Assembly (NCBI GenBank): GCA_002709305.1
Contig: PAQM01000005.1
Coordinates: 47,627-111,626, forward strand
Length of the DNA: 64,000 nucleotides
Source: Crocinitomicaceae bacterium
Lineage (GTDB): Bacteria; Bacteroidota; Bacteroidia; Flavobacteriales_D; Crocinitomicaceae
Reading direction: 5' to 3'
The position numbers and the translations under genes were made by a program. Below are positions 1 through 64,000 of the stretch, one piece after another (the stretch's first letter is position 1; every line of letters starts with the position of its first letter). The notes below the pieces were generated by a model. That model made no database searches and was not told the DNA's origin. It saw only the letters and a list, made by a program, of their open reading frames with translations.

Positions 1-530
1 AATGCTGAAACTGCAGCTGATTCTTTTATTTTCCCCCATGATAATAATAATATTATTGGACTTAAGATAATTCCACCACCAATACCTATTATTCCAGATA
101 AAAAACCAATTAAACCACCAATTATTATTCCTAAAGGAATATTTATAGGTTTTGTCTTATTTTCATTTTTAGATTTACTTATTATTCTAACAATTGAAAA
201 TAAAAGAATAATTCCAAGTGTAATTTTGTAAACAGTAGCATCAATAATTAATGTTCCACCTATAAAAGAAAGGGGTATTGAACTTATTGAAAATATTAAG
301 AATAATTTTTTGTTGAAATAACCACTTTTCCAAAAGTGATAAAAAGCAATACCAGAAACAAATAGATTTAATATTATTCCTGTTGGCCTCATCATTTCTG
401 GTGAGAAATTGAAAATAGCCATTAATGCAAGGTATCCACTTGCACCTCCATGTCCAATTGAAGAATACATAAATGAAATGAATAGAAGTGATAATATAAA
501 TATCCAAATTGTATTTTCTGTTAATAACAT
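1..530 (-). CDS. TauE/SafE-family permease, C-terminus cut by window edge
   Basis: Reading the minus strand from the ATG at 530 gives an open frame to the window edge. It is very hydrophobic: an N-terminal helix, then a loop with SSIGHGGASGY, and after about 120 residues a second copy of the loop type, GIIGIGGGI. Paired glycine-rich loops of this kind are typical of the TauE/SafE (sulfite exporter-like) membrane family. The start lies 10 bases after the moaA stop, and a GGAGG formed by the last moaA codons sits at ribosome-binding distance, so it is probably the last or next-to-last gene of the molybdenum-cofactor operon. The substrate (sulfite, sulfonate or another anion) cannot be read from the sequence. 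Confidence 0.8.
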   Translation of the reverse strand, partial: MLLTENTIWIFILSLLFISFMYSSIGHGGASGYLALMAIFNFSPEMMRPTGIILNLFVSGIAFYHFWKSGYFNKKLFLIFSISSIPLSFIGGTLIIDATVYKITLGIILLFSIVRIISKSKNENKTKPINIPLGIIIGGLIGFLSGIIGIGGGIILSPIILLLSWGKIKESAAVSA

Positions 531-540
531 TTATATAGAT

Positions 541-1551
541 TTATCCTCCAATAGTTATCATTGGTCTGTTTTTTATAGTTTTTTCAGTTAATTTTTCAAA
601 AGAAATATTTCCCCCACGCTCATAGTGTTTGGAGTCAATTGACTTTCGTATTATTTCCTCTAAATCTCTTTTTTGTCTTAATGCTGATAGTAGGTTAGTT
701 TCATTTTGAGAAAATAAACAATTTTTAATTTTTCCATCAGCTGTTAATCGAATACGATTACATGAATCACAGAATGGGTTAGTTATAGTGCTAATTATAC
801 CAAAACTACCTTTGCTACCTTTGAGTTTGAAATTACGTGATGTGTAGTTTGTATTATCATTGATTTTTATATATCCTTCACTGCCGTAATTTTTTTCAAC
901 TTTTCTTAGTATTTCGTTATAAGATATTTTCTTATTCCACCCCCAATTATTTCCATCAAAAGGCATGAATTCAATAAATCTTATGTTGATTTTTGTTTGA
1001 ATTGTCCAATTTATGAAATCACAGATTTCATCATCATTGATACCTTTTATTAATACAACATTTACTTTAATGTTGAAATTATTTTTAATTAATAATTTAA
1101 TATTAGACACTACTCTTTGGAAATAATTTCTCTTAGATATTTTGTTAAATCTTTCTTCTTTGAGAGAGTCTAAGCTTACATTTATTGATTTGACTTTTGC
1201 TTTTTTTAATATAGGGATGAATTGATTTATGTTAACAGCATTAGTAGTTATTGATAACTCAATGGGTAATTTACTGAGTTCAATAATTATTTTGTCAACA
1301 TTTTTTTTTATTAATGGTTCTCCGCCTGTTAATCTGATTTTTGTCACTCCAAGATTGACGAAAACTTTAGCTATATCGATTACTTCTTCGGATGTCATAT
1401 ATTTCGATTTCTCTTTCAATATAACTCCATTTTCAGGCATACAGTAGGAGCAACGTAAGTTGCATCTTTCTGTCAATGAAATTCTAAGATAATTATGTTT
1501 GCGTCCGTATTTATCTATTATGGGTTGATTATTTGATTTTTCATCAATCAT
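541..1551 (-). CDS. moaA: GTP 3',8-cyclase MoaA (radical SAM)
   Basis: Catalyses the first step of molybdenum-cofactor synthesis, GTP to 3',8-cyclo-GTP, using two 4Fe-4S clusters. The radical-SAM triad is Cys30, Cys34 and Cys37 (CNLRCSYC). The second cluster motif appears late as NPFCDSCNRIRL followed by NCLF. The protein ends in the conserved Gly-Gly tail (ITIGG) needed for catalysis. Length (336 aa) is normal. Its ATG overlaps the stop of moaCB (ATGA), showing translational coupling in the Moco operon. Confidence 0.97.
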   Translation of the reverse strand: MIDEKSNNQPIIDKYGRKHNYLRISLTERCNLRCSYCMPENGVILKEKSKYMTSEEVIDIAKVFVNLGVTKIRLTGGEPLIKKNVDKIIIELSKLPIELSITTNAVNINQFIPILKKAKVKSINVSLDSLKEERFNKISKRNYFQRVVSNIKLLIKNNFNIKVNVVLIKGINDDEICDFINWTIQTKINIRFIEFMPFDGNNWGWNKKISYNEILRKVEKNYGSEGYIKINDNTNYTSRNFKLKGSKGSFGIISTITNPFCDSCNRIRLTADGKIKNCLFSQNETNLLSALRQKRDLEEIIRKSIDSKHYERGGNISFEKLTEKTIKNRPMITIGG

Positions 1552-2462
1552 GAATCATGTCTTATACCTTTAAATACTTTGAATATATGAAAAAGAGCAG
1601 GGAATAATGCGTCCATTGATTCGGTTGCCCCTTTTGTAGAGCCAGGTAAGGCAAGAACTAATGTTTTATCTTTTACACCTGCAATACTTCTTGATAGCAT
1701 TGAGTATGGGGTTCTGTCTTGTCCATATTTTCTTGATGCTTCAGATATTCCTGGTATATCTCTATCTAGAAGTGGTTTTATTGCTTCTGGTGTTACATCT
1801 CTTTTAGATAGACCTGTGCCTCCAGTAAAAATAACAAGGTCTGTTTCTTTACTAGTTTGTTTTAATAAGGTGTTTTGAATTATATCAAATTCATCTGGTA
1901 TAATAATATAGTCAATAATATTTACCGAGAATGATTCTAATTTTTCGATAATAGACAGACCTGCTTTGTCTTGTTTTTGACCTTTAGATATGGTATCAGA
2001 ACAAACTATTACAGATGCTTTTATATTTCCTTTGAATACATCTTTGAAGTCAGATTTACCTCCTTTTTTTTCTAGTAATTTGATGTTTTCAATTTCAATT
2101 TCTTTGTCAATTGGTTTTAACATATCATACATTGTAAGAGCAACAATACTAGCCCCATGCATTGCTTCAACTTCTACACCTGTCTTATAAATAGTTTTCA
2201 CTTCAATTGAAATATTGATGTGTAAACCATCAATATCAAAATTAATTTTGGTGTGTTCTATTGGTAATGGGTGACAGTCTGGTATTAATTCTGAAGTTTT
2301 CTTTACGGCTAAAAATCCTGCAGCTTTAGACATTTCAAATACATTTCCCTTTGGAACTTTGTCTTTTAAAATTGAATTGATAGTTTCCTGTTTACTAACT
2401 TTTATTCTCGCTTGGGCAATTGCTTTCCTTAGCGTTGATGATTTGTGAGTTATATCAATCAT
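1548..2462 (-). CDS. moaCB: Bifunctional MoaC-MoaB/MogA molybdopterin protein
   Basis: A 304-residue two-domain fusion. Residues 1 to about 143 are MoaC (cyclic pyranopterin monophosphate synthase), with the CHPLP motif at 63-67, VEVEAMHGAS near 96-105 and the LLEKKGGKS segment near 129-137. Residues about 148-304 are a MoaB/MogA-type molybdopterin adenylyltransferase domain, with the binding motif FTGGTGLSKRDVTPEA and a later LPGSTKG loop. MoaC converts the MoaA product to cPMP; MogA-type domains adenylylate molybdopterin before molybdate insertion by MoeA. The gene sits 3 bases after moaE and overlaps moaA. MoaCB fusions are known, so the call is firm; whether the second domain is fully active is not shown. 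Confidence 0.93.
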   Translation of the reverse strand: MIDITHKSSTLRKAIAQARIKVSKQETINSILKDKVPKGNVFEMSKAAGFLAVKKTSELIPDCHPLPIEHTKINFDIDGLHINISIEVKTIYKTGVEVEAMHGASIVALTMYDMLKPIDKEIEIENIKLLEKKGGKSDFKDVFKGNIKASVIVCSDTISKGQKQDKAGLSIIEKLESFSVNIIDYIIIPDEFDIIQNTLLKQTSKETDLVIFTGGTGLSKRDVTPEAIKPLLDRDIPGISEASRKYGQDRTPYSMLSRSIAGVKDKTLVLALPGSTKGATESMDALFPALFHIFKVFKGIRHDS

Positions 2463-2465
2463 TAT

Positions 2466-2894
2466 TTACTTATTTACTTTCCATTGATGGGAATTATCAT
2501 TAAATATTTCTTTTCCAAAAATAGGGGCTTGTGATTTAATTTCTTCCACTAAAAATTCTATAGCTTTCTGAACTTCTTTACGGTGTTTTGAGGATACAAA
2601 TACAAATAAACATATTTCACCAATTTTAACTTTACCTATGCTATGGTATATATGCATACAGGTTAGATCGAATTTATTGAATGTCTTTTCTCTGATGTCA
2701 TGGAATATTTTATTTGCCATTTCTTCATATGCTGAATATTCTATTGCAATGACTTCTTTTTCATTTATAATATCATTTCTTACTTGTCCAAGAAATATTT
2801 GATGAGCACCAATATTAGTTTTCTTTTGATGATGGGAAATTGAGTTGGCAATAAAGTCCGGTTTAATTGAGCCTTCTTTGAAACAGTTCTTCAT
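2466..2894 (-). CDS. moaE: Molybdopterin synthase catalytic subunit MoaE
   Basis: Large subunit of molybdopterin synthase, which transfers two sulfurs from MoaD thiocarboxylate to cPMP. The family signature is visible: FLGQVRN (Arg39), IEYSAYEEMA (51-60), YHSIGKVKIGE, and the C-terminal active-site stretch IKSQAPIFGKE with Lys120 and Lys128. Length of 142 aa is usual. It lies between moaCB and the mobA-moaD fusion, so both synthase subunits are encoded side by side. Confidence 0.95.
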   Translation of the reverse strand: MKNCFKEGSIKPDFIANSISHHQKKTNIGAHQIFLGQVRNDIINEKEVIAIEYSAYEEMANKIFHDIREKTFNKFDLTCMHIYHSIGKVKIGEICLFVFVSSKHRKEVQKAIEFLVEEIKSQAPIFGKEIFNDNSHQWKVNK

Positions 2895-2905
2895 GTTTTA
2901 TATAT

Positions 2906-3691
2906 TTATCCTCCAGCGAATGGAGGTAGTATGGATATTTCGTTTGGTTTTTCTTTCTTGTTTATTTCTTCTCTTAATTCTTGATTAATTGCAATGGCAT
3001 ATGTCATATTTTGTAGTATTGGCCATTTTTTATCAAAGTATTTTCTTAGGTTTAATTTTTCGTTATTTGGTAATAATATTTTCATTTCAGTCTGTTTCAT
3101 GCATTCTGAAATCATACCATATAATTTTATTTTAACAATTGGATAAAGATCATTTTTTGAATTAATATTATGGAAGAGAGTATTATCAAATTTTTTTGTT
3201 AAATCTAAAATACAACATTTTAATTCTTTTACTAAATCAATGATTTTCAGTTTTTTATTTTTTATTGATTCAAGTAATTGATTAACTATATTCCTGTCAT
3301 ATATTCCAATTAATGGGTGAATGTTTTTGCCGTGTTTAGTAATTACGATATTATTTAATTTTGAATTTTTGAGGATATAATTAATGATATTTTTATTGAT
3401 ATATGGGATATCGCAACTGAGGATTAAAATTTTGGATGTTTGGGTGTTTTCAAAGCCTGCATGAATACCTCCTAGTGGTCCAACATCTTTATATATATCT
3501 TCGAAAACTGGAATTCCAAAACATTCATATTTTTTATCATTTGATATTATGATACTATCTAGATCTAGTTCTTTTACCGTATCAATGATATGTTTTATCA
3601 TTGGTTTCCCATTTAGATTCATCAATCCTTTGTCTTCACCCATTCTTGAGCTTTTTCCTCCGGCTAATATTACAATAGTTATATCATTCAT
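2906..3691 (-). CDS. mobA: MobA-MoaD fusion: molybdenum cofactor guanylyltransferase with sulfur-carrier tail
   Basis: The N-terminal part (about 1-180) is a nucleotidyltransferase of the MobA family: LAGGKSSRMGEDKG at 9-22, GKPMI, DVGPLGGIHAGF, and SCDIPYI as the metal-binding aspartate region. From about residue 185 the chain continues into a ubiquitin-like MoaD domain that begins VKIKLYGMISE and ends PPFAGG. The terminal Gly-Gly is the residue pair that is adenylylated and thiocarboxylated in MoaD. No frame break separates the two parts. MobA makes the guanylated cofactor and MoaD supplies sulfur, so the fusion joins a late and a middle step. No separate moaD is present in the operon, so this tail is the likely partner of the adjacent MoaE. 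Confidence 0.85.
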   Translation of the reverse strand: MNDITIVILAGGKSSRMGEDKGLMNLNGKPMIKHIIDTVKELDLDSIIISNDKKYECFGIPVFEDIYKDVGPLGGIHAGFENTQTSKILILSCDIPYINKNIINYILKNSKLNNIVITKHGKNIHPLIGIYDRNIVNQLLESIKNKKLKIIDLVKELKCCILDLTKKFDNTLFHNINSKNDLYPIVKIKLYGMISECMKQTEMKILLPNNEKLNLRKYFDKKWPILQNMTYAIAINQELREEINKKEKPNEISILPPFAGG

Positions 3692-3696
3692 CGTAA

Positions 3697-4047
3697 TTAT
3701 GAGAAATCAAGTGTTTTAATTTTGGATTCTAGGTATTTATTTGTGCTAATTTTTATTTCATTAAATAATTTTATAGCCTTTAATCCTTCTGTTGTTAATT
3801 TTGATCCACCACCTCCAGTACCTCCAATTGTTCTGATAACCATGGGTTTTTTACTTATCTTATTCATTGAATCAACCATATTCCATGCCTTTCTGTATGA
3901 CATTTTCATCGATTTAGCTGCTTTTGATATAGATCTATGTTTATTGATTTCATTTAACAGTTCTATTCTTCCTTCACCAAGAAAGCTTCTATTTTCCGAT
4001 GATATCCAGATTCTGTTGTGAATTTTAAATAATGTAGTTGATTTCAT
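3697..4047 (-). CDS. ModE-type winged-helix regulator (DNA-binding domain only)
   Basis: A 116-residue protein matching the N-terminal DNA-binding domain of ModE: EGRIELLNEI, SISKAAKSMKMSYRKAWNM (helix-turn-helix) and the glycine-rich wing GGTGGGGSKLT. The C-terminal molybdate-binding Mop/TOBE domains of full ModE are absent, so molybdate sensing is either indirect or lost. It is 5 bases upstream of mobA-moaD and directly downstream of a ModE-like operator, which points to autoregulation of the Moco genes. Confidence 0.85.
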   Translation of the reverse strand: MKSTTLFKIHNRIWISSENRSFLGEGRIELLNEINKHRSISKAAKSMKMSYRKAWNMVDSMNKISKKPMVIRTIGGTGGGGSKLTTEGLKAIKLFNEIKISTNKYLESKIKTLDFS

Positions 4048-4050
4048 TTC

Positions 4051-4074
4051 CGTTATACTTTAGCGTATATAACG
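4051..4074 (-). promoter_or_regulatory. Candidate ModE-box operator
   Basis: A perfect 7-bp inverted repeat, CGTTATA-N10-TATAACG, ends 3 bases before the regulator start. From memory, enterobacterial ModE boxes have CGnTATA half-sites with the same N10 separation. It contains a nested shorter dyad, AGCGT-N5-ACGCT. It lies in the only sizeable gap (67 bases) between moeA and the downstream Moco genes. Function is inferred from sequence and position. Confidence 0.65.
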
Positions 4075-4114
4075 CTAATATAAGAATATGATTTTAATGA
4101 TAAATAGAAAATGA

Positions 4115-5293
4115 TTATTGAGGTAGTATTAGAGCTTCAACTTTATCTCCCGCTTTCCATTTCTCTCTGTTTTCTTCAAAAATAATTAAACAGTTTCCAT
4201 TGATGAACGGACTTAACATTGCTGAACTTTGTTTTTCAAGTATAGAAACACCATCATTTATAGCTAGACCTTTTAGGAAGTGGGTCATTTTTATGTTTTT
4301 TTTGTAGCTAGATTGTAGCGTTAACACTCGTTTTTCTAGTTGATAATCGGATCTACCTGACATAAAATTTAGTGCAGGTAGAACATAACTATAAAAGCAG
4401 GTTAGGGCAGAGGCAGGATTTCCTGGCAATGCAAAAATTAATTTTTCTTTTTTATATCCAAAAAACATAGGTTTTCCTGGTTTTTGTTTTATTTTATAAA
4501 AGCCCTCATTGACTCCTATTTCTGCAAGTATTTCTTTCACAAAATCATATTCTCCTACGGATATTCCACCTGTTATAAGTATAACATCATTGTCATTTAT
4601 TGCATTTTGTATTTTGTTTTTAGTATTCTCATAATTGTCTTCAACTTTTTCAATACTTATTGAATTAAAATTTGAAGTATTTAATGCTGCTTTTAATGTA
4701 AATGTGTTTGATTCATAAATAGAACCTTCAGTTAGTTTGGTTCCAGGGGATATTAACTCACTGCCTGTTGCTATAATTTTGACTTTTGGTTTTGAATAGA
4801 CACTTAGTTCTGCTTTTCCTAAAGTTGCAGCAAATCCAATTGTGCCAGTATTTATATAGGTTCCTTTTTTTATTGCTTTTTGGCCTATTTTTATTTGCTC
4901 CCCTTTAAATCTTATATTATCAAATTTGGAAATAGAATCTTTTATGTTGATAGTATTTTCTTTTGTAATATCTGTTATTTCTTGTTTTACGACACAATCT
5001 GCTCCAGATGGAACCTTTGCACCTGTAAATATTCTAGCACATTCACCAGGGTGTAATTTTAAGGAGCTGTTTTGACCGGCTTTTATTTTTCCTATTAATT
5101 TATATTCTGAGTTTTTATGCATTGCGATAGCATATCCATCCATGGCCGATTGATCAAATGGTGGTATATTAATTTTAGAAATAACATCTTCTGCTAATGA
5201 GTAGCCTAATGAATTCGGAAGATCAATTTTTTTTATTGATAATTTAATTGATTTTGATTCAATAATAGAAATAGCTTTTTTTACAGATATCAT
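4115..5293 (-). CDS. moeA: Molybdopterin molybdenumtransferase MoeA
   Basis: Inserts molybdate into adenylylated molybdopterin. Visible family motifs: PPFDQSAMDGYAI at 44-56, IIATGSELISPG near 172-183, ITGGISVGEYDF near 240, and the LPGNPASALTCF segment near 290. Length of 392 aa is standard, and the C-terminal domain IV is complete. It starts 12 bases downstream of the last pigment-cluster gene on the same strand, so it may be read through from the pigment operon, while the ModE-like gene after it has its own candidate operator. Confidence 0.95.
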   Translation of the reverse strand: MISVKKAISIIESKSIKLSIKKIDLPNSLGYSLAEDVISKINIPPFDQSAMDGYAIAMHKNSEYKLIGKIKAGQNSSLKLHPGECARIFTGAKVPSGADCVVKQEITDITKENTINIKDSISKFDNIRFKGEQIKIGQKAIKKGTYINTGTIGFAATLGKAELSVYSKPKVKIIATGSELISPGTKLTEGSIYESNTFTLKAALNTSNFNSISIEKVEDNYENTKNKIQNAINDNDVILITGGISVGEYDFVKEILAEIGVNEGFYKIKQKPGKPMFFGYKKEKLIFALPGNPASALTCFYSYVLPALNFMSGRSDYQLEKRVLTLQSSYKKNIKMTHFLKGLAINDGVSILEKQSSAMLSPFINGNCLIIFEENREKWKAGDKVEALILPQ

Positions 5294-5305
5294 TTTGAAT
5301 ATTTG

Positions 5306-6352
5306 TTATTTGCTTAATAAAATAAACCCATGTCTAACGGTATCGAAATGATTATATATTAAAATGTTTTTAGGTGTATTTTTATTATTAATTCTTCTTG
5401 AAATATGTTTTAATATTTTTTTTTCACCATTTATAATATGGCTAGATAACCAAGTTGCAAAGGCTGAGCAGGTACGATAATCTCCTATTAAATTTTTAAA
5501 AGTAAATGAGTTGGATTTTTTGAATATTTTATTTTCTATGTATTCATACCAATGGTTATGATTGATGTCACCATTATAACCAAGCATAATACTATCAATA
5601 TCAGTTGATTTTAAATTATTTCTTTCTAGCATTTCAGTTAAACATTCTCTTAAATCTTCAATTGATGGGTATGTTATTTGAGCAACATCTTTAATTTGAG
5701 CATAGTAATTATTAGATTCATTTTCAACTACAAATAGAGCAGCACCTTCTCCGCATATAGTACCAGGGGTATTTGATTCTAGTAATTTGCTGTCTTTAAT
5801 TGTTTCTTTCTTGAATTTATTAGATAATGAATCAATATTATAATTATACTCTGATATTTCTTCTATACCACCAATAAGTAGTTTTTTATTGTTGCCTTCA
5901 TTAAATAATAATATCCCATCAAGTATAGCATTTTCAAATGATGTTCCACCATTTGTGTATGTTATATTATATCCTCTATTTTTTCCAATTAATGCTAGTT
6001 GACCAGCAATAGCATTTGGAGTGCTTTGAACAAAATTGGTTGGTGTGAGGGTTCCCTCATTGTATTCGATTATTTGGTTTAAGAAACGAATACAATCCTC
6101 TAATCCTCCATTAGCTGTGCCAATAATTATCCCATCCAACTCACTGTTTTTGTTGATTAATGGTGTGCCTGTGCCAATACCAATCCTTACTGCTTTTCCC
6201 ATTCTACGAAGTAGGTTTCTAGGTATTAATTCAGTATAATCAGGCTCTATGGCATTAAAAACAGTGCTCTCGTATGATTTTTTATCACCTAATAAAAAAT
6301 TTTCATTGTAGGTTAGTTGGGGTGATATTGCACTAAGGTCTGTAATAAACAT
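5306..6352 (-). CDS. Ketosynthase-like chain-length factor 1 (no active-site Cys)
   Basis: Thiolase-fold ketosynthase homologue of 348 residues lying directly after an active ketosynthase (TAATG-type junction at 6352). The segments PTNFVQSTPNAIAGQLAL and ICGEGAALFVVE are ketosynthase-like. The nucleophile region reads TYTNGGTSFENAI, where alignment with KS1 puts Gly in place of the catalytic Cys, and the two catalytic histidine motifs are missing. This is the pattern of a chain-length factor that pairs with a ketosynthase in type II PKS and aryl-polyene systems. Likely partner: the product of 6352-7539. Confidence 0.82.
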   Translation of the reverse strand: MFITDLSAISPQLTYNENFLLGDKKSYESTVFNAIEPDYTELIPRNLLRRMGKAVRIGIGTGTPLINKNSELDGIIIGTANGGLEDCIRFLNQIIEYNEGTLTPTNFVQSTPNAIAGQLALIGKNRGYNITYTNGGTSFENAILDGILLFNEGNNKKLLIGGIEEISEYNYNIDSLSNKFKKETIKDSKLLESNTPGTICGEGAALFVVENESNNYYAQIKDVAQITYPSIEDLRECLTEMLERNNLKSTDIDSIMLGYNGDINHNHWYEYIENKIFKKSNSFTFKNLIGDYRTCSAFATWLSSHIINGEKKILKHISRRINNKNTPKNILIYNHFDTVRHGFILLSK

Positions 6353-7539
6353 TATTTTATTTTTGAAAATATAATTGATGTACAGTTTCCCCCAAATCCA
6401 AAAGAGTTTGACATAACTGTATCTATAGTTATGTTAGTTTTTTTCTTTATAGGAGGGTTGTTGAATTTTGTGATTGGGTTGAGGCAGTTTAAGCTAGGGT
6501 ATAATTCATTATTTTTCATTGATAATATTGAAAAAATTGATTCAATAGCTCCGGCTGCTGCAAGTGTATGTCCTGTATAAGATTTGGTTGAATTGTATGG
6601 TGGTATTTTAGAGAATATTTTGTTGAAAGCGAATAGCTCCGTTATATCATTATTAGGTGTACCCGTGCCGTGAGCATTTATGTAATCAATATTTAGTTTT
6701 TTTATTCCTGTTGATTCTATAGCTCTTTGCATTGCTAGAGTTGGTCCAAATGCTTCATTCGAAGTTGCTGAAGGATGAAATGCATCATTTGAATTACCGT
6801 AACCGATAACCTCAGCTAGAGGCTTTTTATTTTTCGCTATATCTGATCGTTCAAGTACTAGGTATCCGGAACCCTCTCCTAAGGTTAAGCCATCACGATT
6901 TTCATCAAATGGTTTGCAAGGTTCTTTAGAGAGTATCATCAAAGAGTTAAATCCATTAACAGAGAATTTTGATAGAGAATCAGATCCACCAACAATAACT
7001 CTATCTAGTCTCCCCGCTTTAATAAGTCTACAGCCTAACATAATTGCATTTGCTGAGGATGAGCATGCGGTATTTATAGTTGATGTGAATCCTTTTATAT
7101 TAAAGTCTTTAATTAATTGTAGAGTGTGCTCACCACCTCCATATGTTTTGATGAATTCAGATGGCTCACCTTTCATATTTGCATCTGCATACAATTCGTC
7201 GGTATTACACATTCCACCGACTGTACTTGAAGATATAAAACCTGTACGATATGATTCTATTTCTGATTTAGTTAATTTGGAGTGATTGATTGCTTCTTTA
7301 AAAGCCATAGTTGCTAGTAAAGCAGTTCTGCAATAACCTTTCTTTGTTATGTGTAGTATTTTTTTTAATTCTGAATCACTTAATCTTACTTCACCAAAAT
7401 TTAAAGAATTAGTATATCTTGATTTAAAATTTTTGGCTTTATCTATTCCGGATTTTTGAAGTTTGAGTTGAGTTTCATTAGCCGCAACATTATTGCCTAT
7501 TGCCGAAACAATACCAATTCCAGTTACAACTACTTTCAT
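6352..7539 (-). CDS. Beta-ketoacyl-ACP synthase (KS1, FabF-like)
   Basis: Complete FabF-type condensing enzyme of 395 residues. Nucleophile Cys159 lies in NTACSSSANAI; catalytic histidines lie in NAHGTGTPNND and SYTGHTLAAAG; the glycine-rich NSFGFGGNC occurs near the C-terminus. It probably elongates a polyene or acyl chain on the adjacent ACP (7542-7805) with the CLF encoded immediately after it. Confidence 0.93.
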   Translation of the reverse strand: MKVVVTGIGIVSAIGNNVAANETQLKLQKSGIDKAKNFKSRYTNSLNFGEVRLSDSELKKILHITKKGYCRTALLATMAFKEAINHSKLTKSEIESYRTGFISSSTVGGMCNTDELYADANMKGEPSEFIKTYGGGEHTLQLIKDFNIKGFTSTINTACSSSANAIMLGCRLIKAGRLDRVIVGGSDSLSKFSVNGFNSLMILSKEPCKPFDENRDGLTLGEGSGYLVLERSDIAKNKKPLAEVIGYGNSNDAFHPSATSNEAFGPTLAMQRAIESTGIKKLNIDYINAHGTGTPNNDITELFAFNKIFSKIPPYNSTKSYTGHTLAAAGAIESIFSILSMKNNELYPSLNCLNPITKFNNPPIKKKTNITIDTVMSNSFGFGGNCTSIIFSKIK

Positions 7540-7541
7540 TT

Positions 7542-7805
7542 TTATTTATTTTCTAGAATGTAATCAACAATCGTGTTTACATCAACAAGAATTGCTCTTC
7601 CTTCTGTTGGATTATTAATTTTTAGTCCATATTCTCTATCTAAAAGCACTATTAGCTCAACAGAATCTATTGAATCAAGTCCTAGGTCTGGTCCAAATAA
7701 TGGTTGATCATCTTCAATTTCTTCTGGTTTAATATCCAATAAGTTTAGATATTCAACTATATGTTTTTTTAATTCTACTTTAATTTCTTCTCTTGTTTTA
7801 CCCAT
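7542..7805 (-). CDS. Acyl carrier protein 1
   Basis: An 87-residue ACP with the phosphopantetheine attachment serine in DLGLDSIDSVEL. Highly acidic and helical as expected. It forms a KS/CLF/ACP triad with the two following genes and is 1 base from the ABC permease gene upstream. It would need activation by a PPTase such as that encoded at 36068-36631. Confidence 0.93.
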   Translation of the reverse strand: MGKTREEIKVELKKHIVEYLNLLDIKPEEIEDDQPLFGPDLGLDSIDSVELIVLLDREYGLKINNPTEGRAILVDVNTIVDYILENK

Positions 7806-7806
7806 T

Positions 7807-9084
7807 TCAAATGTAATTTTGAGTTTTTAATTTCACGAATGTAAAGAATTGTGATACTAAAATAAATAATATTAGGAAAATAATGGTAGGAAATAGTAAA
7901 TACCAATCTCCGCCTTTTAAGAACAATGCATAAAATCCTTCTAAAGACCAATGCATAGGTGATATTTTTCCAATTTGCTGAAGGTAATAAGGCATTACAA
8001 AGCTTGGAACCCAAATTCCTCCAATTGCGGCTAATATTATTACTGTTACTGCGCCGAAACCACTAGCTTGCTCTCTAGTTTTGCTATATGTACCCACCAT
8101 TACTGCAAAGCTTATTGCTGCTAGTGCAGATAGAGATGATATAATAATTAGACCAAATATGTTTGATGGTAATGATAGTTTAGGTAATTCAATTAGTGGG
8201 AAAATATACTTTCCAATTAAGAAGATGATCGTTAATTGTGTTAGTGCTACAAAAAAGTAGACAAACATTTTACTCAGAATTACAAGAGAAAAGCTTGAGG
8301 GAGTTGTCTGGAGTCTAATAAAGCTACCGCTTGTTCTTTCTTTAACAATGTTCCCACCTAATGATATAACCATAAAAAACATTGCAAATATAGACCATGC
8401 TGGAACATTATGTTGTGTGGAATTTGGTATTATTTCTTTACTTGATGTATTTGCAGATACCTCTTTGATTTCTAGTTTTTTATAATTTAATTTATTTTTT
8501 ATTTCATGGACGTTTTTTTCTATATCCATTTGTGCATATAAGCTTTGAATCATCAATCTATTTTCTAATAGATTTAAATATGAATATATACTGCTTACCA
8601 TTGAAAATCTAAAACTTTCCTGTACTACAGGATCATAGTATAATGAAATGTTAGATAAGTTATTATCATTATTATTTGAAGTATTTTCACTTATACCAAA
8701 TTCTTCAAGCATATTTGAACTTATATAATTTGCTTGATCTTTGAGGTTTTTCGAAAATTCTTTAGGTATTTCAATACTTAATAAATGATTATTATTTAGT
8801 AAGTCTTCTTTTATTTTATTTGGCCTAATCTTTTCTTGTTTATTTATTTTAAAAGAACCTGAACTTTTTAATAAAGAAATTAATGTATCACCTAAATTAC
8901 CTTTATCGTTATTTATAATATTAATTTCTATTTTATTTTCATTCACTAATTTGAATGTACTATCTTGTACAATTGTAATGATAAAAACAAGAAGTATAGG
9001 CATAACATACATTAGTAGCAGTCCTATTTTGTCGTAAATAAGGATTAAAAATTCTTTTTTTATGCTTGCTAATAATTTTATCAT
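7807..9084 (-). CDS. ABC-2 type transporter permease
   Basis: 425-residue membrane protein with one N-terminal helix (about 17-40), a long extracytoplasmic region to about 225 and five hydrophobic segments in the C-terminal half, the topology of ABC-2 exporters. The start overlaps the stop of the ATPase gene (TAATG at 9084-9086), so the two proteins form one transporter. In a flexirubin cluster it probably exports or translocates a pigment intermediate; substrate inferred from context only. Confidence 0.9.
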   Translation of the reverse strand: MIKLLASIKKEFLILIYDKIGLLLMYVMPILLVFIITIVQDSTFKLVNENKIEINIINNDKGNLGDTLISLLKSSGSFKINKQEKIRPNKIKEDLLNNNHLLSIEIPKEFSKNLKDQANYISSNMLEEFGISENTSNNNDNNLSNISLYYDPVVQESFRFSMVSSIYSYLNLLENRLMIQSLYAQMDIEKNVHEIKNKLNYKKLEIKEVSANTSSKEIIPNSTQHNVPAWSIFAMFFMVISLGGNIVKERTSGSFIRLQTTPSSFSLVILSKMFVYFFVALTQLTIIFLIGKYIFPLIELPKLSLPSNIFGLIIISSLSALAAISFAVMVGTYSKTREQASGFGAVTVIILAAIGGIWVPSFVMPYYLQQIGKISPMHWSLEGFYALFLKGGDWYLLFPTIIFLILFILVSQFFTFVKLKTQNYI

Positions 9085-9827
9085 TAATCTCTATATTCAA
9101 TTCCTGTTAATTTTAGGAAAAGTGATTCCAAAGAATTTTCGTTATATTTTTTTAATAAATTTTCTAATTTATTAAATGCAATTAAATTTCCTTGATCAAT
9201 TAAAAGTATTTGATTACAAAATTCTTGACCTTCATTCATATGATGTGATGTATAAATGATAGTTGTACCTCTAGAATTTAATTCTTCTAGATAATTCATT
9301 ATTGCTTTTTTACTTTGCACATCAATTCCAACTGTAGGTTCATCAAGAAATAATATTTTGGGATTATTAATTATACCAATTGCAAGGTTTATTCTTCTTT
9401 TCATCCCTCCAGAAAATTGTTCAATTTTTTTATGAATGACATGATCTAAACCTAGAATGTTTAATAGCCTATTAATTCTGATTTTTAATTCATTTTTTTT
9501 TATACCGTAAAGCGCACCGAAATACATTAAATTTTGATAAGGAGATAATTCAGGGAAAAATGAAAAATCTTGGGGTACATAGCCAATTTGGTTTAGTATT
9601 TTTCTAAAGTTATACGGTTCTTTTTCTTCGCAATAATAAACTTTACCGGAAGATTTATCTATGATTCCACATAAGATTGATATTAAAGTTGTTTTTCCGG
9701 CACCATTAGGTCCAAAAATTCCAATTTTTTGACCTTTTTTTATGTTGAAAGTAATATTATTAAGACTTAATTTATCAGATTTTGAATATTGCTTAGAAAG
9801 GTTATTAATTTTTATAATAGCTTCCAT
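9084..9827 (-). CDS. ABC transporter ATP-binding protein
   Basis: 247-residue ABC ATPase with Walker A GPNGAGKTT at 39-47, Q-loop region GYVPQDFSFFPELSPYQN, signature FSGGMKRRINLAIGI near 138-152, Walker B ILFLDEPTVG and the switch histidine in YTSHHMNEG. Of the DrrA/multidrug type that pairs with ABC-2 permeases; its partner is encoded directly downstream. Confidence 0.95.
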   Translation of the reverse strand: MEAIIKINNLSKQYSKSDKLSLNNITFNIKKGQKIGIFGPNGAGKTTLISILCGIIDKSSGKVYYCEEKEPYNFRKILNQIGYVPQDFSFFPELSPYQNLMYFGALYGIKKNELKIRINRLLNILGLDHVIHKKIEQFSGGMKRRINLAIGIINNPKILFLDEPTVGIDVQSKKAIMNYLEELNSRGTTIIYTSHHMNEGQEFCNQILLIDQGNLIAFNKLENLLKKYNENSLESLFLKLTGIEYRD

Positions 9828-10838
9828 TTAGTGCAATTTTAATTTATTTAAATCATTTAAGGCTTTTCTTTCAACTGATGCAATTTCATTCATTATATCT
9901 GCAGCATCATTAAAATCTTTTTGAGAAGTAATTCTTCCTTTATATATACCTGCCATTTGAAGAGCGCTATCTCTCCATAAATCCCCAGACTTTGTGAATT
10001 CTTCTGATATTCTAATTATCTTATCATTATTTAATCTTTCTGCAGCTTGCTCTAGGAATGCAGCATATAAAAACCTGAAGCCACCTCCTCCAGTACCAAT
10101 CTCTTCTTGCATTCTTACAATTTGTCCAAGAAATAATCCTGCGTTACGGACACCATGTTTTTCACGCCATTTTCGAATCTTAGATGCTGTATGATTAATT
10201 CCATTTACTCCAGTAAATCTTGCCGGTATATATAACATATCTCGAACATTGTGCTTTATTCCTTTTATAATTCCTTTACGAATTTTTTCATTTGTTATTT
10301 TTTCTGTTTTTTCAGGATAGTATATATGTCCTTTAGGCGCAAGTGCACCTTTTGCAAAACGAACTTTTTCCAATTCATCAACACTAAGGGCAGTAGTATT
10401 TTCCATTACAGGGTCACTAATCAAATAGTTATTACCTTCTTTACCATATACAATTAGATTATGAGCATTAAAGTGAAAACGGTATTCTTTAGGAAAATAC
10501 TTCAAATGAAATACTCCAACTTGACATCCTACAGTAATGCCTTGATTTAATTTTTCATTAAGATAGTTTCTAGCATTATCTTTTGATCTAAATTTTTTAC
10601 GATTGATTTTAATGTTTAATACTTTACAGGTTCTTCTAAATATAGATCCAGGCATAGATCTAAATGAAATAGCAGGGCCACCGTTTACTTTTAAGAAAGG
10701 AATATGAATATAAAATAATCCTGACCCCATACCAAATGCTAGTGGTTCATTTATCCAATCTAAACCTTGTTCTTTTAATAATTTAACTGTTACACCATTT
10801 TCACAATGAGCTGTTTGTATGTGTTTAAATTCTTTCAC
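9828..10838 (-). CDS. BtrH N-terminal domain / DUF4872 protein
   Basis: 336-residue protein starting with a BtrH-like domain: QTAHCENGVTVKLL with a Cys near residue 12, an AFGMGSGLF segment, and NAHNLIVYGKEG with its His followed by ISDPV. That is a cysteine/histidine layout seen in papain-like or acyl-transfer proteins related to BtrH of butirosin synthesis. The C-terminal half (from about 190) is a helical DUF4872-like region. Homologues are regularly found in flexirubin clusters, where an acyl-transfer role is plausible but unproven. It is sandwiched between the ABC ATPase and a small conserved protein with no gap on either side. Confidence 0.8.
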   Translation of the reverse strand: MKEFKHIQTAHCENGVTVKLLKEQGLDWINEPLAFGMGSGLFYIHIPFLKVNGGPAISFRSMPGSIFRRTCKVLNIKINRKKFRSKDNARNYLNEKLNQGITVGCQVGVFHLKYFPKEYRFHFNAHNLIVYGKEGNNYLISDPVMENTTALSVDELEKVRFAKGALAPKGHIYYPEKTEKITNEKIRKGIIKGIKHNVRDMLYIPARFTGVNGINHTASKIRKWREKHGVRNAGLFLGQIVRMQEEIGTGGGGFRFLYAAFLEQAAERLNNDKIIRISEEFTKSGDLWRDSALQMAGIYKGRITSQKDFNDAADIMNEIASVERKALNDLNKLKLH

Positions 10839-11236
10839 TATAAATTAAAATTTTTAAGGTCGTTTAATGAAATTTCAAATACTTCAGCGTAGACTTGTAA
10901 TGTTTTATCATTAAGATTTTTGAAAACATTTGGTTTCATGTGTCGTTTAATTCTCCATTTCGAAAAACCCGTGTATCCTGATAATACAGGCAGATCCATT
11001 AATTTTAATTCAAAGAAATAAAGAATAGGACTAGCTTTACCATTAATGATTTTTTCTTTGGCTTTTTTTATCCGACGTTCAATTTCATCCCATTGATTGT
11101 TCAATGCAGCAGATTTGACTTCCCAACCGGTACTTAAATCAGTTACATATTTACCTTCACTATTTTTAACGTAGCATACTTCTCGGGTGAAATTTTTAAG
11201 GTGACTTTTATCTTGTGGCAGTTCTTCTTTCTTCAT
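10838..11236 (-). CDS. Conserved flexirubin-cluster protein, unknown function
   Basis: 132 residues, soluble, charged, no signal peptide. The C-terminal part (about 85-132) reads like a helix-turn-helix: LSGYTGFSKWRIKRHMKP followed by LSDKTLQ-type and VFEISLNDLKNF helices. I recall similar small proteins at the same place in Flavobacterium flexirubin clusters, but no function. The stop overlaps the start of the BtrH-like gene. It could be a DNA-binding or scaffold protein. Confidence 0.7.
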   Translation of the reverse strand: MKKEELPQDKSHLKNFTREVCYVKNSEGKYVTDLSTGWEVKSAALNNQWDEIERRIKKAKEKIINGKASPILYFFELKLMDLPVLSGYTGFSKWRIKRHMKPNVFKNLNDKTLQVYAEVFEISLNDLKNFNL

Positions 11237-11237
11237 T

Positions 11238-12380
11238 TTAGCAAACAGTTAGCATGCTAAATGCATATGAAAATCTTGAACTTTCAGGAACAGCGAGTAA
11301 AATTTTATCTCCAACTTTTAATTTTCCACTATTAAATAATTCATCAACCATTAGATATATTGAGCCTGCACCAACATTACCTTTTGATTCAAGGTTTGTA
11401 AACCATCTTTCTTTTGGAATATGCATATCTAATTCCTTTAGCATGTTAGCAATTTTATCTTCAAAAAAGTAACTTGACATGTGGGGTAAGAAATAGGTAA
11501 TATCATTTACATCAATTCCTTTGTTTTTAATAGCACCTTCTAATTTTGTGAAACCTAAACGAATGATATTTTCACTTAATAATTTCACATCTTGTTTCAT
11601 GCTTAAAACAGAATGGTCTTGAATTTCTTGAGGTGAATAATCCATATAGCTTTTAAATTCACCATTATCTTCTTTATCTCCTGCTAAATACATGCAAACA
11701 TCAACTTCATTTGCAAATGAGTATGCTTCAATCCAATCTATTTTTAATGATATACCTGAATTATTTTTTTTTGTTGACATTAGAAAAGATCCAGCACCAT
11801 CAGATAGCATCCAACGCAAAAAGTCCTTTTCAAATGCTAGATATTGATTTTTTTCTAACTCTTTCTTTTTTTTGACTTCTATTTCGAATTGTTCAGCTTG
11901 AAGTAGCCTAGATAATCTCTCAGATCCAGAGCAAACAGCAATTTTACTATCATTTAATTTAAGAGACATGAAGGCATATTTGAATGCATGCATGCCTGAG
12001 CAACAAGCTCCAGATGGAGAGGTTACTTCAGCATTTTTTGTTTCTGGTAACCAACCGTGAACCATAACTCCATGAGAAGGGAGAAATTGATCAGGTGTAG
12101 ATGTACCACAACTAATTAAATCAATCTCATTAAGTTTATCAGAATTATTTCCTACTAGTTTTCTTATAGAAAGTGCTGACATTTCAGCATTAGTATGTGT
12201 AGCAGTACCATTTTTATTAATAGCATAAAATCTATTTTTTATTCCGTTACTTCTAAGAACTATACGTTTTGATTTAGATGCTTCTTCGCCTATTAGGCCT
12301 AAAAATTCTTCCATTTCATCATTCGAAATTGAAGAGTTAGGAAGAAAGTGAGCGGTATTGACTATATATACTTCAGGCAT
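11238..12380 (-). CDS. darB: DarB-type ketosynthase III (dialkylresorcinol formation)
   Basis: 380-residue FabH/KAS III-like enzyme. The probable nucleophile is Cys127 in PSGACCSGM; the catalytic His and Asn appear in FLPHMSSYF and SKGNVGAGSIY. DarB enzymes condense two acyl units and cyclise them to a cyclohexanedione that becomes the dialkylresorcinol of flexirubins. DarA is encoded just upstream on the same strand, which supports the assignment over ordinary fatty-acid FabH. Confidence 0.88.
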   Translation of the reverse strand: MPEVYIVNTAHFLPNSSISNDEMEEFLGLIGEEASKSKRIVLRSNGIKNRFYAINKNGTATHTNAEMSALSIRKLVGNNSDKLNEIDLISCGTSTPDQFLPSHGVMVHGWLPETKNAEVTSPSGACCSGMHAFKYAFMSLKLNDSKIAVCSGSERLSRLLQAEQFEIEVKKKKELEKNQYLAFEKDFLRWMLSDGAGSFLMSTKKNNSGISLKIDWIEAYSFANEVDVCMYLAGDKEDNGEFKSYMDYSPQEIQDHSVLSMKQDVKLLSENIIRLGFTKLEGAIKNKGIDVNDITYFLPHMSSYFFEDKIANMLKELDMHIPKERWFTNLESKGNVGAGSIYLMVDELFNSGKLKVGDKILLAVPESSRFSYAFSMLTVC

Positions 12381-12495
12381 TTATTGAACAAATAATTATA
12401 AACGTTAATTTAATTACAAAAATAGATATTTTTCTTTGTTTATAGTCTTTTAGATATAAAATCGATATAATATTTTTAAAAATACTGTGATAAAT

Positions 12496-13404
12496 TTATT
12501 TTATATTCAGATATGAAAAATCCTTTTTTTCTTGTTTAATTGATTTTTGTGTAAATGGTCGAATAAATATAATATCAAACAATATAAGTATTGGAGAAAG
12601 AATAAAAAGAGCAATGTTTAAATATATTCTGAATACTTTTAGATAAGTAGATCTATTTTTTCCTTGAAGTTCTTTTTTCTTAATCAACTTAGCCCAAATA
12701 ATAAATATTTTTTTTGCTTTTTTTTCAATAAAAAGAATATTAGAGTTAATCTTGACTGCTTTATTTTTAATAAATTGTTTTTGTAAATCGATATAGTTTT
12801 TTTTTCTTAAATACTGATTGAGTATAATACCAAATTTATCAACTTCCTTTATGTCTTTTTCTGATATACCCGGTTTAGGGAAAATCCCCCATTTTTTAGT
12901 TTTATGACCAGTTAACATCCAATGTGCAATACTTATTGCGCTTAAATGGTTCAGTGATTTATCAATTAAAGCAATATTTCCAATCAATTTACCTCCAGCC
13001 TGAGATATATGATTAGTAACAGATTTATGCGCATTTAACCACATATTACGTGCTCCTATTATCGTAATTATATTTGTGTTTTTCATGATTTTTTTGAAGT
13101 CATCATTCTTTAATAGTGATGTTGTTGGAATAGATGGAGATAAAAACCATGGTTGATAACCAAGTATTATAAGGTCATATTTTTTTTCTTTAAATTTTAA
13201 TTCTTTTAAAGTAATTGGTTCTTCTAAAACAGTTTCAGGCATAGCATCATAAAAATTGTTTACTTTCCATGGAAAGGGGAAGTTTTCTTTAACATCAATT
13301 TTTATTCGGTCAATATAAACCTCTTTTAGAGGAGATATGAAATTATCCACTATATCATTTAATTGCCCTGATTGAGAGTAGTTTATGCAAAGTATTTTAG
13401 TCAT
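12496..13404 (-). CDS. darA: DarA-type flavodoxin-like enzyme (dialkylresorcinol formation)
   Basis: 302 residues. The N-terminal domain has a flavodoxin-like start (ILCINYSQSGQLNDIV) with a phosphate-binding loop, then strands such as YDLIILGYQPWFLSPSIP and ITIIGARNMW. The C-terminus carries a hydrophobic membrane segment near 255-285. This matches the family annotated as dialkylresorcinol-condensing enzyme DarA, thought to aromatise the DarB product. It is separated from darB by 115 bases and from the 156-residue gene by 8. Confidence 0.83.
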   Translation of the reverse strand: MTKILCINYSQSGQLNDIVDNFISPLKEVYIDRIKIDVKENFPFPWKVNNFYDAMPETVLEEPITLKELKFKEKKYDLIILGYQPWFLSPSIPTTSLLKNDDFKKIMKNTNIITIIGARNMWLNAHKSVTNHISQAGGKLIGNIALIDKSLNHLSAISIAHWMLTGHKTKKWGIFPKPGISEKDIKEVDKFGIILNQYLRKKNYIDLQKQFIKNKAVKINSNILFIEKKAKKIFIIWAKLIKKKELQGKNRSTYLKVFRIYLNIALFILSPILILFDIIFIRPFTQKSIKQEKKDFSYLNIK

Positions 13405-13412
13405 ACCATTAG

Positions 13413-13883
13413 CTATTGTAATAATTTTGGGTTTAAATTTTTTGATTTTTGGGCATATTTTTTCACTACTTTCTTAATACTAAATTCTAGCTCTTGATAA
13501 GAGTTATGTATCGTTTCTGAATCTTCTATTATTTCAGAATTATATTTTAATATTTTCGGACAATTTTCTTGAATAACAAGTCTTAAAAATCGATATTCAA
13601 TTTTTTTTGGATTTGTTTGAATAGCTTTTTCTAATAGAGATTTTCCTTGCTTGAAAATCTCAATTTTTTCTTTAATATTTTTTTGAAATTTTGCTTTTTT
13701 CATTAATAATGCTCCTAAGTATGCATCTTTTGTATTAGAGGAATTTAATTTCCTTAATTTTTGTATTTCAATATTAATTAACGATTCCGAGTTGGATTCA
13801 AAAACTTTGTAAAAGTTTAACTTATCTATTGAATAAGTTGTTAGGTTTAAAGCAATTAATGATATAACAAGAGATTTAATCAT
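13413..13883 (-). CDS. Small exported helical protein of the pigment cluster
   Basis: 156 residues with a hydrophobic N-terminus (MIKSLVISLIALNLTTYS) that could be a signal peptide. The rest is helical and TPR-like: LRKLNSSNTKDAYLGALLMKK, then GKSLLEKAIQTNPKKIEYRFLR. It is the first gene of a minus-strand transcript with darA and has a good promoter directly upstream. Not recognised functionally; perhaps a periplasmic adaptor. Confidence 0.65.
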   Translation of the reverse strand: MIKSLVISLIALNLTTYSIDKLNFYKVFESNSESLINIEIQKLRKLNSSNTKDAYLGALLMKKAKFQKNIKEKIEIFKQGKSLLEKAIQTNPKKIEYRFLRLVIQENCPKILKYNSEIIEDSETIHNSYQELEFSIKKVVKKYAQKSKNLNPKLLQ

Positions 13884-13899
13884 AATATGATTTTAAATA

Positions 13900-13907
13900 C
13901 AAACTTA
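13900..13907 (-). promoter_or_regulatory. Bacteroidota-type promoter -7 box for the darA transcript
   Basis: On the minus strand the sequence is TTTC-N19-TAAGTTTG. The -7 element TAAGTTTG fits TAnnTTTG exactly and the upstream TTTC is one base off the -33 TTTG at the correct spacing. The ATG of the 156-residue gene follows 16 bases later. Confidence 0.6.
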
Positions 13908-14005
13908 CAATCATTTTGTTAAGTTTGAAATTCTTTATTAAAAAGAACTTGCATCTAACTTAATAAAGTTTTAATTCTTCTAAATTTACATTTAAATATT
14001 TTCTA

Positions 14006-15166
14006 ATGTCATCAGAAGTTCATTCCTGTATTTTAATTCCAACATATAATAATGAAAACACATTATGTGATGTGGTTGATAGGGTTATTAATATTCTTCC
14101 TGATTATACCTTAATTATTGTTAATGATGGTAGTACTGATTCAACATTTGAGAAACTAAGTTCATATGGTACTAAAATTGACTTGATTAGCTATACTCAA
14201 AATAAGGGTAAGGGGTATGCTTTAAAATTAGGTTTTAAAAGGGCTTTAATTTTAGGTTTTGATAATGTTATTACTATTGATTCAGATAATCAGCATTTTC
14301 CTGAAGATATACCTTTATTATTATCTGAATCAAAGAAACATCCTGGTAAATTAATTATAGGTAATCGTGATATGAACCAAAAAGGAATTCCTGGAAAAAG
14401 TTCATTTGGGAATAAATTTTCAAATTTTTGGTTCAAATTGGAGACTTGGGTTAGTTTGTCAGATACACAGTCAGGATTTCGCTTGTATCCTTTGAAACCA
14501 ATTAATAATATGAGATTTTTCTCCAAAAAATTTGAGTTTGAAATTGAAGTTATTGTTAGGTTAGCATGGAAAAATGTCGGGTTTAGATCAGTTCCTGTAA
14601 GAGTTAACTATAATATAAAGGATCGTGTTTCTCATTTTCGACCAATGCATGATTTTTTGAGAATATCTGTATTAAATTCTATTCTAGTTTTAATTGCAAT
14701 ATTATATTTTTATCCAAAGAGATTATTTTCATTAAATACAATTAAATTAATAAAAACTGAAGCAATTAAACCTGATGAAAGTAATTTTAGTAAAGCATTT
14801 TCAATAGGTTTTGGTGTCTTTTTTGGAGTTTTGCCTATTTGGGGTTTTCAATTAATTATTGGTATACCTATTGCTATTCTTTTTAGACTTAATAAAGTTT
14901 TATTTATAACTGCAGCGAATATCTCAATACCACCTGTTATTCCATTTATAATTTATGCTAGTTTTTTAATGGGACAACAGGTAATATCAGGGGAAATAAA
15001 TCACGATGCTATATTTTCTTATAGTTTAGAAGATATTCAAAATAATGTTGTTCAATATGTAGTTGGTGCTATAATACTATCAATAGTTCTTTTTATTATA
15101 ACTTTTTTATTTTCTTTTATTTTTTTAAAGATTTTCAGAAAAGAACCAAGAGATCTTAGACTTTAG
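14006..15166 (+). CDS. Glycosyltransferase family 2 fused to DUF2062 membrane domain
   Basis: 386 residues. A GT2 domain comes first: ILIPTYNNENTL, VNDGSTDS (39-46), TIDSDNQHFPED (DxD) and DTQSGFRLYP, typical of polyprenyl-phosphate or dolichyl-type sugar/lipid glycosyltransferases. From about 235 there is a DUF2062-like membrane domain with several helices (FGVFFGVLPIWGFQLIIG). It is the only plus-strand gene inside the left part of the cluster, and its 3' end overlaps the dehydratase gene tail-to-tail by 11 bases. Flexirubins are not normally glycosylated, so its role is uncertain. Confidence 0.85.
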   Translation: MSSEVHSCILIPTYNNENTLCDVVDRVINILPDYTLIIVNDGSTDSTFEKLSSYGTKIDLISYTQNKGKGYALKLGFKRALILGFDNVITIDSDNQHFPEDIPLLLSESKKHPGKLIIGNRDMNQKGIPGKSSFGNKFSNFWFKLETWVSLSDTQSGFRLYPLKPINNMRFFSKKFEFEIEVIVRLAWKNVGFRSVPVRVNYNIKDRVSHFRPMHDFLRISVLNSILVLIAILYFYPKRLFSLNTIKLIKTEAIKPDESNFSKAFSIGFGVFFGVLPIWGFQLIIGIPIAILFRLNKVLFITAANISIPPVIPFIIYASFLMGQQVISGEINHDAIFSYSLEDIQNNVVQYVVGAIILSIVLFIITFLFSFIFLKIFRKEPRDLRL

Positions 15167-15527
15167 AATAAATAGAATTCATTTTCAGAAAAACATTATC
15201 ATCATTTTTGATAAAAGAAGTGACTTTGATTTCATTTTTTTCTGCTGTATTTATTTTTAAAATAACATTTATAAGTTCATTTTTTTCTGGATTCAAAATA
15301 GCTAAGAATTTACAATTACTAACAGATATTAATTCAATATTTTCTTTATGACACTCTTTTACTAATTCTTTTATTATTTCCATTTGTACAACACCTGGTG
15401 TTACAGGGTTTTTAGGGAAATGCCCTTCGAAAATAGAATGATTTTTTAATATTTTGATATTGAATATAATATTATCCTGTTCTTCTATTTTATCAAGTAT
15501 TTTGTATAATTTATCTTTAAAGATCAT
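15156..15527 (-). CDS. FabZ-like 3-hydroxyacyl-ACP dehydratase
   Basis: 123-residue hotdog protein with the FabZ/FabA active-site pattern HSIFEGHFPKNPVTPGVVQ, giving catalytic His36 and Glu50. Expected to dehydrate 3-hydroxyacyl-ACP during polyene formation. Last gene of the long minus-strand run beginning at 27522. Confidence 0.85.
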   Translation of the reverse strand: MIFKDKLYKILDKIEEQDNIIFNIKILKNHSIFEGHFPKNPVTPGVVQMEIIKELVKECHKENIELISVSNCKFLAILNPEKNELINVILKINTAEKNEIKVTSFIKNDDNVFLKMNSIYSKV

Positions 15528-15533
15528 TGATTA

Positions 15534-16154
15534 TTAGAATTTTGTGAATTTAGCATTTGAAATTTCCTTATTAATTATAATTGTACTTAATCTATATTCA
15601 ATTTGGTCAGTATTTGTTTGAATAATTTTTATACTATTAGGCTGGAGATTTTTTTTGTTGAATAGTATTTCTATGGATGATATATATTTAGATAATCTAT
15701 TACTGGTAATACTTATTTTATAAAACAATTTATTTTCATAGTAGTTTTTTATGTAGTTTTTATTGTTTATAAAATCACCATTCAGTAATTCTATTATTAA
15801 GAATTGCATTTTTTTAAACATTCTAATGTTTGGCTTTGTTTTAATAATTTTATTATTTCTTTTTATTTTTATTTTTTCACCATCAATCAGGATAATTTCT
15901 TTTTTTGGACTAAGATATTCCCATCTGATTTTATTTATTTTTTTGTAGTATATTTTTCCTTCATTTTTTTTTGGTGAATTATACATGCTAGAATTTATTG
16001 TTTCAATAAATCTGCATGAAATACTCGAAAATGATTTTAATTTTTCATTCAATTTCGACTCTATTTTAGTTACATTGGATATTTTAGAAAAAGTTTGTCC
16101 AAAAGAAAATATAGAAGTAAACAAATAAAATATGAGTAAGCTTTTATTCATCAA
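15534..16154 (-). CDS. LolA-like outer-membrane lipoprotein carrier
   Basis: 206 residues with a signal peptide (MMNKSLLIFYLFTSIFSFGQ) followed by a LolA-type beta fold: SSISCRFIETINSS, then KIRWEYLSPKKEIILIDG. LolA proteins ferry lipidated cargo across the periplasm. LolA-like genes are recurrent in aryl-polyene and flexirubin clusters, where they likely help carry the pigment to the outer membrane. A second ATG is 3 bases downstream of the first. Confidence 0.82.
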   Translation of the reverse strand: MMNKSLLIFYLFTSIFSFGQTFSKISNVTKIESKLNEKLKSFSSISCRFIETINSSMYNSPKKNEGKIYYKKINKIRWEYLSPKKEIILIDGEKIKIKRNNKIIKTKPNIRMFKKMQFLIIELLNGDFINNKNYIKNYYENKLFYKISITSNRLSKYISSIEILFNKKNLQPNSIKIIQTNTDQIEYRLSTIIINKEISNAKFTKF

Positions 16155-16905
16155 AAATTTTTTTTATTTCATTTGAAGAAACAAATTTAATACCATTTTT
16201 TTTCGTTTCATTGATATATTTATCAAGAGCAGAAGCAGTAACTAATAAATTGTCATGTAGAAGAATAATGCTTTTAGGTTTAGTTTTAGATACTAACCGT
16301 TTAACTAATTTTTCAGGTGTTTTGTAAATAGTGTCATAACTTCTTAAAGTCCAACCTATACATTTTATTTTTAATTTTTGTAAAACAAATGCATAATTAG
16401 GATTAGTATAACCGACCGGTGGTCGAAAAATATTAGTGTTTGTTGAAGTAATTTCTTTAATTGTATTCTGTGCCGATATAATCTCTTTCATTAGTTTTGA
16501 TTTAGAGAATAATGAAATCATTGGATTATGATTTTGAGAGTGGTTACCTATGAGATGACCTTCATCTATAATTCTTTTAACAATTTTTGGATTATTTTTC
16601 ACCTTGTTTCCTATTATGAAAAAAATTGCTTTGATATTATGCTTTGATAATATTTCTAATATTATTGGTGTAAATTTTGGGTGAGGTCCATCATCGAAAG
16701 TTAGTAAAACATGATTAGAATTTAATTTTATAATACTTTTTAAGAAATAATTAAATTTCATAAATAACACACCTGTAGTTAATATTACTAGAAAAATAAA
16801 ACAAATAATAGATACTATTGTTAAGAATAAATTTTCTTTATACATAACTAATACAGTTATTAATAGAAGAATTACAAAAACTAATAGATTAATTTTATGC
16901 TTCAT
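16144..16905 (-). CDS. Polysaccharide deacetylase (NodB) family protein
   Basis: 253 residues: two N-terminal hydrophobic helices (about 5-50), then a NodB domain with LTFDDGPHPKFTP (metal Asp-Asp), IGNHSQNHNPM (metal His pair), FRPPVGYTNPNY and IILLHDNLL. The catalytic set looks intact. Reported in flexirubin gene clusters without a settled role; a de-N-acetylase of a cell-envelope glycan or hydrolase of an intermediate are the options. Confidence 0.85.
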   Translation of the reverse strand: MKHKINLLVFVILLLITVLVMYKENLFLTIVSIICFIFLVILTTGVLFMKFNYFLKSIIKLNSNHVLLTFDDGPHPKFTPIILEILSKHNIKAIFFIIGNKVKNNPKIVKRIIDEGHLIGNHSQNHNPMISLFSKSKLMKEIISAQNTIKEITSTNTNIFRPPVGYTNPNYAFVLQKLKIKCIGWTLRSYDTIYKTPEKLVKRLVSKTKPKSIILLHDNLLVTASALDKYINETKKNGIKFVSSNEIKKIFDE

Positions 16906-17809
16906 TTGATTTAATTAAAATAAGACCTACTTTGTCTATACATATATCATTAACTATTAAGGCAGAATTTTTGTTTTTTGATATTAGATAATCATGAGCA
17001 AAATGTAATGCAAAGGACGAAGCACTATAGTATAAACCAGAATATTTAAGAAAATTAATAAAATGACATGATTTAGGTATCTCAATATTTGAGTCTGAAT
17101 GTAATATTACATCTATATCTTTAGTTTCGTACTTATGTTTTTTTAAAAAATCTTTTATTTCTAACTCAGTATTTTTTGAATTAAATATAGTTTTAACATC
17201 AATAATTCCAATCTTATTTTTAGTTTTTGAAATACTAAAAAAAGAACCACCTGTAGAAAGAGGATATTTCTTTGATATAATCTTTGGCTGTAATAATTCT
17301 AAGAAAGGTGTTTTTTCATCTGCAGAACCTACTAAAACATTAATTTTCCCTTCATTTATGCACATTATTGCATCTATAAGTGCCATTTCAAAAGATAAAT
17401 TATTTTGAGTATGCGTCATATTATATGCGTGATTTTTTAATCCTAGTGAAATTTGTCCAGCAATAGTATTATGTGTAGATTGAATGAAAGAAGTAGGAGA
17501 GATGAAATCACTAGTTGATGTATGAAATGTCTTCAGAAATTTTTCGGTATCTCTTAAACAACCTAATGCAGTTCCTACTGATATTGCATCAAATTTTTTA
17601 CCTATTTTATTTTTACAATCAATTGCTGCAGTTAAACCAATCCTTAATACTGGGCTTAGCCTTCTTAATGCTGCTCCAGGAATAAATTCTTTATAATCTG
17701 GGGATATTAGATTAGAATTTTCTTTTATGGGTGATAATTCTTTAATTATATTATCAATACGGAATGTATTTTGATGAGTTATAGAAGATATAGCATGAAT
17801 GTAATACAT
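16895..17809 (-). CDS. Ketosynthase-like chain-length factor 2 (no active-site Cys)
   Basis: 304 residues, homologous to the product of 5306-6352: both have a YxEFIPGAALRR/YTELIPRNLLRR segment and an SPTSFIQSTHNTIAGQ stretch. The nucleophile position is Asn in MTHTQNNLSFEMA, and the His motifs are absent. It follows KS2 by 2 bases, repeating the KS-CLF-ACP arrangement of the first triad. Shorter than CLF1 in the C-terminal half. Confidence 0.8.
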   Translation of the reverse strand: MYYIHAISSITHQNTFRIDNIIKELSPIKENSNLISPDYKEFIPGAALRRLSPVLRIGLTAAIDCKNKIGKKFDAISVGTALGCLRDTEKFLKTFHTSTSDFISPTSFIQSTHNTIAGQISLGLKNHAYNMTHTQNNLSFEMALIDAIMCINEGKINVLVGSADEKTPFLELLQPKIISKKYPLSTGGSFFSISKTKNKIGIIDVKTIFNSKNTELEIKDFLKKHKYETKDIDVILHSDSNIEIPKSCHFINFLKYSGLYYSASSFALHFAHDYLISKNKNSALIVNDICIDKVGLILIKSNEA

Positions 17810-17811
17810 AA

Positions 17812-18984
17812 TTATATTGAGCTTATTATTAGTGTTGAATTATTACCTCCAAAACCAAAAGAATTTGATAGAACATGATTAATTTTATTTTTTTTAATGA
17901 ACTTTAAATTTGGTGTTAACTCTGTTTCTTCTATTGGGTTTTTAAAGTTTAAGTTTGGATAAATATATCCATGTTGAATAGAAAGTGTCGAGAGTACAGC
18001 TTCTATGCCTCCTGAAGCTGCTAATGTATGACCTGTGTATGATTTTGTCGAGCTAAAAGGAGGTGTTGATTTGAATATTTTTTTAATTGCATATGATTCA
18101 GATAGATCATTGTTAGGTGTTGCAGTACCATGCGCATTAATGTAATCGATATTTTCGGGCTTTAATTTTGCTTTATTTAAAGCTTCTAGCATAGATAATT
18201 GTGCACCAAAACCTTCTGGAGATGAAGCAGTTTGGTGAAAAGAATCAGATGCATTGCTCCAACCTGATAATAAAGCTAAAGGTTCTTTTTTTGTTGATGA
18301 AATTGATTGCTCGGATTCTAAAACAATATAACCAGCCCCTTCACCTAGATTCAATCCTTTTCTTGATTTATCAAAAGGTTTACAAAATTCTTCATCAAAA
18401 ATCATTAGTGATTTAAATCCTGATGTAGTAAATTTTGTTAAAGAATCTGTACCTCCAACAATTACACGATCTAAAAAACCATTTTCAATCATTCTAGCTC
18501 CCATAATAATTGCATTTGCTGCTGAAGAACAAGCTGTTGAAATAGTATTAATAAAATCGCTGATACCTAATTCAAATGCAATTTGTTCGCTACTAATACC
18601 ACTAGAATGTTGTTGGTAAATATTTATATCATGTTTTTCAGATTCTAAATATTTTTTGTATTCAAATTCAGATGTATCCATTCCACCAACAGATGTTCCA
18701 GAAATTAAACCTGTTCTAATATTCTTAGAAATATTATGTCCATAAAATGCTTGTTTACTAGCTATTATACCTAACAAGGCAGTTCTCGAACAATCTGTTT
18801 TAATATTGAATTCTTTTTTTAATTCATCATTTGTAGCTTTTATCGCTCCAACCTTAAATCCTTTTGTTGTTTTAAGATTCGATTCTTCTATTCCTGAAGA
18901 ATAATTTTTTAAAGAAGATAATGATTCATCGATGTTCTTACCAATAGATGAAATTAATCCATAACCAGTAATATATATATTCAT
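17812..18984 (-). CDS. Beta-ketoacyl-ACP synthase (KS2, FabF-like)
   Basis: 390-residue condensing enzyme with Cys152 in STACSSAANAI, catalytic histidines in NAHGTATPNND and SYTGHTLAASG, and SNSFGFGGNNS at the C-terminus. Closely similar to KS1 in motif wording and in gene neighbourhood, so the two arose by duplication. Partner proteins are CLF2 (downstream) and ACP2 (upstream). Confidence 0.93.
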   Translation of the reverse strand: MNIYITGYGLISSIGKNIDESLSSLKNYSSGIEESNLKTTKGFKVGAIKATNDELKKEFNIKTDCSRTALLGIIASKQAFYGHNISKNIRTGLISGTSVGGMDTSEFEYKKYLESEKHDINIYQQHSSGISSEQIAFELGISDFINTISTACSSAANAIIMGARMIENGFLDRVIVGGTDSLTKFTTSGFKSLMIFDEEFCKPFDKSRKGLNLGEGAGYIVLESEQSISSTKKEPLALLSGWSNASDSFHQTASSPEGFGAQLSMLEALNKAKLKPENIDYINAHGTATPNNDLSESYAIKKIFKSTPPFSSTKSYTGHTLAASGGIEAVLSTLSIQHGYIYPNLNFKNPIEETELTPNLKFIKKNKINHVLSNSFGFGGNNSTLIISSI

Positions 18985-18986
18985 TT

Positions 18987-19241
18987 TTATTTATTCTTTT
19001 CTATGTAAGAAGCTAAAGTATCTATAGATTTGAAAATTTTCTTACCCTCTTGCGGATCAGAAATTTTAATATTATACTTTGATTCTAGTAATACTATAAA
19101 TTCTAAAGCATCTATTGAGTCTAATCCTAATCCGTTATCCCCAAATAAATCACCTTCATTTGTAATGTCTTCTGGTTTGATATCTTCTAGATTTAATTGT
19201 TCAATGATTTGTTCTTTAAGATTCTCTCTTAGATTATTCAT
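18987..19241 (-). CDS. Acyl carrier protein 2
   Basis: 84-residue ACP with attachment serine in LGLDSIDALEF. Two bases separate it from KS2, and its start overlaps the end of the half-ketosynthase gene by 8 bases. A paralogue of ACP1 judging by shared wording (IKPEDI/IKPEEI, then LFG). Confidence 0.92.
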   Translation of the reverse strand: MNNLRENLKEQIIEQLNLEDIKPEDITNEGDLFGDNGLGLDSIDALEFIVLLESKYNIKISDPQEGKKIFKSIDTLASYIEKNK

Positions 19242-19827
19242 TTTGATATAGTTTATTTAATTTTTCTATTGTTAATTTACCTTCTTTTTTTTCTATAAAA
19301 AACAAGAAACATTCTTCATTTTTATCATTTGATTCAACCCACCCTGCTAAGATAGCTTTTGCACCTTTACTAAAATAAAATTTAATTTGTTCTATATAGA
19401 ATTTAGGATCAAATTTTTGTTGAATAAAAAATATGTTTTCACCATACCATTTGTTAAGTATAGCTAATTCACCTGTTAATATATTGGGTAACGTATATAC
19501 AAAAAGAGAAGGGCTCGGGTTTCCTTTGTTTGTATATGTATTTATATATTTAAGATCATTTGTTTTACTTGATGAAGCATTAGAGAAAATAAGACTAATC
19601 TCATCATCTTTATAATTATTAATATTTATTTTCTTTTCAAGAAATAAGAAACCTAAAAATGCTAATTTTGCCAAATTATCCATTTTATGAAATTTTGGAT
19701 ATTCTTTATTAGAATCATAATAAAGTTCTGTAATCCAATTTGACTCTGACAAATCATTTCTTGAAATTAATTGTGAGTTTAGATATACACCTGTTTTATT
19801 TATCTTACAGCTTGCTATTAATTTCAT
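19234..19827 (-). CDS. Half-length pseudo-ketosynthase
   Basis: 197 residues. The central PSPSLFVYTLPNILTGELAI matches the SPTxFVQSTPNAIAGQLAL region of the chain-length factors, and the following ENIFFIQQKFDPKFYI aligns with their pseudo-active site, with Lys where the nucleophilic Cys would be. It stops after the first half of the thiolase fold. Its stop overlaps the ACP2 start and its start overlaps the KS3 stop, so it is a kept, coupled gene rather than decay. Similar short 'oxoacyl-ACP synthase' genes occur in other flexirubin clusters. Probably a structural partner of KS3. Confidence 0.7.
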   Translation of the reverse strand: MKLIASCKINKTGVYLNSQLISRNDLSESNWITELYYDSNKEYPKFHKMDNLAKLAFLGFLFLEKKININNYKDDEISLIFSNASSSKTNDLKYINTYTNKGNPSPSLFVYTLPNILTGELAILNKWYGENIFFIQQKFDPKFYIEQIKFYFSKGAKAILAGWVESNDKNEECFLFFIEKKEGKLTIEKLNKLYQNE

Positions 19828-20909
19828 TCTTTTAATTTTAAAATTAATGAAGCATTCCCCCCGCCAAAACCTGACGCTGTTTTTAGGATTTTTGATAATC
19901 TGCTCTTATAATTTTTTTTAGTAATATTTAACTTCATACTAGTTCCTTGTTCTTCAAATCCAAGACTTTTCAATAGAGTTTGTTTTTCCATCATTTTAAT
20001 GCAAGTAATTAATTCAATTACTCCTGCTGCTCCTAATGTGTGTCCAAAGTATCCTTTTAAACTGTGCATAGGAATATTACTTATTTTTAGGCGATTGAAT
20101 GCAATACTCTCCATTTCATCATTATATATAGTTCCAGTACCATGAGCAGAAATAAAATCAATTTCTTTCTCATTTATATTCGCTCTATTAAAAGTTTTAT
20201 TAATTGATCGGTATAAACCTTCTCCAGTTCTCGATGGACCTGAAATATGATTTGCATCATTTGAAGAAGACCCCCCAACATAAATAACTGAAAAAATATT
20301 ATTTAATTCTTTTTTACTAAGGATTAGACACCCAGCAGCTTCACCTATAGATATTCCCTTCCTTTCTTTATCAAATGGTTTACTAGCTTCATTACTTAGA
20401 GCAAATAAAGATTGAAAACCATATGTAATAAAATTAGATAGTGCATCAATTCCAATGACAACAACATTATTGTATTTGTTATATTTTATGTAATCAGCAG
20501 CTGTATTTACTGCTATTACTCCGGATATGCAAGCATTAGAAATTATAATTATTTCGTTTTTAACATTTAATTTTTCTTTTAAAATTCTTCGAGTTGAAGA
20601 GAAAGTGTCATTTGGAAGGTCATCTAAATTGCCTTTAGTTGAACTTACTATAAATAATGTTTTTTTGTCTTTAAAAATAGACTTATTAAAATCTAAAACT
20701 AATTTATCACATAGTTTTGATAAAAGTTTATCAAACCTATTTTCCCCTTTTATGTTATTTATTTTCCCTAAAGGCAAATCTTCATTATTAAATCCTGTAT
20801 TTTTTGTGACAGAAATTCCAGATTTACCTTCGAGCATATTTTTGAAATTATCATTTACATTATTTCCCAATGGACTTATAAGACCTCCATATGTTATGAA
20901 AATATTCAT
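19824..20909 (-). CDS. Beta-ketoacyl-ACP synthase (KS3)
   Basis: 361 residues from the ATG at 20909, chosen because it overlaps the thioesterase stop (ATGA) and begins MNIFITYGGLISPLG as ketosynthases do. An ATG 33 bases upstream would add 11 odd residues. Nucleophile Cys127 in SNACISGVIAV; histidines in SAHGTGTIYND and LKGYFGHTLGAAG; C-terminal ASGFGGGNAS. More divergent than KS1/KS2 and slightly short, but the catalytic triad is intact. Confidence 0.88.
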   Translation of the reverse strand: MNIFITYGGLISPLGNNVNDNFKNMLEGKSGISVTKNTGFNNEDLPLGKINNIKGENRFDKLLSKLCDKLVLDFNKSIFKDKKTLFIVSSTKGNLDDLPNDTFSSTRRILKEKLNVKNEIIIISNACISGVIAVNTAADYIKYNKYNNVVVIGIDALSNFITYGFQSLFALSNEASKPFDKERKGISIGEAAGCLILSKKELNNIFSVIYVGGSSSNDANHISGPSRTGEGLYRSINKTFNRANINEKEIDFISAHGTGTIYNDEMESIAFNRLKISNIPMHSLKGYFGHTLGAAGVIELITCIKMMEKQTLLKSLGFEEQGTSMKLNITKKNYKSRLSKILKTASGFGGGNASLILKLKE

Positions 20910-21337
20910 GTAATTTTTTTCCAAGCTTGTTTTTTCTCCCACTCAATATAAAATGGCGGCTTATTTAGTTCTAAAATTCTTTCTTCTACTCTTAAAAATA
21001 TTTGGGTAGTTGATCCAGTGGCTGCTATTTCACCTGTAGTTATGTTTATGACTTCATATTTGAAAATAATTTTGGAAGAAGCACAGTAAATAAGTATAAC
21101 CCTTACTTTAATTTTTTGACCATAGTAGACAGATGATTTATAATTAATATCTGTCTTTACAATAGGTGTATAGAAGCCTTTTTCATAAAAATCAAGGTAT
21201 TTCATATTGTATTTGATGCCGAAATGTTCACGACCATCTTCAAAAAACTTAAGGTAATTTCCATGCCATATTACACCCATAGCATCAGTTTCACTGAATC
21301 TGATTGGTATTTCTATTGAAGACTCTAATGTTTTCAT
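20906..21337 (-). CDS. Acyl-CoA/ACP thioesterase (4HBT hotdog)
   Basis: 143 residues from the ATG at 21337, which gives an ATGA overlap with the upstream gene; an ATG 24 bases earlier is also open. The 4-hydroxybenzoyl-CoA thioesterase signature is clear: FSETDAMGVIWHGNYLKFFE, with catalytic Asp18 and the WHGNY turn. Likely releases or edits acyl/aryl-polyene chains; thioesterases of this class are regular members of aryl-polyene clusters. Confidence 0.87.
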   Translation of the reverse strand: MKTLESSIEIPIRFSETDAMGVIWHGNYLKFFEDGREHFGIKYNMKYLDFYEKGFYTPIVKTDINYKSSVYYGQKIKVRVILIYCASSKIIFKYEVINITTGEIAATGSTTQIFLRVEERILELNKPPFYIEWEKKQAWKKIT

Positions 21338-21762
21338 GCAATAACAATTTTCATTTGACATGAAACTAATTTTTGATTTTTTTCAAAAACAGTTCCTTCT
21401 ATTAAATGAATATTATCAAATGTATTCAAAATTTGCACCTCAGTAGTCAAAGAGGAATGAATTTTTGCTTTTTTATTAACAGTTAACTTAGACACAGCTC
21501 CTATGAATCCTAACTTTGGCTCTTCATTTTCTTTCATACTATTAATATAACCAAATCCTGCTGCACAAGTTTGTGCAATATTTTCAACCAATGCTGATTC
21601 AGATACAATATTATTTTTTAAAAAAATATTATTATCTCTAATGTTGAATTTACTTATGAATCCTTTTTCATCAGCTTTTGATAATTCATCAATCATAATA
21701 AAAGGCTTACGTTGAGGGATAAATTGTTCTATTTCATTTTGCTTAATCATCATAATATTCAA
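21334..21762 (-). CDS. Hotdog-fold dehydratase-like protein
   Basis: 142 residues with a FabA/FabZ-like frame, IPQRKPFIMIDEL and SESALVENIAQTCAAGFGY, like the second dehydratase of aryl-polyene clusters. The GHFP histidine motif of FabZ is missing and the usual PHRPP reads PQRKP, so catalysis would need other residues, or it acts as a partner of the FabZ-like protein at 15156-15527. Three ATGs (21762, 21753, 21750) compete for the start. The first two overlap the acyltransferase gene by 20 and 11 bases. Confidence 0.72.
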   Translation of the reverse strand: MNIMMIKQNEIEQFIPQRKPFIMIDELSKADEKGFISKFNIRDNNIFLKNNIVSESALVENIAQTCAAGFGYINSMKENEEPKLGFIGAVSKLTVNKKAKIHSSLTTEVQILNTFDNIHLIEGTVFEKNQKLVSCQMKIVIA

Positions 21763-22615
21763 AAAAATTAAACCATTGAGTAGGGTATTTCCTTACCATC
21801 ATTTCTAAATTAGATACGTATTTTTTTGCAATTTGTTGTTCTGAAATTATTTCATTTATTGGATCTGATGCATATAAATTATAATGAAAATTAGATTCTT
21901 TTACTGCATAAACGAATGTGATAGGTACCTTAAACTTACTAGCTAAAACAAAAGGTCCAATTGGAAATTTTGCTTTATGATTCAAAAAATCAAGTTCAAT
22001 AGTTTTCTGCTTATTAAAAACCCTATCAGCATGTAAAGCTATCAATTCATTTTTTTTTAGTGCCTTGTGAATAAGAATAAGATGTGACAAGTCAGATTTT
22101 ATTGGGATAATATTATAAAGCGGCCCACCGGTTTTGAGATTAAGAAATGATTTTATTTTTTTTACTTCACTATCAACCATTACAATATTAATTTTATTAG
22201 TAATTCTCTTATGTAAAAGATTCCCTGCATTCTCCCAATTACCTATGTGTCCGGAGATTAAAATCCCTCCTTTTTTGTTCTCATTTATATTTTTTAGTGC
22301 CTTTTCATTATTAAAAGTATATGTAAACGAGTTTTCTTTATTTATTAATAAGATGGCTACTCTATCAATAAGAGTTTTGCCGAAATTGAAAAAAGTTTTA
22401 AAAGCTATTTTTTTAGATTCTTTATAATTTTTCCCAAAACCGATTTCATGAAATTGTATTAGAGCATTCTTTTCTTTTTTTGCAAAAATCATATAGTAAA
22501 TTGATACAAAAAAACAAAATGAGTATGAAAATCGTATTCCAAAAGTTTTGATTAGAAATACAAAAAATTTATACCCCCATAAACCTCCTTTAGTTTTTCC
22601 ATCCCATTTTTCCAT
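21743..22615 (-). CDS. LpxL/HtrB-type lysophospholipid acyltransferase family protein
   Basis: 290 residues with a hydrophobic N-terminal segment (about 14-45) and the acyltransferase motif SGHIGNWEN (His123 and Glu128, HxxxxE), then IALHADRVFN and a late KYPTQWFNFFEYY typical of the LpxL family. In flexirubin assembly an acyltransferase must ester-link the aryl-polyene acid to the dialkylresorcinol; this protein is a prime candidate (inference). Confidence 0.87.
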   Translation of the reverse strand: MEKWDGKTKGGLWGYKFFVFLIKTFGIRFSYSFCFFVSIYYMIFAKKEKNALIQFHEIGFGKNYKESKKIAFKTFFNFGKTLIDRVAILLINKENSFTYTFNNEKALKNINENKKGGILISGHIGNWENAGNLLHKRITNKINIVMVDSEVKKIKSFLNLKTGGPLYNIIPIKSDLSHLILIHKALKKNELIALHADRVFNKQKTIELDFLNHKAKFPIGPFVLASKFKVPITFVYAVKESNFHYNLYASDPINEIISEQQIAKKYVSNLEMMVRKYPTQWFNFFEYYDD

Positions 22616-22628
22616 TTATTTTGACTTT

Positions 22629-22871
22629 TTATTTTAGTTTTTTATCAACTAAATCGTAAAAGTCATTGAAAGAAATAATAGTTTTGAAATCATCGGAAGT
22701 TGGTTTAAAACCAAAGTTTTCTTCAATAACAACAACCAAATCAACATAATCTAAGCTATCTAAATCTAGAGTTTGATGAAAATTATTTTCAGATATAATT
22801 TTATTTGAATTTATTTCAAATTCATCTGACAAAAAACTTTTTGTAATAGTTATGATTTCTTCTTTATTCAT
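22629..22871 (-). CDS. Acyl carrier protein 3
   Basis: 80-residue ACP with the attachment serine in LDLDSLDYVDLV. It differs in wording from ACP1 and ACP2 and sits next to KS4, suggesting a separate dedicated carrier, perhaps for the coumarate-primed polyene. Confidence 0.92.
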   Translation of the reverse strand: MNKEEIITITKSFLSDEFEINSNKIISENNFHQTLDLDSLDYVDLVVVIEENFGFKPTSDDFKTIISFNDFYDLVDKKLK

Positions 22872-22886
22872 ATTTTTTTGGTTAGG

Positions 22887-24110
22887 TTATTTTATGAATC
22901 TTTTTATTATAAGCGAAGAATTTGTTCCTCCAAAACCAAATGAGTTAGAAAGTAAAATGTCTATGTTTTTTTCTTTATATTCTGCTATTATATTGATTTT
23001 TTTCGAATTTTCATCAGGATTTTCCAAATTTATATTTGGCGCAATAAAATTATATTTCATCATTAGTAGTGAATATGCTATCTCACTAGCTCCAGCCATC
23101 CAACATTCATGACCGGTCATACTTTTTGTAGAGCTAACGGGTGTTTTTGATCCAAAAACAGAATATATTGCTTGTGCTTCAGTGGAATCACCAATTGGTG
23201 TTGATGTTGCGTGTGCATTAATATAATCTATAAGTTTTGGGTCTAATTTTGCTTGTGAAAGAGCCATTTGTAATGAACGATATTGACCATCAAGATTAGG
23301 ATTTGAAATATGGTCACCATTTGAAGAAAAACCGTAGCTAATTATTTCACCTAAAATCGTTGCATTTCGTTTTTTAGCAGATTCCAATGACTCTATAATG
23401 ATTGTTGCTGCTCCACCTGATGGAACTAAACCATCACGGTTTAAATCAAAAGGTCGTGATGCTTTTGTTGGTTCTTCATGTCGTGTAGAGAAAGTTCCTA
23501 ATCCATCAAAACTAGCCATAGCATATAGGTTGATTTCTTGAGCTCCTCCGCATACAATTCGTTCTTGAAGACCTTGCTTAATTAATAAGTACCCCATTCC
23601 AATTGAATGGGAACCAGAAGCACATGCAGCACTTAATGAAAGGTTAATTCCTTTTAATTTAAATATAGTTGATAGATTCATATTCACTGTACAGTTCATG
23701 TTCTGAAAAATATCTCCACTTCCAATTAGTGTAGTATCTTTTCTTTTACGAACTTTATCTATCGTTTCAATAACTGCTCCTGCAGTACTATCATTACCAT
23801 ATATAATTCCAGTTTCATTTTTTGACATATAATCAGACTCTAGCTTAGCTTGTTCTAATGCTTCTTTTGTTGCCATATATGCATACATAGCAGGTTGATG
23901 CATTCCTATTCTTTCACGCCTAGATAAGAATGGTTTTAAATCTGGTTTTTTAACCATACCTGTTAATTTAGATCTGTATCCAAATTCTTCTCTTTCTTTA
24001 TCATAGATAATACCACTTTTACCCATTCGTAAGGAATCTAGTACTTCATTTTTACCAATTCCTATAGATGAATATATCCCAATACCTGTTATAACAACTC
24101 TTTTTTCCAT
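22887..24110 (-). CDS. Beta-ketoacyl-ACP synthase (KS4, FabB-like)
   Basis: 407 residues. Nucleophile Cys163 in LSAACASGSHSIGMG; histidines in NAHATSTPIGD and SMTGHECWMAGASE; C-terminal NSFGFGGTNSS. It reads more like FabB/aryl-polyene ketosynthases than KS1-3. Its start overlaps the fabG-like stop (TAATG), which ties it to the ketoreductase. Confidence 0.93.
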   Translation of the reverse strand: MEKRVVITGIGIYSSIGIGKNEVLDSLRMGKSGIIYDKEREEFGYRSKLTGMVKKPDLKPFLSRRERIGMHQPAMYAYMATKEALEQAKLESDYMSKNETGIIYGNDSTAGAVIETIDKVRKRKDTTLIGSGDIFQNMNCTVNMNLSTIFKLKGINLSLSAACASGSHSIGMGYLLIKQGLQERIVCGGAQEINLYAMASFDGLGTFSTRHEEPTKASRPFDLNRDGLVPSGGAATIIIESLESAKKRNATILGEIISYGFSSNGDHISNPNLDGQYRSLQMALSQAKLDPKLIDYINAHATSTPIGDSTEAQAIYSVFGSKTPVSSTKSMTGHECWMAGASEIAYSLLMMKYNFIAPNINLENPDENSKKINIIAEYKEKNIDILLSNSFGFGGTNSSLIIKRFIK

Positions 24111-24841
24111 TAAGCGTAAATTCCGCCATTAATATTAATGACTTCACCAGTGATGTATGAGGCTTTATCTGAAGCTAAAAAACTTGCTAAATGAGCAACT
24201 TCTTCTGCTGTACCAAACCTATTTACTGGAACCATTTTTTTTAACTCTTCTTCATCTAAATCACTTGTCATATCAGAGTGAATAAAACCTGGAGCGATAG
24301 CATTTACTGTAATTTTACGTTTTGCTATCTCTTGAGATAACGCTTTAGTAGATGCTATCATTGCACCTTTAGCTGCAGAGTAATTTGTTTGTCCAGGTAC
24401 ACCTTTTAAGCCTGATAAAGAAGCAATATTGATGATTCTTCCATATCGGTTTCGTAACATTTTTTTTATTATTGCTTGTGTACAGTTATACATTCCTTTA
24501 AGAGAAATATTTATAACATTATCCCAATCTTCTTCACTTACCCATGGAAATAAATTATCTCTTGTAATACCAGCATTGTTAACAAGAACTTCAATGTGTT
24601 TTTTTGGGTTTTTCTCAAACCATTTTGTCATTGCTGAATTAACAGCATTAGAATTTCCTACATTGAAATTTATTAGTTCACCACTTCCATTATTTTCTTT
24701 AATTATGTTTAGCGTTTCTTTAGCTGCTTCAATGTTAGAAGAAAAATTAATTAAAATATGTAGGTTGTGATCTTTAGCTAATTGAATTGCAATTGCTTTA
24801 CCGATACCTCTTGATGAACCTGTTACTAATGCACATTTCAT
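24110..24841 (-). CDS. 3-oxoacyl-ACP reductase (FabG-like)
   Basis: Short-chain dehydrogenase of 243 residues: TGSSRGIG cofactor motif (7-14), NNAG (88-91), catalytic Ser141, Tyr154 and Lys158 (NYSAAKG), and PGFIHSDMT. Reduces 3-oxoacyl-ACP in polyene elongation. Coupled on both sides by ATGA/TAATG overlaps to ammonia-lyase and KS4. Confidence 0.93.
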   Translation of the reverse strand: MKCALVTGSSRGIGKAIAIQLAKDHNLHILINFSSNIEAAKETLNIIKENNGSGELINFNVGNSNAVNSAMTKWFEKNPKKHIEVLVNNAGITRDNLFPWVSEEDWDNVINISLKGMYNCTQAIIKKMLRNRYGRIINIASLSGLKGVPGQTNYSAAKGAMIASTKALSQEIAKRKITVNAIAPGFIHSDMTSDLDEEELKKMVPVNRFGTAEEVAHLASFLASDKASYITGEVININGGIYA

Positions 24842-26460
24842 AATTCGATAGAGTTAGATTTTAATATTTTATTTACTTTTTTAATATTCTCTGATTGAGG
24901 AACATCATTTGTGATAGCAGTAACTTCTTTACGAATTTTATTATATAATTTAATTGTTTTTGAAGAGAGCTTTGATTTTTCATTTTCTTTCAGTAGATCT
25001 ATTGATTGACAAACTGCCATCATATGGATAGACATTACTTGGAATCCATTGTCAATAATATTTTTAGTAATTATAGCACTGTTTGTCCCCATACTAACAA
25101 TATCTTGATTATCATTGTTGTTAGGTATACTATGAACATACATTGGATTTGAGAGTGTTTGACTTTCTGCTGTTGTTGATGTGGCTGTAAATTGCATACC
25201 TTGAATTCCAAAATTAAAACCTAGCTTTTTCATATTTAAAAATGCTGGGAACTTATCATTTAGTTTGGCATTTAATAAAAAATTTAATTGACGTTCTGCT
25301 AGCATAGTTAAGCGAGTGATAACGATTTTAACTTTATCCATTTCTAAAGAAACGTAATCTCCATGAAAATTACCGCCGTGAAATACATTTTCTTTTTCTA
25401 AACTAACAATTGGATTATCATTGGTTGAATTTAGCTCATTTTCTATAACTTTTTTTGCATTGTCTAATGTTTCTAAAACTGGACCAAGTATTTGAGGGAC
25501 ACAACGAATAGAATAATATTCTTGAATTTTCTTTTTAAATTCAGAACGTTGTATTTCATCATTATCTTTAAATAATTCTTCTCTTTTTTTTATTAGTTTA
25601 CTATCGGATAGGAACTCTCTCATTTCTAATGCAATAGTTTTTTGTCCTGTATGTAGTTTAACTTTATTTAAACCTTCAGAAAATGAATCATCAAATGCTT
25701 CAACTACTTCATTTATTATAGAAGAAGTAGCTATAGACCATTTTAAAAGACGATAAGAATAGATTAAATTTATTGCACCAATTCCTGTCATACAAGATGT
25801 TCCATTAATTAATCCTAGACCATCTCTTAATTTTATTTTTAATGGTTTAATATTTAGTGAGAGAAGAATATCTTTAGCAGATTCACGTTTGCCATTATAG
25901 AAAACAAATCCTTCTCCAATTAAGTTTAATGCTAAGTGTGCAAGTTGAACTAAGTCTCCACTAGCACCGACACCACCATGAATGAATATTTCAGGTGAAA
26001 TTCTATTATTGAGAAATTCAACCAATTTTTCAACAACACTTATACTTATTCCAGAATTTGCTTGTATGAAATTATTAATTCTTGCAATTAAAATAGCACG
26101 AACATATTCTTCACTAAGTGTATCACCAGTTCCTGTAGAATGACTACGTATTAAATTATATTGTAATTGATTTAATTTGTCATCATCTATTTTAAATTGA
26201 GCCATTGGCCCAAATCCAGTGTTTATTCCATATATTATTTTGTCACTAGAGAATTTGTTTAAAAAATTGAAAGAATCATTTATACTTGAAATTATATCTT
26301 CATTTAAATTAAATGATTGAAATTCCAAAGCTATCTTTTCAACTTTTGATAAATTCATTTTTGTCATAATAGTAATAGGCTTAGTGGTATTTTTAATAGT
26401 AGTTGTCTTTTTTTTTTTTAAAACAAAGCCGTTCAAAAATACCTTTTTTGCAGTATTCAA
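24838..26460 (-). CDS. Tyrosine ammonia-lyase (aromatic amino acid lyase)
   Basis: Forms 4-coumarate from tyrosine to prime the aryl-polyene. The MIO prosthetic group arises from Ala166-Ser167-Gly168 in GGVGASGDLVQL; the catalytic Tyr is Tyr77 in IIYGINTGFG. The selectivity region reads LQYNLIRSHSTGTG and a late STTAESQTLSNPMYVHS stretch is present. From memory both are nearly identical in the characterised Flavobacterium johnsoniae enzyme, so TAL is preferred over histidine ammonia-lyase even though Ser-His is HAL-like. The start is uncertain: the full frame (540 aa) carries a basic 34-residue extension encoded across an 11-base A/T homopolymer, while an internal ATG at 26358 gives the family length of about 506. 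Confidence 0.93.
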   Translation of the reverse strand: MNTAKKVFLNGFVLKKKKTTTIKNTTKPITIMTKMNLSKVEKIALEFQSFNLNEDIISSINDSFNFLNKFSSDKIIYGINTGFGPMAQFKIDDDKLNQLQYNLIRSHSTGTGDTLSEEYVRAILIARINNFIQANSGISISVVEKLVEFLNNRISPEIFIHGGVGASGDLVQLAHLALNLIGEGFVFYNGKRESAKDILLSLNIKPLKIKLRDGLGLINGTSCMTGIGAINLIYSYRLLKWSIATSSIINEVVEAFDDSFSEGLNKVKLHTGQKTIALEMREFLSDSKLIKKREELFKDNDEIQRSEFKKKIQEYYSIRCVPQILGPVLETLDNAKKVIENELNSTNDNPIVSLEKENVFHGGNFHGDYVSLEMDKVKIVITRLTMLAERQLNFLLNAKLNDKFPAFLNMKKLGFNFGIQGMQFTATSTTAESQTLSNPMYVHSIPNNNDNQDIVSMGTNSAIITKNIIDNGFQVMSIHMMAVCQSIDLLKENEKSKLSSKTIKLYNKIRKEVTAITNDVPQSENIKKVNKILKSNSIEL

Positions 26461-26469
26461 GCAAAAAAA

Positions 26470-27522
26470 TTATTTCTTTAATTCTAATTCTAAAATAGTA
26501 TGAAAGCTGTTTTCTTTTAAATGATGTTCATTAATGCACTTGAATCCAGCTTTATTTACAATATATTTCATTACTGAAGATGAATACATTTTACTATTTC
26601 CATTTGCTAATGCTGTAAAATATAGGGAAGTTGCAATTAAACTATGACTTGCTGCTTTGAAACGTTGGTCATCAATAAATGTTTCCATAATATATATTTT
26701 AGCGTTTACTGACATATTTTCTTTAATTTTTAGTAATATTTTTTCAATTTCTTCTTCACTAAAACAATCTAAGAATTGACTCATCCAGTATACATCAGCA
26801 CCCTCAGGAATTTTAGAATTTGGGTTTAAAAGATCAATTTTTTGATATTCAATTCTATTACTAATACTTTTTATTTTTTCTATATTTTTTTTTGCTACAT
26901 TAATTTGACCTGGTAGATCAAACATTGTAACGTTTACTTCTTTATTAAATTTTGTGCAAGCAATACTCCACTTACCAGTATTTCCACCAATATCAAATAT
27001 TTTTTTTGGTTTATTTTTGAATATAATTTTTAGGGCATCATCAAAAGAATTATCTGAGTAAAAATGATCGAAATCAAACCATGATTTTTTTACTTTATCA
27101 GGAAGAGAAGCAAGGCCTTCATATATTGTTTTCCAATTTCCAAAAACTTTAAGTCCTTCTGGTTTGCTATTTAGAATCGACTCTTTTAAATAATACAGGC
27201 CATTATAACAAACGTCTTGAGTAAAATATAAATTTATTAGTGTCATTTTATCATTAACTATGAAGAAGCCAATTTTTGTTGTACTATATTTATTCTCAGT
27301 TTTTTGTTCTATTATTTGAGCAGATTCAGCCATTTCACAAAGCACACGTATACCGTATTCAGATACATTTGTTTTGTTTTCAATTTCTTTAATCGAGATA
27401 CCATTTTTAGCACTATGAATAGCTTCTAATATTCCAAGCTCTAGCATTGTGTATACTGTTTGAAATACAAATGGACTAAAAGCTATTTTGTTTGCTTCAT
27501 TAAGTGCATCAATTGCTTTCAT
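26470..27522 (-). CDS. O-methyltransferase-family SAM methyltransferase
   Basis: 350 residues: an N-terminal winged-helix dimerisation region (FVFQTVYTMLELGILEAI, then SEYGIRVLCEMAES) and a C-terminal Rossmann domain with KKIFDIGGNTGKWS, as in small-molecule O-methyltransferases. First gene of the long minus-strand transcript, divergent from the MMPL gene across 190 bases of AT-rich DNA. Could methylate the hydroxyphenyl ring of the pigment. Confidence 0.87.
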   Translation of the reverse strand: MKAIDALNEANKIAFSPFVFQTVYTMLELGILEAIHSAKNGISIKEIENKTNVSEYGIRVLCEMAESAQIIEQKTENKYSTTKIGFFIVNDKMTLINLYFTQDVCYNGLYYLKESILNSKPEGLKVFGNWKTIYEGLASLPDKVKKSWFDFDHFYSDNSFDDALKIIFKNKPKKIFDIGGNTGKWSIACTKFNKEVNVTMFDLPGQINVAKKNIEKIKSISNRIEYQKIDLLNPNSKIPEGADVYWMSQFLDCFSEEEIEKILLKIKENMSVNAKIYIMETFIDDQRFKAASHSLIATSLYFTALANGNSKMYSSSVMKYIVNKAGFKCINEHHLKENSFHTILELELKK

Positions 27523-27713
27523 AGATTTTTAATTATAAGTAATAATATATTTTATACGTGATATAAAAGTAAAAATATTGTTTTATACTTAATTAATATT
27601 CAAACTTGTTAAAACGTTTTTTTATTTTTGGTTACTTTCTAATTATTTGATTTTTAATGTAATTATTTAAAATATCAATTAATAGTTTGTTCAATTGTTT
27701 TTGTAATTAAGTT

Positions 27714-30700
27714 TTGGGTAATTTTTTTTTCAATATTGTATCATTTTTTAATAAACATTTGATTATTTATTTTTCAATTGTTTTATTATTGATTGCTTCG
27801 ATATTCTTTGGTATTTCTAGGTTGAAATTTGATGAGAATATTTATTCAATTTTTCCTCAAGCAAATGAGTTTAAAGAGTTTAATAAGATTCTTAAACAAA
27901 ATAATTTAAATAAACAAATTATTTTTTCTGTAGATGTAAATCAAGATTCTCCAGAAGAACTAATAAATCGTTTAGATTCTATAAGTAAAAACATTTTGAA
28001 ATGTACAGATGGATTAGTTGTAGATTTTGAATATTATCGTGAAGATAATCATAGTTCTATTCTCTCATATTTTTATCAAAATTTTCCTGCTTATTTATCT
28101 TCCAATGATTTTGAAAAAATTGAATTAAAGTTAAATCCTGATTCTATTTATTCATCTATAGAAAATGCTGATGAACGTTTGATGTCTTATAATTCTCTTT
28201 TTTTTAAAAATATAATTTCTATAGATCCATTAAATATAGCAGGTTCGAAATTAAGTTATGTAAATCAATATTCATCAAATAGTGGATTTCAATTTGAGGA
28301 TGGGTTAATTTATTCTGATAATGGAGAAAAGGTCATTTTTAATGCATCTTTAGGTTTTGAATTAGATGATATAGCTAAGAATAAAGAATTAAATGAAAGA
28401 TTAGAATTATTTAAAATTGATCTTAATTCAACTTATTCTAATAATTTTGATTATTTCGGTACATTTCAAATCTCTTATGAAAATTCTAAACAAGTTAAGT
28501 TAGATGTTTTTGTAACTATGATTTTTAGCATAGCATTAATTTTAATTTTATTAATTATCTATTATAAAAATCTATTAGTACCATTTTACTTTTTATTTCC
28601 TGCAGTATTTTCTGGATTTAGTGGCTTAGCTTTAGTAGGTTATATTAATCCTAATATTTCAGTAATTTCTGTTGCAACATCTGCTGTATTATTTGGTATT
28701 ATATTGGATTATTCATTTCATTTCTTCACACACTATAAATATTCTCAGAATATAGAGGTTACTATTAAAAAGATCACCTTTCCTATGCTGGTTGGTAGCT
28801 TCACTACAGTATCTGCATTTTCAGCATTAATGTTTACAGACTCTCTAGTTCTGCAGAATTTTGGTTTGATTGCCTTGTGTACTTTAACATCAGCTGTTTT
28901 TTTTAATTTATTAATTTTTCCAACTTTTTTAAAAATTACTCGGTTTAAAATCAAACTAAGTATACGAGAAGTAAATACTAATCCAATACCAAAAGTGATT
29001 TTTAGGTTAGTTATTTTTATTATTATTATTACAACAACATTTTTCTTTATAAGGCAAAGTGAGTTTAAGTTTAATTCTGATTTAAATAATCTTAACTATC
29101 ATAGTAAAGAACTTATTCAAAAGGAAAAGTTTTATGCTGGAATAAATCCAAAAGAAGACAAAAAAATTCACTTGTTTATTACTTCAAAATCAAGACAAGA
29201 AGCGATTGATTTAAATTTTAAATTATATGAAGATTTGATAGGTTTTAAACTTAATAATGGCTTAGAAGAAATAGTTTCAGTAGCTCCTTATTTAATACCC
29301 GAAGAAATAAAAGAAGTACGTCATCAAAATTGGAATTCATTTTGGTCAAATCGTATTGATTCCACAATTTTAAACATTAATTCTGCATCTATAAAATTTG
29401 ATTTTTCTAAACAAGCCTTTAATCCATTTGAAAAATGGGTGAGAGGATTATTGCCTAGTGAAAATTATGATAATCTAATGTCGAATTTAGGGTTGGATAA
29501 ATACATTTATAAAACTCAAAATAATTGGAATATAATTACTAGTGTTGTTATTAAAAGAAATAGAATAGATGATTTTAGGTTAAAATTTGGAAAACATGAT
29601 TCTGTCTTTATTTTTGATGTTTCAGAAATGGCAAATAATTTGTTGATTTCTGTACAGAATGATTTTAATTATTTATTAATATTTTCTTCTCTTCTAGTTT
29701 TTATTTCTCTATTTATTATTTATGGTAGAATAGAGATAGCGTTATTCAGTTTTTTACCAATGGTAATTAGTTGGATTTGGATTATTTCAATTGCTGGAAT
29801 CTTTAATATTCAGTTTAATTTTGTGAATATTCTTGTAGCTACATTTATATTTGGTTTAGGTGATGACTTTAGTATTTTTATTACTGATGGGTTAATTCAG
29901 AAATATAAAACTAGATCATCTTCTATAAAGTCTTATCGTTCTGCAATAATTTTATCTGGTATTACTACTATTATTGGAACAGGTTCACTTTATTTTGCGA
30001 AACATCCTGCGATTCATTCTATAGCAATTATAAGTATTGTAGGAATTGCATGTATTATGCTTGTCACTTTGTTTGTCCAGCCTTCTATATTTAGTTTTTT
30101 TATTCTTAATAGAACAAATCAAAAAAAATCTCCTGTAACTTTTTTGGGTTTAATAATTAGTATTTTTTTGTTTACATATTTTGTAGTAGGATGCCTTATT
30201 ATTAATTTGTTTTTATTGATATTAATACCTTTTCCATTACATAAGGTTTATAAAAGAAAGCTATTAAATTTTATTATATCAAAGCTTGCTAAATCTACTA
30301 TATATTTAGGATTCCATGTAAATAAAAAGATAATAAATATTGAAAAGTTAAATTTTGAAAAGCCATCTATAATAATAGCTAATCATTCTTCTTTTTTAGA
30401 TATTTTATTAATGATAATGTTAAGCCCTAAAGTTATTATTATGGTTAAGAAGTGGGTTTATAATTCACCAATCTTTGGTTTTTTTATTCGCTATTCAGGG
30501 TATCTTTTTATTCCTGAAGGAGCAGACTATAATATAGACAAAATTCATTCAAAAATTAAAGATGGTTATTCTATTGTAATTTTTCCTGAAGGTTCTAGGT
30601 CTTTTGATGGAAATATACAGAGATTTCATAAAGGAGCTTTTTATTTGGCACAACAGTTGAAATTAGATATACAACCTATATTGATTGTTGGCGCTAATTA

Positions 30701-31520
30701 TGTTAATAAGAAAAATGACTTTATAATAAAATCAGGTGAGTTGATTTTGTTCGTTTTAGATAGGATTACTCCTAATCATGATTCCTTCAAAAAACGATTT
30801 GGCTTATTTGCAAAGGATGTTTCTTTAATTATGAAGAAAAGTCATAAAGAAGTCTCCTTTAGTCATGTAAATACAGGGGGTTTAAAGAATAGGGTATTAT
30901 ATAATTTTTTGTATAAAAGTCCAATCATTGAATGGTATATTAGAATTAAGTGGCGAATTGAATCTAATAATTTTGAATATTATGATAATTTAATTCAAAA
31001 TAGAAAACGTATTTATGATATTGGCTGTGGATATGGATATTTGAGTTATTATTTACACTATAGAGATGAGAGTCGTTTTATTAAAGGTATTGATTATGAT
31101 GAGGAAAAAATAATTATTGCTCAAAATGGTTATGATAAAACAGAAAGCTTAAATTTTGAGGTTAATGATATAAGAGGTTTATTATATCAATCACCTGATG
31201 TTGTAATTTTTAATGATGTTTTACATTATATTAGTTTAGAAGATCAGTATAAAGTTCTTAGTGAAGTTGCTAATTCTTTGAATGACAATGGTATAATACT
31301 TATTAGAGATGGAATTTCAGATCTTTCAAGAAGACATAAAATTACGAGGATTACCGAAAAGTACTCAACAAAAATTTTAAGATTCAATAAAACATCTCAG
31401 GGGCTTTCTTACTTTACGTCAGAATCTATATTTAATTTTGCTAAAGAACATAATTTTAATTGCAAAATGGTTCAACAATCTAAAAAAACATCAAATGTAT
31501 TATTTATACTTCGTAAATAA
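27714..31520 (+). CDS. Trifunctional MMPL transporter / acyltransferase / methyltransferase
   Basis: 1268 residues. Residues 1 to about 820 are an MMPL/RND-type transporter with two blocks of helices (about 265-405 and 645-800) separated by large periplasmic loops. At about 890 a PlsC-type acyltransferase begins (NHSSFLD and FPEGSRSFDG). From about 1095 a class I methyltransferase follows (IYDIGCGYGYLSYYL). The start is TTG at 27714: an in-frame TAA lies two codons upstream and no in-frame ATG occurs for about 160 codons. The same three-part architecture is annotated in other flavobacterial flexirubin clusters. Probably exports and acylates/methylates a pigment lipid. Confidence 0.9.
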   Translation: MGNFFFNIVSFFNKHLIIYFSIVLLLIASIFFGISRLKFDENIYSIFPQANEFKEFNKILKQNNLNKQIIFSVDVNQDSPEELINRLDSISKNILKCTDGLVVDFEYYREDNHSSILSYFYQNFPAYLSSNDFEKIELKLNPDSIYSSIENADERLMSYNSLFFKNIISIDPLNIAGSKLSYVNQYSSNSGFQFEDGLIYSDNGEKVIFNASLGFELDDIAKNKELNERLELFKIDLNSTYSNNFDYFGTFQISYENSKQVKLDVFVTMIFSIALILILLIIYYKNLLVPFYFLFPAVFSGFSGLALVGYINPNISVISVATSAVLFGIILDYSFHFFTHYKYSQNIEVTIKKITFPMLVGSFTTVSAFSALMFTDSLVLQNFGLIALCTLTSAVFFNLLIFPTFLKITRFKIKLSIREVNTNPIPKVIFRLVIFIIIITTTFFFIRQSEFKFNSDLNNLNYHSKELIQKEKFYAGINPKEDKKIHLFITSKSRQEAIDLNFKLYEDLIGFKLNNGLEEIVSVAPYLIPEEIKEVRHQNWNSFWSNRIDSTILNINSASIKFDFSKQAFNPFEKWVRGLLPSENYDNLMSNLGLDKYIYKTQNNWNIITSVVIKRNRIDDFRLKFGKHDSVFIFDVSEMANNLLISVQNDFNYLLIFSSLLVFISLFIIYGRIEIALFSFLPMVISWIWIISIAGIFNIQFNFVNILVATFIFGLGDDFSIFITDGLIQKYKTRSSSIKSYRSAIILSGITTIIGTGSLYFAKHPAIHSIAIISIVGIACIMLVTLFVQPSIFSFFILNRTNQKKSPVTFLGLIISIFLFTYFVVGCLIINLFLLILIPFPLHKVYKRKLLNFIISKLAKSTIYLGFHVNKKIINIEKLNFEKPSIIIANHSSFLDILLMIMLSPKVIIMVKKWVYNSPIFGFFIRYSGYLFIPEGADYNIDKIHSKIKDGYSIVIFPEGSRSFDGNIQRFHKGAFYLAQQLKLDIQPILIVGANYVNKKNDFIIKSGELILFVLDRITPNHDSFKKRFGLFAKDVSLIMKKSHKEVSFSHVNTGGLKNRVLYNFLYKSPIIEWYIRIKWRIESNNFEYYDNLIQNRKRIYDIGCGYGYLSYYLHYRDESRFIKGIDYDEEKIIIAQNGYDKTESLNFEVNDIRGLLYQSPDVVIFNDVLHYISLEDQYKVLSEVANSLNDNGIILIRDGISDLSRRHKITRITEKYSTKILRFNKTSQGLSYFTSESIFNFAKEHNFNCKMVQQSKKTSNVLFILRK

Positions 31521-33050
31521 ATGCTAGAAACAGTAAAAACATATGATTTTATTATTGTTGGAAGTGGCATTGGTGGTTTAGTTTCAGCAAATATATTGGC
31601 AATGGAGGGGTATTCGGTTCTAGTTCTTGAGAAGAATCATCAGATTGGCGGTAATCTTCAGGTTTTTAGTAGGGATCAGTGTATTTTTGATACTGGTGTC
31701 CATTATATAGGAGGTCTAGATAAAGGTCAAAATTTACATCAAATTTTTAAGTATCTTGGAATTATAGATGAATTAAATATACATCGTTTGGATGATCATG
31801 GTTTTGATCGCATCATTTTCTCTGATGGGAGAGAATATAAACACGCACATGGTTATGAGTGTTTTATTAAATCTCTTTTAGTTGATTTTCCAGATGAATT
31901 AGAAGCTATCAATAATTTTTGTGATAAGGTTAAGGAAATATGTGATTATTTCCCATTATATAATTTGAGAAACAAAAATGAAGGAAAAAGTTATATTACT
32001 CATCCTGAAATCCTTTCTATAAATGCATGGGATTATGTTAGTTCTATTACCTCAGATAAAAGATTGAGGTCTGTTTTGTTAGGGAATAGCTTATTATATG
32101 CTGGAGATAGAAGAACTACACCTTTTTATATTGTTGCTTTGATTTTAAATAGTTACTTAAGCGGTAGTTATAGGATGATAAATGGAGGCTCACAAATAGC
32201 TAGAGAATTAACAAAAAAGATTCATAATTTAGGCGGTGAGATATTGAAACATCAACATGTTTGTAAGGCAAATTATTCAAAAGGAAAAATAGTTTCAGTA
32301 GAAACTAAGACTGGTGAAATTTTTCATGGAAAAACATTTATTTCTAATATACATCCTAAATTAACAGTAAATATTTTTGGTGAAAATAAATTCAGACCTG
32401 CTTATGTAAATCGTTTGAATAAGAACAAGAATACAATATCAACATTTATGTTACATCTTTCATTTAAAGATTTTTCATTTGAGTATTTGAATCATAATGT
32501 CTATGTTCATAAAATTGATAATGTTTTGGATGCCGTTGAGTATAATAAAAATATATGGCCTGAATCTTTATATATTTCTACATCTGTTTCTAAAAATCAA
32601 GGTAAATGGGCAGAGTCAATGTCTGTTATGACATATATGAATTATGATGAGTTTAAAAAATGGGGAAATTCATTTAACACAGTAGCTGAATTTGGAGAAA
32701 GAGGGGCGGAGTATGAAGATTTTAAAAAAAATAAAGAGCAGATTGTTATAAATGAAGTAGAAAAAATGTTTCCTAGAATTAGAGATTCTATAAAGGGTAT
32801 ATATAGTTCTACTCCTTTAACATATAGAGACTATATAGGTACAGATGATGGTTCTTTATATGGTATATTGAAAGATTCTAATAATATTGATAAATCAAAA
32901 ATTCATTCTAAAACACATATTCCTAATTTGTTTCAAACTGGTCAGAACATAGTTTTTCATGGAATATTAGGTTCAACAATTAGTTCTCTTGTAACTTGTT
33001 TTAATTTTATTGATGACAAAAAATTATTATCTAAAATCAATAATGCTTAG
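31521..33050 (+). CDS. FAD-dependent phytoene desaturase/CrtISO-like oxidoreductase
   Basis: 509 residues beginning with the dinucleotide-binding motif IIVGSGIGGLVSANILAMEG (11-30) and LEKNHQIGGNLQ, then GVHYIGG; the C-terminal TGQNIVFHGILGS is the FAD-binding end. Starts on the base after the MMPL stop, so the two are co-transcribed. Family members desaturate or isomerise polyenes; here a polyene or resorcinol oxidation is likely. Confidence 0.87.
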   Translation: MLETVKTYDFIIVGSGIGGLVSANILAMEGYSVLVLEKNHQIGGNLQVFSRDQCIFDTGVHYIGGLDKGQNLHQIFKYLGIIDELNIHRLDDHGFDRIIFSDGREYKHAHGYECFIKSLLVDFPDELEAINNFCDKVKEICDYFPLYNLRNKNEGKSYITHPEILSINAWDYVSSITSDKRLRSVLLGNSLLYAGDRRTTPFYIVALILNSYLSGSYRMINGGSQIARELTKKIHNLGGEILKHQHVCKANYSKGKIVSVETKTGEIFHGKTFISNIHPKLTVNIFGENKFRPAYVNRLNKNKNTISTFMLHLSFKDFSFEYLNHNVYVHKIDNVLDAVEYNKNIWPESLYISTSVSKNQGKWAESMSVMTYMNYDEFKKWGNSFNTVAEFGERGAEYEDFKKNKEQIVINEVEKMFPRIRDSIKGIYSSTPLTYRDYIGTDDGSLYGILKDSNNIDKSKIHSKTHIPNLFQTGQNIVFHGILGSTISSLVTCFNFIDDKKLLSKINNA

Positions 33051-33056
33051 ATAATA

Positions 33057-34328
33057 TTAAGTAATAAATTTAATTTTTTCTGGTTTACGCATATGCTTTT
33101 TATAGACCATACCTCGTAATTTGTTTATTTCAATAAATTCAAAATTTGGAATAACTCTTAAGCTAGACTTACACATTTGTTTTATTTCATTCAATATATT
33201 TGAATTAGCTATTTTTTCATCTAATAAAAGAGTTATGTTGTCATTATTAAGTTCATCTTTTTTTATTATTACTTTATAACAGGAAATTGTTTTATAATTG
33301 TCTAATAAATCAAAAATTGCTTTCGGATATAAAGTCGTTCCTCTAAATTTTATCATTTGATTTTTACGCCCCATTATTGGCCCTAATCTAGGTGAGGCTC
33401 TTCCGCATTCACATTTGTCTCTATATATTTTTGCAATATCTCCAGTTCGGTAACGAATTAAAGGTGTGCCTTCTACATTAAGGGTAGTGATTACAATTTC
33501 ACCATATTCGCCGTTAAGAGCATTAGAATCATCTTCTTTTAATACTTCAAGAAATAATAAATCTTCATTTAAGTGACATCCTTTTTGTGCAGTACATTCG
33601 GAAAAAGCAGCTCCCATCTCTGTTGAAGCGTAAGTTGAATAGATATTAATATTCCAATTTTCAAGAATTCTCTTTCCTAATTTGTTATAATTTAAGTTTT
33701 CATCACGTATTGACTCACCAATACAAACAATTGATTTTATTGAAGTTGATTTATAATTGATATTATTTTCTTTAGCATAATCTAATAATGTTATTATAAA
33801 AGAAGGTACTGCTATTAAAGTTGTAGGAGAATACCTTAAAATAGAATCCCATTGTAATTGAGGTACCCCAGGACCAATTCTAATCATTCCAGCACCTAAT
33901 TCTTGTACCCCTAGGAAATATGCCATGCCAGCCATAAATTGTTTATCCATAGTTGTCATTAGTTGAAAGGTATCTTTTTTAGTATGCCCCATCAGTGTAA
34001 GCGAATCACATTCATTTTTACTAAGTCTTTTTAAATCTTTTTTTGTCAGATAGAGTGAAATAGGACTTCCAGTTGTTCCTGATGTAGTAACAAAATCTGC
34101 AATTTTTGATATTGGAACTGCTAGAAAAGATTCATTATTTTTTGCTAAATCTGATTTTGTAGTAAAAGGAATTTTTTTATAAAGATCAATTGAGAATTTA
34201 TTTTTTGATAGGTTCAAATTTTTTAGTGATTTTTTATAAAAAGAGGAATTTTTCTTTGCATAACTAATAATATCAAATAATTTATTTATTTGTATTTCAG
34301 AAAGATCCGATTTAGTTTCTTTTTCCAT
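33057..34328 (-). CDS. Phenylacetate-CoA ligase-like AMP-forming aryl/acyl ligase
   Basis: Adenylate-forming enzyme: TTSGTTGSPISLY (AMP-binding loop near 80-92), YASTEMGAAFSEC, EGTPLIRYRTGDIA, then CECGRASPRLGPIMGRKNQ. The ATG at 34328 overlaps the preceding stop (TAATG) and is preferred; one 9 bases upstream is also open. Most likely activates 4-coumarate from the ammonia-lyase and loads it onto an ACP, as the acyl ligase of aryl-polyene clusters does. The four-cysteine metal-like CxC patch near residue 302 is normal for this family. Confidence 0.88.
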   Translation of the reverse strand: MEKETKSDLSEIQINKLFDIISYAKKNSSFYKKSLKNLNLSKNKFSIDLYKKIPFTTKSDLAKNNESFLAVPISKIADFVTTSGTTGSPISLYLTKKDLKRLSKNECDSLTLMGHTKKDTFQLMTTMDKQFMAGMAYFLGVQELGAGMIRIGPGVPQLQWDSILRYSPTTLIAVPSFIITLLDYAKENNINYKSTSIKSIVCIGESIRDENLNYNKLGKRILENWNINIYSTYASTEMGAAFSECTAQKGCHLNEDLLFLEVLKEDDSNALNGEYGEIVITTLNVEGTPLIRYRTGDIAKIYRDKCECGRASPRLGPIMGRKNQMIKFRGTTLYPKAIFDLLDNYKTISCYKVIIKKDELNNDNITLLLDEKIANSNILNEIKQMCKSSLRVIPNFEFIEINKLRGMVYKKHMRKPEKIKFIT

Positions 34329-36037
34329 TAATAACATTCTTTTATTAGTTGGTTTAATTCTCTTATATCTTTTTTTGAAGCAACGTTTTTCTTTAAAGCG
34401 ATTTGAAAATAGTATTTAGCTTTCTTTTTGTCTTTTATTTTCATGAAATATTCACCTAATAATTTATAAGTCAGATATAATTCACCATTCGTAGAGATAA
34501 AATTCTTAATATCAGATTCATCAAATTTAAAAGGTTTATTAAATTGTATGAAATTTTGAATTTTATTTTTTGTTGCTTTAAATTCTTTAAATTTTCTGTA
34601 TTCTATAGAATTTATGAATTGATCTTCATTAATTTGAAGCTTTTCTTTTTTTATTAATTCTTTATTATCAAAGAAGAATGTGTTTAAGTCATACCCCTTA
34701 AAAGCTCCTAATTGATAGTCATGCATAGAGACATAAAATTTTAATTTTTCTGGTTCTATAATGACACTATGGTGAGCTATTAGTTGGTTTATAGCAGATG
34801 AGTTACCCATACCAAGTGTATCTTCATTCTTACCTTTTTGATCTCTTAAAATTTCAGCTACTTCTATAATATTTAGTTTGTTTTTTTTGTTGAGTAATTC
34901 TTTTATACGATTATATCGATTTTTACTGTCACTCTCTTTTATATTTTCTATGTTAACTATGTTTTTTGAGAAAACTTTGGATTGATAATGATTTGAACAA
35001 ATTAAAGAACTTTGTTTTGTATCATAAATTCCAATTTTATTTGGAGATTTTTCGATTAAAATAGCTCGTTTATCTTTTTTTGATGATATTAATATTGTTT
35101 CAGATACAAAAGTTTTCCTTTTTTTAGCAATTAAGATTGCATCATTAATTGAGCTTGAATATTGAAGTATTTCTCTAGCTAATATTGAAATTGGGGTTTT
35201 TGAACTACTTGGTATATCAGATTTTGATGCATTTATTGTGATGCTAATGCCTTGATCGTTTAAACCAGAGACAACTCCTGTGAAACCAGGCCATGAAGAT
35301 GATATAAAACCGTAACCTTTGTTCGGTTTAACAATAAGAATTAGTTTTTCTTCTGCGAAATCATCACCAACAAAAAAATCAAAATTTCTCCCTATAATTA
35401 ATGAGCTATCTTTGGTCATTTCATCTTTTATTGCAAAAGATGTACAACCTATCATACTGTAATCATTTAATGCATGACCAATATCATGTGCAGCATGATA
35501 GTTTAATATTCTATTGTATTTGGGTGCTATATAGTCATATTGGTTTGAAAATGATTTAGAAACACCATAAATTTCTTGCTGATTTTCAATGGGTATGTTT
35601 GAGGGGAGTTCTTTGTTGAAAAAATTTATTAATAGTTTTAAAAATTCTTTCCAAATTTTATTTGGAACAAAATTGTCTATTTGTTTAACAAAAATAGTCT
35701 CTTGTTTCTGTATAAGTTCTTTTGCTAATTTTCCATATACTAGTCCACGTTCATATGGAGCACCCTCGATATACATTTCCCATACGCCAAATTCATTTTT
35801 TTTAAGCCAATTTTGACCAATGGTATAATGGTCTTCGGAAATTTTAATACGTTCTCCTATATATATGTTTTCATTTACTTTTGGAGGATAAATGTTAGAA
35901 ATAATAATTATTATAATTATTGTTGTTGTAATAAAGCCTAATATTAATTCCAATAAATTAAATGTGACTTTAATTAAAAATAATATTGTTTTATTAAAAA
36001 GGCTTTGTTCTTTCATGTAATTTTTGATGAAATTCAA
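34328..36037 (-). CDS. C45-family Ntn-hydrolase/acyltransferase, membrane-anchored
   Basis: 569 residues: a membrane helix at about 20-48, then an acyl-CoA:6-aminopenicillanate acyltransferase-like C45 domain. The predicted autocatalytic nucleophile is Cys198 in MIGCTSFAI, followed by IIGRNFDF and SSSWPGFTGVVSGLNDQG. A short TPR-like tail ends the protein. Such enzymes cleave themselves before the Cys and then hydrolyse or form amide/ester bonds. Homologues recur in flexirubin clusters; the location suggests a periplasmic acyl-transfer step. Confidence 0.82.
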   Translation of the reverse strand: MNFIKNYMKEQSLFNKTILFLIKVTFNLLELILGFITTTIIIIIIISNIYPPKVNENIYIGERIKISEDHYTIGQNWLKKNEFGVWEMYIEGAPYERGLVYGKLAKELIQKQETIFVKQIDNFVPNKIWKEFLKLLINFFNKELPSNIPIENQQEIYGVSKSFSNQYDYIAPKYNRILNYHAAHDIGHALNDYSMIGCTSFAIKDEMTKDSSLIIGRNFDFFVGDDFAEEKLILIVKPNKGYGFISSSWPGFTGVVSGLNDQGISITINASKSDIPSSSKTPISILAREILQYSSSINDAILIAKKRKTFVSETILISSKKDKRAILIEKSPNKIGIYDTKQSSLICSNHYQSKVFSKNIVNIENIKESDSKNRYNRIKELLNKKNKLNIIEVAEILRDQKGKNEDTLGMGNSSAINQLIAHHSVIIEPEKLKFYVSMHDYQLGAFKGYDLNTFFFDNKELIKKEKLQINEDQFINSIEYRKFKEFKATKNKIQNFIQFNKPFKFDESDIKNFISTNGELYLTYKLLGEYFMKIKDKKKAKYYFQIALKKNVASKKDIRELNQLIKECY

Positions 36038-36067
36038 AGATAAAGAATATTACTTTTACACTATTGT

Positions 36068-36631
36068 ATGATAAAAGAATTAATACGTATTTCAAGTGAA
36101 AACAATAAGCAAAAAGTTATTGTTTTTGAAAATGATATGCATCATAAGTACTTTGGTAAAAGTAAGGTGTTTTATCAGAGAGATACTATAAGGAAATTTT
36201 TAATCAATGAATTTGAAGATGAAAGTTTATTGATTGAGCATAACGAAAATGGTGCTCCATTTATAAAGGGTTATGATAATTACATTTCTATTTCACATTC
36301 GGATAATCTTTTTGCAATACAAATTAGTAATGAAAATATTGTTGGTGTTGATATTCAGATATATAAGGAGGGTATAGAGAAGGGAATGAATTATTTTGTT
36401 AATAATAATGACAAAAAAAATATTGAAATTAATAGAGATAGTTTACATATTATTTGGGCAGTGAAAGAAGCAGTGTATAAGTTGCTAAAAGGTAAAGTAA
36501 ATAGATATAAGGAGGACTTGACTATTCTTTCAATATCTGACAGTGATATTGTTAAAGTACAATGTGACAATAGAATTGTTGAGTGTAAATTTATTTTATA
36601 TGATACATTTATTTTAGTGTACGTTATTTAA
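36068..36631 (+). CDS. 4'-phosphopantetheinyl transferase superfamily protein
   Basis: 187 residues with Sfp-type motifs: ISISHSDNLFAIQIS, VGVDIQ (metal Asp) and WAVKEAVYKLL. It should activate the cluster's three ACPs, possibly also the housekeeping one. At the edge of the pigment cluster on the opposite strand, 30 bases from the start of the C45 gene. Confidence 0.92.
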   Translation: MIKELIRISSENNKQKVIVFENDMHHKYFGKSKVFYQRDTIRKFLINEFEDESLLIEHNENGAPFIKGYDNYISISHSDNLFAIQISNENIVGVDIQIYKEGIEKGMNYFVNNNDKKNIEINRDSLHIIWAVKEAVYKLLKGKVNRYKEDLTILSISDSDIVKVQCDNRIVECKFILYDTFILVYVI

Positions 36632-36647
36632 CTAACTGATTTAAGTT

Positions 36648-38729
36648 CTATTTGAATTCAGAGAAATCGTTTTTAACATTAAATTTAATTGAAGTTACCT
36701 TGCCTTTTAAATTTAATTTTCCAGCATTAAATGAATATGTCATTGGAAACATTAATCCATTTGTTTCTTGGTAATTAGAGTAGGTAATTGATGTTTCTTC
36801 AGATTTATCTTTAACTTTTCTTATCGATAAAGAGCCTGTTTTAAGAAAAGATTCTTTATCAAAATAATCATAGGTTTCTGAAATACCATCTTCTATTTTA
36901 AGAACATATACTAGTTTGTTACCTTTTGCTTCAATTCCTAATAATTCATAATTTATTCCAGTTTTTGAATAATTCATTTCAGGAAAGATACCATATGCAA
37001 GTTTTTTAGATTGTATTTGCTCTTTTGTCATTTCTTTTTTACCTGTTTGCATATTTTGAGTGTAACCTTTTGATCCATCAAAGTAGGAACTTTGAAAAAC
37101 CATACCATTACCTTCAAGTCTATCACCCTGCGAATTTGGTGCAACCCATAATTTTGTCGATTTTATAGTCATAGGCATTTGACTCATCTCTAATTCAGAT
37201 ACTTGTTCCATGGACTTAATCTTCTTTATTTTTTTTAATAATTCTTTTTCAGATGAAGTTGATGTGACAGCATTTAAATACTTTCTTAGAAGTTCTTCTT
37301 TAGTTATATCGCTTTGGATAATATCTTTAACTTGATTTCCGAATGCATCTAATTTTTCAATTTCTCCATCAAAATCAAATATTTGAAGTGTATTTAATAC
37401 ATCTTCATTTCCAACAACAATAATATTACATTTTGTATCATTAAAATATTTTTTTGCTACATCTAATAGATCGTCTTTTGTTATTGACGCTAATTCTTTT
37501 AAATAATTTTTATAATAATTAGCTGGCAAATTATTTTTAATTATATCTAATGCAAATGATGCAATTGTAGAAGCTTTTTCTAAACTTCTTGCAAATCCTC
37601 CTGCCATAGAAGATTTTGTTAAATTTATTTCTTCATCAGTAACTAATTCGTTAGTAATATTTTTTAATTCATAAAGAATTTCATGAATTGCACTATCTGT
37701 AACTTCATTTCTAAAGTTTCCTCCAGCAGAAAACCAACTTCCATTTTCTGTTACATTTATTCTTGAGCGACATCCATATGTGAATGCTTTATCTTCACGT
37801 AGATTTTGCATCAGGCGATTTCCAAATGATCCTCCACCTAATACGTTATTTAAGACTTTTAATTTTAAATAATCTTCATTATTCGGCTTAATTTCTATTG
37901 GGAAAGTAATCTTAATAACAGATTGAACAGCGCCAGGTTTTTTTACAAAGATAACTCGGTTCCCTTCAGGTAAAGAAATATTAGACAGTGCAGTTTCATT
38001 TTTTAAGTTTCCAGACCATTTTCCAAAATATTTTGAAGAGATACTTAAAACTTTTTCTTTTGTAATATCACCTACTACAACAAGATATGCTCCTTCTGGA
38101 ACAAAATTTTCTTTGTAATACTTTATAATGTTTTCTTGGTTTATGTTTTTTAATGAAGAGCTTGTCATTACTTCACCATATGGATGCCCAGGGAAGTTTG
38201 CTTTAGATTGAACATTTTCTGCAATAGAGTTTGCATCACTTTTTAAAGCAATTAAATTAGATTCATTTTTTTTAATTATACGGTCAACTTCAGATTTTGG
38301 AAAATTTGAGTTCATTAGTATATCGGACATTAATGATAGACCTTTATCCATATGTTTCGTTAGGCATGATAAATACAAAGAATTTTTAGTTGCTGAAAGG
38401 CGAGCACCTATATAGTCAATTTCACGATCTAATTCGTCCTTAGATTTATTAGTTGTACCCGACATTATAAGAGATCCAGCTATTTCAGATAAACCAGCTT
38501 TTGCACCTTCTAAATTTGGTTTAGCTCCAGTAACTAATTTGAATGTAACTTTTGGTAGTTTATGATTCTCTGAAAGAATAATAGTTAAACCATTATCTAA
38601 TTTAAATATTTCAGAATCATTAATGTTTATTATAGGTGCTTCTGTTGGAACTGGACGAATTGAACGATCAATTTGTGCTAATAAAATTGTTGGCAAAAAA
38701 AGTAATATTGTTAAAATAGAATTTTTCAT
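36648..38729 (-). CDS. M16-family protein lacking the zinc motif (non-catalytic partner)
   Basis: 693 residues with a signal peptide (MKNSILTILLFLPTILLAQ). An M16 peptidase fold (FKLDNGLTIILSENHKLP, NAGGG-like GGGSFGNRLMQNLRE, YGCRSRINV) is present, but the usual HxxEH reads GLSEIAGSL, so zinc binding is lost. The C-terminal 200 residues form an extra domain with outer-membrane-associated look. Encoded 13 bases after the HxxEH-bearing subunit, as in the heterodimeric M16B pairs where one partner supplies substrate binding. Confidence 0.88.
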   Translation of the reverse strand: MKNSILTILLFLPTILLAQIDRSIRPVPTEAPIININDSEIFKLDNGLTIILSENHKLPKVTFKLVTGAKPNLEGAKAGLSEIAGSLIMSGTTNKSKDELDREIDYIGARLSATKNSLYLSCLTKHMDKGLSLMSDILMNSNFPKSEVDRIIKKNESNLIALKSDANSIAENVQSKANFPGHPYGEVMTSSSLKNINQENIIKYYKENFVPEGAYLVVVGDITKEKVLSISSKYFGKWSGNLKNETALSNISLPEGNRVIFVKKPGAVQSVIKITFPIEIKPNNEDYLKLKVLNNVLGGGSFGNRLMQNLREDKAFTYGCRSRINVTENGSWFSAGGNFRNEVTDSAIHEILYELKNITNELVTDEEINLTKSSMAGGFARSLEKASTIASFALDIIKNNLPANYYKNYLKELASITKDDLLDVAKKYFNDTKCNIIVVGNEDVLNTLQIFDFDGEIEKLDAFGNQVKDIIQSDITKEELLRKYLNAVTSTSSEKELLKKIKKIKSMEQVSELEMSQMPMTIKSTKLWVAPNSQGDRLEGNGMVFQSSYFDGSKGYTQNMQTGKKEMTKEQIQSKKLAYGIFPEMNYSKTGINYELLGIEAKGNKLVYVLKIEDGISETYDYFDKESFLKTGSLSIRKVKDKSEETSITYSNYQETNGLMFPMTYSFNAGKLNLKGKVTSIKFNVKNDFSEFK

Positions 38730-38742
38730 AGTTTTTTATTTA

Positions 38743-40215
38743 TTATTCTGTTTCTTCTTTAGGAAGATAATATAGGATAATTCGTCTTTCTTGTGTTAAA
38801 TATTTTTGAGCTGCTTTTTGAATATCTTCTTTGGTTACACTCATATATTTAGATAATTCTTCATTGGAATAAGCAGCATCACCAAAATAAACATGACTAT
38901 TTGCTAAGTCTTCAGAAATACTAGCAACTGTAGATCTTGATGATATAAAGTTATTTTCATATTGATTACGAACTTTAATGAATTCTTCATCAGAGATTAG
39001 GTTATTTTTAATTAGATCGATTTGTCTATCAAATTCGTTTTGAATATCACCTAATTCTTTGTCTTTTGCCGCAATCGCAGCAAAAATTCCTATACCAGCT
39101 TGTTCTAGTCCAAAAGAGAAAGAAAAAGCAAATTGTGCAATTTCTTGTTTTTCGACAAGAGATTTATTTATTCTAGAAGAAGTTCCACCAGAGAGAACAT
39201 CATTCATCATTTGTAGAGCATACATATCATCATTAGTCTCTTCAGGGAATCTATAAGCCATAAATAAACCAGGAAGTTGTATGTTATCATAAATTGTATC
39301 TTTTATTAATCCTAAAAGTTCATTTGAAGCTTTTTCAGGCCTTGGAATATTAATAGGTTTATCTTCTAAAGATTTTAATATATTCTTTGCTTTTTTATCC
39401 TTAGGGTTGTTGAAATCATTTGTGATGAATTTATTCTTTTCAATACCATAAGTTTTTTCAAAATCGGATTCTGTTAATAATTCATGGTCTCTGAACATAT
39501 TTATAGCTTGGCCTTTGGGTATTGATCCAAAGTATTTAGATATCCACTTCTTTGTTTGATCAATATTTATGTCACCTGCAATAGATAATGTTGCATTTGC
39601 AGGAACATAAAATGTTCTATAAAAATTAATATAATCTTCCTCCTCTGCTGCATCTAAGTGTTCCATACTGCCAATTGGTTGCCAATTATATGGATGTTCC
39701 TTGAACATACGTTTAAACATTTCACCAATAAATGAAGCATATGGTTGATTATCAATTCTTTGTCTTTTTTCTTCTTTTACAACACTTCTCTGTGTTTCAA
39801 TTCCTATACTATCAACATTAGCATGAAGCATTCTTTCACTCTCTAACCATAATCCAAGTTCAAGTTTATTTGAAGGGAGTAATTCAAAGTAGAATGTTCT
39901 ATCATGTGATGTGTTCGCATTTAATGTGCCTCCATTTTTTTCTACTAACTCACTGTATTCACCTCTTTTAATATTTGTTGAACCTTCAAATAATAAGTGT
40001 TCAAAAAAATGTGCAAATCCTGTTCTATCTTTTTTTTCATTTTTTGATCCAACATGATATAGTACAGAAATAGCAACTATTGGTGTTGCATGTTCTTCAT
40101 GAAGGATGACATGAATTCCATTTTCAAGATCATATTCAATATATTCTATTTGTTTTTGAGAAAAATTAAAGAAACTTAATACTACTATAGGAATTATAAG
40201 AAATAGCTTATTCAT
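38743..40215 (-). CDS. M16-family zinc metallopeptidase, catalytic subunit
   Basis: 490 residues with signal peptide (about 1-19) and an intact inverted zinc motif at 69-73 (HFFEH), with the distal glutamate in VVKEEKRQR. C-terminal M16 domain includes GGTSSRINKSLVEKQE. Likely an envelope or periplasmic peptidase working with the partner encoded next. Confidence 0.93.
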   Translation of the reverse strand: MNKLFLIIPIVVLSFFNFSQKQIEYIEYDLENGIHVILHEEHATPIVAISVLYHVGSKNEKKDRTGFAHFFEHLLFEGSTNIKRGEYSELVEKNGGTLNANTSHDRTFYFELLPSNKLELGLWLESERMLHANVDSIGIETQRSVVKEEKRQRIDNQPYASFIGEMFKRMFKEHPYNWQPIGSMEHLDAAEEEDYINFYRTFYVPANATLSIAGDINIDQTKKWISKYFGSIPKGQAINMFRDHELLTESDFEKTYGIEKNKFITNDFNNPKDKKAKNILKSLEDKPINIPRPEKASNELLGLIKDTIYDNIQLPGLFMAYRFPEETNDDMYALQMMNDVLSGGTSSRINKSLVEKQEIAQFAFSFSFGLEQAGIGIFAAIAAKDKELGDIQNEFDRQIDLIKNNLISDEEFIKVRNQYENNFISSRSTVASISEDLANSHVYFGDAAYSNEELSKYMSVTKEDIQKAAQKYLTQERRIILYYLPKEETE

Positions 40216-40316
40216 ATTTTAATTCAATTTATTTGGATACAAAGAAAGCAAATTATAAATATTTTTTGCTATAGTAAAGTATTTATTAATAACTTAAAAT
40301 TAATTTCTAAAAAAAG

Positions 40317-40324
40317 TATTTTTG
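40317..40324 (+). promoter_or_regulatory. Promoter -7 box, possible leaderless start
   Basis: TATTTTTG, an exact TAnnTTTG match, ends 4 bases before the ATG at 40329. No -33 TTTG at the usual distance. The implied transcription start would lie at or next to the ATG. Confidence 0.4.
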
Positions 40325-40328
40325 TTAT

Positions 40329-41408
40329 ATGAGATTAGTGTTAATTTCTTCATTCTTTTTTTATTCAGTCTTTTCAGTTAGCCAGAATATTGTTCCTTTG
40401 GTAGATTTTAGTCGCTATTTTAAAAATTTTCAGGATGGCTATTTTAGACAAATTGAGTTTCAACCAATTTCTGAATTTAAGTACGGAGATAATTTAGTAG
40501 CGTATGTTGATTTTAGAGGGAATTTAATTGTCTATGATGGAATTAAAAAAAACAGCATATCTAATTTGCGAGTAGAGTATGAGGTTTCTGATAAATTAAT
40601 GATTTGGAAAGTAGGAGAGACACTAAATATGTGGGATGAAACAGGTAAACGTACCTTAACATTTAACGTGCGAAATTATTGGGTTAAAGATGATATTATT
40701 GTTTTCGAAGATACTCGTTATAATTCTGTTAGTGTTTATTATAATGGCGAAATATATCCTTTATACAATTCTTTGGGAGATCTTAATTCACCAGATTTTA
40801 TAGGTGAAAATATTGTTGCATTTAGAGATAATGGAAATTTTAATAAAGTATTTTGGGGTGGTGCTATTTATGATATAGATGTTTGGCAGAGTTCATTTTC
40901 CTATAATGGGGGGACAGATATTCTTGCTTTTAATGATTTAGTTAATGGCACTTTTACTGTTTTTGATAAAGGTGTTTTTTATGATGTAGAGGATTTTTAT
41001 ATGGACGCCTATAAAGCAGGAAGAGGATTTGTTGCTTATACAAATTTAAATGGTGATTTAATTTATTATTCAAACGGCACAAAACAGAAATTGTCTAATT
41101 TTGCACCTGATTTTTGGGATGTTAAAGATGATGTCATAGTTTGGTCTGAAAATGCTTTTTTTTATGCTTTTTCAAATGGTGAAAAAATAGAGTTAGCTAG
41201 ATATATTCCAAAGGATTATCAATTGAAAAATAATACAGTAGCTTTTCGAAATATAATGGGAGGTGTAAGTGCTCTGGTTAATGGAGAGATAGTTGAAATA
41301 ACTAATCAATTTAATTCAACATACTCGATACACACTAATTCTGTTTTGGTTGAATTATTTAATAGAAGTTTCATTCTTTTTACTAATGGTAAAAAGTATG
41401 TAATGTAA
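40329..41408 (+). CDS. Secreted repeat protein of unknown function, propeller-like
   Basis: 359 residues with a signal peptide (MRLVLISSFFFYSVFSVSQ). The rest consists of about seven irregular repeats of roughly 45 residues, each with a pattern like DNLVAYVDFRGNLIVYDG or DDVIVWSENAFFYAFSNG, which resembles a beta-propeller of degenerate blades. I recognise it only as a conserved flavobacterial hypothetical. It precedes the DUF4494 gene. Confidence 0.65.
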   Translation: MRLVLISSFFFYSVFSVSQNIVPLVDFSRYFKNFQDGYFRQIEFQPISEFKYGDNLVAYVDFRGNLIVYDGIKKNSISNLRVEYEVSDKLMIWKVGETLNMWDETGKRTLTFNVRNYWVKDDIIVFEDTRYNSVSVYYNGEIYPLYNSLGDLNSPDFIGENIVAFRDNGNFNKVFWGGAIYDIDVWQSSFSYNGGTDILAFNDLVNGTFTVFDKGVFYDVEDFYMDAYKAGRGFVAYTNLNGDLIYYSNGTKQKLSNFAPDFWDVKDDVIVWSENAFFYAFSNGEKIELARYIPKDYQLKNNTVAFRNIMGGVSALVNGEIVEITNQFNSTYSIHTNSVLVELFNRSFILFTNGKKYVM

Positions 41409-41485
41409 TTCTTTTTTTAAATAAACTTAAAATAAACAATTAGTCTCTTTATCTTTACTTTTTTAATATTTAAAAAATCATTGCA

Positions 41486-41962
41486 ATGAGTAATTGGTTT
41501 ACAGTTAAGGTGAAATACACAAAACAACTTGATAATGGAGGATTAAAAAGAGTATCAGAACCATATTTGTTAGGTGCAATGACTTTTACAGATGCTGAGG
41601 CTCGTATTTACGAGGAATTAGGTTCTATAATTCGAGGTGAATTTCAGGTTGCGGGTATTGTAAGAACCGAATTTCAGGATGTTTTTCAATATGAAGAAGA
41701 GGATGTTTGGTATAAATGTAAGATTTCATATGAAGATATTGACAATGATAGTGAAAAAGCAAAAAAAGTTGCTCAAAATTTCTTAGTAACTGCTAGCTCT
41801 GTTAAGGAAGCTTTCGATAGAATTAATGAGAGCCTAAGTGGATTAATGATAGATTATAGTATATTATCAATTTCTCTTTCTCCAATTGTTGATATTTTTC
41901 CATATAATGAAAAACTATATGTAGATTCAAATGAAGAAGGAATTGAAAAGGTTAAACAATAA
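41486..41962 (+). CDS. DUF4494 domain-containing protein
   Basis: 158 residues beginning NWFTVKVKYTKQLDNGGLKRVSEPYLL, followed by TFTDAEARIYEEL: the DUF4494 family typical of Bacteroidota. Soluble, acidic, no signal peptide. Function unknown. PdxH follows 44 bases later. Confidence 0.85.
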   Translation: MSNWFTVKVKYTKQLDNGGLKRVSEPYLLGAMTFTDAEARIYEELGSIIRGEFQVAGIVRTEFQDVFQYEEEDVWYKCKISYEDIDNDSEKAKKVAQNFLVTASSVKEAFDRINESLSGLMIDYSILSISLSPIVDIFPYNEKLYVDSNEEGIEKVKQ

Positions 41963-42006
41963 TTAATTTTAATTCAGATGTATGATTAAAATTAAAGTGG
42001 ATAATA

Positions 42007-42651
42007 ATGAAAGATATAATAGATAAATTTCGTTCTAGTCATAAAGATTTTAAATATCTTGACTCAAAATTTGATCAATTTTCAAATCCATATGACCTGT
42101 TTGAAATTTGGGTTGAAAATGCAATTGAACATAAAGAACTTGAAGTGAATGCTTTTGTATTGTCTACAGTAGGAGATACTGGTCAATCTAGTTCACGTGT
42201 TGTATATTTAAAAGATATTATTGAAAAGGAATTTGTTTTTTATACAAATTACAATAGTAAAAAATCAAAGGAAATATCATTTAATTCAAAGGTTTCTATG
42301 TTGTTTTTTTGGCCTAAATTATCTAGGCAAATTCGTATTCAAGGAACCTGTGTAAAATTAGATGAAAAATATAGCGATGCTTACTTTGAATCAAGACCGA
42401 GGTCTAGTAAGATTGGAGCTTGGGCCTCGAATCAAAGTGATGTTTTGAAAGATGTTAGTGAACTTGAAGATCGTATAAAGATATATCAAGATAAGTTTAA
42501 AGACCATATTCCTAGACCAATTCATTGGGGAGGTTATAAAGTTAAACCAGAATATTTTGAATTTTGGCAAGGTCGTCCTTCGCGATTACATGATAGAATA
42601 ATCTATACAATAAATGATGATTCTTGGGATAAGCATAAACAAAACCCTTAA
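42007..42651 (+). CDS. pdxH: Pyridoxamine 5'-phosphate oxidase
   Basis: FMN enzyme making pyridoxal 5'-phosphate. 214 residues with SSRVVYLKDI, FYTNYNSKKSKEI, WPKLSRQIRIQG, SRPRSSKIGAWASNQS and the substrate-binding QGRPSRLHDR near the C-terminus. Full length and intact. Confidence 0.96.
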   Translation: MKDIIDKFRSSHKDFKYLDSKFDQFSNPYDLFEIWVENAIEHKELEVNAFVLSTVGDTGQSSSRVVYLKDIIEKEFVFYTNYNSKKSKEISFNSKVSMLFFWPKLSRQIRIQGTCVKLDEKYSDAYFESRPRSSKIGAWASNQSDVLKDVSELEDRIKIYQDKFKDHIPRPIHWGGYKVKPEYFEFWQGRPSRLHDRIIYTINDDSWDKHKQNP

Positions 42652-42661
42652 TTTTTAACAA

Positions 42662-43894
42662 ATGTTTGAAATTAAACCAGAGTTTTTTAAACTATCAAAT
42701 GGTATTCAGGTTGTTTTCCTTCCCAATAATGCTTTTGTTTCTCATATGGGTGTTATGATTCATGCTGGATCAAGGTTTGAGGATCATGGTAAAGAAGGTT
42801 TAGCACACTTTTTAGAACATTGTATTTTTAAAGGAACCAATAAGCGTAAAGCATTTGATATTTTTACAGATTTAGATTCTGTTGGTGGCGAATTAAATGC
42901 TTATACTAATAAAGAAGAAATTTGTGTGCATGCTTCTTTTCGAAATAATCATTTTATGATTGCATCTGAGTTATTGGGTGATATTATTCAAAATGCTAAT
43001 TTTCCTGAAGAAGAAATAAAAAAAGAGAAAGAAGTAGTCTTAGATGAGATTAATTCATTTATGGATAATCCTTCTGAACGTATTTTTGATGATTTTGAAT
43101 CATATGTTTTTAAAGGTAATCCATTAGGATCAAATATTTTAGGTACTAATGAAACTGTTAATAAATTTACCAGAGACGATTTGTTAAGTTATGTTTCTCG
43201 ATATTTTACTCCTTCTAATATTGTCATTTCTTTTGTTGGTAGGATTAGTTTAAATGAATTAATTGAGGTTTTAGAAAGAGATTTTGGTTCTATTTCTAGA
43301 AAAGGAAAACCTAAATCAATTATTGATGTTAGACCATTTACTCCATTTAAGTTAATTGAAAATAAAGCAAATTTTCAAACTCACACCTTAATAGGTGGAC
43401 TTGCTCCTTCATATAATGATGCTGAAAGAAGGGGGATGATACTTTTAATAAATTTACTTGGTGGTCCAGCATTGAATTCTAGGTTAACTTTATTAATCCG
43501 TGAAAAATACGGATATGCTTATAATATTGAGGCCAATTATACAGCGTATTCAGATATTGGTTTTTGGAGTATATATATGGGTACCGATAAAAAGTATTTA
43601 AAGAAAGCTGTAAATTTAATCTATGATGAACTAAACTTTATTTGTGATAAAAAATTGACAGAAAGAGATATAGAACAAGCTAAAGAACAATTAAAAGGTC
43701 ATATAGCATTATCATTAGATAGTAATATGGAATTAATGTTCAGTTTAGCTAAGAGTATCATGATGCATGGTAGTATAGATTCAATCCATGATATTTATAG
43801 GCAATTAGATGCGATTACTATGGATGAGCTAGAGAATATAGCAAAAAATAGATTTTCACAGATAAATTTAGGAGAGTTGATTTATAGTTTTTAA
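42662..43894 (+). CDS. M16-family zinc metallopeptidase (cytosolic, single-domain type)
   Basis: 410 residues, no signal peptide, zinc motif HFLEH at 49-53 and distal glutamates in VVLDEINSFMDNPSER. C-terminal domain has LGGPALNSRLTLLIREKYGYAYNI. Similar to processing peptidase/PqqL-like M16B proteins widespread in Bacteroidota. Follows pdxH by 10 bases. Confidence 0.92.
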   Translation: MFEIKPEFFKLSNGIQVVFLPNNAFVSHMGVMIHAGSRFEDHGKEGLAHFLEHCIFKGTNKRKAFDIFTDLDSVGGELNAYTNKEEICVHASFRNNHFMIASELLGDIIQNANFPEEEIKKEKEVVLDEINSFMDNPSERIFDDFESYVFKGNPLGSNILGTNETVNKFTRDDLLSYVSRYFTPSNIVISFVGRISLNELIEVLERDFGSISRKGKPKSIIDVRPFTPFKLIENKANFQTHTLIGGLAPSYNDAERRGMILLINLLGGPALNSRLTLLIREKYGYAYNIEANYTAYSDIGFWSIYMGTDKKYLKKAVNLIYDELNFICDKKLTERDIEQAKEQLKGHIALSLDSNMELMFSLAKSIMMHGSIDSIHDIYRQLDAITMDELENIAKNRFSQINLGELIYSF

Positions 43895-43919
43895 TGAAAA
43901 TTGGTTAATTTCAAAGACT

Positions 43920-45122
43920 ATGAATTTTAAAGATTTAAATCTTGACAATCAGCTTCTTGAAGCAATTTCATATATGGGGTTTGAAAAACCAACTCCTATT
44001 CAGTCGCAAGCGATTCCTATAATATTAGATAATCATGACCTGATTGCTTGTGCTCAAACAGGTACAGGTAAAACAGGTGCATTTGTTTTACCTATATTAA
44101 ATAAGTTGGTGGGCAAGAAGGATTCTAGTGTAAATACTTTGATTTTAGTTCCTACCAGAGAGTTGGCTATTCAAATAGAACAACAAATTCAAGGGCTTTC
44201 TTATTTTGTTTCAGTTGGATCAATTGCTGTATATGGTGGAGGTGGTGGAAAAGATTGGGATAAAGAAAAGGATGCATTGGTCAATGGTCGAGATATTATT
44301 GTTGCTACACCAGGTAAGTTACTTTCTCATCTTAAGCTAGGTTATGTTGATTTTAGTCAACTAAAACATTTTGTTTTAGACGAGGCAGATCGAATGCTAG
44401 ATATGGGATTTATTGATGATTTAAAAAAAATTATTTCTTTTTTACCTAAAGTTCATCAGACATTACTTTTTAGTGCAACAATGCCTAAAAGTATTTTAGA
44501 TTTAGCAAAGAATATTTTAAAGAATCCTAAAGAAATAAAATTGTCTATTTCAAAGACTGCTGAAGGAGTTGAACAAAAAATATATTTAACGTATGACAAT
44601 CAAAAAATACCTTTATTATCTTATTTACTCAAAGGACGAAAAGAATATGACAGTATTATCATTTTTACATCTACTAAGAGTAAGGTATCTGAGATTGTTC
44701 GTAGTTTGACAAGATCTGGATTTAAATCTTATGGAATTTCATCAAATCTCAAACAAGAAGATAGAGAAGAAGTTTTAAGAAGTTTTAGATCAAAAAGAAT
44801 AAGAATATTGGTTGCAACAGATGTTATGAGTAGGGGTATTGATGTTAAAGATATAAATATGGTTGTTAATTATGATGTTCCTAATGATGCCGAAGATTAT
44901 GTTCATAGAGTGGGTAGAACTGCTCGTGCAAATACAAAGGGTGAGGCATGTACGTTAGTTAATCAAAAAGATATGTTTAAGGTTAATAAGATTGAGAAGC
45001 TTATTAAGATGAATATCACAAAAAATCAACCTCCAAAGGATATTGGAGAAGGGCCAAAGTGGGTCAAAAAACTAATCAATCCAAGAAGAAAAAAAACTAA
45101 TTTTTATAGAAAGAGAAAATGA
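43920..45122 (+). CDS. DEAD-box RNA helicase
   Basis: 400 residues with all helicase motifs: Q-motif GFEKPTPIQSQ, AQTGTGKTG (45-53), PTRELA, VLDEAD, SATMP, ATDVMSRGID and HRVGRTAR. A short basic tail (NPRRKKTNFYRKRK) helps RNA binding. RhlE/CshA-type; likely ribosome assembly or cold adaptation. Confidence 0.95.
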   Translation: MNFKDLNLDNQLLEAISYMGFEKPTPIQSQAIPIILDNHDLIACAQTGTGKTGAFVLPILNKLVGKKDSSVNTLILVPTRELAIQIEQQIQGLSYFVSVGSIAVYGGGGGKDWDKEKDALVNGRDIIVATPGKLLSHLKLGYVDFSQLKHFVLDEADRMLDMGFIDDLKKIISFLPKVHQTLLFSATMPKSILDLAKNILKNPKEIKLSISKTAEGVEQKIYLTYDNQKIPLLSYLLKGRKEYDSIIIFTSTKSKVSEIVRSLTRSGFKSYGISSNLKQEDREEVLRSFRSKRIRILVATDVMSRGIDVKDINMVVNYDVPNDAEDYVHRVGRTARANTKGEACTLVNQKDMFKVNKIEKLIKMNITKNQPPKDIGEGPKWVKKLINPRRKKTNFYRKRK

Positions 45123-45220
45123 CAAAAATATTGGGATAAAAATGGTAGGAGAATAGATTGTTTTGATATAGATGTATATATTCCTCCCTATGCTAATTGA
45201 TTCCCTTGAGACTATATTTT

Positions 45221-46837
45221 ATGAAATTATTAATACTTTTATTTATACCTCTTTTTGGGTTAGTTCAACCGCCAATTGAGTGGGAAAAAACTTATGGAAC
45301 AGTTGGGAATGAATTTTCAGTGGAAGTCCAACAAACTTCTGATGGAGGTTATATTGTTGGTGCTAATGTACAGAATGACCTACTTGATTCTTTTGATGAT
45401 GACATGTTATTAATAAAAACAGATGCTAGTGGAATAGAAGAGTGGTCTCAAATTTATGAATCAGGTTCAGATGGTGATATATTAAGTTCAGTTAAACAAA
45501 CCATTGATGGAGGTTATATTATTGCTGGTTCAAAACTTACTACTACTGCTCTTAGACATATTTTTATAATTAAAACAGATGCTAGTGGAGTTGAAGAGTG
45601 GAGTCAAAGTTACGGAGAGACTAATACTTCTCGTGCTTTAGATATTATTCAGACAATAGATGGTGGATATGTTTTCTTAGCATCAGGTAGTAGTGGTCCT
45701 GGTTCTCCATCAGATATTTATTTAATTAAAATTGATGGGAGTGGAGTTGAAGAGTGGAGTCAAGTTTATGGTGGCTTAGGTAGTCAAAATCCTTATGCAA
45801 TAAAACAAGCTACTGATGGTGGTTTTATTATTGTTGGGCAGACTCAAAGTTCTTTAGGTAGTGATGGAGATGTTTATTTAATAAAAACAAATGCTAGTGG
45901 GGTTGAGCAGTGGAGTCAAACTTATGGAGGGGTTGAAAATGATGCGGGAAGATCACTTGATTTGACAATTGATGGAGGATATATTATAGGTGGGTATACA
46001 AAATCTTTTGGCCCAGACTTTAATGCATTTATGATAAAAACAGATGCTAGTGGGGTTGAAGAATGGACGCAAATATATGGAGGTGATACACTTAGTCTGG
46101 GAAGCTCAGTTATTCAGGTAAGTGATGGTGGATATTTATTTGGGTATAATACTTTTTTAGGTGGTGTTTCTTCTTGGGATTTTAATATATTAAAAACCGA
46201 TTCTAGTGGAACAGAGGAGTGGTCACACATTTTTTCAGGTACTGGTCATCCTGCTGAAGATGAGCAAGTTAATTCTATTCAAGAAACTAGTGATGGTGGG
46301 TTTGTGGTTTGTGGTTTTACCGAGTCAGTTGATTTATTTGGTGATGACGATGTTTATTTAATAAAAATAGCTAATTGTAATACTGAATCTATAGATATTC
46401 ATACTGCATGTAATAATTATACATGGATTGATGGAGTTACTTATACTTCTTCTAATAATACTGCACAATGGATCATAGAAAATTCATTAGGTTGTGATTC
46501 AATAATAACGCTTGATTTAACTATAGATCCATTATTATTTGGAGGTATAACTGATTGTATAGATGGTATACATATTCCAACAGGTTTTTCTCCAAATAAT
46601 GATCAAAACAATGATACATATAATATTATTGTTGGTCAAAATGTCCAAGCAATTTTATTTTCATTATACGATAGATGGGGAAATACGATATTAACAACAA
46701 CAGATAAAAAATTTGAGTGGGATGGAACACTAAATGGTGTACCATTAAATTCAGGTGTTTATCCTTATATACTTGAAGCAGTTTATGTTAATGGAGAAAC
46801 TGAAATTTTATCTGGCAATGTGAAATTGATAAAATAG
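45221..46837 (+). CDS. Secreted repeat protein with T9SS/gliding C-terminal domain
   Basis: 538 residues from the ATG at 45221, where a signal peptide begins (MKLLILLFIPLFGLVQ); a TTG 24 bases earlier is less likely. Six or seven repeats of about 50 residues carry TDASGVEEWSQxYGG and SDGGYIIxG patterns. A Cys-containing linker follows, then a C-terminal sorting domain with FSPNNDQNNDTYNI, LYDRWGN, WDGTLNG and NSGVYPYILE, the gliding-motility-associated type used for type IX secretion. Probably a cell-surface or secreted protein; function otherwise unknown. Confidence 0.88.
   Translation: MKLLILLFIPLFGLVQPPIEWEKTYGTVGNEFSVEVQQTSDGGYIVGANVQNDLLDSFDDDMLLIKTDASGIEEWSQIYESGSDGDILSSVKQTIDGGYIIAGSKLTTTALRHIFIIKTDASGVEEWSQSYGETNTSRALDIIQTIDGGYVFLASGSSGPGSPSDIYLIKIDGSGVEEWSQVYGGLGSQNPYAIKQATDGGFIIVGQTQSSLGSDGDVYLIKTNASGVEQWSQTYGGVENDAGRSLDLTIDGGYIIGGYTKSFGPDFNAFMIKTDASGVEEWTQIYGGDTLSLGSSVIQVSDGGYLFGYNTFLGGVSSWDFNILKTDSSGTEEWSHIFSGTGHPAEDEQVNSIQETSDGGFVVCGFTESVDLFGDDDVYLIKIANCNTESIDIHTACNNYTWIDGVTYTSSNNTAQWIIENSLGCDSIITLDLTIDPLLFGGITDCIDGIHIPTGFSPNNDQNNDTYNIIVGQNVQAILFSLYDRWGNTILTTTDKKFEWDGTLNGVPLNSGVYPYILEAVYVNGETEILSGNVKLIK
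45416..46222 (+). repeat. Tandem in-gene repeats, six near-copies of an approx. 155-bp unit
   Basis: The core AAAACAGATGCTAGTGG, followed by a GTTGAAGAGTGG-like stretch, recurs near 45416, 45572, 45728, 45894, 46037 and 46193 with a few substitutions. Spacing runs from 143 to 166 bases. It encodes the TDASGVEEWSQ repeats of the surface protein. Confidence 0.85.
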
Positions 46838-46861
46838 TATTTTTATCTTTTTTAAGTTTAC

Positions 46862-46880
46862 CCCCCTAAAAAATAGGGGG
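46862..46880. promoter_or_regulatory. Perfect palindrome upstream of glnN
   Basis: CCCCCTAAAAAATAGGGGG is a 7-bp inverted repeat (CCCCCTA/TAGGGGG) with an A-rich loop, extended by flanking TA pairs. It lies 24 bases after the repeat-protein stop and about 70 bases upstream of the glnN -7 box, so it could be an activator operator or a terminator hairpin. No clean T-tract follows, which favours an operator. An ACCCCTGAAA at 46914-46923 looks like a second half-site. Confidence 0.5.
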
Positions 46881-46931
46881 TATGTTAATAAAAAATGATA
46901 TTTTTTCATAATCACCCCTGAAATTTTAAAT

Positions 46932-46939
46932 TAAATTTG
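46932..46939 (+). promoter_or_regulatory. glnN promoter -7 box
   Basis: TAAATTTG matches TAnnTTTG exactly and stands 18 bases before the glnN ATG. There is no -33 TTTG at N19-21, consistent with a promoter that depends on an upstream activator. Confidence 0.55.
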
Positions 46940-46957
46940 TAAAAAAAATATTTACAA

Positions 46958-49144
46958 ATGGCTAATCAAAGAATGCAAGCGTATTATGATGTGCTCCATC
47001 GAGCACCAAAATCAATTTCATATAATGATAAGATATCTGAAATTTTCGCTGAAAATGTTTTTCATAGTGGTGTTATGAGAGAATACCTTCCAAGTGATGC
47101 TTATAAATCAATGATGGAATCAATTAATAGTGGAACACAATTAGATCGTAAAATGGCTGATCAGGTAGCTTCTGCTATGAAAGATTGGGCATTAACCAAA
47201 GGAGCAACTCACTATACACATTGGTTTCAACCTTTAACTGGATCCACAGCAGAAAAACACGATGCATTTTTTAAGCCAATAGGTCCAGGGGAAGCGATTG
47301 AAAGATTTGACGGAGAATTACTTGTTCAGCAAGAACCTGATGCATCTTCATTTCCAAATGGTGGTATTAGAAATACTTTTGAAGCAAGAGGTTATACTGC
47401 TTGGGATCCTTCTTCTCCTGCTTTTGTAATTGATAAAACGTTATGTATTCCTACAATATTTATTGCATATACTGGTGAAGCTTTGGATTATAAAATGCCT
47501 TTATTAAAAGCATTGAATGTCGTTAATCAAGCTGCTGTTGATGTATGTCAATATTTTGATAAAAATGTCACTAAAACAATAGCCACATTAGGTTGGGAAC
47601 AGGAATATTTTTTAGTAGATAAAGCATTATTTAATGCTCGCCCTGATTTAATGATGTCTGGTAGAGCTTTGTTTGGTCATGCTTCAGCAAAAGGTCAACA
47701 ATTGGATGATCATTATTTTGGATCTATTACGGATCGGGTTAGTGCATTTATGCGTGATTTTGAAACAGAGTCAGTTCGTTTTGGTATTCCTGTTACAACT
47801 CGTCATAATGAGGTAGCACCAAATCAGTTTGAATGTGCTCCAATATTTGAGGAGTGTAATCTTGCAAATGACCATAATTTATTATTAATGGATATTATGG
47901 AAAAAGTTGCACGTAAGCATGATTTTCGTATTCTTTTTCATGAAAAACCTTTTGCTGGTGTTAATGGGTCAGGAAAACATAATAACTGGTCATTAAGTAC
48001 AAATACAGGAGTTAATTTATTATCACCAGGTAAAAATCCGAAAAGTAACCTTCAATTTTTAACTTTTTTCGTGAATACAATTAAAGCAATTCATGATAAC
48101 GCTGATTTATTGAGAGCATCTATTGCGAGCGCAGGAAATGATCATAGACTTGGTGCCAATGAAGCTCCACCCGCTATTATATCGGTATTTATTGGTTCTC
48201 AATTAACCGATTTATTGGATAAAATTGAAAAAAATGTAAAAGCTGGTAAAATGACTCCTGAAGAAAAAACAGAATTAAAGCTAAATATTGGAAAGATACC
48301 TCAAATTTTATTGGATAATACTGATCGTAATAGAACATCACCTTTTGCATTTACTGGAAATAAATTTGAATTTAGAGCAGTTGGTTCCTCTGCTAATTGT
48401 TCTTCTGCAATGATTGTTTTAAATACGATTGTGGCAAATCAGTTGAAAGATTTTAAATATAATGTTGATTTTAGAATAAATAGTGGAGATGGAAAGGATG
48501 AAGCTATTTTAAAAGAGTTGCAGAAGTTAATAAAAGAATCTAAAAACATTCGTTTTGAAGGTAATGGATATGGTGAAGAATGGGTAGAAGAAGCTGAGAA
48601 AAGAGGTCTTTCAAATTTAAAAGATACTCCTCGTGCTCTTAAAATATGGTCAGATCAGGGTGTTCATGATTTATTTGATAAAATGAATGTGTTGACACCA
48701 AGAGAGTTAATGGCAAGACAAGATATTGAGTTTGAAAATTATGTTCATAAGATTCAAATTGAAGCACGTGTAATTGGTGAAATGATTCAAAATTTTGTTA
48801 TTCCTGCTGCTGTTCAATATCAAAATAAATTAATTAAGAATATTTCTGGTTTAGTTTCTGTTTTAGGAGATATACAAGGAAAAGAATCATCTAAATCTCA
48901 AATTCAAATTGTTTCTAAAATTTCTGAGCATATGAATAAGATGAAGCAATTGAGTGATGATATGCTTTTAGCTCGGAAGAAAGCAAATAAAATTACTGGA
49001 AATAGGTCAAAAGCGATTGCATATTGTGATTCTGTTAGAGTCTATTTTGATGAAATTCGTTATCATGTTGATAAGTTAGAATTGCTAATAGATGATGAGG
49101 AATGGAGGCTTCCAAAGTTTAGAGAGATGTTATTTACAAGATAG
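46958..49144 (+). CDS. glnN: Glutamine synthetase, type III
   Basis: 728 residues, the long GSIII (GlnN) form of Bacteroidota. Recognisable: HWFQPLTGSTAEKHDAFF near 87-104, GWEQEYFLVD (metal glutamates), NEVAPNQFECAPIFEE, HEKPFAGVNGSGKHNNWS (ammonia/ATP site) and GNDHRLGANEAPPAI. Assimilates ammonium with glutamate and ATP. Single gene with its own promoter region. Confidence 0.97.
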   Translation: MANQRMQAYYDVLHRAPKSISYNDKISEIFAENVFHSGVMREYLPSDAYKSMMESINSGTQLDRKMADQVASAMKDWALTKGATHYTHWFQPLTGSTAEKHDAFFKPIGPGEAIERFDGELLVQQEPDASSFPNGGIRNTFEARGYTAWDPSSPAFVIDKTLCIPTIFIAYTGEALDYKMPLLKALNVVNQAAVDVCQYFDKNVTKTIATLGWEQEYFLVDKALFNARPDLMMSGRALFGHASAKGQQLDDHYFGSITDRVSAFMRDFETESVRFGIPVTTRHNEVAPNQFECAPIFEECNLANDHNLLLMDIMEKVARKHDFRILFHEKPFAGVNGSGKHNNWSLSTNTGVNLLSPGKNPKSNLQFLTFFVNTIKAIHDNADLLRASIASAGNDHRLGANEAPPAIISVFIGSQLTDLLDKIEKNVKAGKMTPEEKTELKLNIGKIPQILLDNTDRNRTSPFAFTGNKFEFRAVGSSANCSSAMIVLNTIVANQLKDFKYNVDFRINSGDGKDEAILKELQKLIKESKNIRFEGNGYGEEWVEEAEKRGLSNLKDTPRALKIWSDQGVHDLFDKMNVLTPRELMARQDIEFENYVHKIQIEARVIGEMIQNFVIPAAVQYQNKLIKNISGLVSVLGDIQGKESSKSQIQIVSKISEHMNKMKQLSDDMLLARKKANKITGNRSKAIAYCDSVRVYFDEIRYHVDKLELLIDDEEWRLPKFREMLFTR

Positions 49145-49158
49145 CGATTAATTCTTTT

Positions 49159-50595
49159 TTAATATTCATAAGCACCTATATCTGGAATTCCAGAATTAGG
49201 TGTTCCATTTAAATCTAATCCATTTATTCTTGGATATAATATGTTGCCTCTTTCTCTAAGTGCAGATGTTGACCAAAAAGTATAATCATAGCCTATTACA
49301 TCTTTAAAAAATGGAGATTCATTCCAATAATTTTCTCCAATAAATATTGAAGGATTATTGATTATAGTTTCACTTTTTATTAGATTATTTTGCATGTGAA
49401 AATTTAGTGTTAATGCAATATCACTTATAGTATCTATGACGAATTCATAATCTTGATATCCATATAAAACACTATTAGTTATTATACCTTCATTAATACT
49501 TCTAACAACACCTGTACCATTATAGTAATTACTTATTCCAACTGCTGCTCCAGCATCATTACTTTGACTATATCCAAGAAGGTCACAATGATTTATATTG
49601 TAGTCTCCACCTCCTACAACTATTAACGAATGAATGCCATTTTTTGCAACGATAGAGTTTTCCATTTTTAATCTTCCAGCCTCCATGAAATTAGCGTCTC
49701 CATTATAAAGAAAAACACCATAAGAGGCACTGTTATAAATTTGAGTATTGTTTATAGTAGTTGTATACGAGTTAGTTGGATTTGTGGGGTCAGATCCGTT
49801 TATATGAATACCTGTAGTTGCATTTTTTATAATTGCATAATTAATGTTGCATGGTTTCGCTTCAACAATGTAAATACCATAATATTGTCCTGGTACATCA
49901 TCATAAAAAGATTCTAGTCTATCACCCTGAATTAAGACTTCATTTTCTAATGTTCCCGTAATGTTTAATGTTCCTTTATAAACATATAAAAGTGCATTTT
50001 TATGCATATATATATTTGTCCCAGCAGGAATTTCAAGTGTTTTTCCTTCATCAATTATAGCTGCTCCATAAATTACATGTGGTTTATCATTTTCCCATAT
50101 TCCTTCATTTAAGTCAAAAATTCCCTCTGATATATATGAATAATGGAAATAAGCATCTTGCCCCCAAGCAACTAATTCAACATATTGATTTGTTCCGTTT
50201 GTTGAAAATTGAATTCTATCCTCAACAATCATAGGTGATAATCCATTATTAGGGTCAATAGTTACCTCAATAAAAATGAATAAACTATCGTTGGGATCTA
50301 ATTCTAGATCTGCAAAATTTGTTCCTGGAGTACCGTCTACATTTATCCGGAATTCAGAATTAGAACCACCTAATAATGCAACTTGATCAATTTTTAAAGT
50401 TCTAGAGTCATTATTATAAATTTTAATTTTTTTAGTCACAGAACCAATCGTTGTGAATACTGTATCGAAAAATACAGTGTCTTGGCTGAAAGATAGATTA
50501 GAATTAGAATAAAATAAAGGTTTATTACAGCTAGATAAGCTTATTGAAAAAACTACAAATATTATGTAGCACAAGAATAGAAATGATTTTTTCAT
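49159..50595 (-). CDS. Right-handed beta-helix lipoprotein
   Basis: 478 residues. Lipoprotein signal with lipobox Cys23 (SISLSSC). An Ig-like segment follows (VTKKIKIYNNDSRTLKID), then repeating strands such as GIYIVEAKPCNINYAIIKN and GIHINGSDP typical of pectate-lyase-like parallel beta-helices, ending SGIPDIGAYEY. A surface glycan-binding or polysaccharide-acting lipoprotein is possible; no catalytic residues are obvious. Confidence 0.82.
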   Translation of the reverse strand: MKKSFLFLCYIIFVVFSISLSSCNKPLFYSNSNLSFSQDTVFFDTVFTTIGSVTKKIKIYNNDSRTLKIDQVALLGGSNSEFRINVDGTPGTNFADLELDPNDSLFIFIEVTIDPNNGLSPMIVEDRIQFSTNGTNQYVELVAWGQDAYFHYSYISEGIFDLNEGIWENDKPHVIYGAAIIDEGKTLEIPAGTNIYMHKNALLYVYKGTLNITGTLENEVLIQGDRLESFYDDVPGQYYGIYIVEAKPCNINYAIIKNATTGIHINGSDPTNPTNSYTTTINNTQIYNSASYGVFLYNGDANFMEAGRLKMENSIVAKNGIHSLIVVGGGDYNINHCDLLGYSQSNDAGAAVGISNYYNGTGVVRSINEGIITNSVLYGYQDYEFVIDTISDIALTLNFHMQNNLIKSETIINNPSIFIGENYWNESPFFKDVIGYDYTFWSTSALRERGNILYPRINGLDLNGTPNSGIPDIGAYEY

Positions 50596-50612
50596 GTCCT
50601 TAATTATCTTAT

Positions 50613-50620
50613 CAAATGTA
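50613..50620 (-). promoter_or_regulatory. Promoter -7 box for the beta-helix lipoprotein
   Basis: On the minus strand TACATTTG (TAnnTTTG), 17 bases before the ATG at 50595. No clear -33 element. Divergent from the rpmE2 promoter. Confidence 0.45.
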
Positions 50621-50686
50621 ACGTAAAAGATTTAGATTTATTTTTAAAAATTCATTTATATTTAATGAATAATGAAAAGTTTTATA

Positions 50687-50694
50687 TATCTTTG
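50687..50694 (+). promoter_or_regulatory. rpmE2 promoter -7 box
   Basis: TATCTTTG (exact TAnnTTTG) followed by CACACTC, 25 bases before the L31 ATG. A weak TTTA at 50661-50664 is near the -33 position (N22). Confidence 0.6.
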
Positions 50695-50719
50695 CACACT
50701 CACTTTTTAAAGAATAATA

Positions 50720-50974
50720 ATGAGAAAAGATATCCATCCAGAAAATTATAGGTTAGTTGTATTCAAAGATATGACTAATGACTATTCATTTCTTTGTCCT
50801 TCTTGTGCTGAATCAAAAGAAACTATAAAATGGGAAGATGGTAATGATTATCCTTTGATTAAATTGGATATTTCTCATAAATCACATCCTTTTTTCACTG
50901 GTGTTGTTCAGTTTGTTGATACTGCGGGTCGTATTGATAAATTTAATTCTCGTTATGGAAAACGTAAAAAATAA
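50720..50974 (+). CDS. rpmE2: Ribosomal protein L31, type B
   Basis: 84 residues: [18 protein letters not shown], then [18 protein letters not shown] and [16 protein letters not shown], the type-B L31 pattern of the large ribosomal subunit. Unusually it keeps a CPSC motif (Cys26, Cys29), whereas zinc-free type-B proteins normally have none. Own promoter and terminator make it monocistronic. Confidence 0.94.
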
Positions 50975-50992
50975 ATTATTTATATAATATTT

Positions 50993-51026
50993 AAACCTCT
51001 CGTTATTTTTCGGGAGGTTTTTTTTT
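50993..51026 (+). terminator. Rho-independent terminator after rpmE2
   Basis: Stem AAACCTCTCG (50993-51002) pairs with CGGGAGGTTT (51011-51020) with one G-U wobble, an 8-base loop and a run of T to 51026. Eighteen bases after the L31 stop. Confidence 0.9.
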
Positions 51027-51070
51027 GGTTCAATTTTTGAAGCAATCAAGTCAAGAACTATATTTATATC

Positions 51071-53179
51071 GTGAAATTTAATTTTAAATATTTATTATTC
51101 TTTGCATTTTTTCTCTTAGTTTATCAAAATGTAAGTGCCAATAGGATTCCATCAGGATTTCAAGCTTTATTTATTAAAGATTATTTTAAAAGTCAGAAAA
51201 AATTTAAAAAGGCATTAAGGTATAACCCTTCTATATCGGCATATGGATTATCAATAATCTATTCAAGAGATGATAATCCTTTTTATAATATTGATTCTGC
51301 TTATAGATATATACTTATATCAGATTCTTCTTGGTTGGTATCTAAAGAAACAAAAAAGGTTAAATGGTCAAAATATGGTTGGTCAAAAAACGGGATTGAT
51401 TCACTAAAAATATTGATTAGCTCACAGTTTTATTTTTTAGTCGAGAAAGAGGATGATTTAATATCATACAATACTTTTATTAAGGATCATCCTTGGGCCC
51501 TTGAGATTAAGCAAGCAATAGATAATAGAGATTCTTTGGAGTGTTTTAATTCATTGAAAATAAATACATTAAAGTCACTTAGTTATTTTTTAGATTCATA
51601 TCCTAATAGTAAATACAGAAAAGTAGTTGAGAGTAAATTTTATAATTTACAGTACAATAAGCATACTAAATCAGATTCTCTAGAATCTTACTTGAGTTTT
51701 ATTTCTTTATACCCTAAAAATCCTCGAGTAATAGATGCAGAGAAAAGAATTTTTGAGTTAGTCACTAAATCTAATAAAGTAGAATCATACGAAGATTTTT
51801 TGACTAATTATTCAGACAAGAATAATTTTAATAAAATAGGGTGGGAGCAATTTTATGAGGTTTATTTATTTAATTATTCTAAACAACGTAAAATAGATTT
51901 TTTGAATAAATTCCCTAATGCAAAAAATATTGATTTTATTAGGCAAGATATACTGTTAACTGACTCTATTTTTTTACCATATTTTAAGAATCAAAAATAT
52001 GGTTTTTTAAATCGAATTGGTAATACTATCATACCTCCAATTTATGATAATGTTGGTGAATTTCATGAGGGTTTAGCAGTTGTGGAAAAAAATGAATTAC
52101 AAGGTGTTTTAAATAAGCATGGTGATATTCAAATCCCTTTTATATATCATTCAATTAGTGATTTTAACTATGGTAGAGCGTTAGTTGAATTAGATAGTAA
52201 GTTTGGTTTAATTGATCGTAATAATAAATTAATATTAAATTTTATATATGAAGATATAGGGGATATATCAGATGGATTAATTTATGTTAAGAAGAAGGAA
52301 AAATATGGTTATTTTGATTTAAATGGAAATTTAGTTATTGATTATCTTTTTGATGAAGCTTTTGACTTTAAAAATGGTTTAGCAATTATTGAGTTAGATA
52401 AAAGAAGTGGAATAATAAATAAAAGTGGTAGATTTTTGATAGAACCTATATATGATAATATAAGATTAATAAATGATTCACTTTTTGTTCTCTCCCAAGA
52501 TGGAAAGAAAAGTATTCTAAATAGTCAAGGCAATATCCTTACAGATTCTTTTTATGAAAATATAGGTTCTTTTAGTGATGGATTAGCTATAGTAACAAAA
52601 TCCGATTCTTTATTTTATATAAATATGAATGGCGATATTATCATAGATGATTTTTATAGAACGTATCCAAATTATTTATCTAAAGGAGAATTTAATAATG
52701 GAAAAGCAATAGTTAATAAAGAAGGTAAATATGGAATAATTGATCGTAATGGTGATATTGTTATAGATTTTTTATATGATAATTTAGGTTATAGTGCAAA
52801 TATGGTTTCTTTTAATTCTAAAAATAAATGGGGATTAATAGATACGTCAAATCAAATGTTATCTTCTTTAAAATATCAATATATTGATTTATTTGAAAAT
52901 GGTTTTGCAGTAGCTTCGCTAGAAGATTCTATAGGCATGTTAAATGATGAAGGTGAGCTAGCTATACCATTTTCTTATAAAAAAATTAATTGGCTTACTG
53001 GGGATTATTTTAAGGTATTTGATGGGGATAAATATGCATTATTTAATGGTGGTGAAAAATTGACAGAATTTGAGTTTAATGATATTGATTTATTTAATGA
53101 GCATTTCCTATCTTTATTAGGAGATAATGGATTAAATTATTTTGTTGTATCATCAGGTAAGTTTATTAAAATAAAATGA
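51071..53179 (+). CDS. WG-repeat (KWG leptospira-type) protein, secreted
   Basis: 702 residues starting at GTG, immediately followed by a signal peptide (MKFNFKYLLFFAFFLLVYQNV), which fixes the start. Residues about 30-300 are helical and TPR/ankyrin-like. Residues about 300-700 contain nine or so WG repeats (KYGFLNRIGNTIIPPIYDNV, FGLIDRNNKLILNFIYEDI and similar). The stop overlaps the next ATG (ATGA). Function unknown; WG-repeat proteins are often envelope or effector proteins. Confidence 0.87.
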   Translation: MKFNFKYLLFFAFFLLVYQNVSANRIPSGFQALFIKDYFKSQKKFKKALRYNPSISAYGLSIIYSRDDNPFYNIDSAYRYILISDSSWLVSKETKKVKWSKYGWSKNGIDSLKILISSQFYFLVEKEDDLISYNTFIKDHPWALEIKQAIDNRDSLECFNSLKINTLKSLSYFLDSYPNSKYRKVVESKFYNLQYNKHTKSDSLESYLSFISLYPKNPRVIDAEKRIFELVTKSNKVESYEDFLTNYSDKNNFNKIGWEQFYEVYLFNYSKQRKIDFLNKFPNAKNIDFIRQDILLTDSIFLPYFKNQKYGFLNRIGNTIIPPIYDNVGEFHEGLAVVEKNELQGVLNKHGDIQIPFIYHSISDFNYGRALVELDSKFGLIDRNNKLILNFIYEDIGDISDGLIYVKKKEKYGYFDLNGNLVIDYLFDEAFDFKNGLAIIELDKRSGIINKSGRFLIEPIYDNIRLINDSLFVLSQDGKKSILNSQGNILTDSFYENIGSFSDGLAIVTKSDSLFYINMNGDIIIDDFYRTYPNYLSKGEFNNGKAIVNKEGKYGIIDRNGDIVIDFLYDNLGYSANMVSFNSKNKWGLIDTSNQMLSSLKYQYIDLFENGFAVASLEDSIGMLNDEGELAIPFSYKKINWLTGDYFKVFDGDKYALFNGGEKLTEFEFNDIDLFNEHFLSLLGDNGLNYFVVSSGKFIKIK

Positions 53180-53943
53180 ATAGAATATTGGCTTTAATAG
53201 ATAAATATAAATTTGGCTTAATGGCCACTGTTTTTGTCTATATAGCAATTTTTATTTATCTCCAAGTTGATTCTTATAAACAGTACTTTCCAATAAAAAG
53301 ATTTAATAAGGATTCTTATGTTGAAATTCCAGTTGATGATATTGAATTAAGTTCAGAAAATATTATTATTCCCATAGATTATTCTGGTGATATTAAAAAT
53401 TTGGTGCGTGATCAGAATGATGTTAGAAAGAAATCTCAAGATATATATAGTCAAAATCGTACTATTTCTGATGTTGAAAATGAATATAAGTTACTAGAAG
53501 AACAAATGTATCGAGAATCTGGTGGAGAAAAGGATAGAGAAAAGATACGCAATGAGATGAATAAAAAGAATCAAGTTGTATCGCCATTTGTAAATGATAA
53601 AAACAAACCATCTAATGGTAATGATGATTTATTGTATTCCGGTAATGTTATGGTTGATTGGGTTTTGACAAAGCGTACTCCACATCAAAATAATGATTGG
53701 TATGTTCGTAACCCAGGATATACATGTGGTCATGGTTCTTCAGGAGTTGTTTCTGTTATTATTAAAGTTAATAAAAATGGTAATGTTATTTTAGCTGAGT
53801 ACGATTCATCAAAGTCAAGTAGAGCAAATCAATGTATGATTAAGCAAGCAATTAAATATGCTAAGAAATCTCGTTTTAATTACTCTCAATCTGCTCTCAA
53901 AAATCAAATAGGTAGAATTACCTATACATTTAAATCACAATGA
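53176..53943 (+). CDS. TonB-like protein with C-terminal TonB domain
   Basis: 255 residues: one N-terminal membrane helix (about 12-30), a charged linker to about 145, and a C-terminal domain with GVVSVIIKVNKNGNV, then SRANQCMIKQAIKYAKKSRF and IGRITYTF, the pattern of Bacteroidota energy-transducer TonB proteins. Two cysteines (in TCGHGS and NQCMIK) could form a disulfide. Overlaps both neighbours by a few bases. Confidence 0.75.
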   Translation: MNRILALIDKYKFGLMATVFVYIAIFIYLQVDSYKQYFPIKRFNKDSYVEIPVDDIELSSENIIIPIDYSGDIKNLVRDQNDVRKKSQDIYSQNRTISDVENEYKLLEEQMYRESGGEKDREKIRNEMNKKNQVVSPFVNDKNKPSNGNDDLLYSGNVMVDWVLTKRTPHQNNDWYVRNPGYTCGHGSSGVVSVIIKVNKNGNVILAEYDSSKSSRANQCMIKQAIKYAKKSRFNYSQSALKNQIGRITYTFKSQ

Positions 53944-54842
53944 TGAGTAGAAATATACTTCGTAAATTAATTCCTGATTTTTTGTTAAATAAATACAGGG
54001 ATTTTATTAAGTTAAAGACGAATAGAGTTATAAAACAAAGATTCATTGATGGGGATATAATAACACAAACAATGATTGAAAATGATATTCGGAATTCTGG
54101 CATTAATGAAGGTGATAGTGTGCTTGTTCACTCAAGTCTTTCAAAAGTTGGATGTGTTGAAGGAGGAGCTAAGACAATAGTTAATGCTTTTATTAATGTT
54201 ATAGGCACCAAGGGTAATTTATTGATGCCTACCTCACCTAATTCAGGATTACAATTAAATTATATTAAGAAAATAGATTTTTTCGATGTTTTAAATGATT
54301 CATCAAATTTAGGAGCGGTTTCAGAATACTTTAGAAAGATTCCTAATTGTGAACGAAGTGCACACCCAACTGAACCAGTATCTTGTATTGGTCCAGATGC
54401 TAAGTTTTTCACAAAAGATCATTTTGGTCAGGAGACCCCATATAACTCTAAGAGTCCTTTTTATCGCATTATTGAACGAGAGGGTAAAATCGTTTATCTT
54501 GGAGTTACATTAGAAAATGCTGGCACAAATTTGCATACTTTAGAAGATGCTATTGAAGATTTTAAATATCCTGTATATCTTGATGAGTTGTTTGAAGTTT
54601 CTGTTAAATTTCCAAATGGTCAAGTTAAGAGTATGAAGACAAAAGTGCATAATCCTCATCAATCAAAAAAACGTAAATGTGATGATTTAATTCCTTTATT
54701 TAAAAAAAGAGGTAGTTTAAAAGAGAAGAAAATAGGTGAAGCTGATGCATTAATTGTTGATGCAAAATTAATGTTTGAACAAATGTTGAATGAGTATAAT
54801 GAAAAAGGTGTTACAATGTATACTCCAAAAGGAGATAAATAA
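53940..54842 (+). CDS. AAC(3)-family N-acetyltransferase
   Basis: 300 residues of the antibiotic N3-acetyltransferase fold: DSVLVHSSLSKVG, LLMPTSP, RSAHPTEPVSCIG and LGVTLENAGTNLHTLED. Many such proteins act on sugars or natural products rather than aminoglycosides, so resistance should not be assumed. Start overlaps the TonB-like stop. Confidence 0.85.
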   Translation: MMSRNILRKLIPDFLLNKYRDFIKLKTNRVIKQRFIDGDIITQTMIENDIRNSGINEGDSVLVHSSLSKVGCVEGGAKTIVNAFINVIGTKGNLLMPTSPNSGLQLNYIKKIDFFDVLNDSSNLGAVSEYFRKIPNCERSAHPTEPVSCIGPDAKFFTKDHFGQETPYNSKSPFYRIIEREGKIVYLGVTLENAGTNLHTLEDAIEDFKYPVYLDELFEVSVKFPNGQVKSMKTKVHNPHQSKKRKCDDLIPLFKKRGSLKEKKIGEADALIVDAKLMFEQMLNEYNEKGVTMYTPKGDK

Positions 54843-54868
54843 TATATAAATTTTAAAAAAGGATTAAT

Positions 54869-55711
54869 ATGAGTATAATTAATTGGAAAACATTAAAAGA
54901 ATATGAGGATATTACTTTTAAAGTATCAAATGGCGTTGCTAGAATTGGATTGAACCGTCCAGAAGTTCGGAATGCATTTAGACCAAAGACAGTTGATGAA
55001 TTATTAGAAGCTCTTATTATATGTCATCAACATGAAGAAATAGGTGTTGTTTTAATTACAGGTGAGGGACCTTCTAAGAAAGACGGTGTTTGGGCATTTT
55101 GCTCTGGAGGAGACCAACGTGTTAGAGATAAACGAGGTTATGCTGCAAATGATGGAAAAAACAAGTTTAATATTTTAGAAGTTCAGCGACAGATTCGTTT
55201 TATGAATAAGGTCGTTATAGCTTTAGTTCCAGGTTGGGCTGTTGGTGGAGGGCATAGTTTACATGTTGTTTGTGATTTGACTATAGCCAGTAAAGAAAAT
55301 GCAAGATTTAAACAAACAGATGCAGATGTAGCAAGTTTTGATGGTGGTTTTGGATCAGCATATTTAGCTCGACAAATAGGACAAAAACGTGCTAGAGAAA
55401 TTTTCTTTTTAGGATTTGATTATTCTGCCCAAGAAGCATATGAAATGGGTATGATTAATAAGGTTGTACCACATAGTAAATTGGATGAAATAGGTTATAA
55501 TTGGGCTCAAGAAATAATGACTAAAAGTCCAACAGCAATCAAAATGTTAAAATTTGGGTTTAATTTGATTGATGATGGATTAGTAGGTCAACAAGTTTAT
55601 GCTGGAGAAGCAACTCGTTTATTGTATGCTACTGAAGAAGCAGAAGAGGGAAGAAATGCTTTTTTAGAAAAAAGAAAAAGAGATTTTTCAAAATTCCCAA
55701 AATTTCCCTAG
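54869..55711 (+). CDS. menB: 1,4-dihydroxy-2-naphthoyl-CoA synthase
   Basis: 280 residues of the crotonase superfamily, menaquinone pathway: FCSGGDQRVR, AVGGGHSLHVVCDLTIAS and TDADVASFDGGFGSAYLAR are MenB hallmarks. Converts O-succinylbenzoyl-CoA to DHNA-CoA. Preceded by an AAGGATT that resembles a ribosome-binding site. Confidence 0.96.
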   Translation: MSIINWKTLKEYEDITFKVSNGVARIGLNRPEVRNAFRPKTVDELLEALIICHQHEEIGVVLITGEGPSKKDGVWAFCSGGDQRVRDKRGYAANDGKNKFNILEVQRQIRFMNKVVIALVPGWAVGGGHSLHVVCDLTIASKENARFKQTDADVASFDGGFGSAYLARQIGQKRAREIFFLGFDYSAQEAYEMGMINKVVPHSKLDEIGYNWAQEIMTKSPTAIKMLKFGFNLIDDGLVGQQVYAGEATRLLYATEEAEEGRNAFLEKRKRDFSKFPKFP

Positions 55712-55719
55712 ATTTTAAA

Positions 55720-56610
55720 TTATTTCTTAAAATTTTCTGCTACTATTAAATCTTTTGTTCCATGATTCCAATTGTAGAATCCTTCACCTGATTTAACTCC
55801 TTTTTTTCCAGCAGTTACCATATTTATAAGTAACGGAGAAGGTGCATATTTTGTGTTTCCTAATCCATTGTATAGAACTTCCATTATTGCTAGGCAGACA
55901 TCTAAACCAATAAAATCAGCTAGTTGAAGTGGTCCCATTGGATGTGCCATACCCAATTTCATAACAGTATCAATTTCTTCAACACCTGCTACACCTTCGT
56001 TTAATGTAATAATTGCTTCATTGATCATTGGCATCAATATCCTATTTGCTACAAAACCTGGATAATCGTTTACCTCTACTGGTACTTTATTTAGTTTTTT
56101 TGAAATATTCATGATAGAATTTGTTACTTCATCAGAAGTAGAATAACCACGAATTATTTCAACTAACTTCATTATTGGAACTGGGTTCATGAAATGCATT
56201 CCAATTACTTTATCTGGTCGAGAAGTTGCAGCTGCAATTTCTGTTATTGAAATAGAAGATGTATTAGAAGCTAAAATGACATTAGAGTCTGTTATATCAT
56301 CTAGTTCTTTAAAAATTTTTAGTTTTAAATTAATGTTTTCCGTAGCAGCTTCTACTACTAATTCAGCATTTTTAACACCTTCTTTTAAGTTTGTAAAAGT
56401 TTTGATGTTTTTTAAAGTTGAATCTTTTTCAGCAATAGAAATTTTTTCTTTTGATACTTGGCGATCTAAATTCTTTTCAATTGTCGATATTCCTTTTTCT
56501 AATGATTCTTTTGAAATATCAATTAAAGATACTTTATGTCCAAATTGCGCAAATGTATGAGCTATTCCATTTCCCATAGTTCCTGCACCAATTACTGCTA
56601 TATTTTCCAT
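55720..56610 (-). CDS. 3-hydroxybutyryl-CoA dehydrogenase family protein
   Basis: 296 residues. NAD-binding VIGAGTMGNGIAHTF (6-20), VVEAATEN, SNTSSISI, catalytic His139 in MHFMNPVPIMKLVE, NDYPGFVANR and GEGFYNW. Oxidises 3-hydroxyacyl-CoA, in butanoate metabolism or beta-oxidation. Convergent with menB. Confidence 0.94.
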   Translation of the reverse strand: MENIAVIGAGTMGNGIAHTFAQFGHKVSLIDISKESLEKGISTIEKNLDRQVSKEKISIAEKDSTLKNIKTFTNLKEGVKNAELVVEAATENINLKLKIFKELDDITDSNVILASNTSSISITEIAAATSRPDKVIGMHFMNPVPIMKLVEIIRGYSTSDEVTNSIMNISKKLNKVPVEVNDYPGFVANRILMPMINEAIITLNEGVAGVEEIDTVMKLGMAHPMGPLQLADFIGLDVCLAIMEVLYNGLGNTKYAPSPLLINMVTAGKKGVKSGEGFYNWNHGTKDLIVAENFKK

Positions 56611-56640
56611 TATTATTTTTAATATTTAAATTAAATGAGA

Positions 56641-56660
56641 TTATCTTTTTACAAAGATAA
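56641..56660. promoter_or_regulatory. Palindrome containing the HBD promoter -7 box
   Basis: TTATCTTTTTACAAAGATAA is a perfect 8-bp inverted repeat with a 4-base centre. Its right arm includes the minus-strand TATCTTTG (56652-56659), an exact -7 box 41 bases before the dehydrogenase ATG. Confidence 0.5.
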
Positions 56661-56685
56661 TATTCCTATTAAATGATTGAATATT

Positions 56686-56693
56686 TATCTTTG
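56686..56693 (+). promoter_or_regulatory. Promoter -7 box, possible leaderless start
   Basis: TATCTTTG (exact TAnnTTTG) ends 4 bases before the ATG of the DCC-family gene at 56698. No -33 TTTG seen. Confidence 0.4.
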
Positions 56694-56697
56694 ATAT

Positions 56698-57099
56698 ATG
56701 GATATGAAAAATACTTTAATATTATTTTATGATGGCGATTGTGGGTTTTGTAATCGTTCAGTATCCTTTGTCCTAAAAAAAGATAAAACTAAAAAGATTT
56801 TTTTTGCTAAACTCGAATCCGATTTCACTAAAAAAACATTCAATAAAAATAATTGGAATTTGCCTGATATGAGTACTTTGTATTTTATTGATAATGGAGT
56901 TGTGTTTAAGAAATCAAGTGCAATATTGAGAATTTCTTGTTATTTAAAAATGCCGTATAATTTTTTATTTATTTTTAAAATAATACCTAAATTTTTGAGA
57001 GATTACATGTATGATTTTGTTTCAAAGAGACGTAATAAAATAGCTAATAGGTTTTGTTTTATTCCATCTAAAGATCAAAAGAATAGATTTATAGCTTAA
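56698..57099 (+). CDS. DCC1-like thiol-disulfide oxidoreductase (DUF393)
   Basis: 133 residues with the family signature FYDGDCGFCNRSV (Cys15, Cys18), thioredoxin-like. A basic C-terminus may contact membrane. Probably redox chaperone; substrate unknown. A second ATG lies two codons downstream. Confidence 0.9.
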   Translation: MDMKNTLILFYDGDCGFCNRSVSFVLKKDKTKKIFFAKLESDFTKKTFNKNNWNLPDMSTLYFIDNGVVFKKSSAILRISCYLKMPYNFLFIFKIIPKFLRDYMYDFVSKRRNKIANRFCFIPSKDQKNRFIA

Positions 57100-57102
57100 T
57101 GC

Positions 57103-57921
57103 TTATTTTTCAAGGAAGTTTTTAGTTTGTTCACATACTTCTTTTAAATGATTAGGTAGTTTGTTAATTTTCCATGGTTGCGTTGAGCCAAAAGTGTGTT
57201 GTGCATCTTTTATTTTGATTAATTTAGTATTTAACCATTTAGCTATTTTTTCTCCTTCACTAATATCTACTGAAGTATCATTCTCACCATGTATCACTAA
57301 GGTTGGAATTTTAGAATTTTTACAATATTTTTTTATGTTGAGTCTATCTTTGTTATTTGTAAAATCTATAAATAAAGAGTATTTGTGAGGCATATTTTGT
57401 AATGTTCTAGAATTCTTTTGATAATAAACACCGTTTTCTTTCCAATTTTTTAGTTTTTCTCCTTTTGGAAATCGATCAGAAATAGATGATATACCAGCCC
57501 AACTAACTATTTTTGATATGAATCTATTTGAAGATTGAAGAAGAGCAATTCCTCCTCCTCTTGAATGGCCAATGATATATATTTCAGGAAGTAATTTAAA
57601 TTTATCCTTAATCAATCTTATTATTGAATTAAAATCTTCTATTTCTTTTGTGTAGCTATTTTTACTAAATGATTCTAAATCATCAAAGTCAATAGGATTT
57701 GTTATTGTTCCACCATTATGACTTACATTATATTTTAAAAAACCAAATTTATAATTATTGAAGTATTCTTTAACTAGTTCCCAACAACCCCAGTCTTTAT
57801 AACCCATATATCCATGGATGAAAATAACTAGTTTATTATTCCAGTTATCAGGAATAGATATATCAAATAAACTCTTTTTATTTTCAGCACCTATATATAT
57901 GGAGTTTATAACTTTTTTCAT
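57103..57921 (-). CDS. Alpha/beta-hydrolase
   Basis: 272 residues: oxyanion region VIFIHGYMGYK, nucleophile Ser120 in IGHSRGGG, acid in VIHGENDTSVD and His in AQHTFG, a complete Ser-Asp-His triad. Esterase or dipeptidyl-peptidase-like serine hydrolase; substrate unknown. Confidence 0.9.
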   Translation of the reverse strand: MKKVINSIYIGAENKKSLFDISIPDNWNNKLVIFIHGYMGYKDWGCWELVKEYFNNYKFGFLKYNVSHNGGTITNPIDFDDLESFSKNSYTKEIEDFNSIIRLIKDKFKLLPEIYIIGHSRGGGIALLQSSNRFISKIVSWAGISSISDRFPKGEKLKNWKENGVYYQKNSRTLQNMPHKYSLFIDFTNNKDRLNIKKYCKNSKIPTLVIHGENDTSVDISEGEKIAKWLNTKLIKIKDAQHTFGSTQPWKINKLPNHLKEVCEQTKNFLEK

Positions 57922-57988
57922 AATTAGTAAAAATATAATTCTTTTTAGAAAAGTTATTTACAATAAGAGTATTTATTGCATTAGTTAT

Positions 57989-57996
57989 TAAATTTG
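57989..57996 (+). promoter_or_regulatory. Promoter -7 box, possible leaderless start
   Basis: TAAATTTG (exact TAnnTTTG) ends 5 bases before the ATG of the epimerase-CBS gene. In AT-rich DNA such matches occur by chance, hence modest confidence. Confidence 0.35.
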
Positions 57997-58001
57997 AGTT
58001 A

Positions 58002-59006
58002 ATGAAAATATCTGCATCAATCTATAGTGATAAAAAGCGTAATTTAACGGAGGTTATTAAAGATCTTAATGATAACCAAGTTGATTTACTTCATGTTGAT
58101 TGTAATGATGATTTAGATGTTTTTAATGATATAAAAATTATTAGAAATTTATCTGATATTCCTATTGATTTGCATATAATTACGGAGAACCCTTCCAAGT
58201 ATTACAAACTTTTAGAAGAAAATCATGTTGAGTATTTTACATTTCAACATGAACAATTAAAGGAACCTTTAAATATTCCTAATACTATTACTGGTAAGAG
58301 AGGTATAGCTATAACTTCGAAAACGCCAATAAGTATTTTTGATCAATATTCTAAATTTGATTTTATTTTAATTATGGCTACTACTCCAGGTATGAGTGGT
58401 GGAGATTTTAATACCATAAATTTTACTAAGATTAGACAATTTAGAAATCACTATCCTGATAAATCAATACATGTCGATGGTGGAGTTACTGCTGAAGTTT
58501 CATTTATTATAAGAAATATGGGTGTAAGTGTTGCTGTTTCAGGATCTTATTTGTTTAGTTCTCCAACCATTGGAAATGCATTAATGAATTTAACTAGAAG
58601 AGAGATTGAATCACATTTTTCAGTTAGTGATTTTATGGTTCCTATTTCGGAGTCTCCAAAGGTTTTAAAGAATAATATTACTTTTCAATTAGTTTTAGAA
58701 TCTATTGATAATGGAAAACTTGGTTTTTGTCTTGTTTTAGATAGAAATAATAAGTTGTTAGGTTTAGTTTCTAATGCTGATGTTAGAAAGACTTTATTAA
58801 ATAATATAGATGATTTTAATAATTTATCGCCTTTAGAATTAATTAATTTTTCTCCTATTACAATTAATGATAATGCAACTGTATACGAAATGCTGAGGTT
58901 GATAAAAAAATGTAAGTTTCCAATTTTATATCTTCCTGTAATCGATAATAAGGGTTTTGCAAAAGGAATTGTTACTTTTGTTAATCTCATTAAAGGAGAG
59001 TTATGA
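58002..59006 (+). CDS. Ribulose-phosphate 3-epimerase-like domain fused to CBS pair
   Basis: 334 residues. Residues 1 to about 200 form an RPE-like TIM barrel: LLHVDCNDD (His31, Asp33), DLHII (His58), ATTPGMSGG and HVDGGV (Asp159), so the four metal ligands of RPE appear conserved while the VNPG motif reads ATTPG. Residues about 215-334 hold two CBS domains (FCLVLDRNNKLLGLVSNADVR and LYLPVIDNKGFAKGIVT), nucleotide-sensing modules. The stop overlaps the DAHP synthase ATG (ATGA). Might supply or gate pentose phosphates for the next enzyme. Confidence 0.75.
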   Translation: MKISASIYSDKKRNLTEVIKDLNDNQVDLLHVDCNDDLDVFNDIKIIRNLSDIPIDLHIITENPSKYYKLLEENHVEYFTFQHEQLKEPLNIPNTITGKRGIAITSKTPISIFDQYSKFDFILIMATTPGMSGGDFNTINFTKIRQFRNHYPDKSIHVDGGVTAEVSFIIRNMGVSVAVSGSYLFSSPTIGNALMNLTRREIESHFSVSDFMVPISESPKVLKNNITFQLVLESIDNGKLGFCLVLDRNNKLLGLVSNADVRKTLLNNIDDFNNLSPLELINFSPITINDNATVYEMLRLIKKCKFPILYLPVIDNKGFAKGIVTFVNLIKGEL

Positions 59007-60001
59007 TTTTACACTTAAAAAATAATATTACTCAGTCCAAAGCTGCTTTAATTGCAAATGATCTAAATGCATTTCACTTTTTCTCTAATGGAGTAAATGT
59101 AATTGTTACAGAATCTAATTTAAAGGAATTGCCTGTTGAATTAGAGGGTGTGGTTGAACAATTTTGGCTCTTTGATAATGATATTCAATTAGCTTCTAGT
59201 AAATATATATCGGATAAAAGAGAAGTGCAAATTGGTAATATTAAAATAGGTGGCAATACCAATAAAACAATTGTAATTGGTGGTCCTTGTTCTGTAGAAT
59301 CTAAGAGTCAAATTCTTGAATCAGCTAAATTACTTGTTGAACTTGGGTTAACAACTCTTAGAGGTGGTTGTTATAAGCCTAGGACAAGTCCATATTCTTT
59401 TCAAGGAATGGGGTATGATGGTCTAATGTTACTTACTGAAATTAGAGAAGAATTTGGTCTGAATATTATAACAGAAGTTCGTGATGCTACTCATATAAAT
59501 GATGTTATTGAACATTCTGATATAATTCAAGTAGGTGCAAAAGCTATGTATGATCAAGGTATATTACGTGCATGTTCAAGTATAGATAAGCCTATATTAA
59601 TTAAGCGAGGTTTTGGAACTACTTTAAAAGAATTTGTTCAGGCAGCAGAATTTGTTCTATCAGGAGGAAATAATAATGTTATTTTATGTGAGAGAGGAAT
59701 AAGGACTTTTGAAACAAATACAAGGTTTACATTAGATTTATGTGGTGTAGCTTGGTTAAAAGAACACACTAATCTTCCTATTATTTTGGATCCAAGTCAT
59801 GCTATGGGGTATGCTTATGGTGTACCTTTCTTATCAAAAGCCTGTGTCGCAATGGGTATAGATGGTTTGTTGATTGAAACACATGTGAATCCTTCTGTTG
59901 CAAAGTCAGATGCTTCTCAACAGTTAAATCATAATGATTTTCGTAAATTATTAACCTCATTAAAGCCTGTAGCTAATAGTGTTGGATATTCAATAGTCTA
60001 G
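59003..60001 (+). CDS. aroF: 3-deoxy-7-phosphoheptulonate (DAHP) synthase, type I-beta
   Basis: 332 residues: an N-terminal ferredoxin-like regulatory region to about 75, then the TIM barrel with IGGPCSVES, RGGCYKPRTSPYSFQG, KRGFGTTL, ILCERGIRTFE, TRFTLDL and DPSHAMG. First step of the shikimate pathway (PEP + erythrose 4-phosphate). No chorismate mutase domain is attached. Confidence 0.93.
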   Translation: MILHLKNNITQSKAALIANDLNAFHFFSNGVNVIVTESNLKELPVELEGVVEQFWLFDNDIQLASSKYISDKREVQIGNIKIGGNTNKTIVIGGPCSVESKSQILESAKLLVELGLTTLRGGCYKPRTSPYSFQGMGYDGLMLLTEIREEFGLNIITEVRDATHINDVIEHSDIIQVGAKAMYDQGILRACSSIDKPILIKRGFGTTLKEFVQAAEFVLSGGNNNVILCERGIRTFETNTRFTLDLCGVAWLKEHTNLPIILDPSHAMGYAYGVPFLSKACVAMGIDGLLIETHVNPSVAKSDASQQLNHNDFRKLLTSLKPVANSVGYSIV

Positions 60002-60003
60002 TA

Positions 60004-60678
60004 GTGAACTTAGAAAGAAATATAAAAGCTATTTGTGAAGAGAATGGAATAGAATTTATTTCTTTTCTTTCTGAAATGGGAGTTGACCGAGCTATTGACC
60101 TAACAGTTAGAGATCTTGATGCAATTGCTCGGAAATATAATTTAGATTTAAGTGAATTAATTTTTAGAAATTCACTTATAACACAATCTCTTTTAAAAAA
60201 AATAAAAAAAATTAAGCTCGTTGTATTGGATGTAGATGGTGTAATGACTGATGGTGGAATGTATTTTTCAGAATCTGGAGATCAATTTAAAAAATTTAAC
60301 ACTAAAGATGGAATGGGAATACTAGAGCTCATAAAAAAAGGAATGCAAGTTGCAATAATTTCATCTGGATTTAAATCTGATTTAGTTCATAAACGTTCAG
60401 AAATGCTAGGGATTCAATATTGTTCAGTAAATAGATCTCCTAAACTTGAACGTTTACTTTCTATTTGTGAAGATCTTAAAATTAATTTTGAAAATGTCGC
60501 AATGATTGGAGATGATATAAATGATTTAGAGATAATCAGAAATGTTGGTTTTTCTTCTTGTCCAAAAGATGCAGTTAATTCTGTAAAAAGAGAAGTAGAT
60601 ATAGTTTTAGAAACTAAAGGAGGTTATGGTTGTATTCGCGAATTAATAGATACATATATTCTTCCGTTTTCTTTTTAA
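60004..60678 (+). CDS. KdsC-like HAD phosphatase with extra N-terminal domain
   Basis: 224 residues from a GTG two bases after the DAHP synthase stop. The HAD core has VLDVDGVMTDGG (Asp76, Asp78), IISSG and IGDDINDLE, matching 3-deoxy-octulosonate 8-phosphate phosphatase (KdsC). The first 55 residues are additional and look like a degenerate helix-turn-helix: NIKAICEENGI, then LTVRDLDAIARKYNLDLSEL. The substrate may be KDO-8-P or another phosphosugar acid. Confidence 0.82.
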   Translation: MNLERNIKAICEENGIEFISFLSEMGVDRAIDLTVRDLDAIARKYNLDLSELIFRNSLITQSLLKKIKKIKLVVLDVDGVMTDGGMYFSESGDQFKKFNTKDGMGILELIKKGMQVAIISSGFKSDLVHKRSEMLGIQYCSVNRSPKLERLLSICEDLKINFENVAMIGDDINDLEIIRNVGFSSCPKDAVNSVKREVDIVLETKGGYGCIRELIDTYILPFSF

Positions 60679-60680
60679 AT

Positions 60681-61901
60681 ATGGATAAGATTAAGATTGG
60701 GATATTAAAAGAAGGAAAAGTTCCCCCAGATAAACGAGTACCATTAACACCTAAACAATGTAGATTGTTAAAAAGTATTTACCCGAATGTTGAAGTTATA
60801 GTTAATCCAAGTTCTATTCGAGCTTATAATGACGATAGCTACATAGAACAGGGATTGATTTTAAGTGATGATTTGTCTGAATGTGATATTATTCTTGGTG
60901 TTAAGGAAGTAAATATTTCTGATCTTATTCCAAATAAAAAGTATTTGTTTTTTTCTCATACTCTAAAAAAACAACCTTACAATAGAGAGCTTTTACAAGC
61001 AATTTTAGATAAAAAAATTCAATTAATTGATTATGAGGCTTTAAGAGATAAGTATAATAAACGCTTAATTGGATTTGGTCGTTATGCAGGGATAGTAGGT
61101 TGCTATAATGGCTTTTTAACATATGGAATTAAACATGATATTTATGAATTAAAACCTGCTCATCAATGTTTTGATCGTAAAGAAGTTGAGAAAGAACTAA
61201 AAAAAATAATACTTCCTAAAAATACTAAGATTATTTTGACAGGGTTTGGTAGAGTAGGGATGGGAGCTAGAGAAATTTTAGACTTATTATCTATAGATGA
61301 AGTTACACCTGAAGATTTTTTATATAAGCAACATAATAATCCTGTATATACTCATTTAGATATAAAAGACTATTATGTTAGGCGAGATGGTTCAGGATTT
61401 ATTAAGAATGAATTTTATTCTAAACCTGAATTATATAAATCAGATTTTAAAAAGTTTCTCTCTGAAACTGATATGTATATACCTTGTCATTTTTGGAGTG
61501 AAAAAGCTGACTACATTATTACTAGAGATGACCTAAAGTTAAGTAATCTTCGTCTTTCTGTTGTTGCTGATATTTCATGTGATATTGATTGTGCTATTGC
61601 TTGTACTATTCGACCTAGTAAAATTTCAGATCCAATTTATGGCTATAATCCAAAAACAGAATTAGAGGATGATTTTAAGTCGAAAGGTGTAATTGCAGTT
61701 ATGGCTGTTGATAATTTACCATGTGAATTACCTTTAGATGCATCAGAAGATTTTGGTGATGAGTTATTAAAAAAAGTTTTTCCACTATTGCTTGGTGAGG
61801 ATAAAGATATGGTTATTGCTCGCGGGAGTGAAACAACTTTAGAAGGTGAACTTTCAGAATATTTTAAATATTTAGAAGATTATTTAAGAAAAACTGAATA
61901 A
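60681..61901 (+). CDS. Saccharopine dehydrogenase (lysine-forming)-like / AlaDH-PNT family oxidoreductase
   Basis: 406 residues from the ATG at 60681, three bases after the HAD stop; a longer upstream frame is less likely. IGILKEGKVPPDKRVPLTP at the N-terminus and GFGRVGMGAREIL as the nucleotide-binding loop place it in the alanine dehydrogenase/transhydrogenase/saccharopine dehydrogenase family. The late AVDNLPCELPLDASEDFGDEL resembles the LYS1-type end. Alternative: alanine dehydrogenase. Confidence 0.78.
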   Translation: MDKIKIGILKEGKVPPDKRVPLTPKQCRLLKSIYPNVEVIVNPSSIRAYNDDSYIEQGLILSDDLSECDIILGVKEVNISDLIPNKKYLFFSHTLKKQPYNRELLQAILDKKIQLIDYEALRDKYNKRLIGFGRYAGIVGCYNGFLTYGIKHDIYELKPAHQCFDRKEVEKELKKIILPKNTKIILTGFGRVGMGAREILDLLSIDEVTPEDFLYKQHNNPVYTHLDIKDYYVRRDGSGFIKNEFYSKPELYKSDFKKFLSETDMYIPCHFWSEKADYIITRDDLKLSNLRLSVVADISCDIDCAIACTIRPSKISDPIYGYNPKTELEDDFKSKGVIAVMAVDNLPCELPLDASEDFGDELLKKVFPLLLGEDKDMVIARGSETTLEGELSEYFKYLEDYLRKTE

Positions 61902-63269
61902 ATGAAAAAAGGAGATGAAAAGATAATCAGAGGCTGGATTTCATATGATTGGGCAAACTCTGTTTATAACTTGGTTATTTCCTCTTCTATTTTTCCTATT
62001 TTTTTTGAAAATTCAACTTCAGAGGCCTATATTAATCGTGTTAATAATTCAGATTCATTTAGAACAGAGGATGTAACTTCTTTATTTTTTGGTTTTGAGG
62101 TTACTAGTTCTGTTTTATATTCTTATACTTTGTCTTTATCATTTTTAGTAGTTGCGTTTTTATCACCTTTTCTTTCAGGTATAGCAGACTATTCTGGTAA
62201 TAAAAAAAAATTTATGAGATTTTTTTGTTACCTAGGTTCTTTGTCATGTATCAGTCTTTATTTTTTTGATCCTAATAATATGGAAGTTAGTATGCTTTCA
62301 TTTTTTTTAGCTAGTATAGGTTTTTGGTGTAGTTTAGTTTTTTATAATTCTTTTTTACCAGAGATTGTAGAACCAAGATATCAAGATAGTGTTTCAGCAA
62401 AAGGATTTATGATGGGTTACATTGGAGGTGTTATTTTACTAATAATATGTTTAATGTGGTATATGGTTTTAGGTTTTGATATTCGATATTGTTTTATTTT
62501 CGTTGGACTTTGGTGGATTTCTTTTAGTCAAATAACATATAATGTTCTTCCAAATAATGTATATAATAGAACTAAAAATAAAGGCGCTATTTGGAAAGGC
62601 TTTAATGAATTAAAAATAGTTTTTTTAGAGTTTAAAAGTATAAAAAGATTAAAACGATTTTTGTTTTCATTTTTTTTCTTTAATACTGGTGTTCAGACTG
62701 TTATGCTTACAGCTACTTTGTATGCTTCTAGAGAGATTTTCAAGATTCCTGATTCAGTTCGATCAAACTTAACGATTGATGAAATTACATCAAGAGAGAG
62801 TATGGTCACAACAAATTTAATAATAGCTATTCTTTTAATTCAAATTTTAGCAGCTATAGGTGCATTATTAATTGCTAAATTATCTAAAACCATTGGAAAT
62901 ATTAAAACAATAAAAATTTTGATTGGATTTTGGATACCATTATGTGTTTTTGCTTATTTTCTTGAACAAGGATCTTATAATCAGTTTTATATTCTTGCAT
63001 GTGGTGTTGGTCTTGTTATGGGTGGAATTCAGTCATTGTCTAGATCAACTTATTCTAAAATGCTTCCTGAAACAGAAAATCATGCTAGTTATTTTTCTTT
63101 TTATGATATTATTGAAAAAATAGGTATTGTGTTGGGTACATTTTTCTTTGGTTTCATGGAATATATAATGAATGATATTAGAGCCTCAATACTATCTATA
63201 ATATTCTTTTTTGTTGTCGGCTTCCTTATGATGTATAGAGTCCCGGATAAATTTAAAAATGAATTTTAA
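61902..63269 (+). CDS. UMF1/Atg22-type MFS transporter
   Basis: 455 residues with about 11-12 membrane helices. The N-terminal SYDWANSVYNLVISSSIFP is the hallmark of the UMF1/Atg22 subgroup; GGIQSLSRSTYSKMLPE is the second conserved stretch. Starts on the base after the dehydrogenase stop, so co-transcribed. Substrate unknown, amino acids plausible given the neighbour. Confidence 0.88.
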   Translation: MKKGDEKIIRGWISYDWANSVYNLVISSSIFPIFFENSTSEAYINRVNNSDSFRTEDVTSLFFGFEVTSSVLYSYTLSLSFLVVAFLSPFLSGIADYSGNKKKFMRFFCYLGSLSCISLYFFDPNNMEVSMLSFFLASIGFWCSLVFYNSFLPEIVEPRYQDSVSAKGFMMGYIGGVILLIICLMWYMVLGFDIRYCFIFVGLWWISFSQITYNVLPNNVYNRTKNKGAIWKGFNELKIVFLEFKSIKRLKRFLFSFFFFNTGVQTVMLTATLYASREIFKIPDSVRSNLTIDEITSRESMVTTNLIIAILLIQILAAIGALLIAKLSKTIGNIKTIKILIGFWIPLCVFAYFLEQGSYNQFYILACGVGLVMGGIQSLSRSTYSKMLPETENHASYFSFYDIIEKIGIVLGTFFFGFMEYIMNDIRASILSIIFFFVVGFLMMYRVPDKFKNEF

Positions 63270-64000
63270 GATTTCTTGTAAAAGGGAAGTTTAACAATTT
63301 TAGCTTTTATATTTTTATTTCTGATCTTAATAAAGATAATATTTTCTAATTCATTAAATCCATTTTTAACATAGCCCAAACCAATTGGTTTTTTTGTTGA
63401 AGGAGACATAGTTCCAGATGTAACTTTTCCTATTATATTTTCGTTTTTATCAACTATTAGATAATCGTGACGAGGAATTCCTTTTTCAATAACTTCAAAA
63501 GCAACAAGTTTTCGTTTTAAGCCTTTTGTTTTTTGTTCTATTAAAAAATCTTTGTCAATAAAATCTTTTTTATCAAGCTTTGTTATCCAACCTAATCCAG
63601 CTTCTAGAGGCGAAGTTGTGTCATTAATTTCATTCCCATATAAGCAAAATCCCATTTCTAGTCTTAATGTATCTCTTGCAGCTAAACCAATTGGTTTAAT
63701 CCCATATTTTTTTCCAGATTTAAATACTTGATCCCAAATTAGGTTTACTTCATTGTTTTTACAATATATCTCAAATCCACCAGAGCCTGTATAACCTGTA
63801 GATGAAATTATAATACTATCTAATCCTGCGAAATCACCAATTTCAAAATTATAATACTTAATTTTTGATAAATTAATTGAAGTTAAAGATTGCATTGCAT
63901 CTATTGCTTTAGGTCCCTGAATTGCTAAAAGTGAATATTCTTCAGATAAGTTATTCATTTTGGCATTAAATTTATTTAATGAGGAAATCCAATTCCAATC
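63266..64000 (-). CDS. gcvT: Glycine cleavage T protein (aminomethyltransferase), N-terminus beyond window
   Basis: The C-terminal part of GcvT. The frame is open to the window edge (D-W-N-W-I-S-S-L before the first internal Met), so residue 1 lies outside. Motifs: LLAIQGPKAID, STGYTGSGGFEIY, GLAARDTLRLEMGFCLYGNEI and GKVTSGTMSPSTKKPIGLGYV. Transfers the aminomethyl carbon to tetrahydrofolate. Convergent and 4-base overlapping with the MFS gene. Confidence 0.95.
   Translation of the reverse strand, partial: DWNWISSLNKFNAKMNNLSEEYSLLAIQGPKAIDAMQSLTSINLSKIKYYNFEIGDFAGLDSIIISSTGYTGSGGFEIYCKNNEVNLIWDQVFKSGKKYGIKPIGLAARDTLRLEMGFCLYGNEINDTTSPLEAGLGWITKLDKKDFIDKDFLIEQKTKGLKRKLVAFEVIEKGIPRHDYLIVDKNENIIGKVTSGTMSPSTKKPIGLGYVKNGFNELENIIFIKIRNKNIKAKIVKLPFYKKS

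Follow-up and report, generated by a model that had tools for sequence, protein, structure and literature searches.

The question raised by this locus is how a ModE protein without a molybdate-binding domain could govern the genes of Moco biosynthesis, and to what signal it would respond. The locus lies in a 64,000-nucleotide stretch of DNA from a Crocinitomicaceae bacterium (Bacteroidota), referred to here as the window. We put the probability at roughly 70% that a 24-bp dyad directly before a short modE gene is the operator of ModE(S), and that ModE(S) represses the Moco operon, modE included, probably in response to Moco status. The features concerned are these:

1-530, minus strand: 5' part of a TauE/SafE-family permease gene (tauE) that runs past the window edge (frame in L205; 46% identity to the PF01925 protein of G062)
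541-1551, minus strand: moaA (TIGR02666, 343 bits, cut-off 284)
1548-2462, minus strand: moaC/mogA(moaB) fusion (NF002947, 399.7 bits, cut-off 285)
2466-2894, minus strand: moaE (PF02391)
2906-3691, minus strand: mobA-moaD fusion, 261 aa (NTP_transf_3; MobA models; weak MoaD match)
3697-4047, minus strand: modE(S), 116 aa, winged-helix ModE domain only (TIGR00637, PDB 2ijl/1b9m, AlphaFold2, Foldseek)
4051-4074, no strand assigned: ModE-box-like operator CGTTATA-N10-TATAACG, CGTTATACTTTAGCGTATATAACG (exact dyad and conservation)
4060-4078, no strand assigned: overlapping dyad TTAGCGT-N5-ACGCTAA, read from the sequence and probably incidental
4075-4082, minus strand: putative -7 promoter element TATATTAG (minus-strand letters) abutting the box (conserved columns among 25 loci)
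4115-5293, minus strand: moeA, the upstream neighbour in the same direction (MoeA_N/MoCF/MoeA_C)

The box lies in the 67-bp gap between moeA and modE, both on the minus strand. Its arms are identical at 7 of 7 positions and enclose a spacer of 10 (7+10+7), and 3 nt separate it from the modE start codon (complement of 4045-4047), the distance given in the initial annotation of this DNA. That annotation had also described the half-site and spacing as those of ModE boxes, and it was right on both, judged by conservation in relatives and by the E. coli ModE consensus, ATCGNTATATA-N6-TATATANCGAT, as printed in an excerpt of PMC545781. The spacing is identical to that of the consensus, and the minus strand of the box agrees with it at 14 of the 16 specified positions from CG to CG, or at 15 of 20 with the outer AT/AT included.

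The exact dyad occurs once in the window, as against 0 times in 100 dinucleotide-preserving shuffles, and it is the sole exact match in the draft genome to which the window belongs (2.3 Mb, 29 contigs). Looser versions of the pattern are not enriched: with up to three mismatches the window holds 3 matches versus 3.4 expected, and the genome has 103 versus 246 for the reversed pattern. It is thus the exact site, with its conservation, that carries the case for the box. Could the dyad be a palindrome that arose by chance in AT-rich DNA between genes? The lack of enrichment of the loose pattern would fit, but the shuffles and, decisively, conservation across the family and class refute this idea, and its probability is close to nil. 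Four sites elsewhere in the genome differ from the dyad by two mismatches. The stretches around them score no higher than 11.7 bits with a matrix built from relatives, compared to 23.1 for the true box, and they were not taken further; the genome shows only one strong box. A 24-position sequence model gave E >1 for every match in this genome except the box; with so few positions, such a model does not yield clean lists for a whole genome, and several of its matches outside the known loci fall inside coding sequence. The overlapping dyad TTAGCGT-N5-ACGCTAA, to which the initial annotation made no reference, was rejected as an operator, its right half not being kept in relatives.

The protein belongs to the ModE DNA-binding domain family (NCBIfam TIGR00637, E 2.3e-25), with a score of 88.5 bits that lies below the curated cut-off of 98.5. 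PDB sequence searches with the 116 residues return ModE chains only (2ijl, 1b9m, 1o7l), the best being 2ijl, whose title is putative ModE from Agrobacterium tumefaciens. An AlphaFold2 model based on 27 sequences (pLDDT 89.8) shows one winged-helix domain, and ranks 1-10 of a Foldseek search with this model are all ModE, led by 1b9m, 1b9n, 2ijl and 1o7l. At 116 aa, with HTH_1 as the only Pfam match and no C-terminal Mop/TOBE domains, the protein is not a full-length, molybdate-sensing ModE; it consists of the DNA-binding domain alone, as in the ModE(S) class. Family, structure searches, predicted fold and Pfam all agree with the initial reading of the gene as a ModE winged helix and nothing more. 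The same reading called the protein truncated, which is apt for its length and misleading in implying decay, as the short form is the rule: all 28 loci of the family encode a ModE of 94-122 aa. Among the class-level frames listed, all except three measure 109-170 codons from stop to stop. At one family locus (L025, in G012), modE lacks about 20 residues after a GG motif, leaving 94 aa, and is possibly decayed or misassembled; this shortened frame was excluded from the protein alignment.

On the minus strand, the genes run in the order moeA, box, modE, mobA/moaD fusion, moaE, moaC/mogA fusion, moaA and tauE, and the gene beyond tauE points in the opposite direction. The genes that follow the box would form one transcript. 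Related stretches keep moeA, modE and mobA in this succession and orientation in 13 of 15 cases. MobA and MoaD, which give separate matches in the more distant of these relatives, are apparently fused here; the MoaD match (residues 186-261) is weak, with 27.2 bits for a cut-off of 66. At the other end of the row, the genome record contains ambiguous bases in tauE just outside the window. Upstream of moeA, the minus strand of 5306-12380 encodes two ketoacyl synthases and three products named by eye (one acyl-carrier-like, one an ABC exporter, one synthase-like); the group resembles a gene cluster for a polyketide or a pigment lipid.

As a check, the initial annotation had proposed scanning related genomes for the palindrome before modE-like and moa genes. 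ModE turned up in 27 of the 240 genomes of the family, at 28 loci, and the 24-bp box stands 0-7 nt before modE in 25 of these 28, although the 27 genomes are related and 17 of them belong to one genus; further boxes precede Moco genes. At the sequence level, this conservation supports the autoregulation by a short ModE that had been suggested. Across the 25 loci, the information content is 1.05-2.0 bits per column in the outer six of each arm and stays at 0.71 or below throughout columns -62 to -9. The box matrix was built from these 25 sites, leaving out L015, L022 and L024 (weak or no modE-proximal site), and its leave-one-out scores range from 10.0 to 28.2 bits. In one exceptional genome (G189) the box is found before moeA, upstream of modE. 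In a second (G103), the modE-proximal site is weak (8.3 bits) and 8 nt separate a 21.4-bit box from a hemerythrin-like gene, behind which comes moaA. The third (G062) has no box at modE, which sits behind nitrate-reductase-like genes (named by eye); here a 21.6-bit box occurs 2 nt before tauE, followed by moaD- and moeB-like frames (by eye), moaE and moaC.

Arms that are complementary and lie directly before a start codon could also pair in the leader RNA, as a hairpin or riboswitch. The related loci show no covariation, however: pairing is kept at 82.3% compared to 82.9% in shuffles, with one pair changed on both sides. Nor is there a Moco RNA among the Rfam matches for window positions 1-12000 at E up to 1, and a Moco riboswitch was rejected on this ground. 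We consider a function in RNA exceedingly improbable.

Beyond the family, a box with 2-3 mismatches precedes a modE start in 6 of 13 further named loci (L046-L058) and is missing from the other 7. Three of the 6 are from Nitrospirae and have short frames, and three are from Sulfurimonas and have frames of full-length size; in the three loci titled Nitrospirae, the box stands 3-4 nt before the start codon of the short modE. At the class level, a sample of 395 genomes gave modE matches in 63, of which 61 do not belong to the family. Among the best-scoring 28 loci from these 61 genomes, a box precedes modE or a neighbouring gene in 21: modE in 13 (at least 12.8 bits) and another gene of the locus in 8, namely moeA (2), TauE (4, Pfam-checked, plus L255) and a porin-like gene (1). 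The box of L255 is in the same register as that of L254 and is counted with the TauE loci by register. The other 7 of the best 28 lack a box.

To control for the Moco context, we compared genomes with and without modE. Moco synthesis (moaC/mogA) is present in 62 of the 240 family genomes, including all 27 with modE, such that modE occurs in 27 of 62 Moco-making genomes versus 0 of 178 others (Fisher 8e-19, relatedness ignored). Boxes were counted in 21 stretches (327 kb) from 16 of the 27 modE genomes and in 34 stretches (400 kb) from 33 of the 35 Moco-making genomes without modE, G128 and G130 being left out. At 10 bits or more, we found 23 boxes in the first sample versus 3 in the second, where permuted matrices gave 4.5 and 7.5, respectively. 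The 23 comprise 14 sites used to train the matrix and 9 others, and once training sites are removed the 10-bit threshold no longer sets the samples apart from permuted matrices (9 and 3, versus 4.5 and 7.5). At 15 bits or more, the non-training boxes number 8 in the 327 kb with modE versus 1 in the 400 kb without, as compared to 0.2 and 0.3 for permuted matrices. Two of the three matches in the modE-less sample lie inside moaA or moeA, and the third is 7 nt before tauE in G042; because this genome is 67% complete, a modE may be missing from the assembly.

Just upstream of the box, conservation is seen at columns -7 (A in 19 of the 25 loci), -4 (T in 23) and -2 (A in 19). We take these columns to be the Bacteroidota -7 element (promoter consensus TAnnTTTG). 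The motif TAn(n)TTT[GA] begins at -10 or -8 in 15 of the 25 loci; the window is not one of them, and its element fits TAnnTTTG less well than those of many relatives. With a -7-like element directly before it and the start codon directly behind it, the box would be expected to cover the transcription start. A dimer of ModE(S) is predicted to bind the 24 bp and, once bound, would repress modE along with mobA/moaD, moaE, moaC/mogA, moaA and tauE. Box position is our sole ground for favouring repression over activation. ModE(S) could instead activate the Moco operon, as molybdate-bound ModE activates moa in E. coli according to an excerpt of PMC2408646, but a site downstream of a -7-like element and touching the start codon region would be an unusual place for an activator to bind, and we regard activation as unlikely.

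Boxes in the relatives indicate what else ModE(S) might control. They precede a hemerythrin-like gene and moaA in five genomes (G009, G097, G088, G012 and G103; Pfam checked in G097, G012 and G103), and a weaker site of 15.3 bits holds this position in G022. Boxes are also found before modA in 3 of the 6 genomes that have it (G012, G022, G019) and before a two-repeat MOT1 permease gene in 3 of 5 (G009, G097, G093). No box of at least 11 bits was seen at modA of G147, G122 and G148 or at MOT1 of G103 and G088, the G088 copy being near a contig start with little upstream DNA. DUF2490 genes follow boxes in G012 and G022; ModE-like boxes lie 8-11 nt before such genes at L188:9678 and L191:5778, and in G062 a DUF2490 gene comes after modE (L068:9499-10251). 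In G009, one box precedes a TonB-plug gene and another, at L199:2223, scores 20.5 bits and stands 62 nt ahead of the gene for a formate/nitrite transporter. G088 carries two modE genes; behind the second, a short one preceded by its own strong box, comes the gene for a TonB-dependent receptor (L066:6633-9636), through which molybdate or a chelate might cross the outer membrane.

These boxes bear on whether ModE(S) responds to anything at all. It might be a ligand-free autorepressor that merely holds its own level and that of the Moco operon constant, which would suit a protein without a sensor domain, genomes with no Mop type (27 covered) and the single strong box of the genome studied here. 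Yet the placement of boxes before modA (3/6) and MOT1 (3/5) in relatives looks like regulation by supply, and we consider a constant-level function improbable, if a serious contender. Repression tuned to Moco status remains the reading that we prefer.

The permeases themselves deserve attention. Among the 27 modE genomes, ModA is present in 6, two-repeat MOT1 in 5 and TauE relatives in 15; MOT1 was called two-repeat from frame length and two matches per gene, the remaining ones having longer frames or matching only once. The genome of the window itself yielded no ModA. TauE (15) and ModA or MOT1 (11) co-occur only in G148, and all three are missing from G150 and G126. The Fisher P value for the near-exclusion is 8e-5 with relatedness ignored and 0.12 within the main genus; the Fisher tables, that for modE and Moco synthesis included, were filled by hand from the genome counts, and a fourth (27/0 against 1/33) was set aside. 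A box lies 2-7 nt before a TauE gene in six loci inspected, and the five class genomes with the box-TauE arrangement or register have ModA in 0 of 5, compared to 15 of 61 overall. Six TauE genes away from modE (G132, G125, G139, G131, G142 and the second copy of G062, which adjoins other Moco genes) show no box of at least 9 bits in the stretches fetched, and the same holds for a seventh, in G127, that is truncated by the end of its contig. TauE/SafE (TSUP) permeases are, to our knowledge, not known to carry molybdate, which is a sulfate analogue. An excerpt of PMC11535334 reports sulfate uptake by a TauE-family protein, and our literature search found nothing linking TauE to molybdate among the matches listed. 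Import of molybdate by TauE/SafE permeases is thus offered as a lead only.

What, then, could ModE(S) sense? The classical ModE uses molybdate-binding domains, and chimeric Mop proteins are encoded in modABC clusters of Desulfovibrio with single-domain ModE (PMC545781, in the excerpt available). A separate Mop-type protein might by this token supply ModE(S) with the molybdate signal. Domain PF03459 (TOBE/Mop), however, is absent from all 27 modE genomes, although the same search was positive in 12 of 14 controls. These data make a Mop-type partner unlikely, to the point that this idea is largely refuted and its probability very small. The suggestion that the signal comes by way of another protein is accordingly not supported in its Mop form; a partner of another kind may exist, given one ModE-MobA fusion. 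The alternative offered alongside it in the initial annotation, regulation without direct molybdate sensing, was the better half.

This fusion is encoded by a class relative (G579), in which a single open frame (L253:907-1836, minus strand) joins ModE (TIGR00637, residues 20-114) to MobA (NF001457, 121-305) behind a 25.3-bit box. It is a single case in a draft genome; it fits the Moco-status idea and may point to the sensor. The ModE(S) of Agrobacterium tumefaciens, studied by Hoffmann et al. in 2016, reportedly needs Moco biosynthesis for its activity. By analogy, ModE(S) here would repress when Moco is sufficient and the Moco operon would go down; with the box on Moco genes, such control would be end-product feedback on the operon. 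More speculatively, and with odds that we place well below even, molybdenum homeostasis in Bacteroidia may be run by a ModE that has no sensor of its own and learns of Moco status from a Moco enzyme, with a regulon that includes three interchangeable molybdate importers, ModABC, MOT1 and TauE/SafE (TSUP).

Short ModE proteins and ModE boxes are already known; new are the Bacteroidia setting, the box that touches the start codon and the lead on molybdate import by TauE/SafE. How a ModE without a molybdate domain senses molybdenum status is a question raised in PMC545781 (excerpt). Genomes that have no detectable Mop domain yet keep the box and the protein make it directly testable, the natural ModE-MobA fusion suggests where to seek the sensor, and the regulon provides a lead to so far unassigned molybdate importers, the TauE/SafE permeases, in Bacteroidota. 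In our literature search, nothing on ModE regulation in Bacteroidota appeared among the matches listed, many of which were for the ordinary word 'mode'.

Several known systems can be compared with this one. The Moco riboswitch resembles it in the end-product control proposed for Moco genes (PMC2408646, excerpt), and differs in being RNA, with none found in window positions 1-12000. From what the excerpt of PMC545781 describes, the Desulfovibrio ModE is likewise a single DNA-binding domain with sensing unexplained; its predicted site is CGGTCACG-N14-CGTGACCG, however, whereas here the box is of the E. coli type, and chimeric Mop proteins are present there in contrast to the absence of a Mop/TOBE domain here. 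With E. coli ModE, our protein shares the winged-helix domain and fold as well as the operator type and spacing, and it lacks the two tandem molybdate-binding domains of that protein (same excerpt). The Agrobacterium ModE(S), like ours, has the DNA-binding domain only, and 2ijl, the solved structure of a putative ModE from that species, is our best PDB sequence match and among the best folds. There, modABC is said to be repressed by ModE(S) bound to Mo-boxes, whereas here, in a genome with no ModA found, the box heads modE and the genes of Moco biosynthesis.
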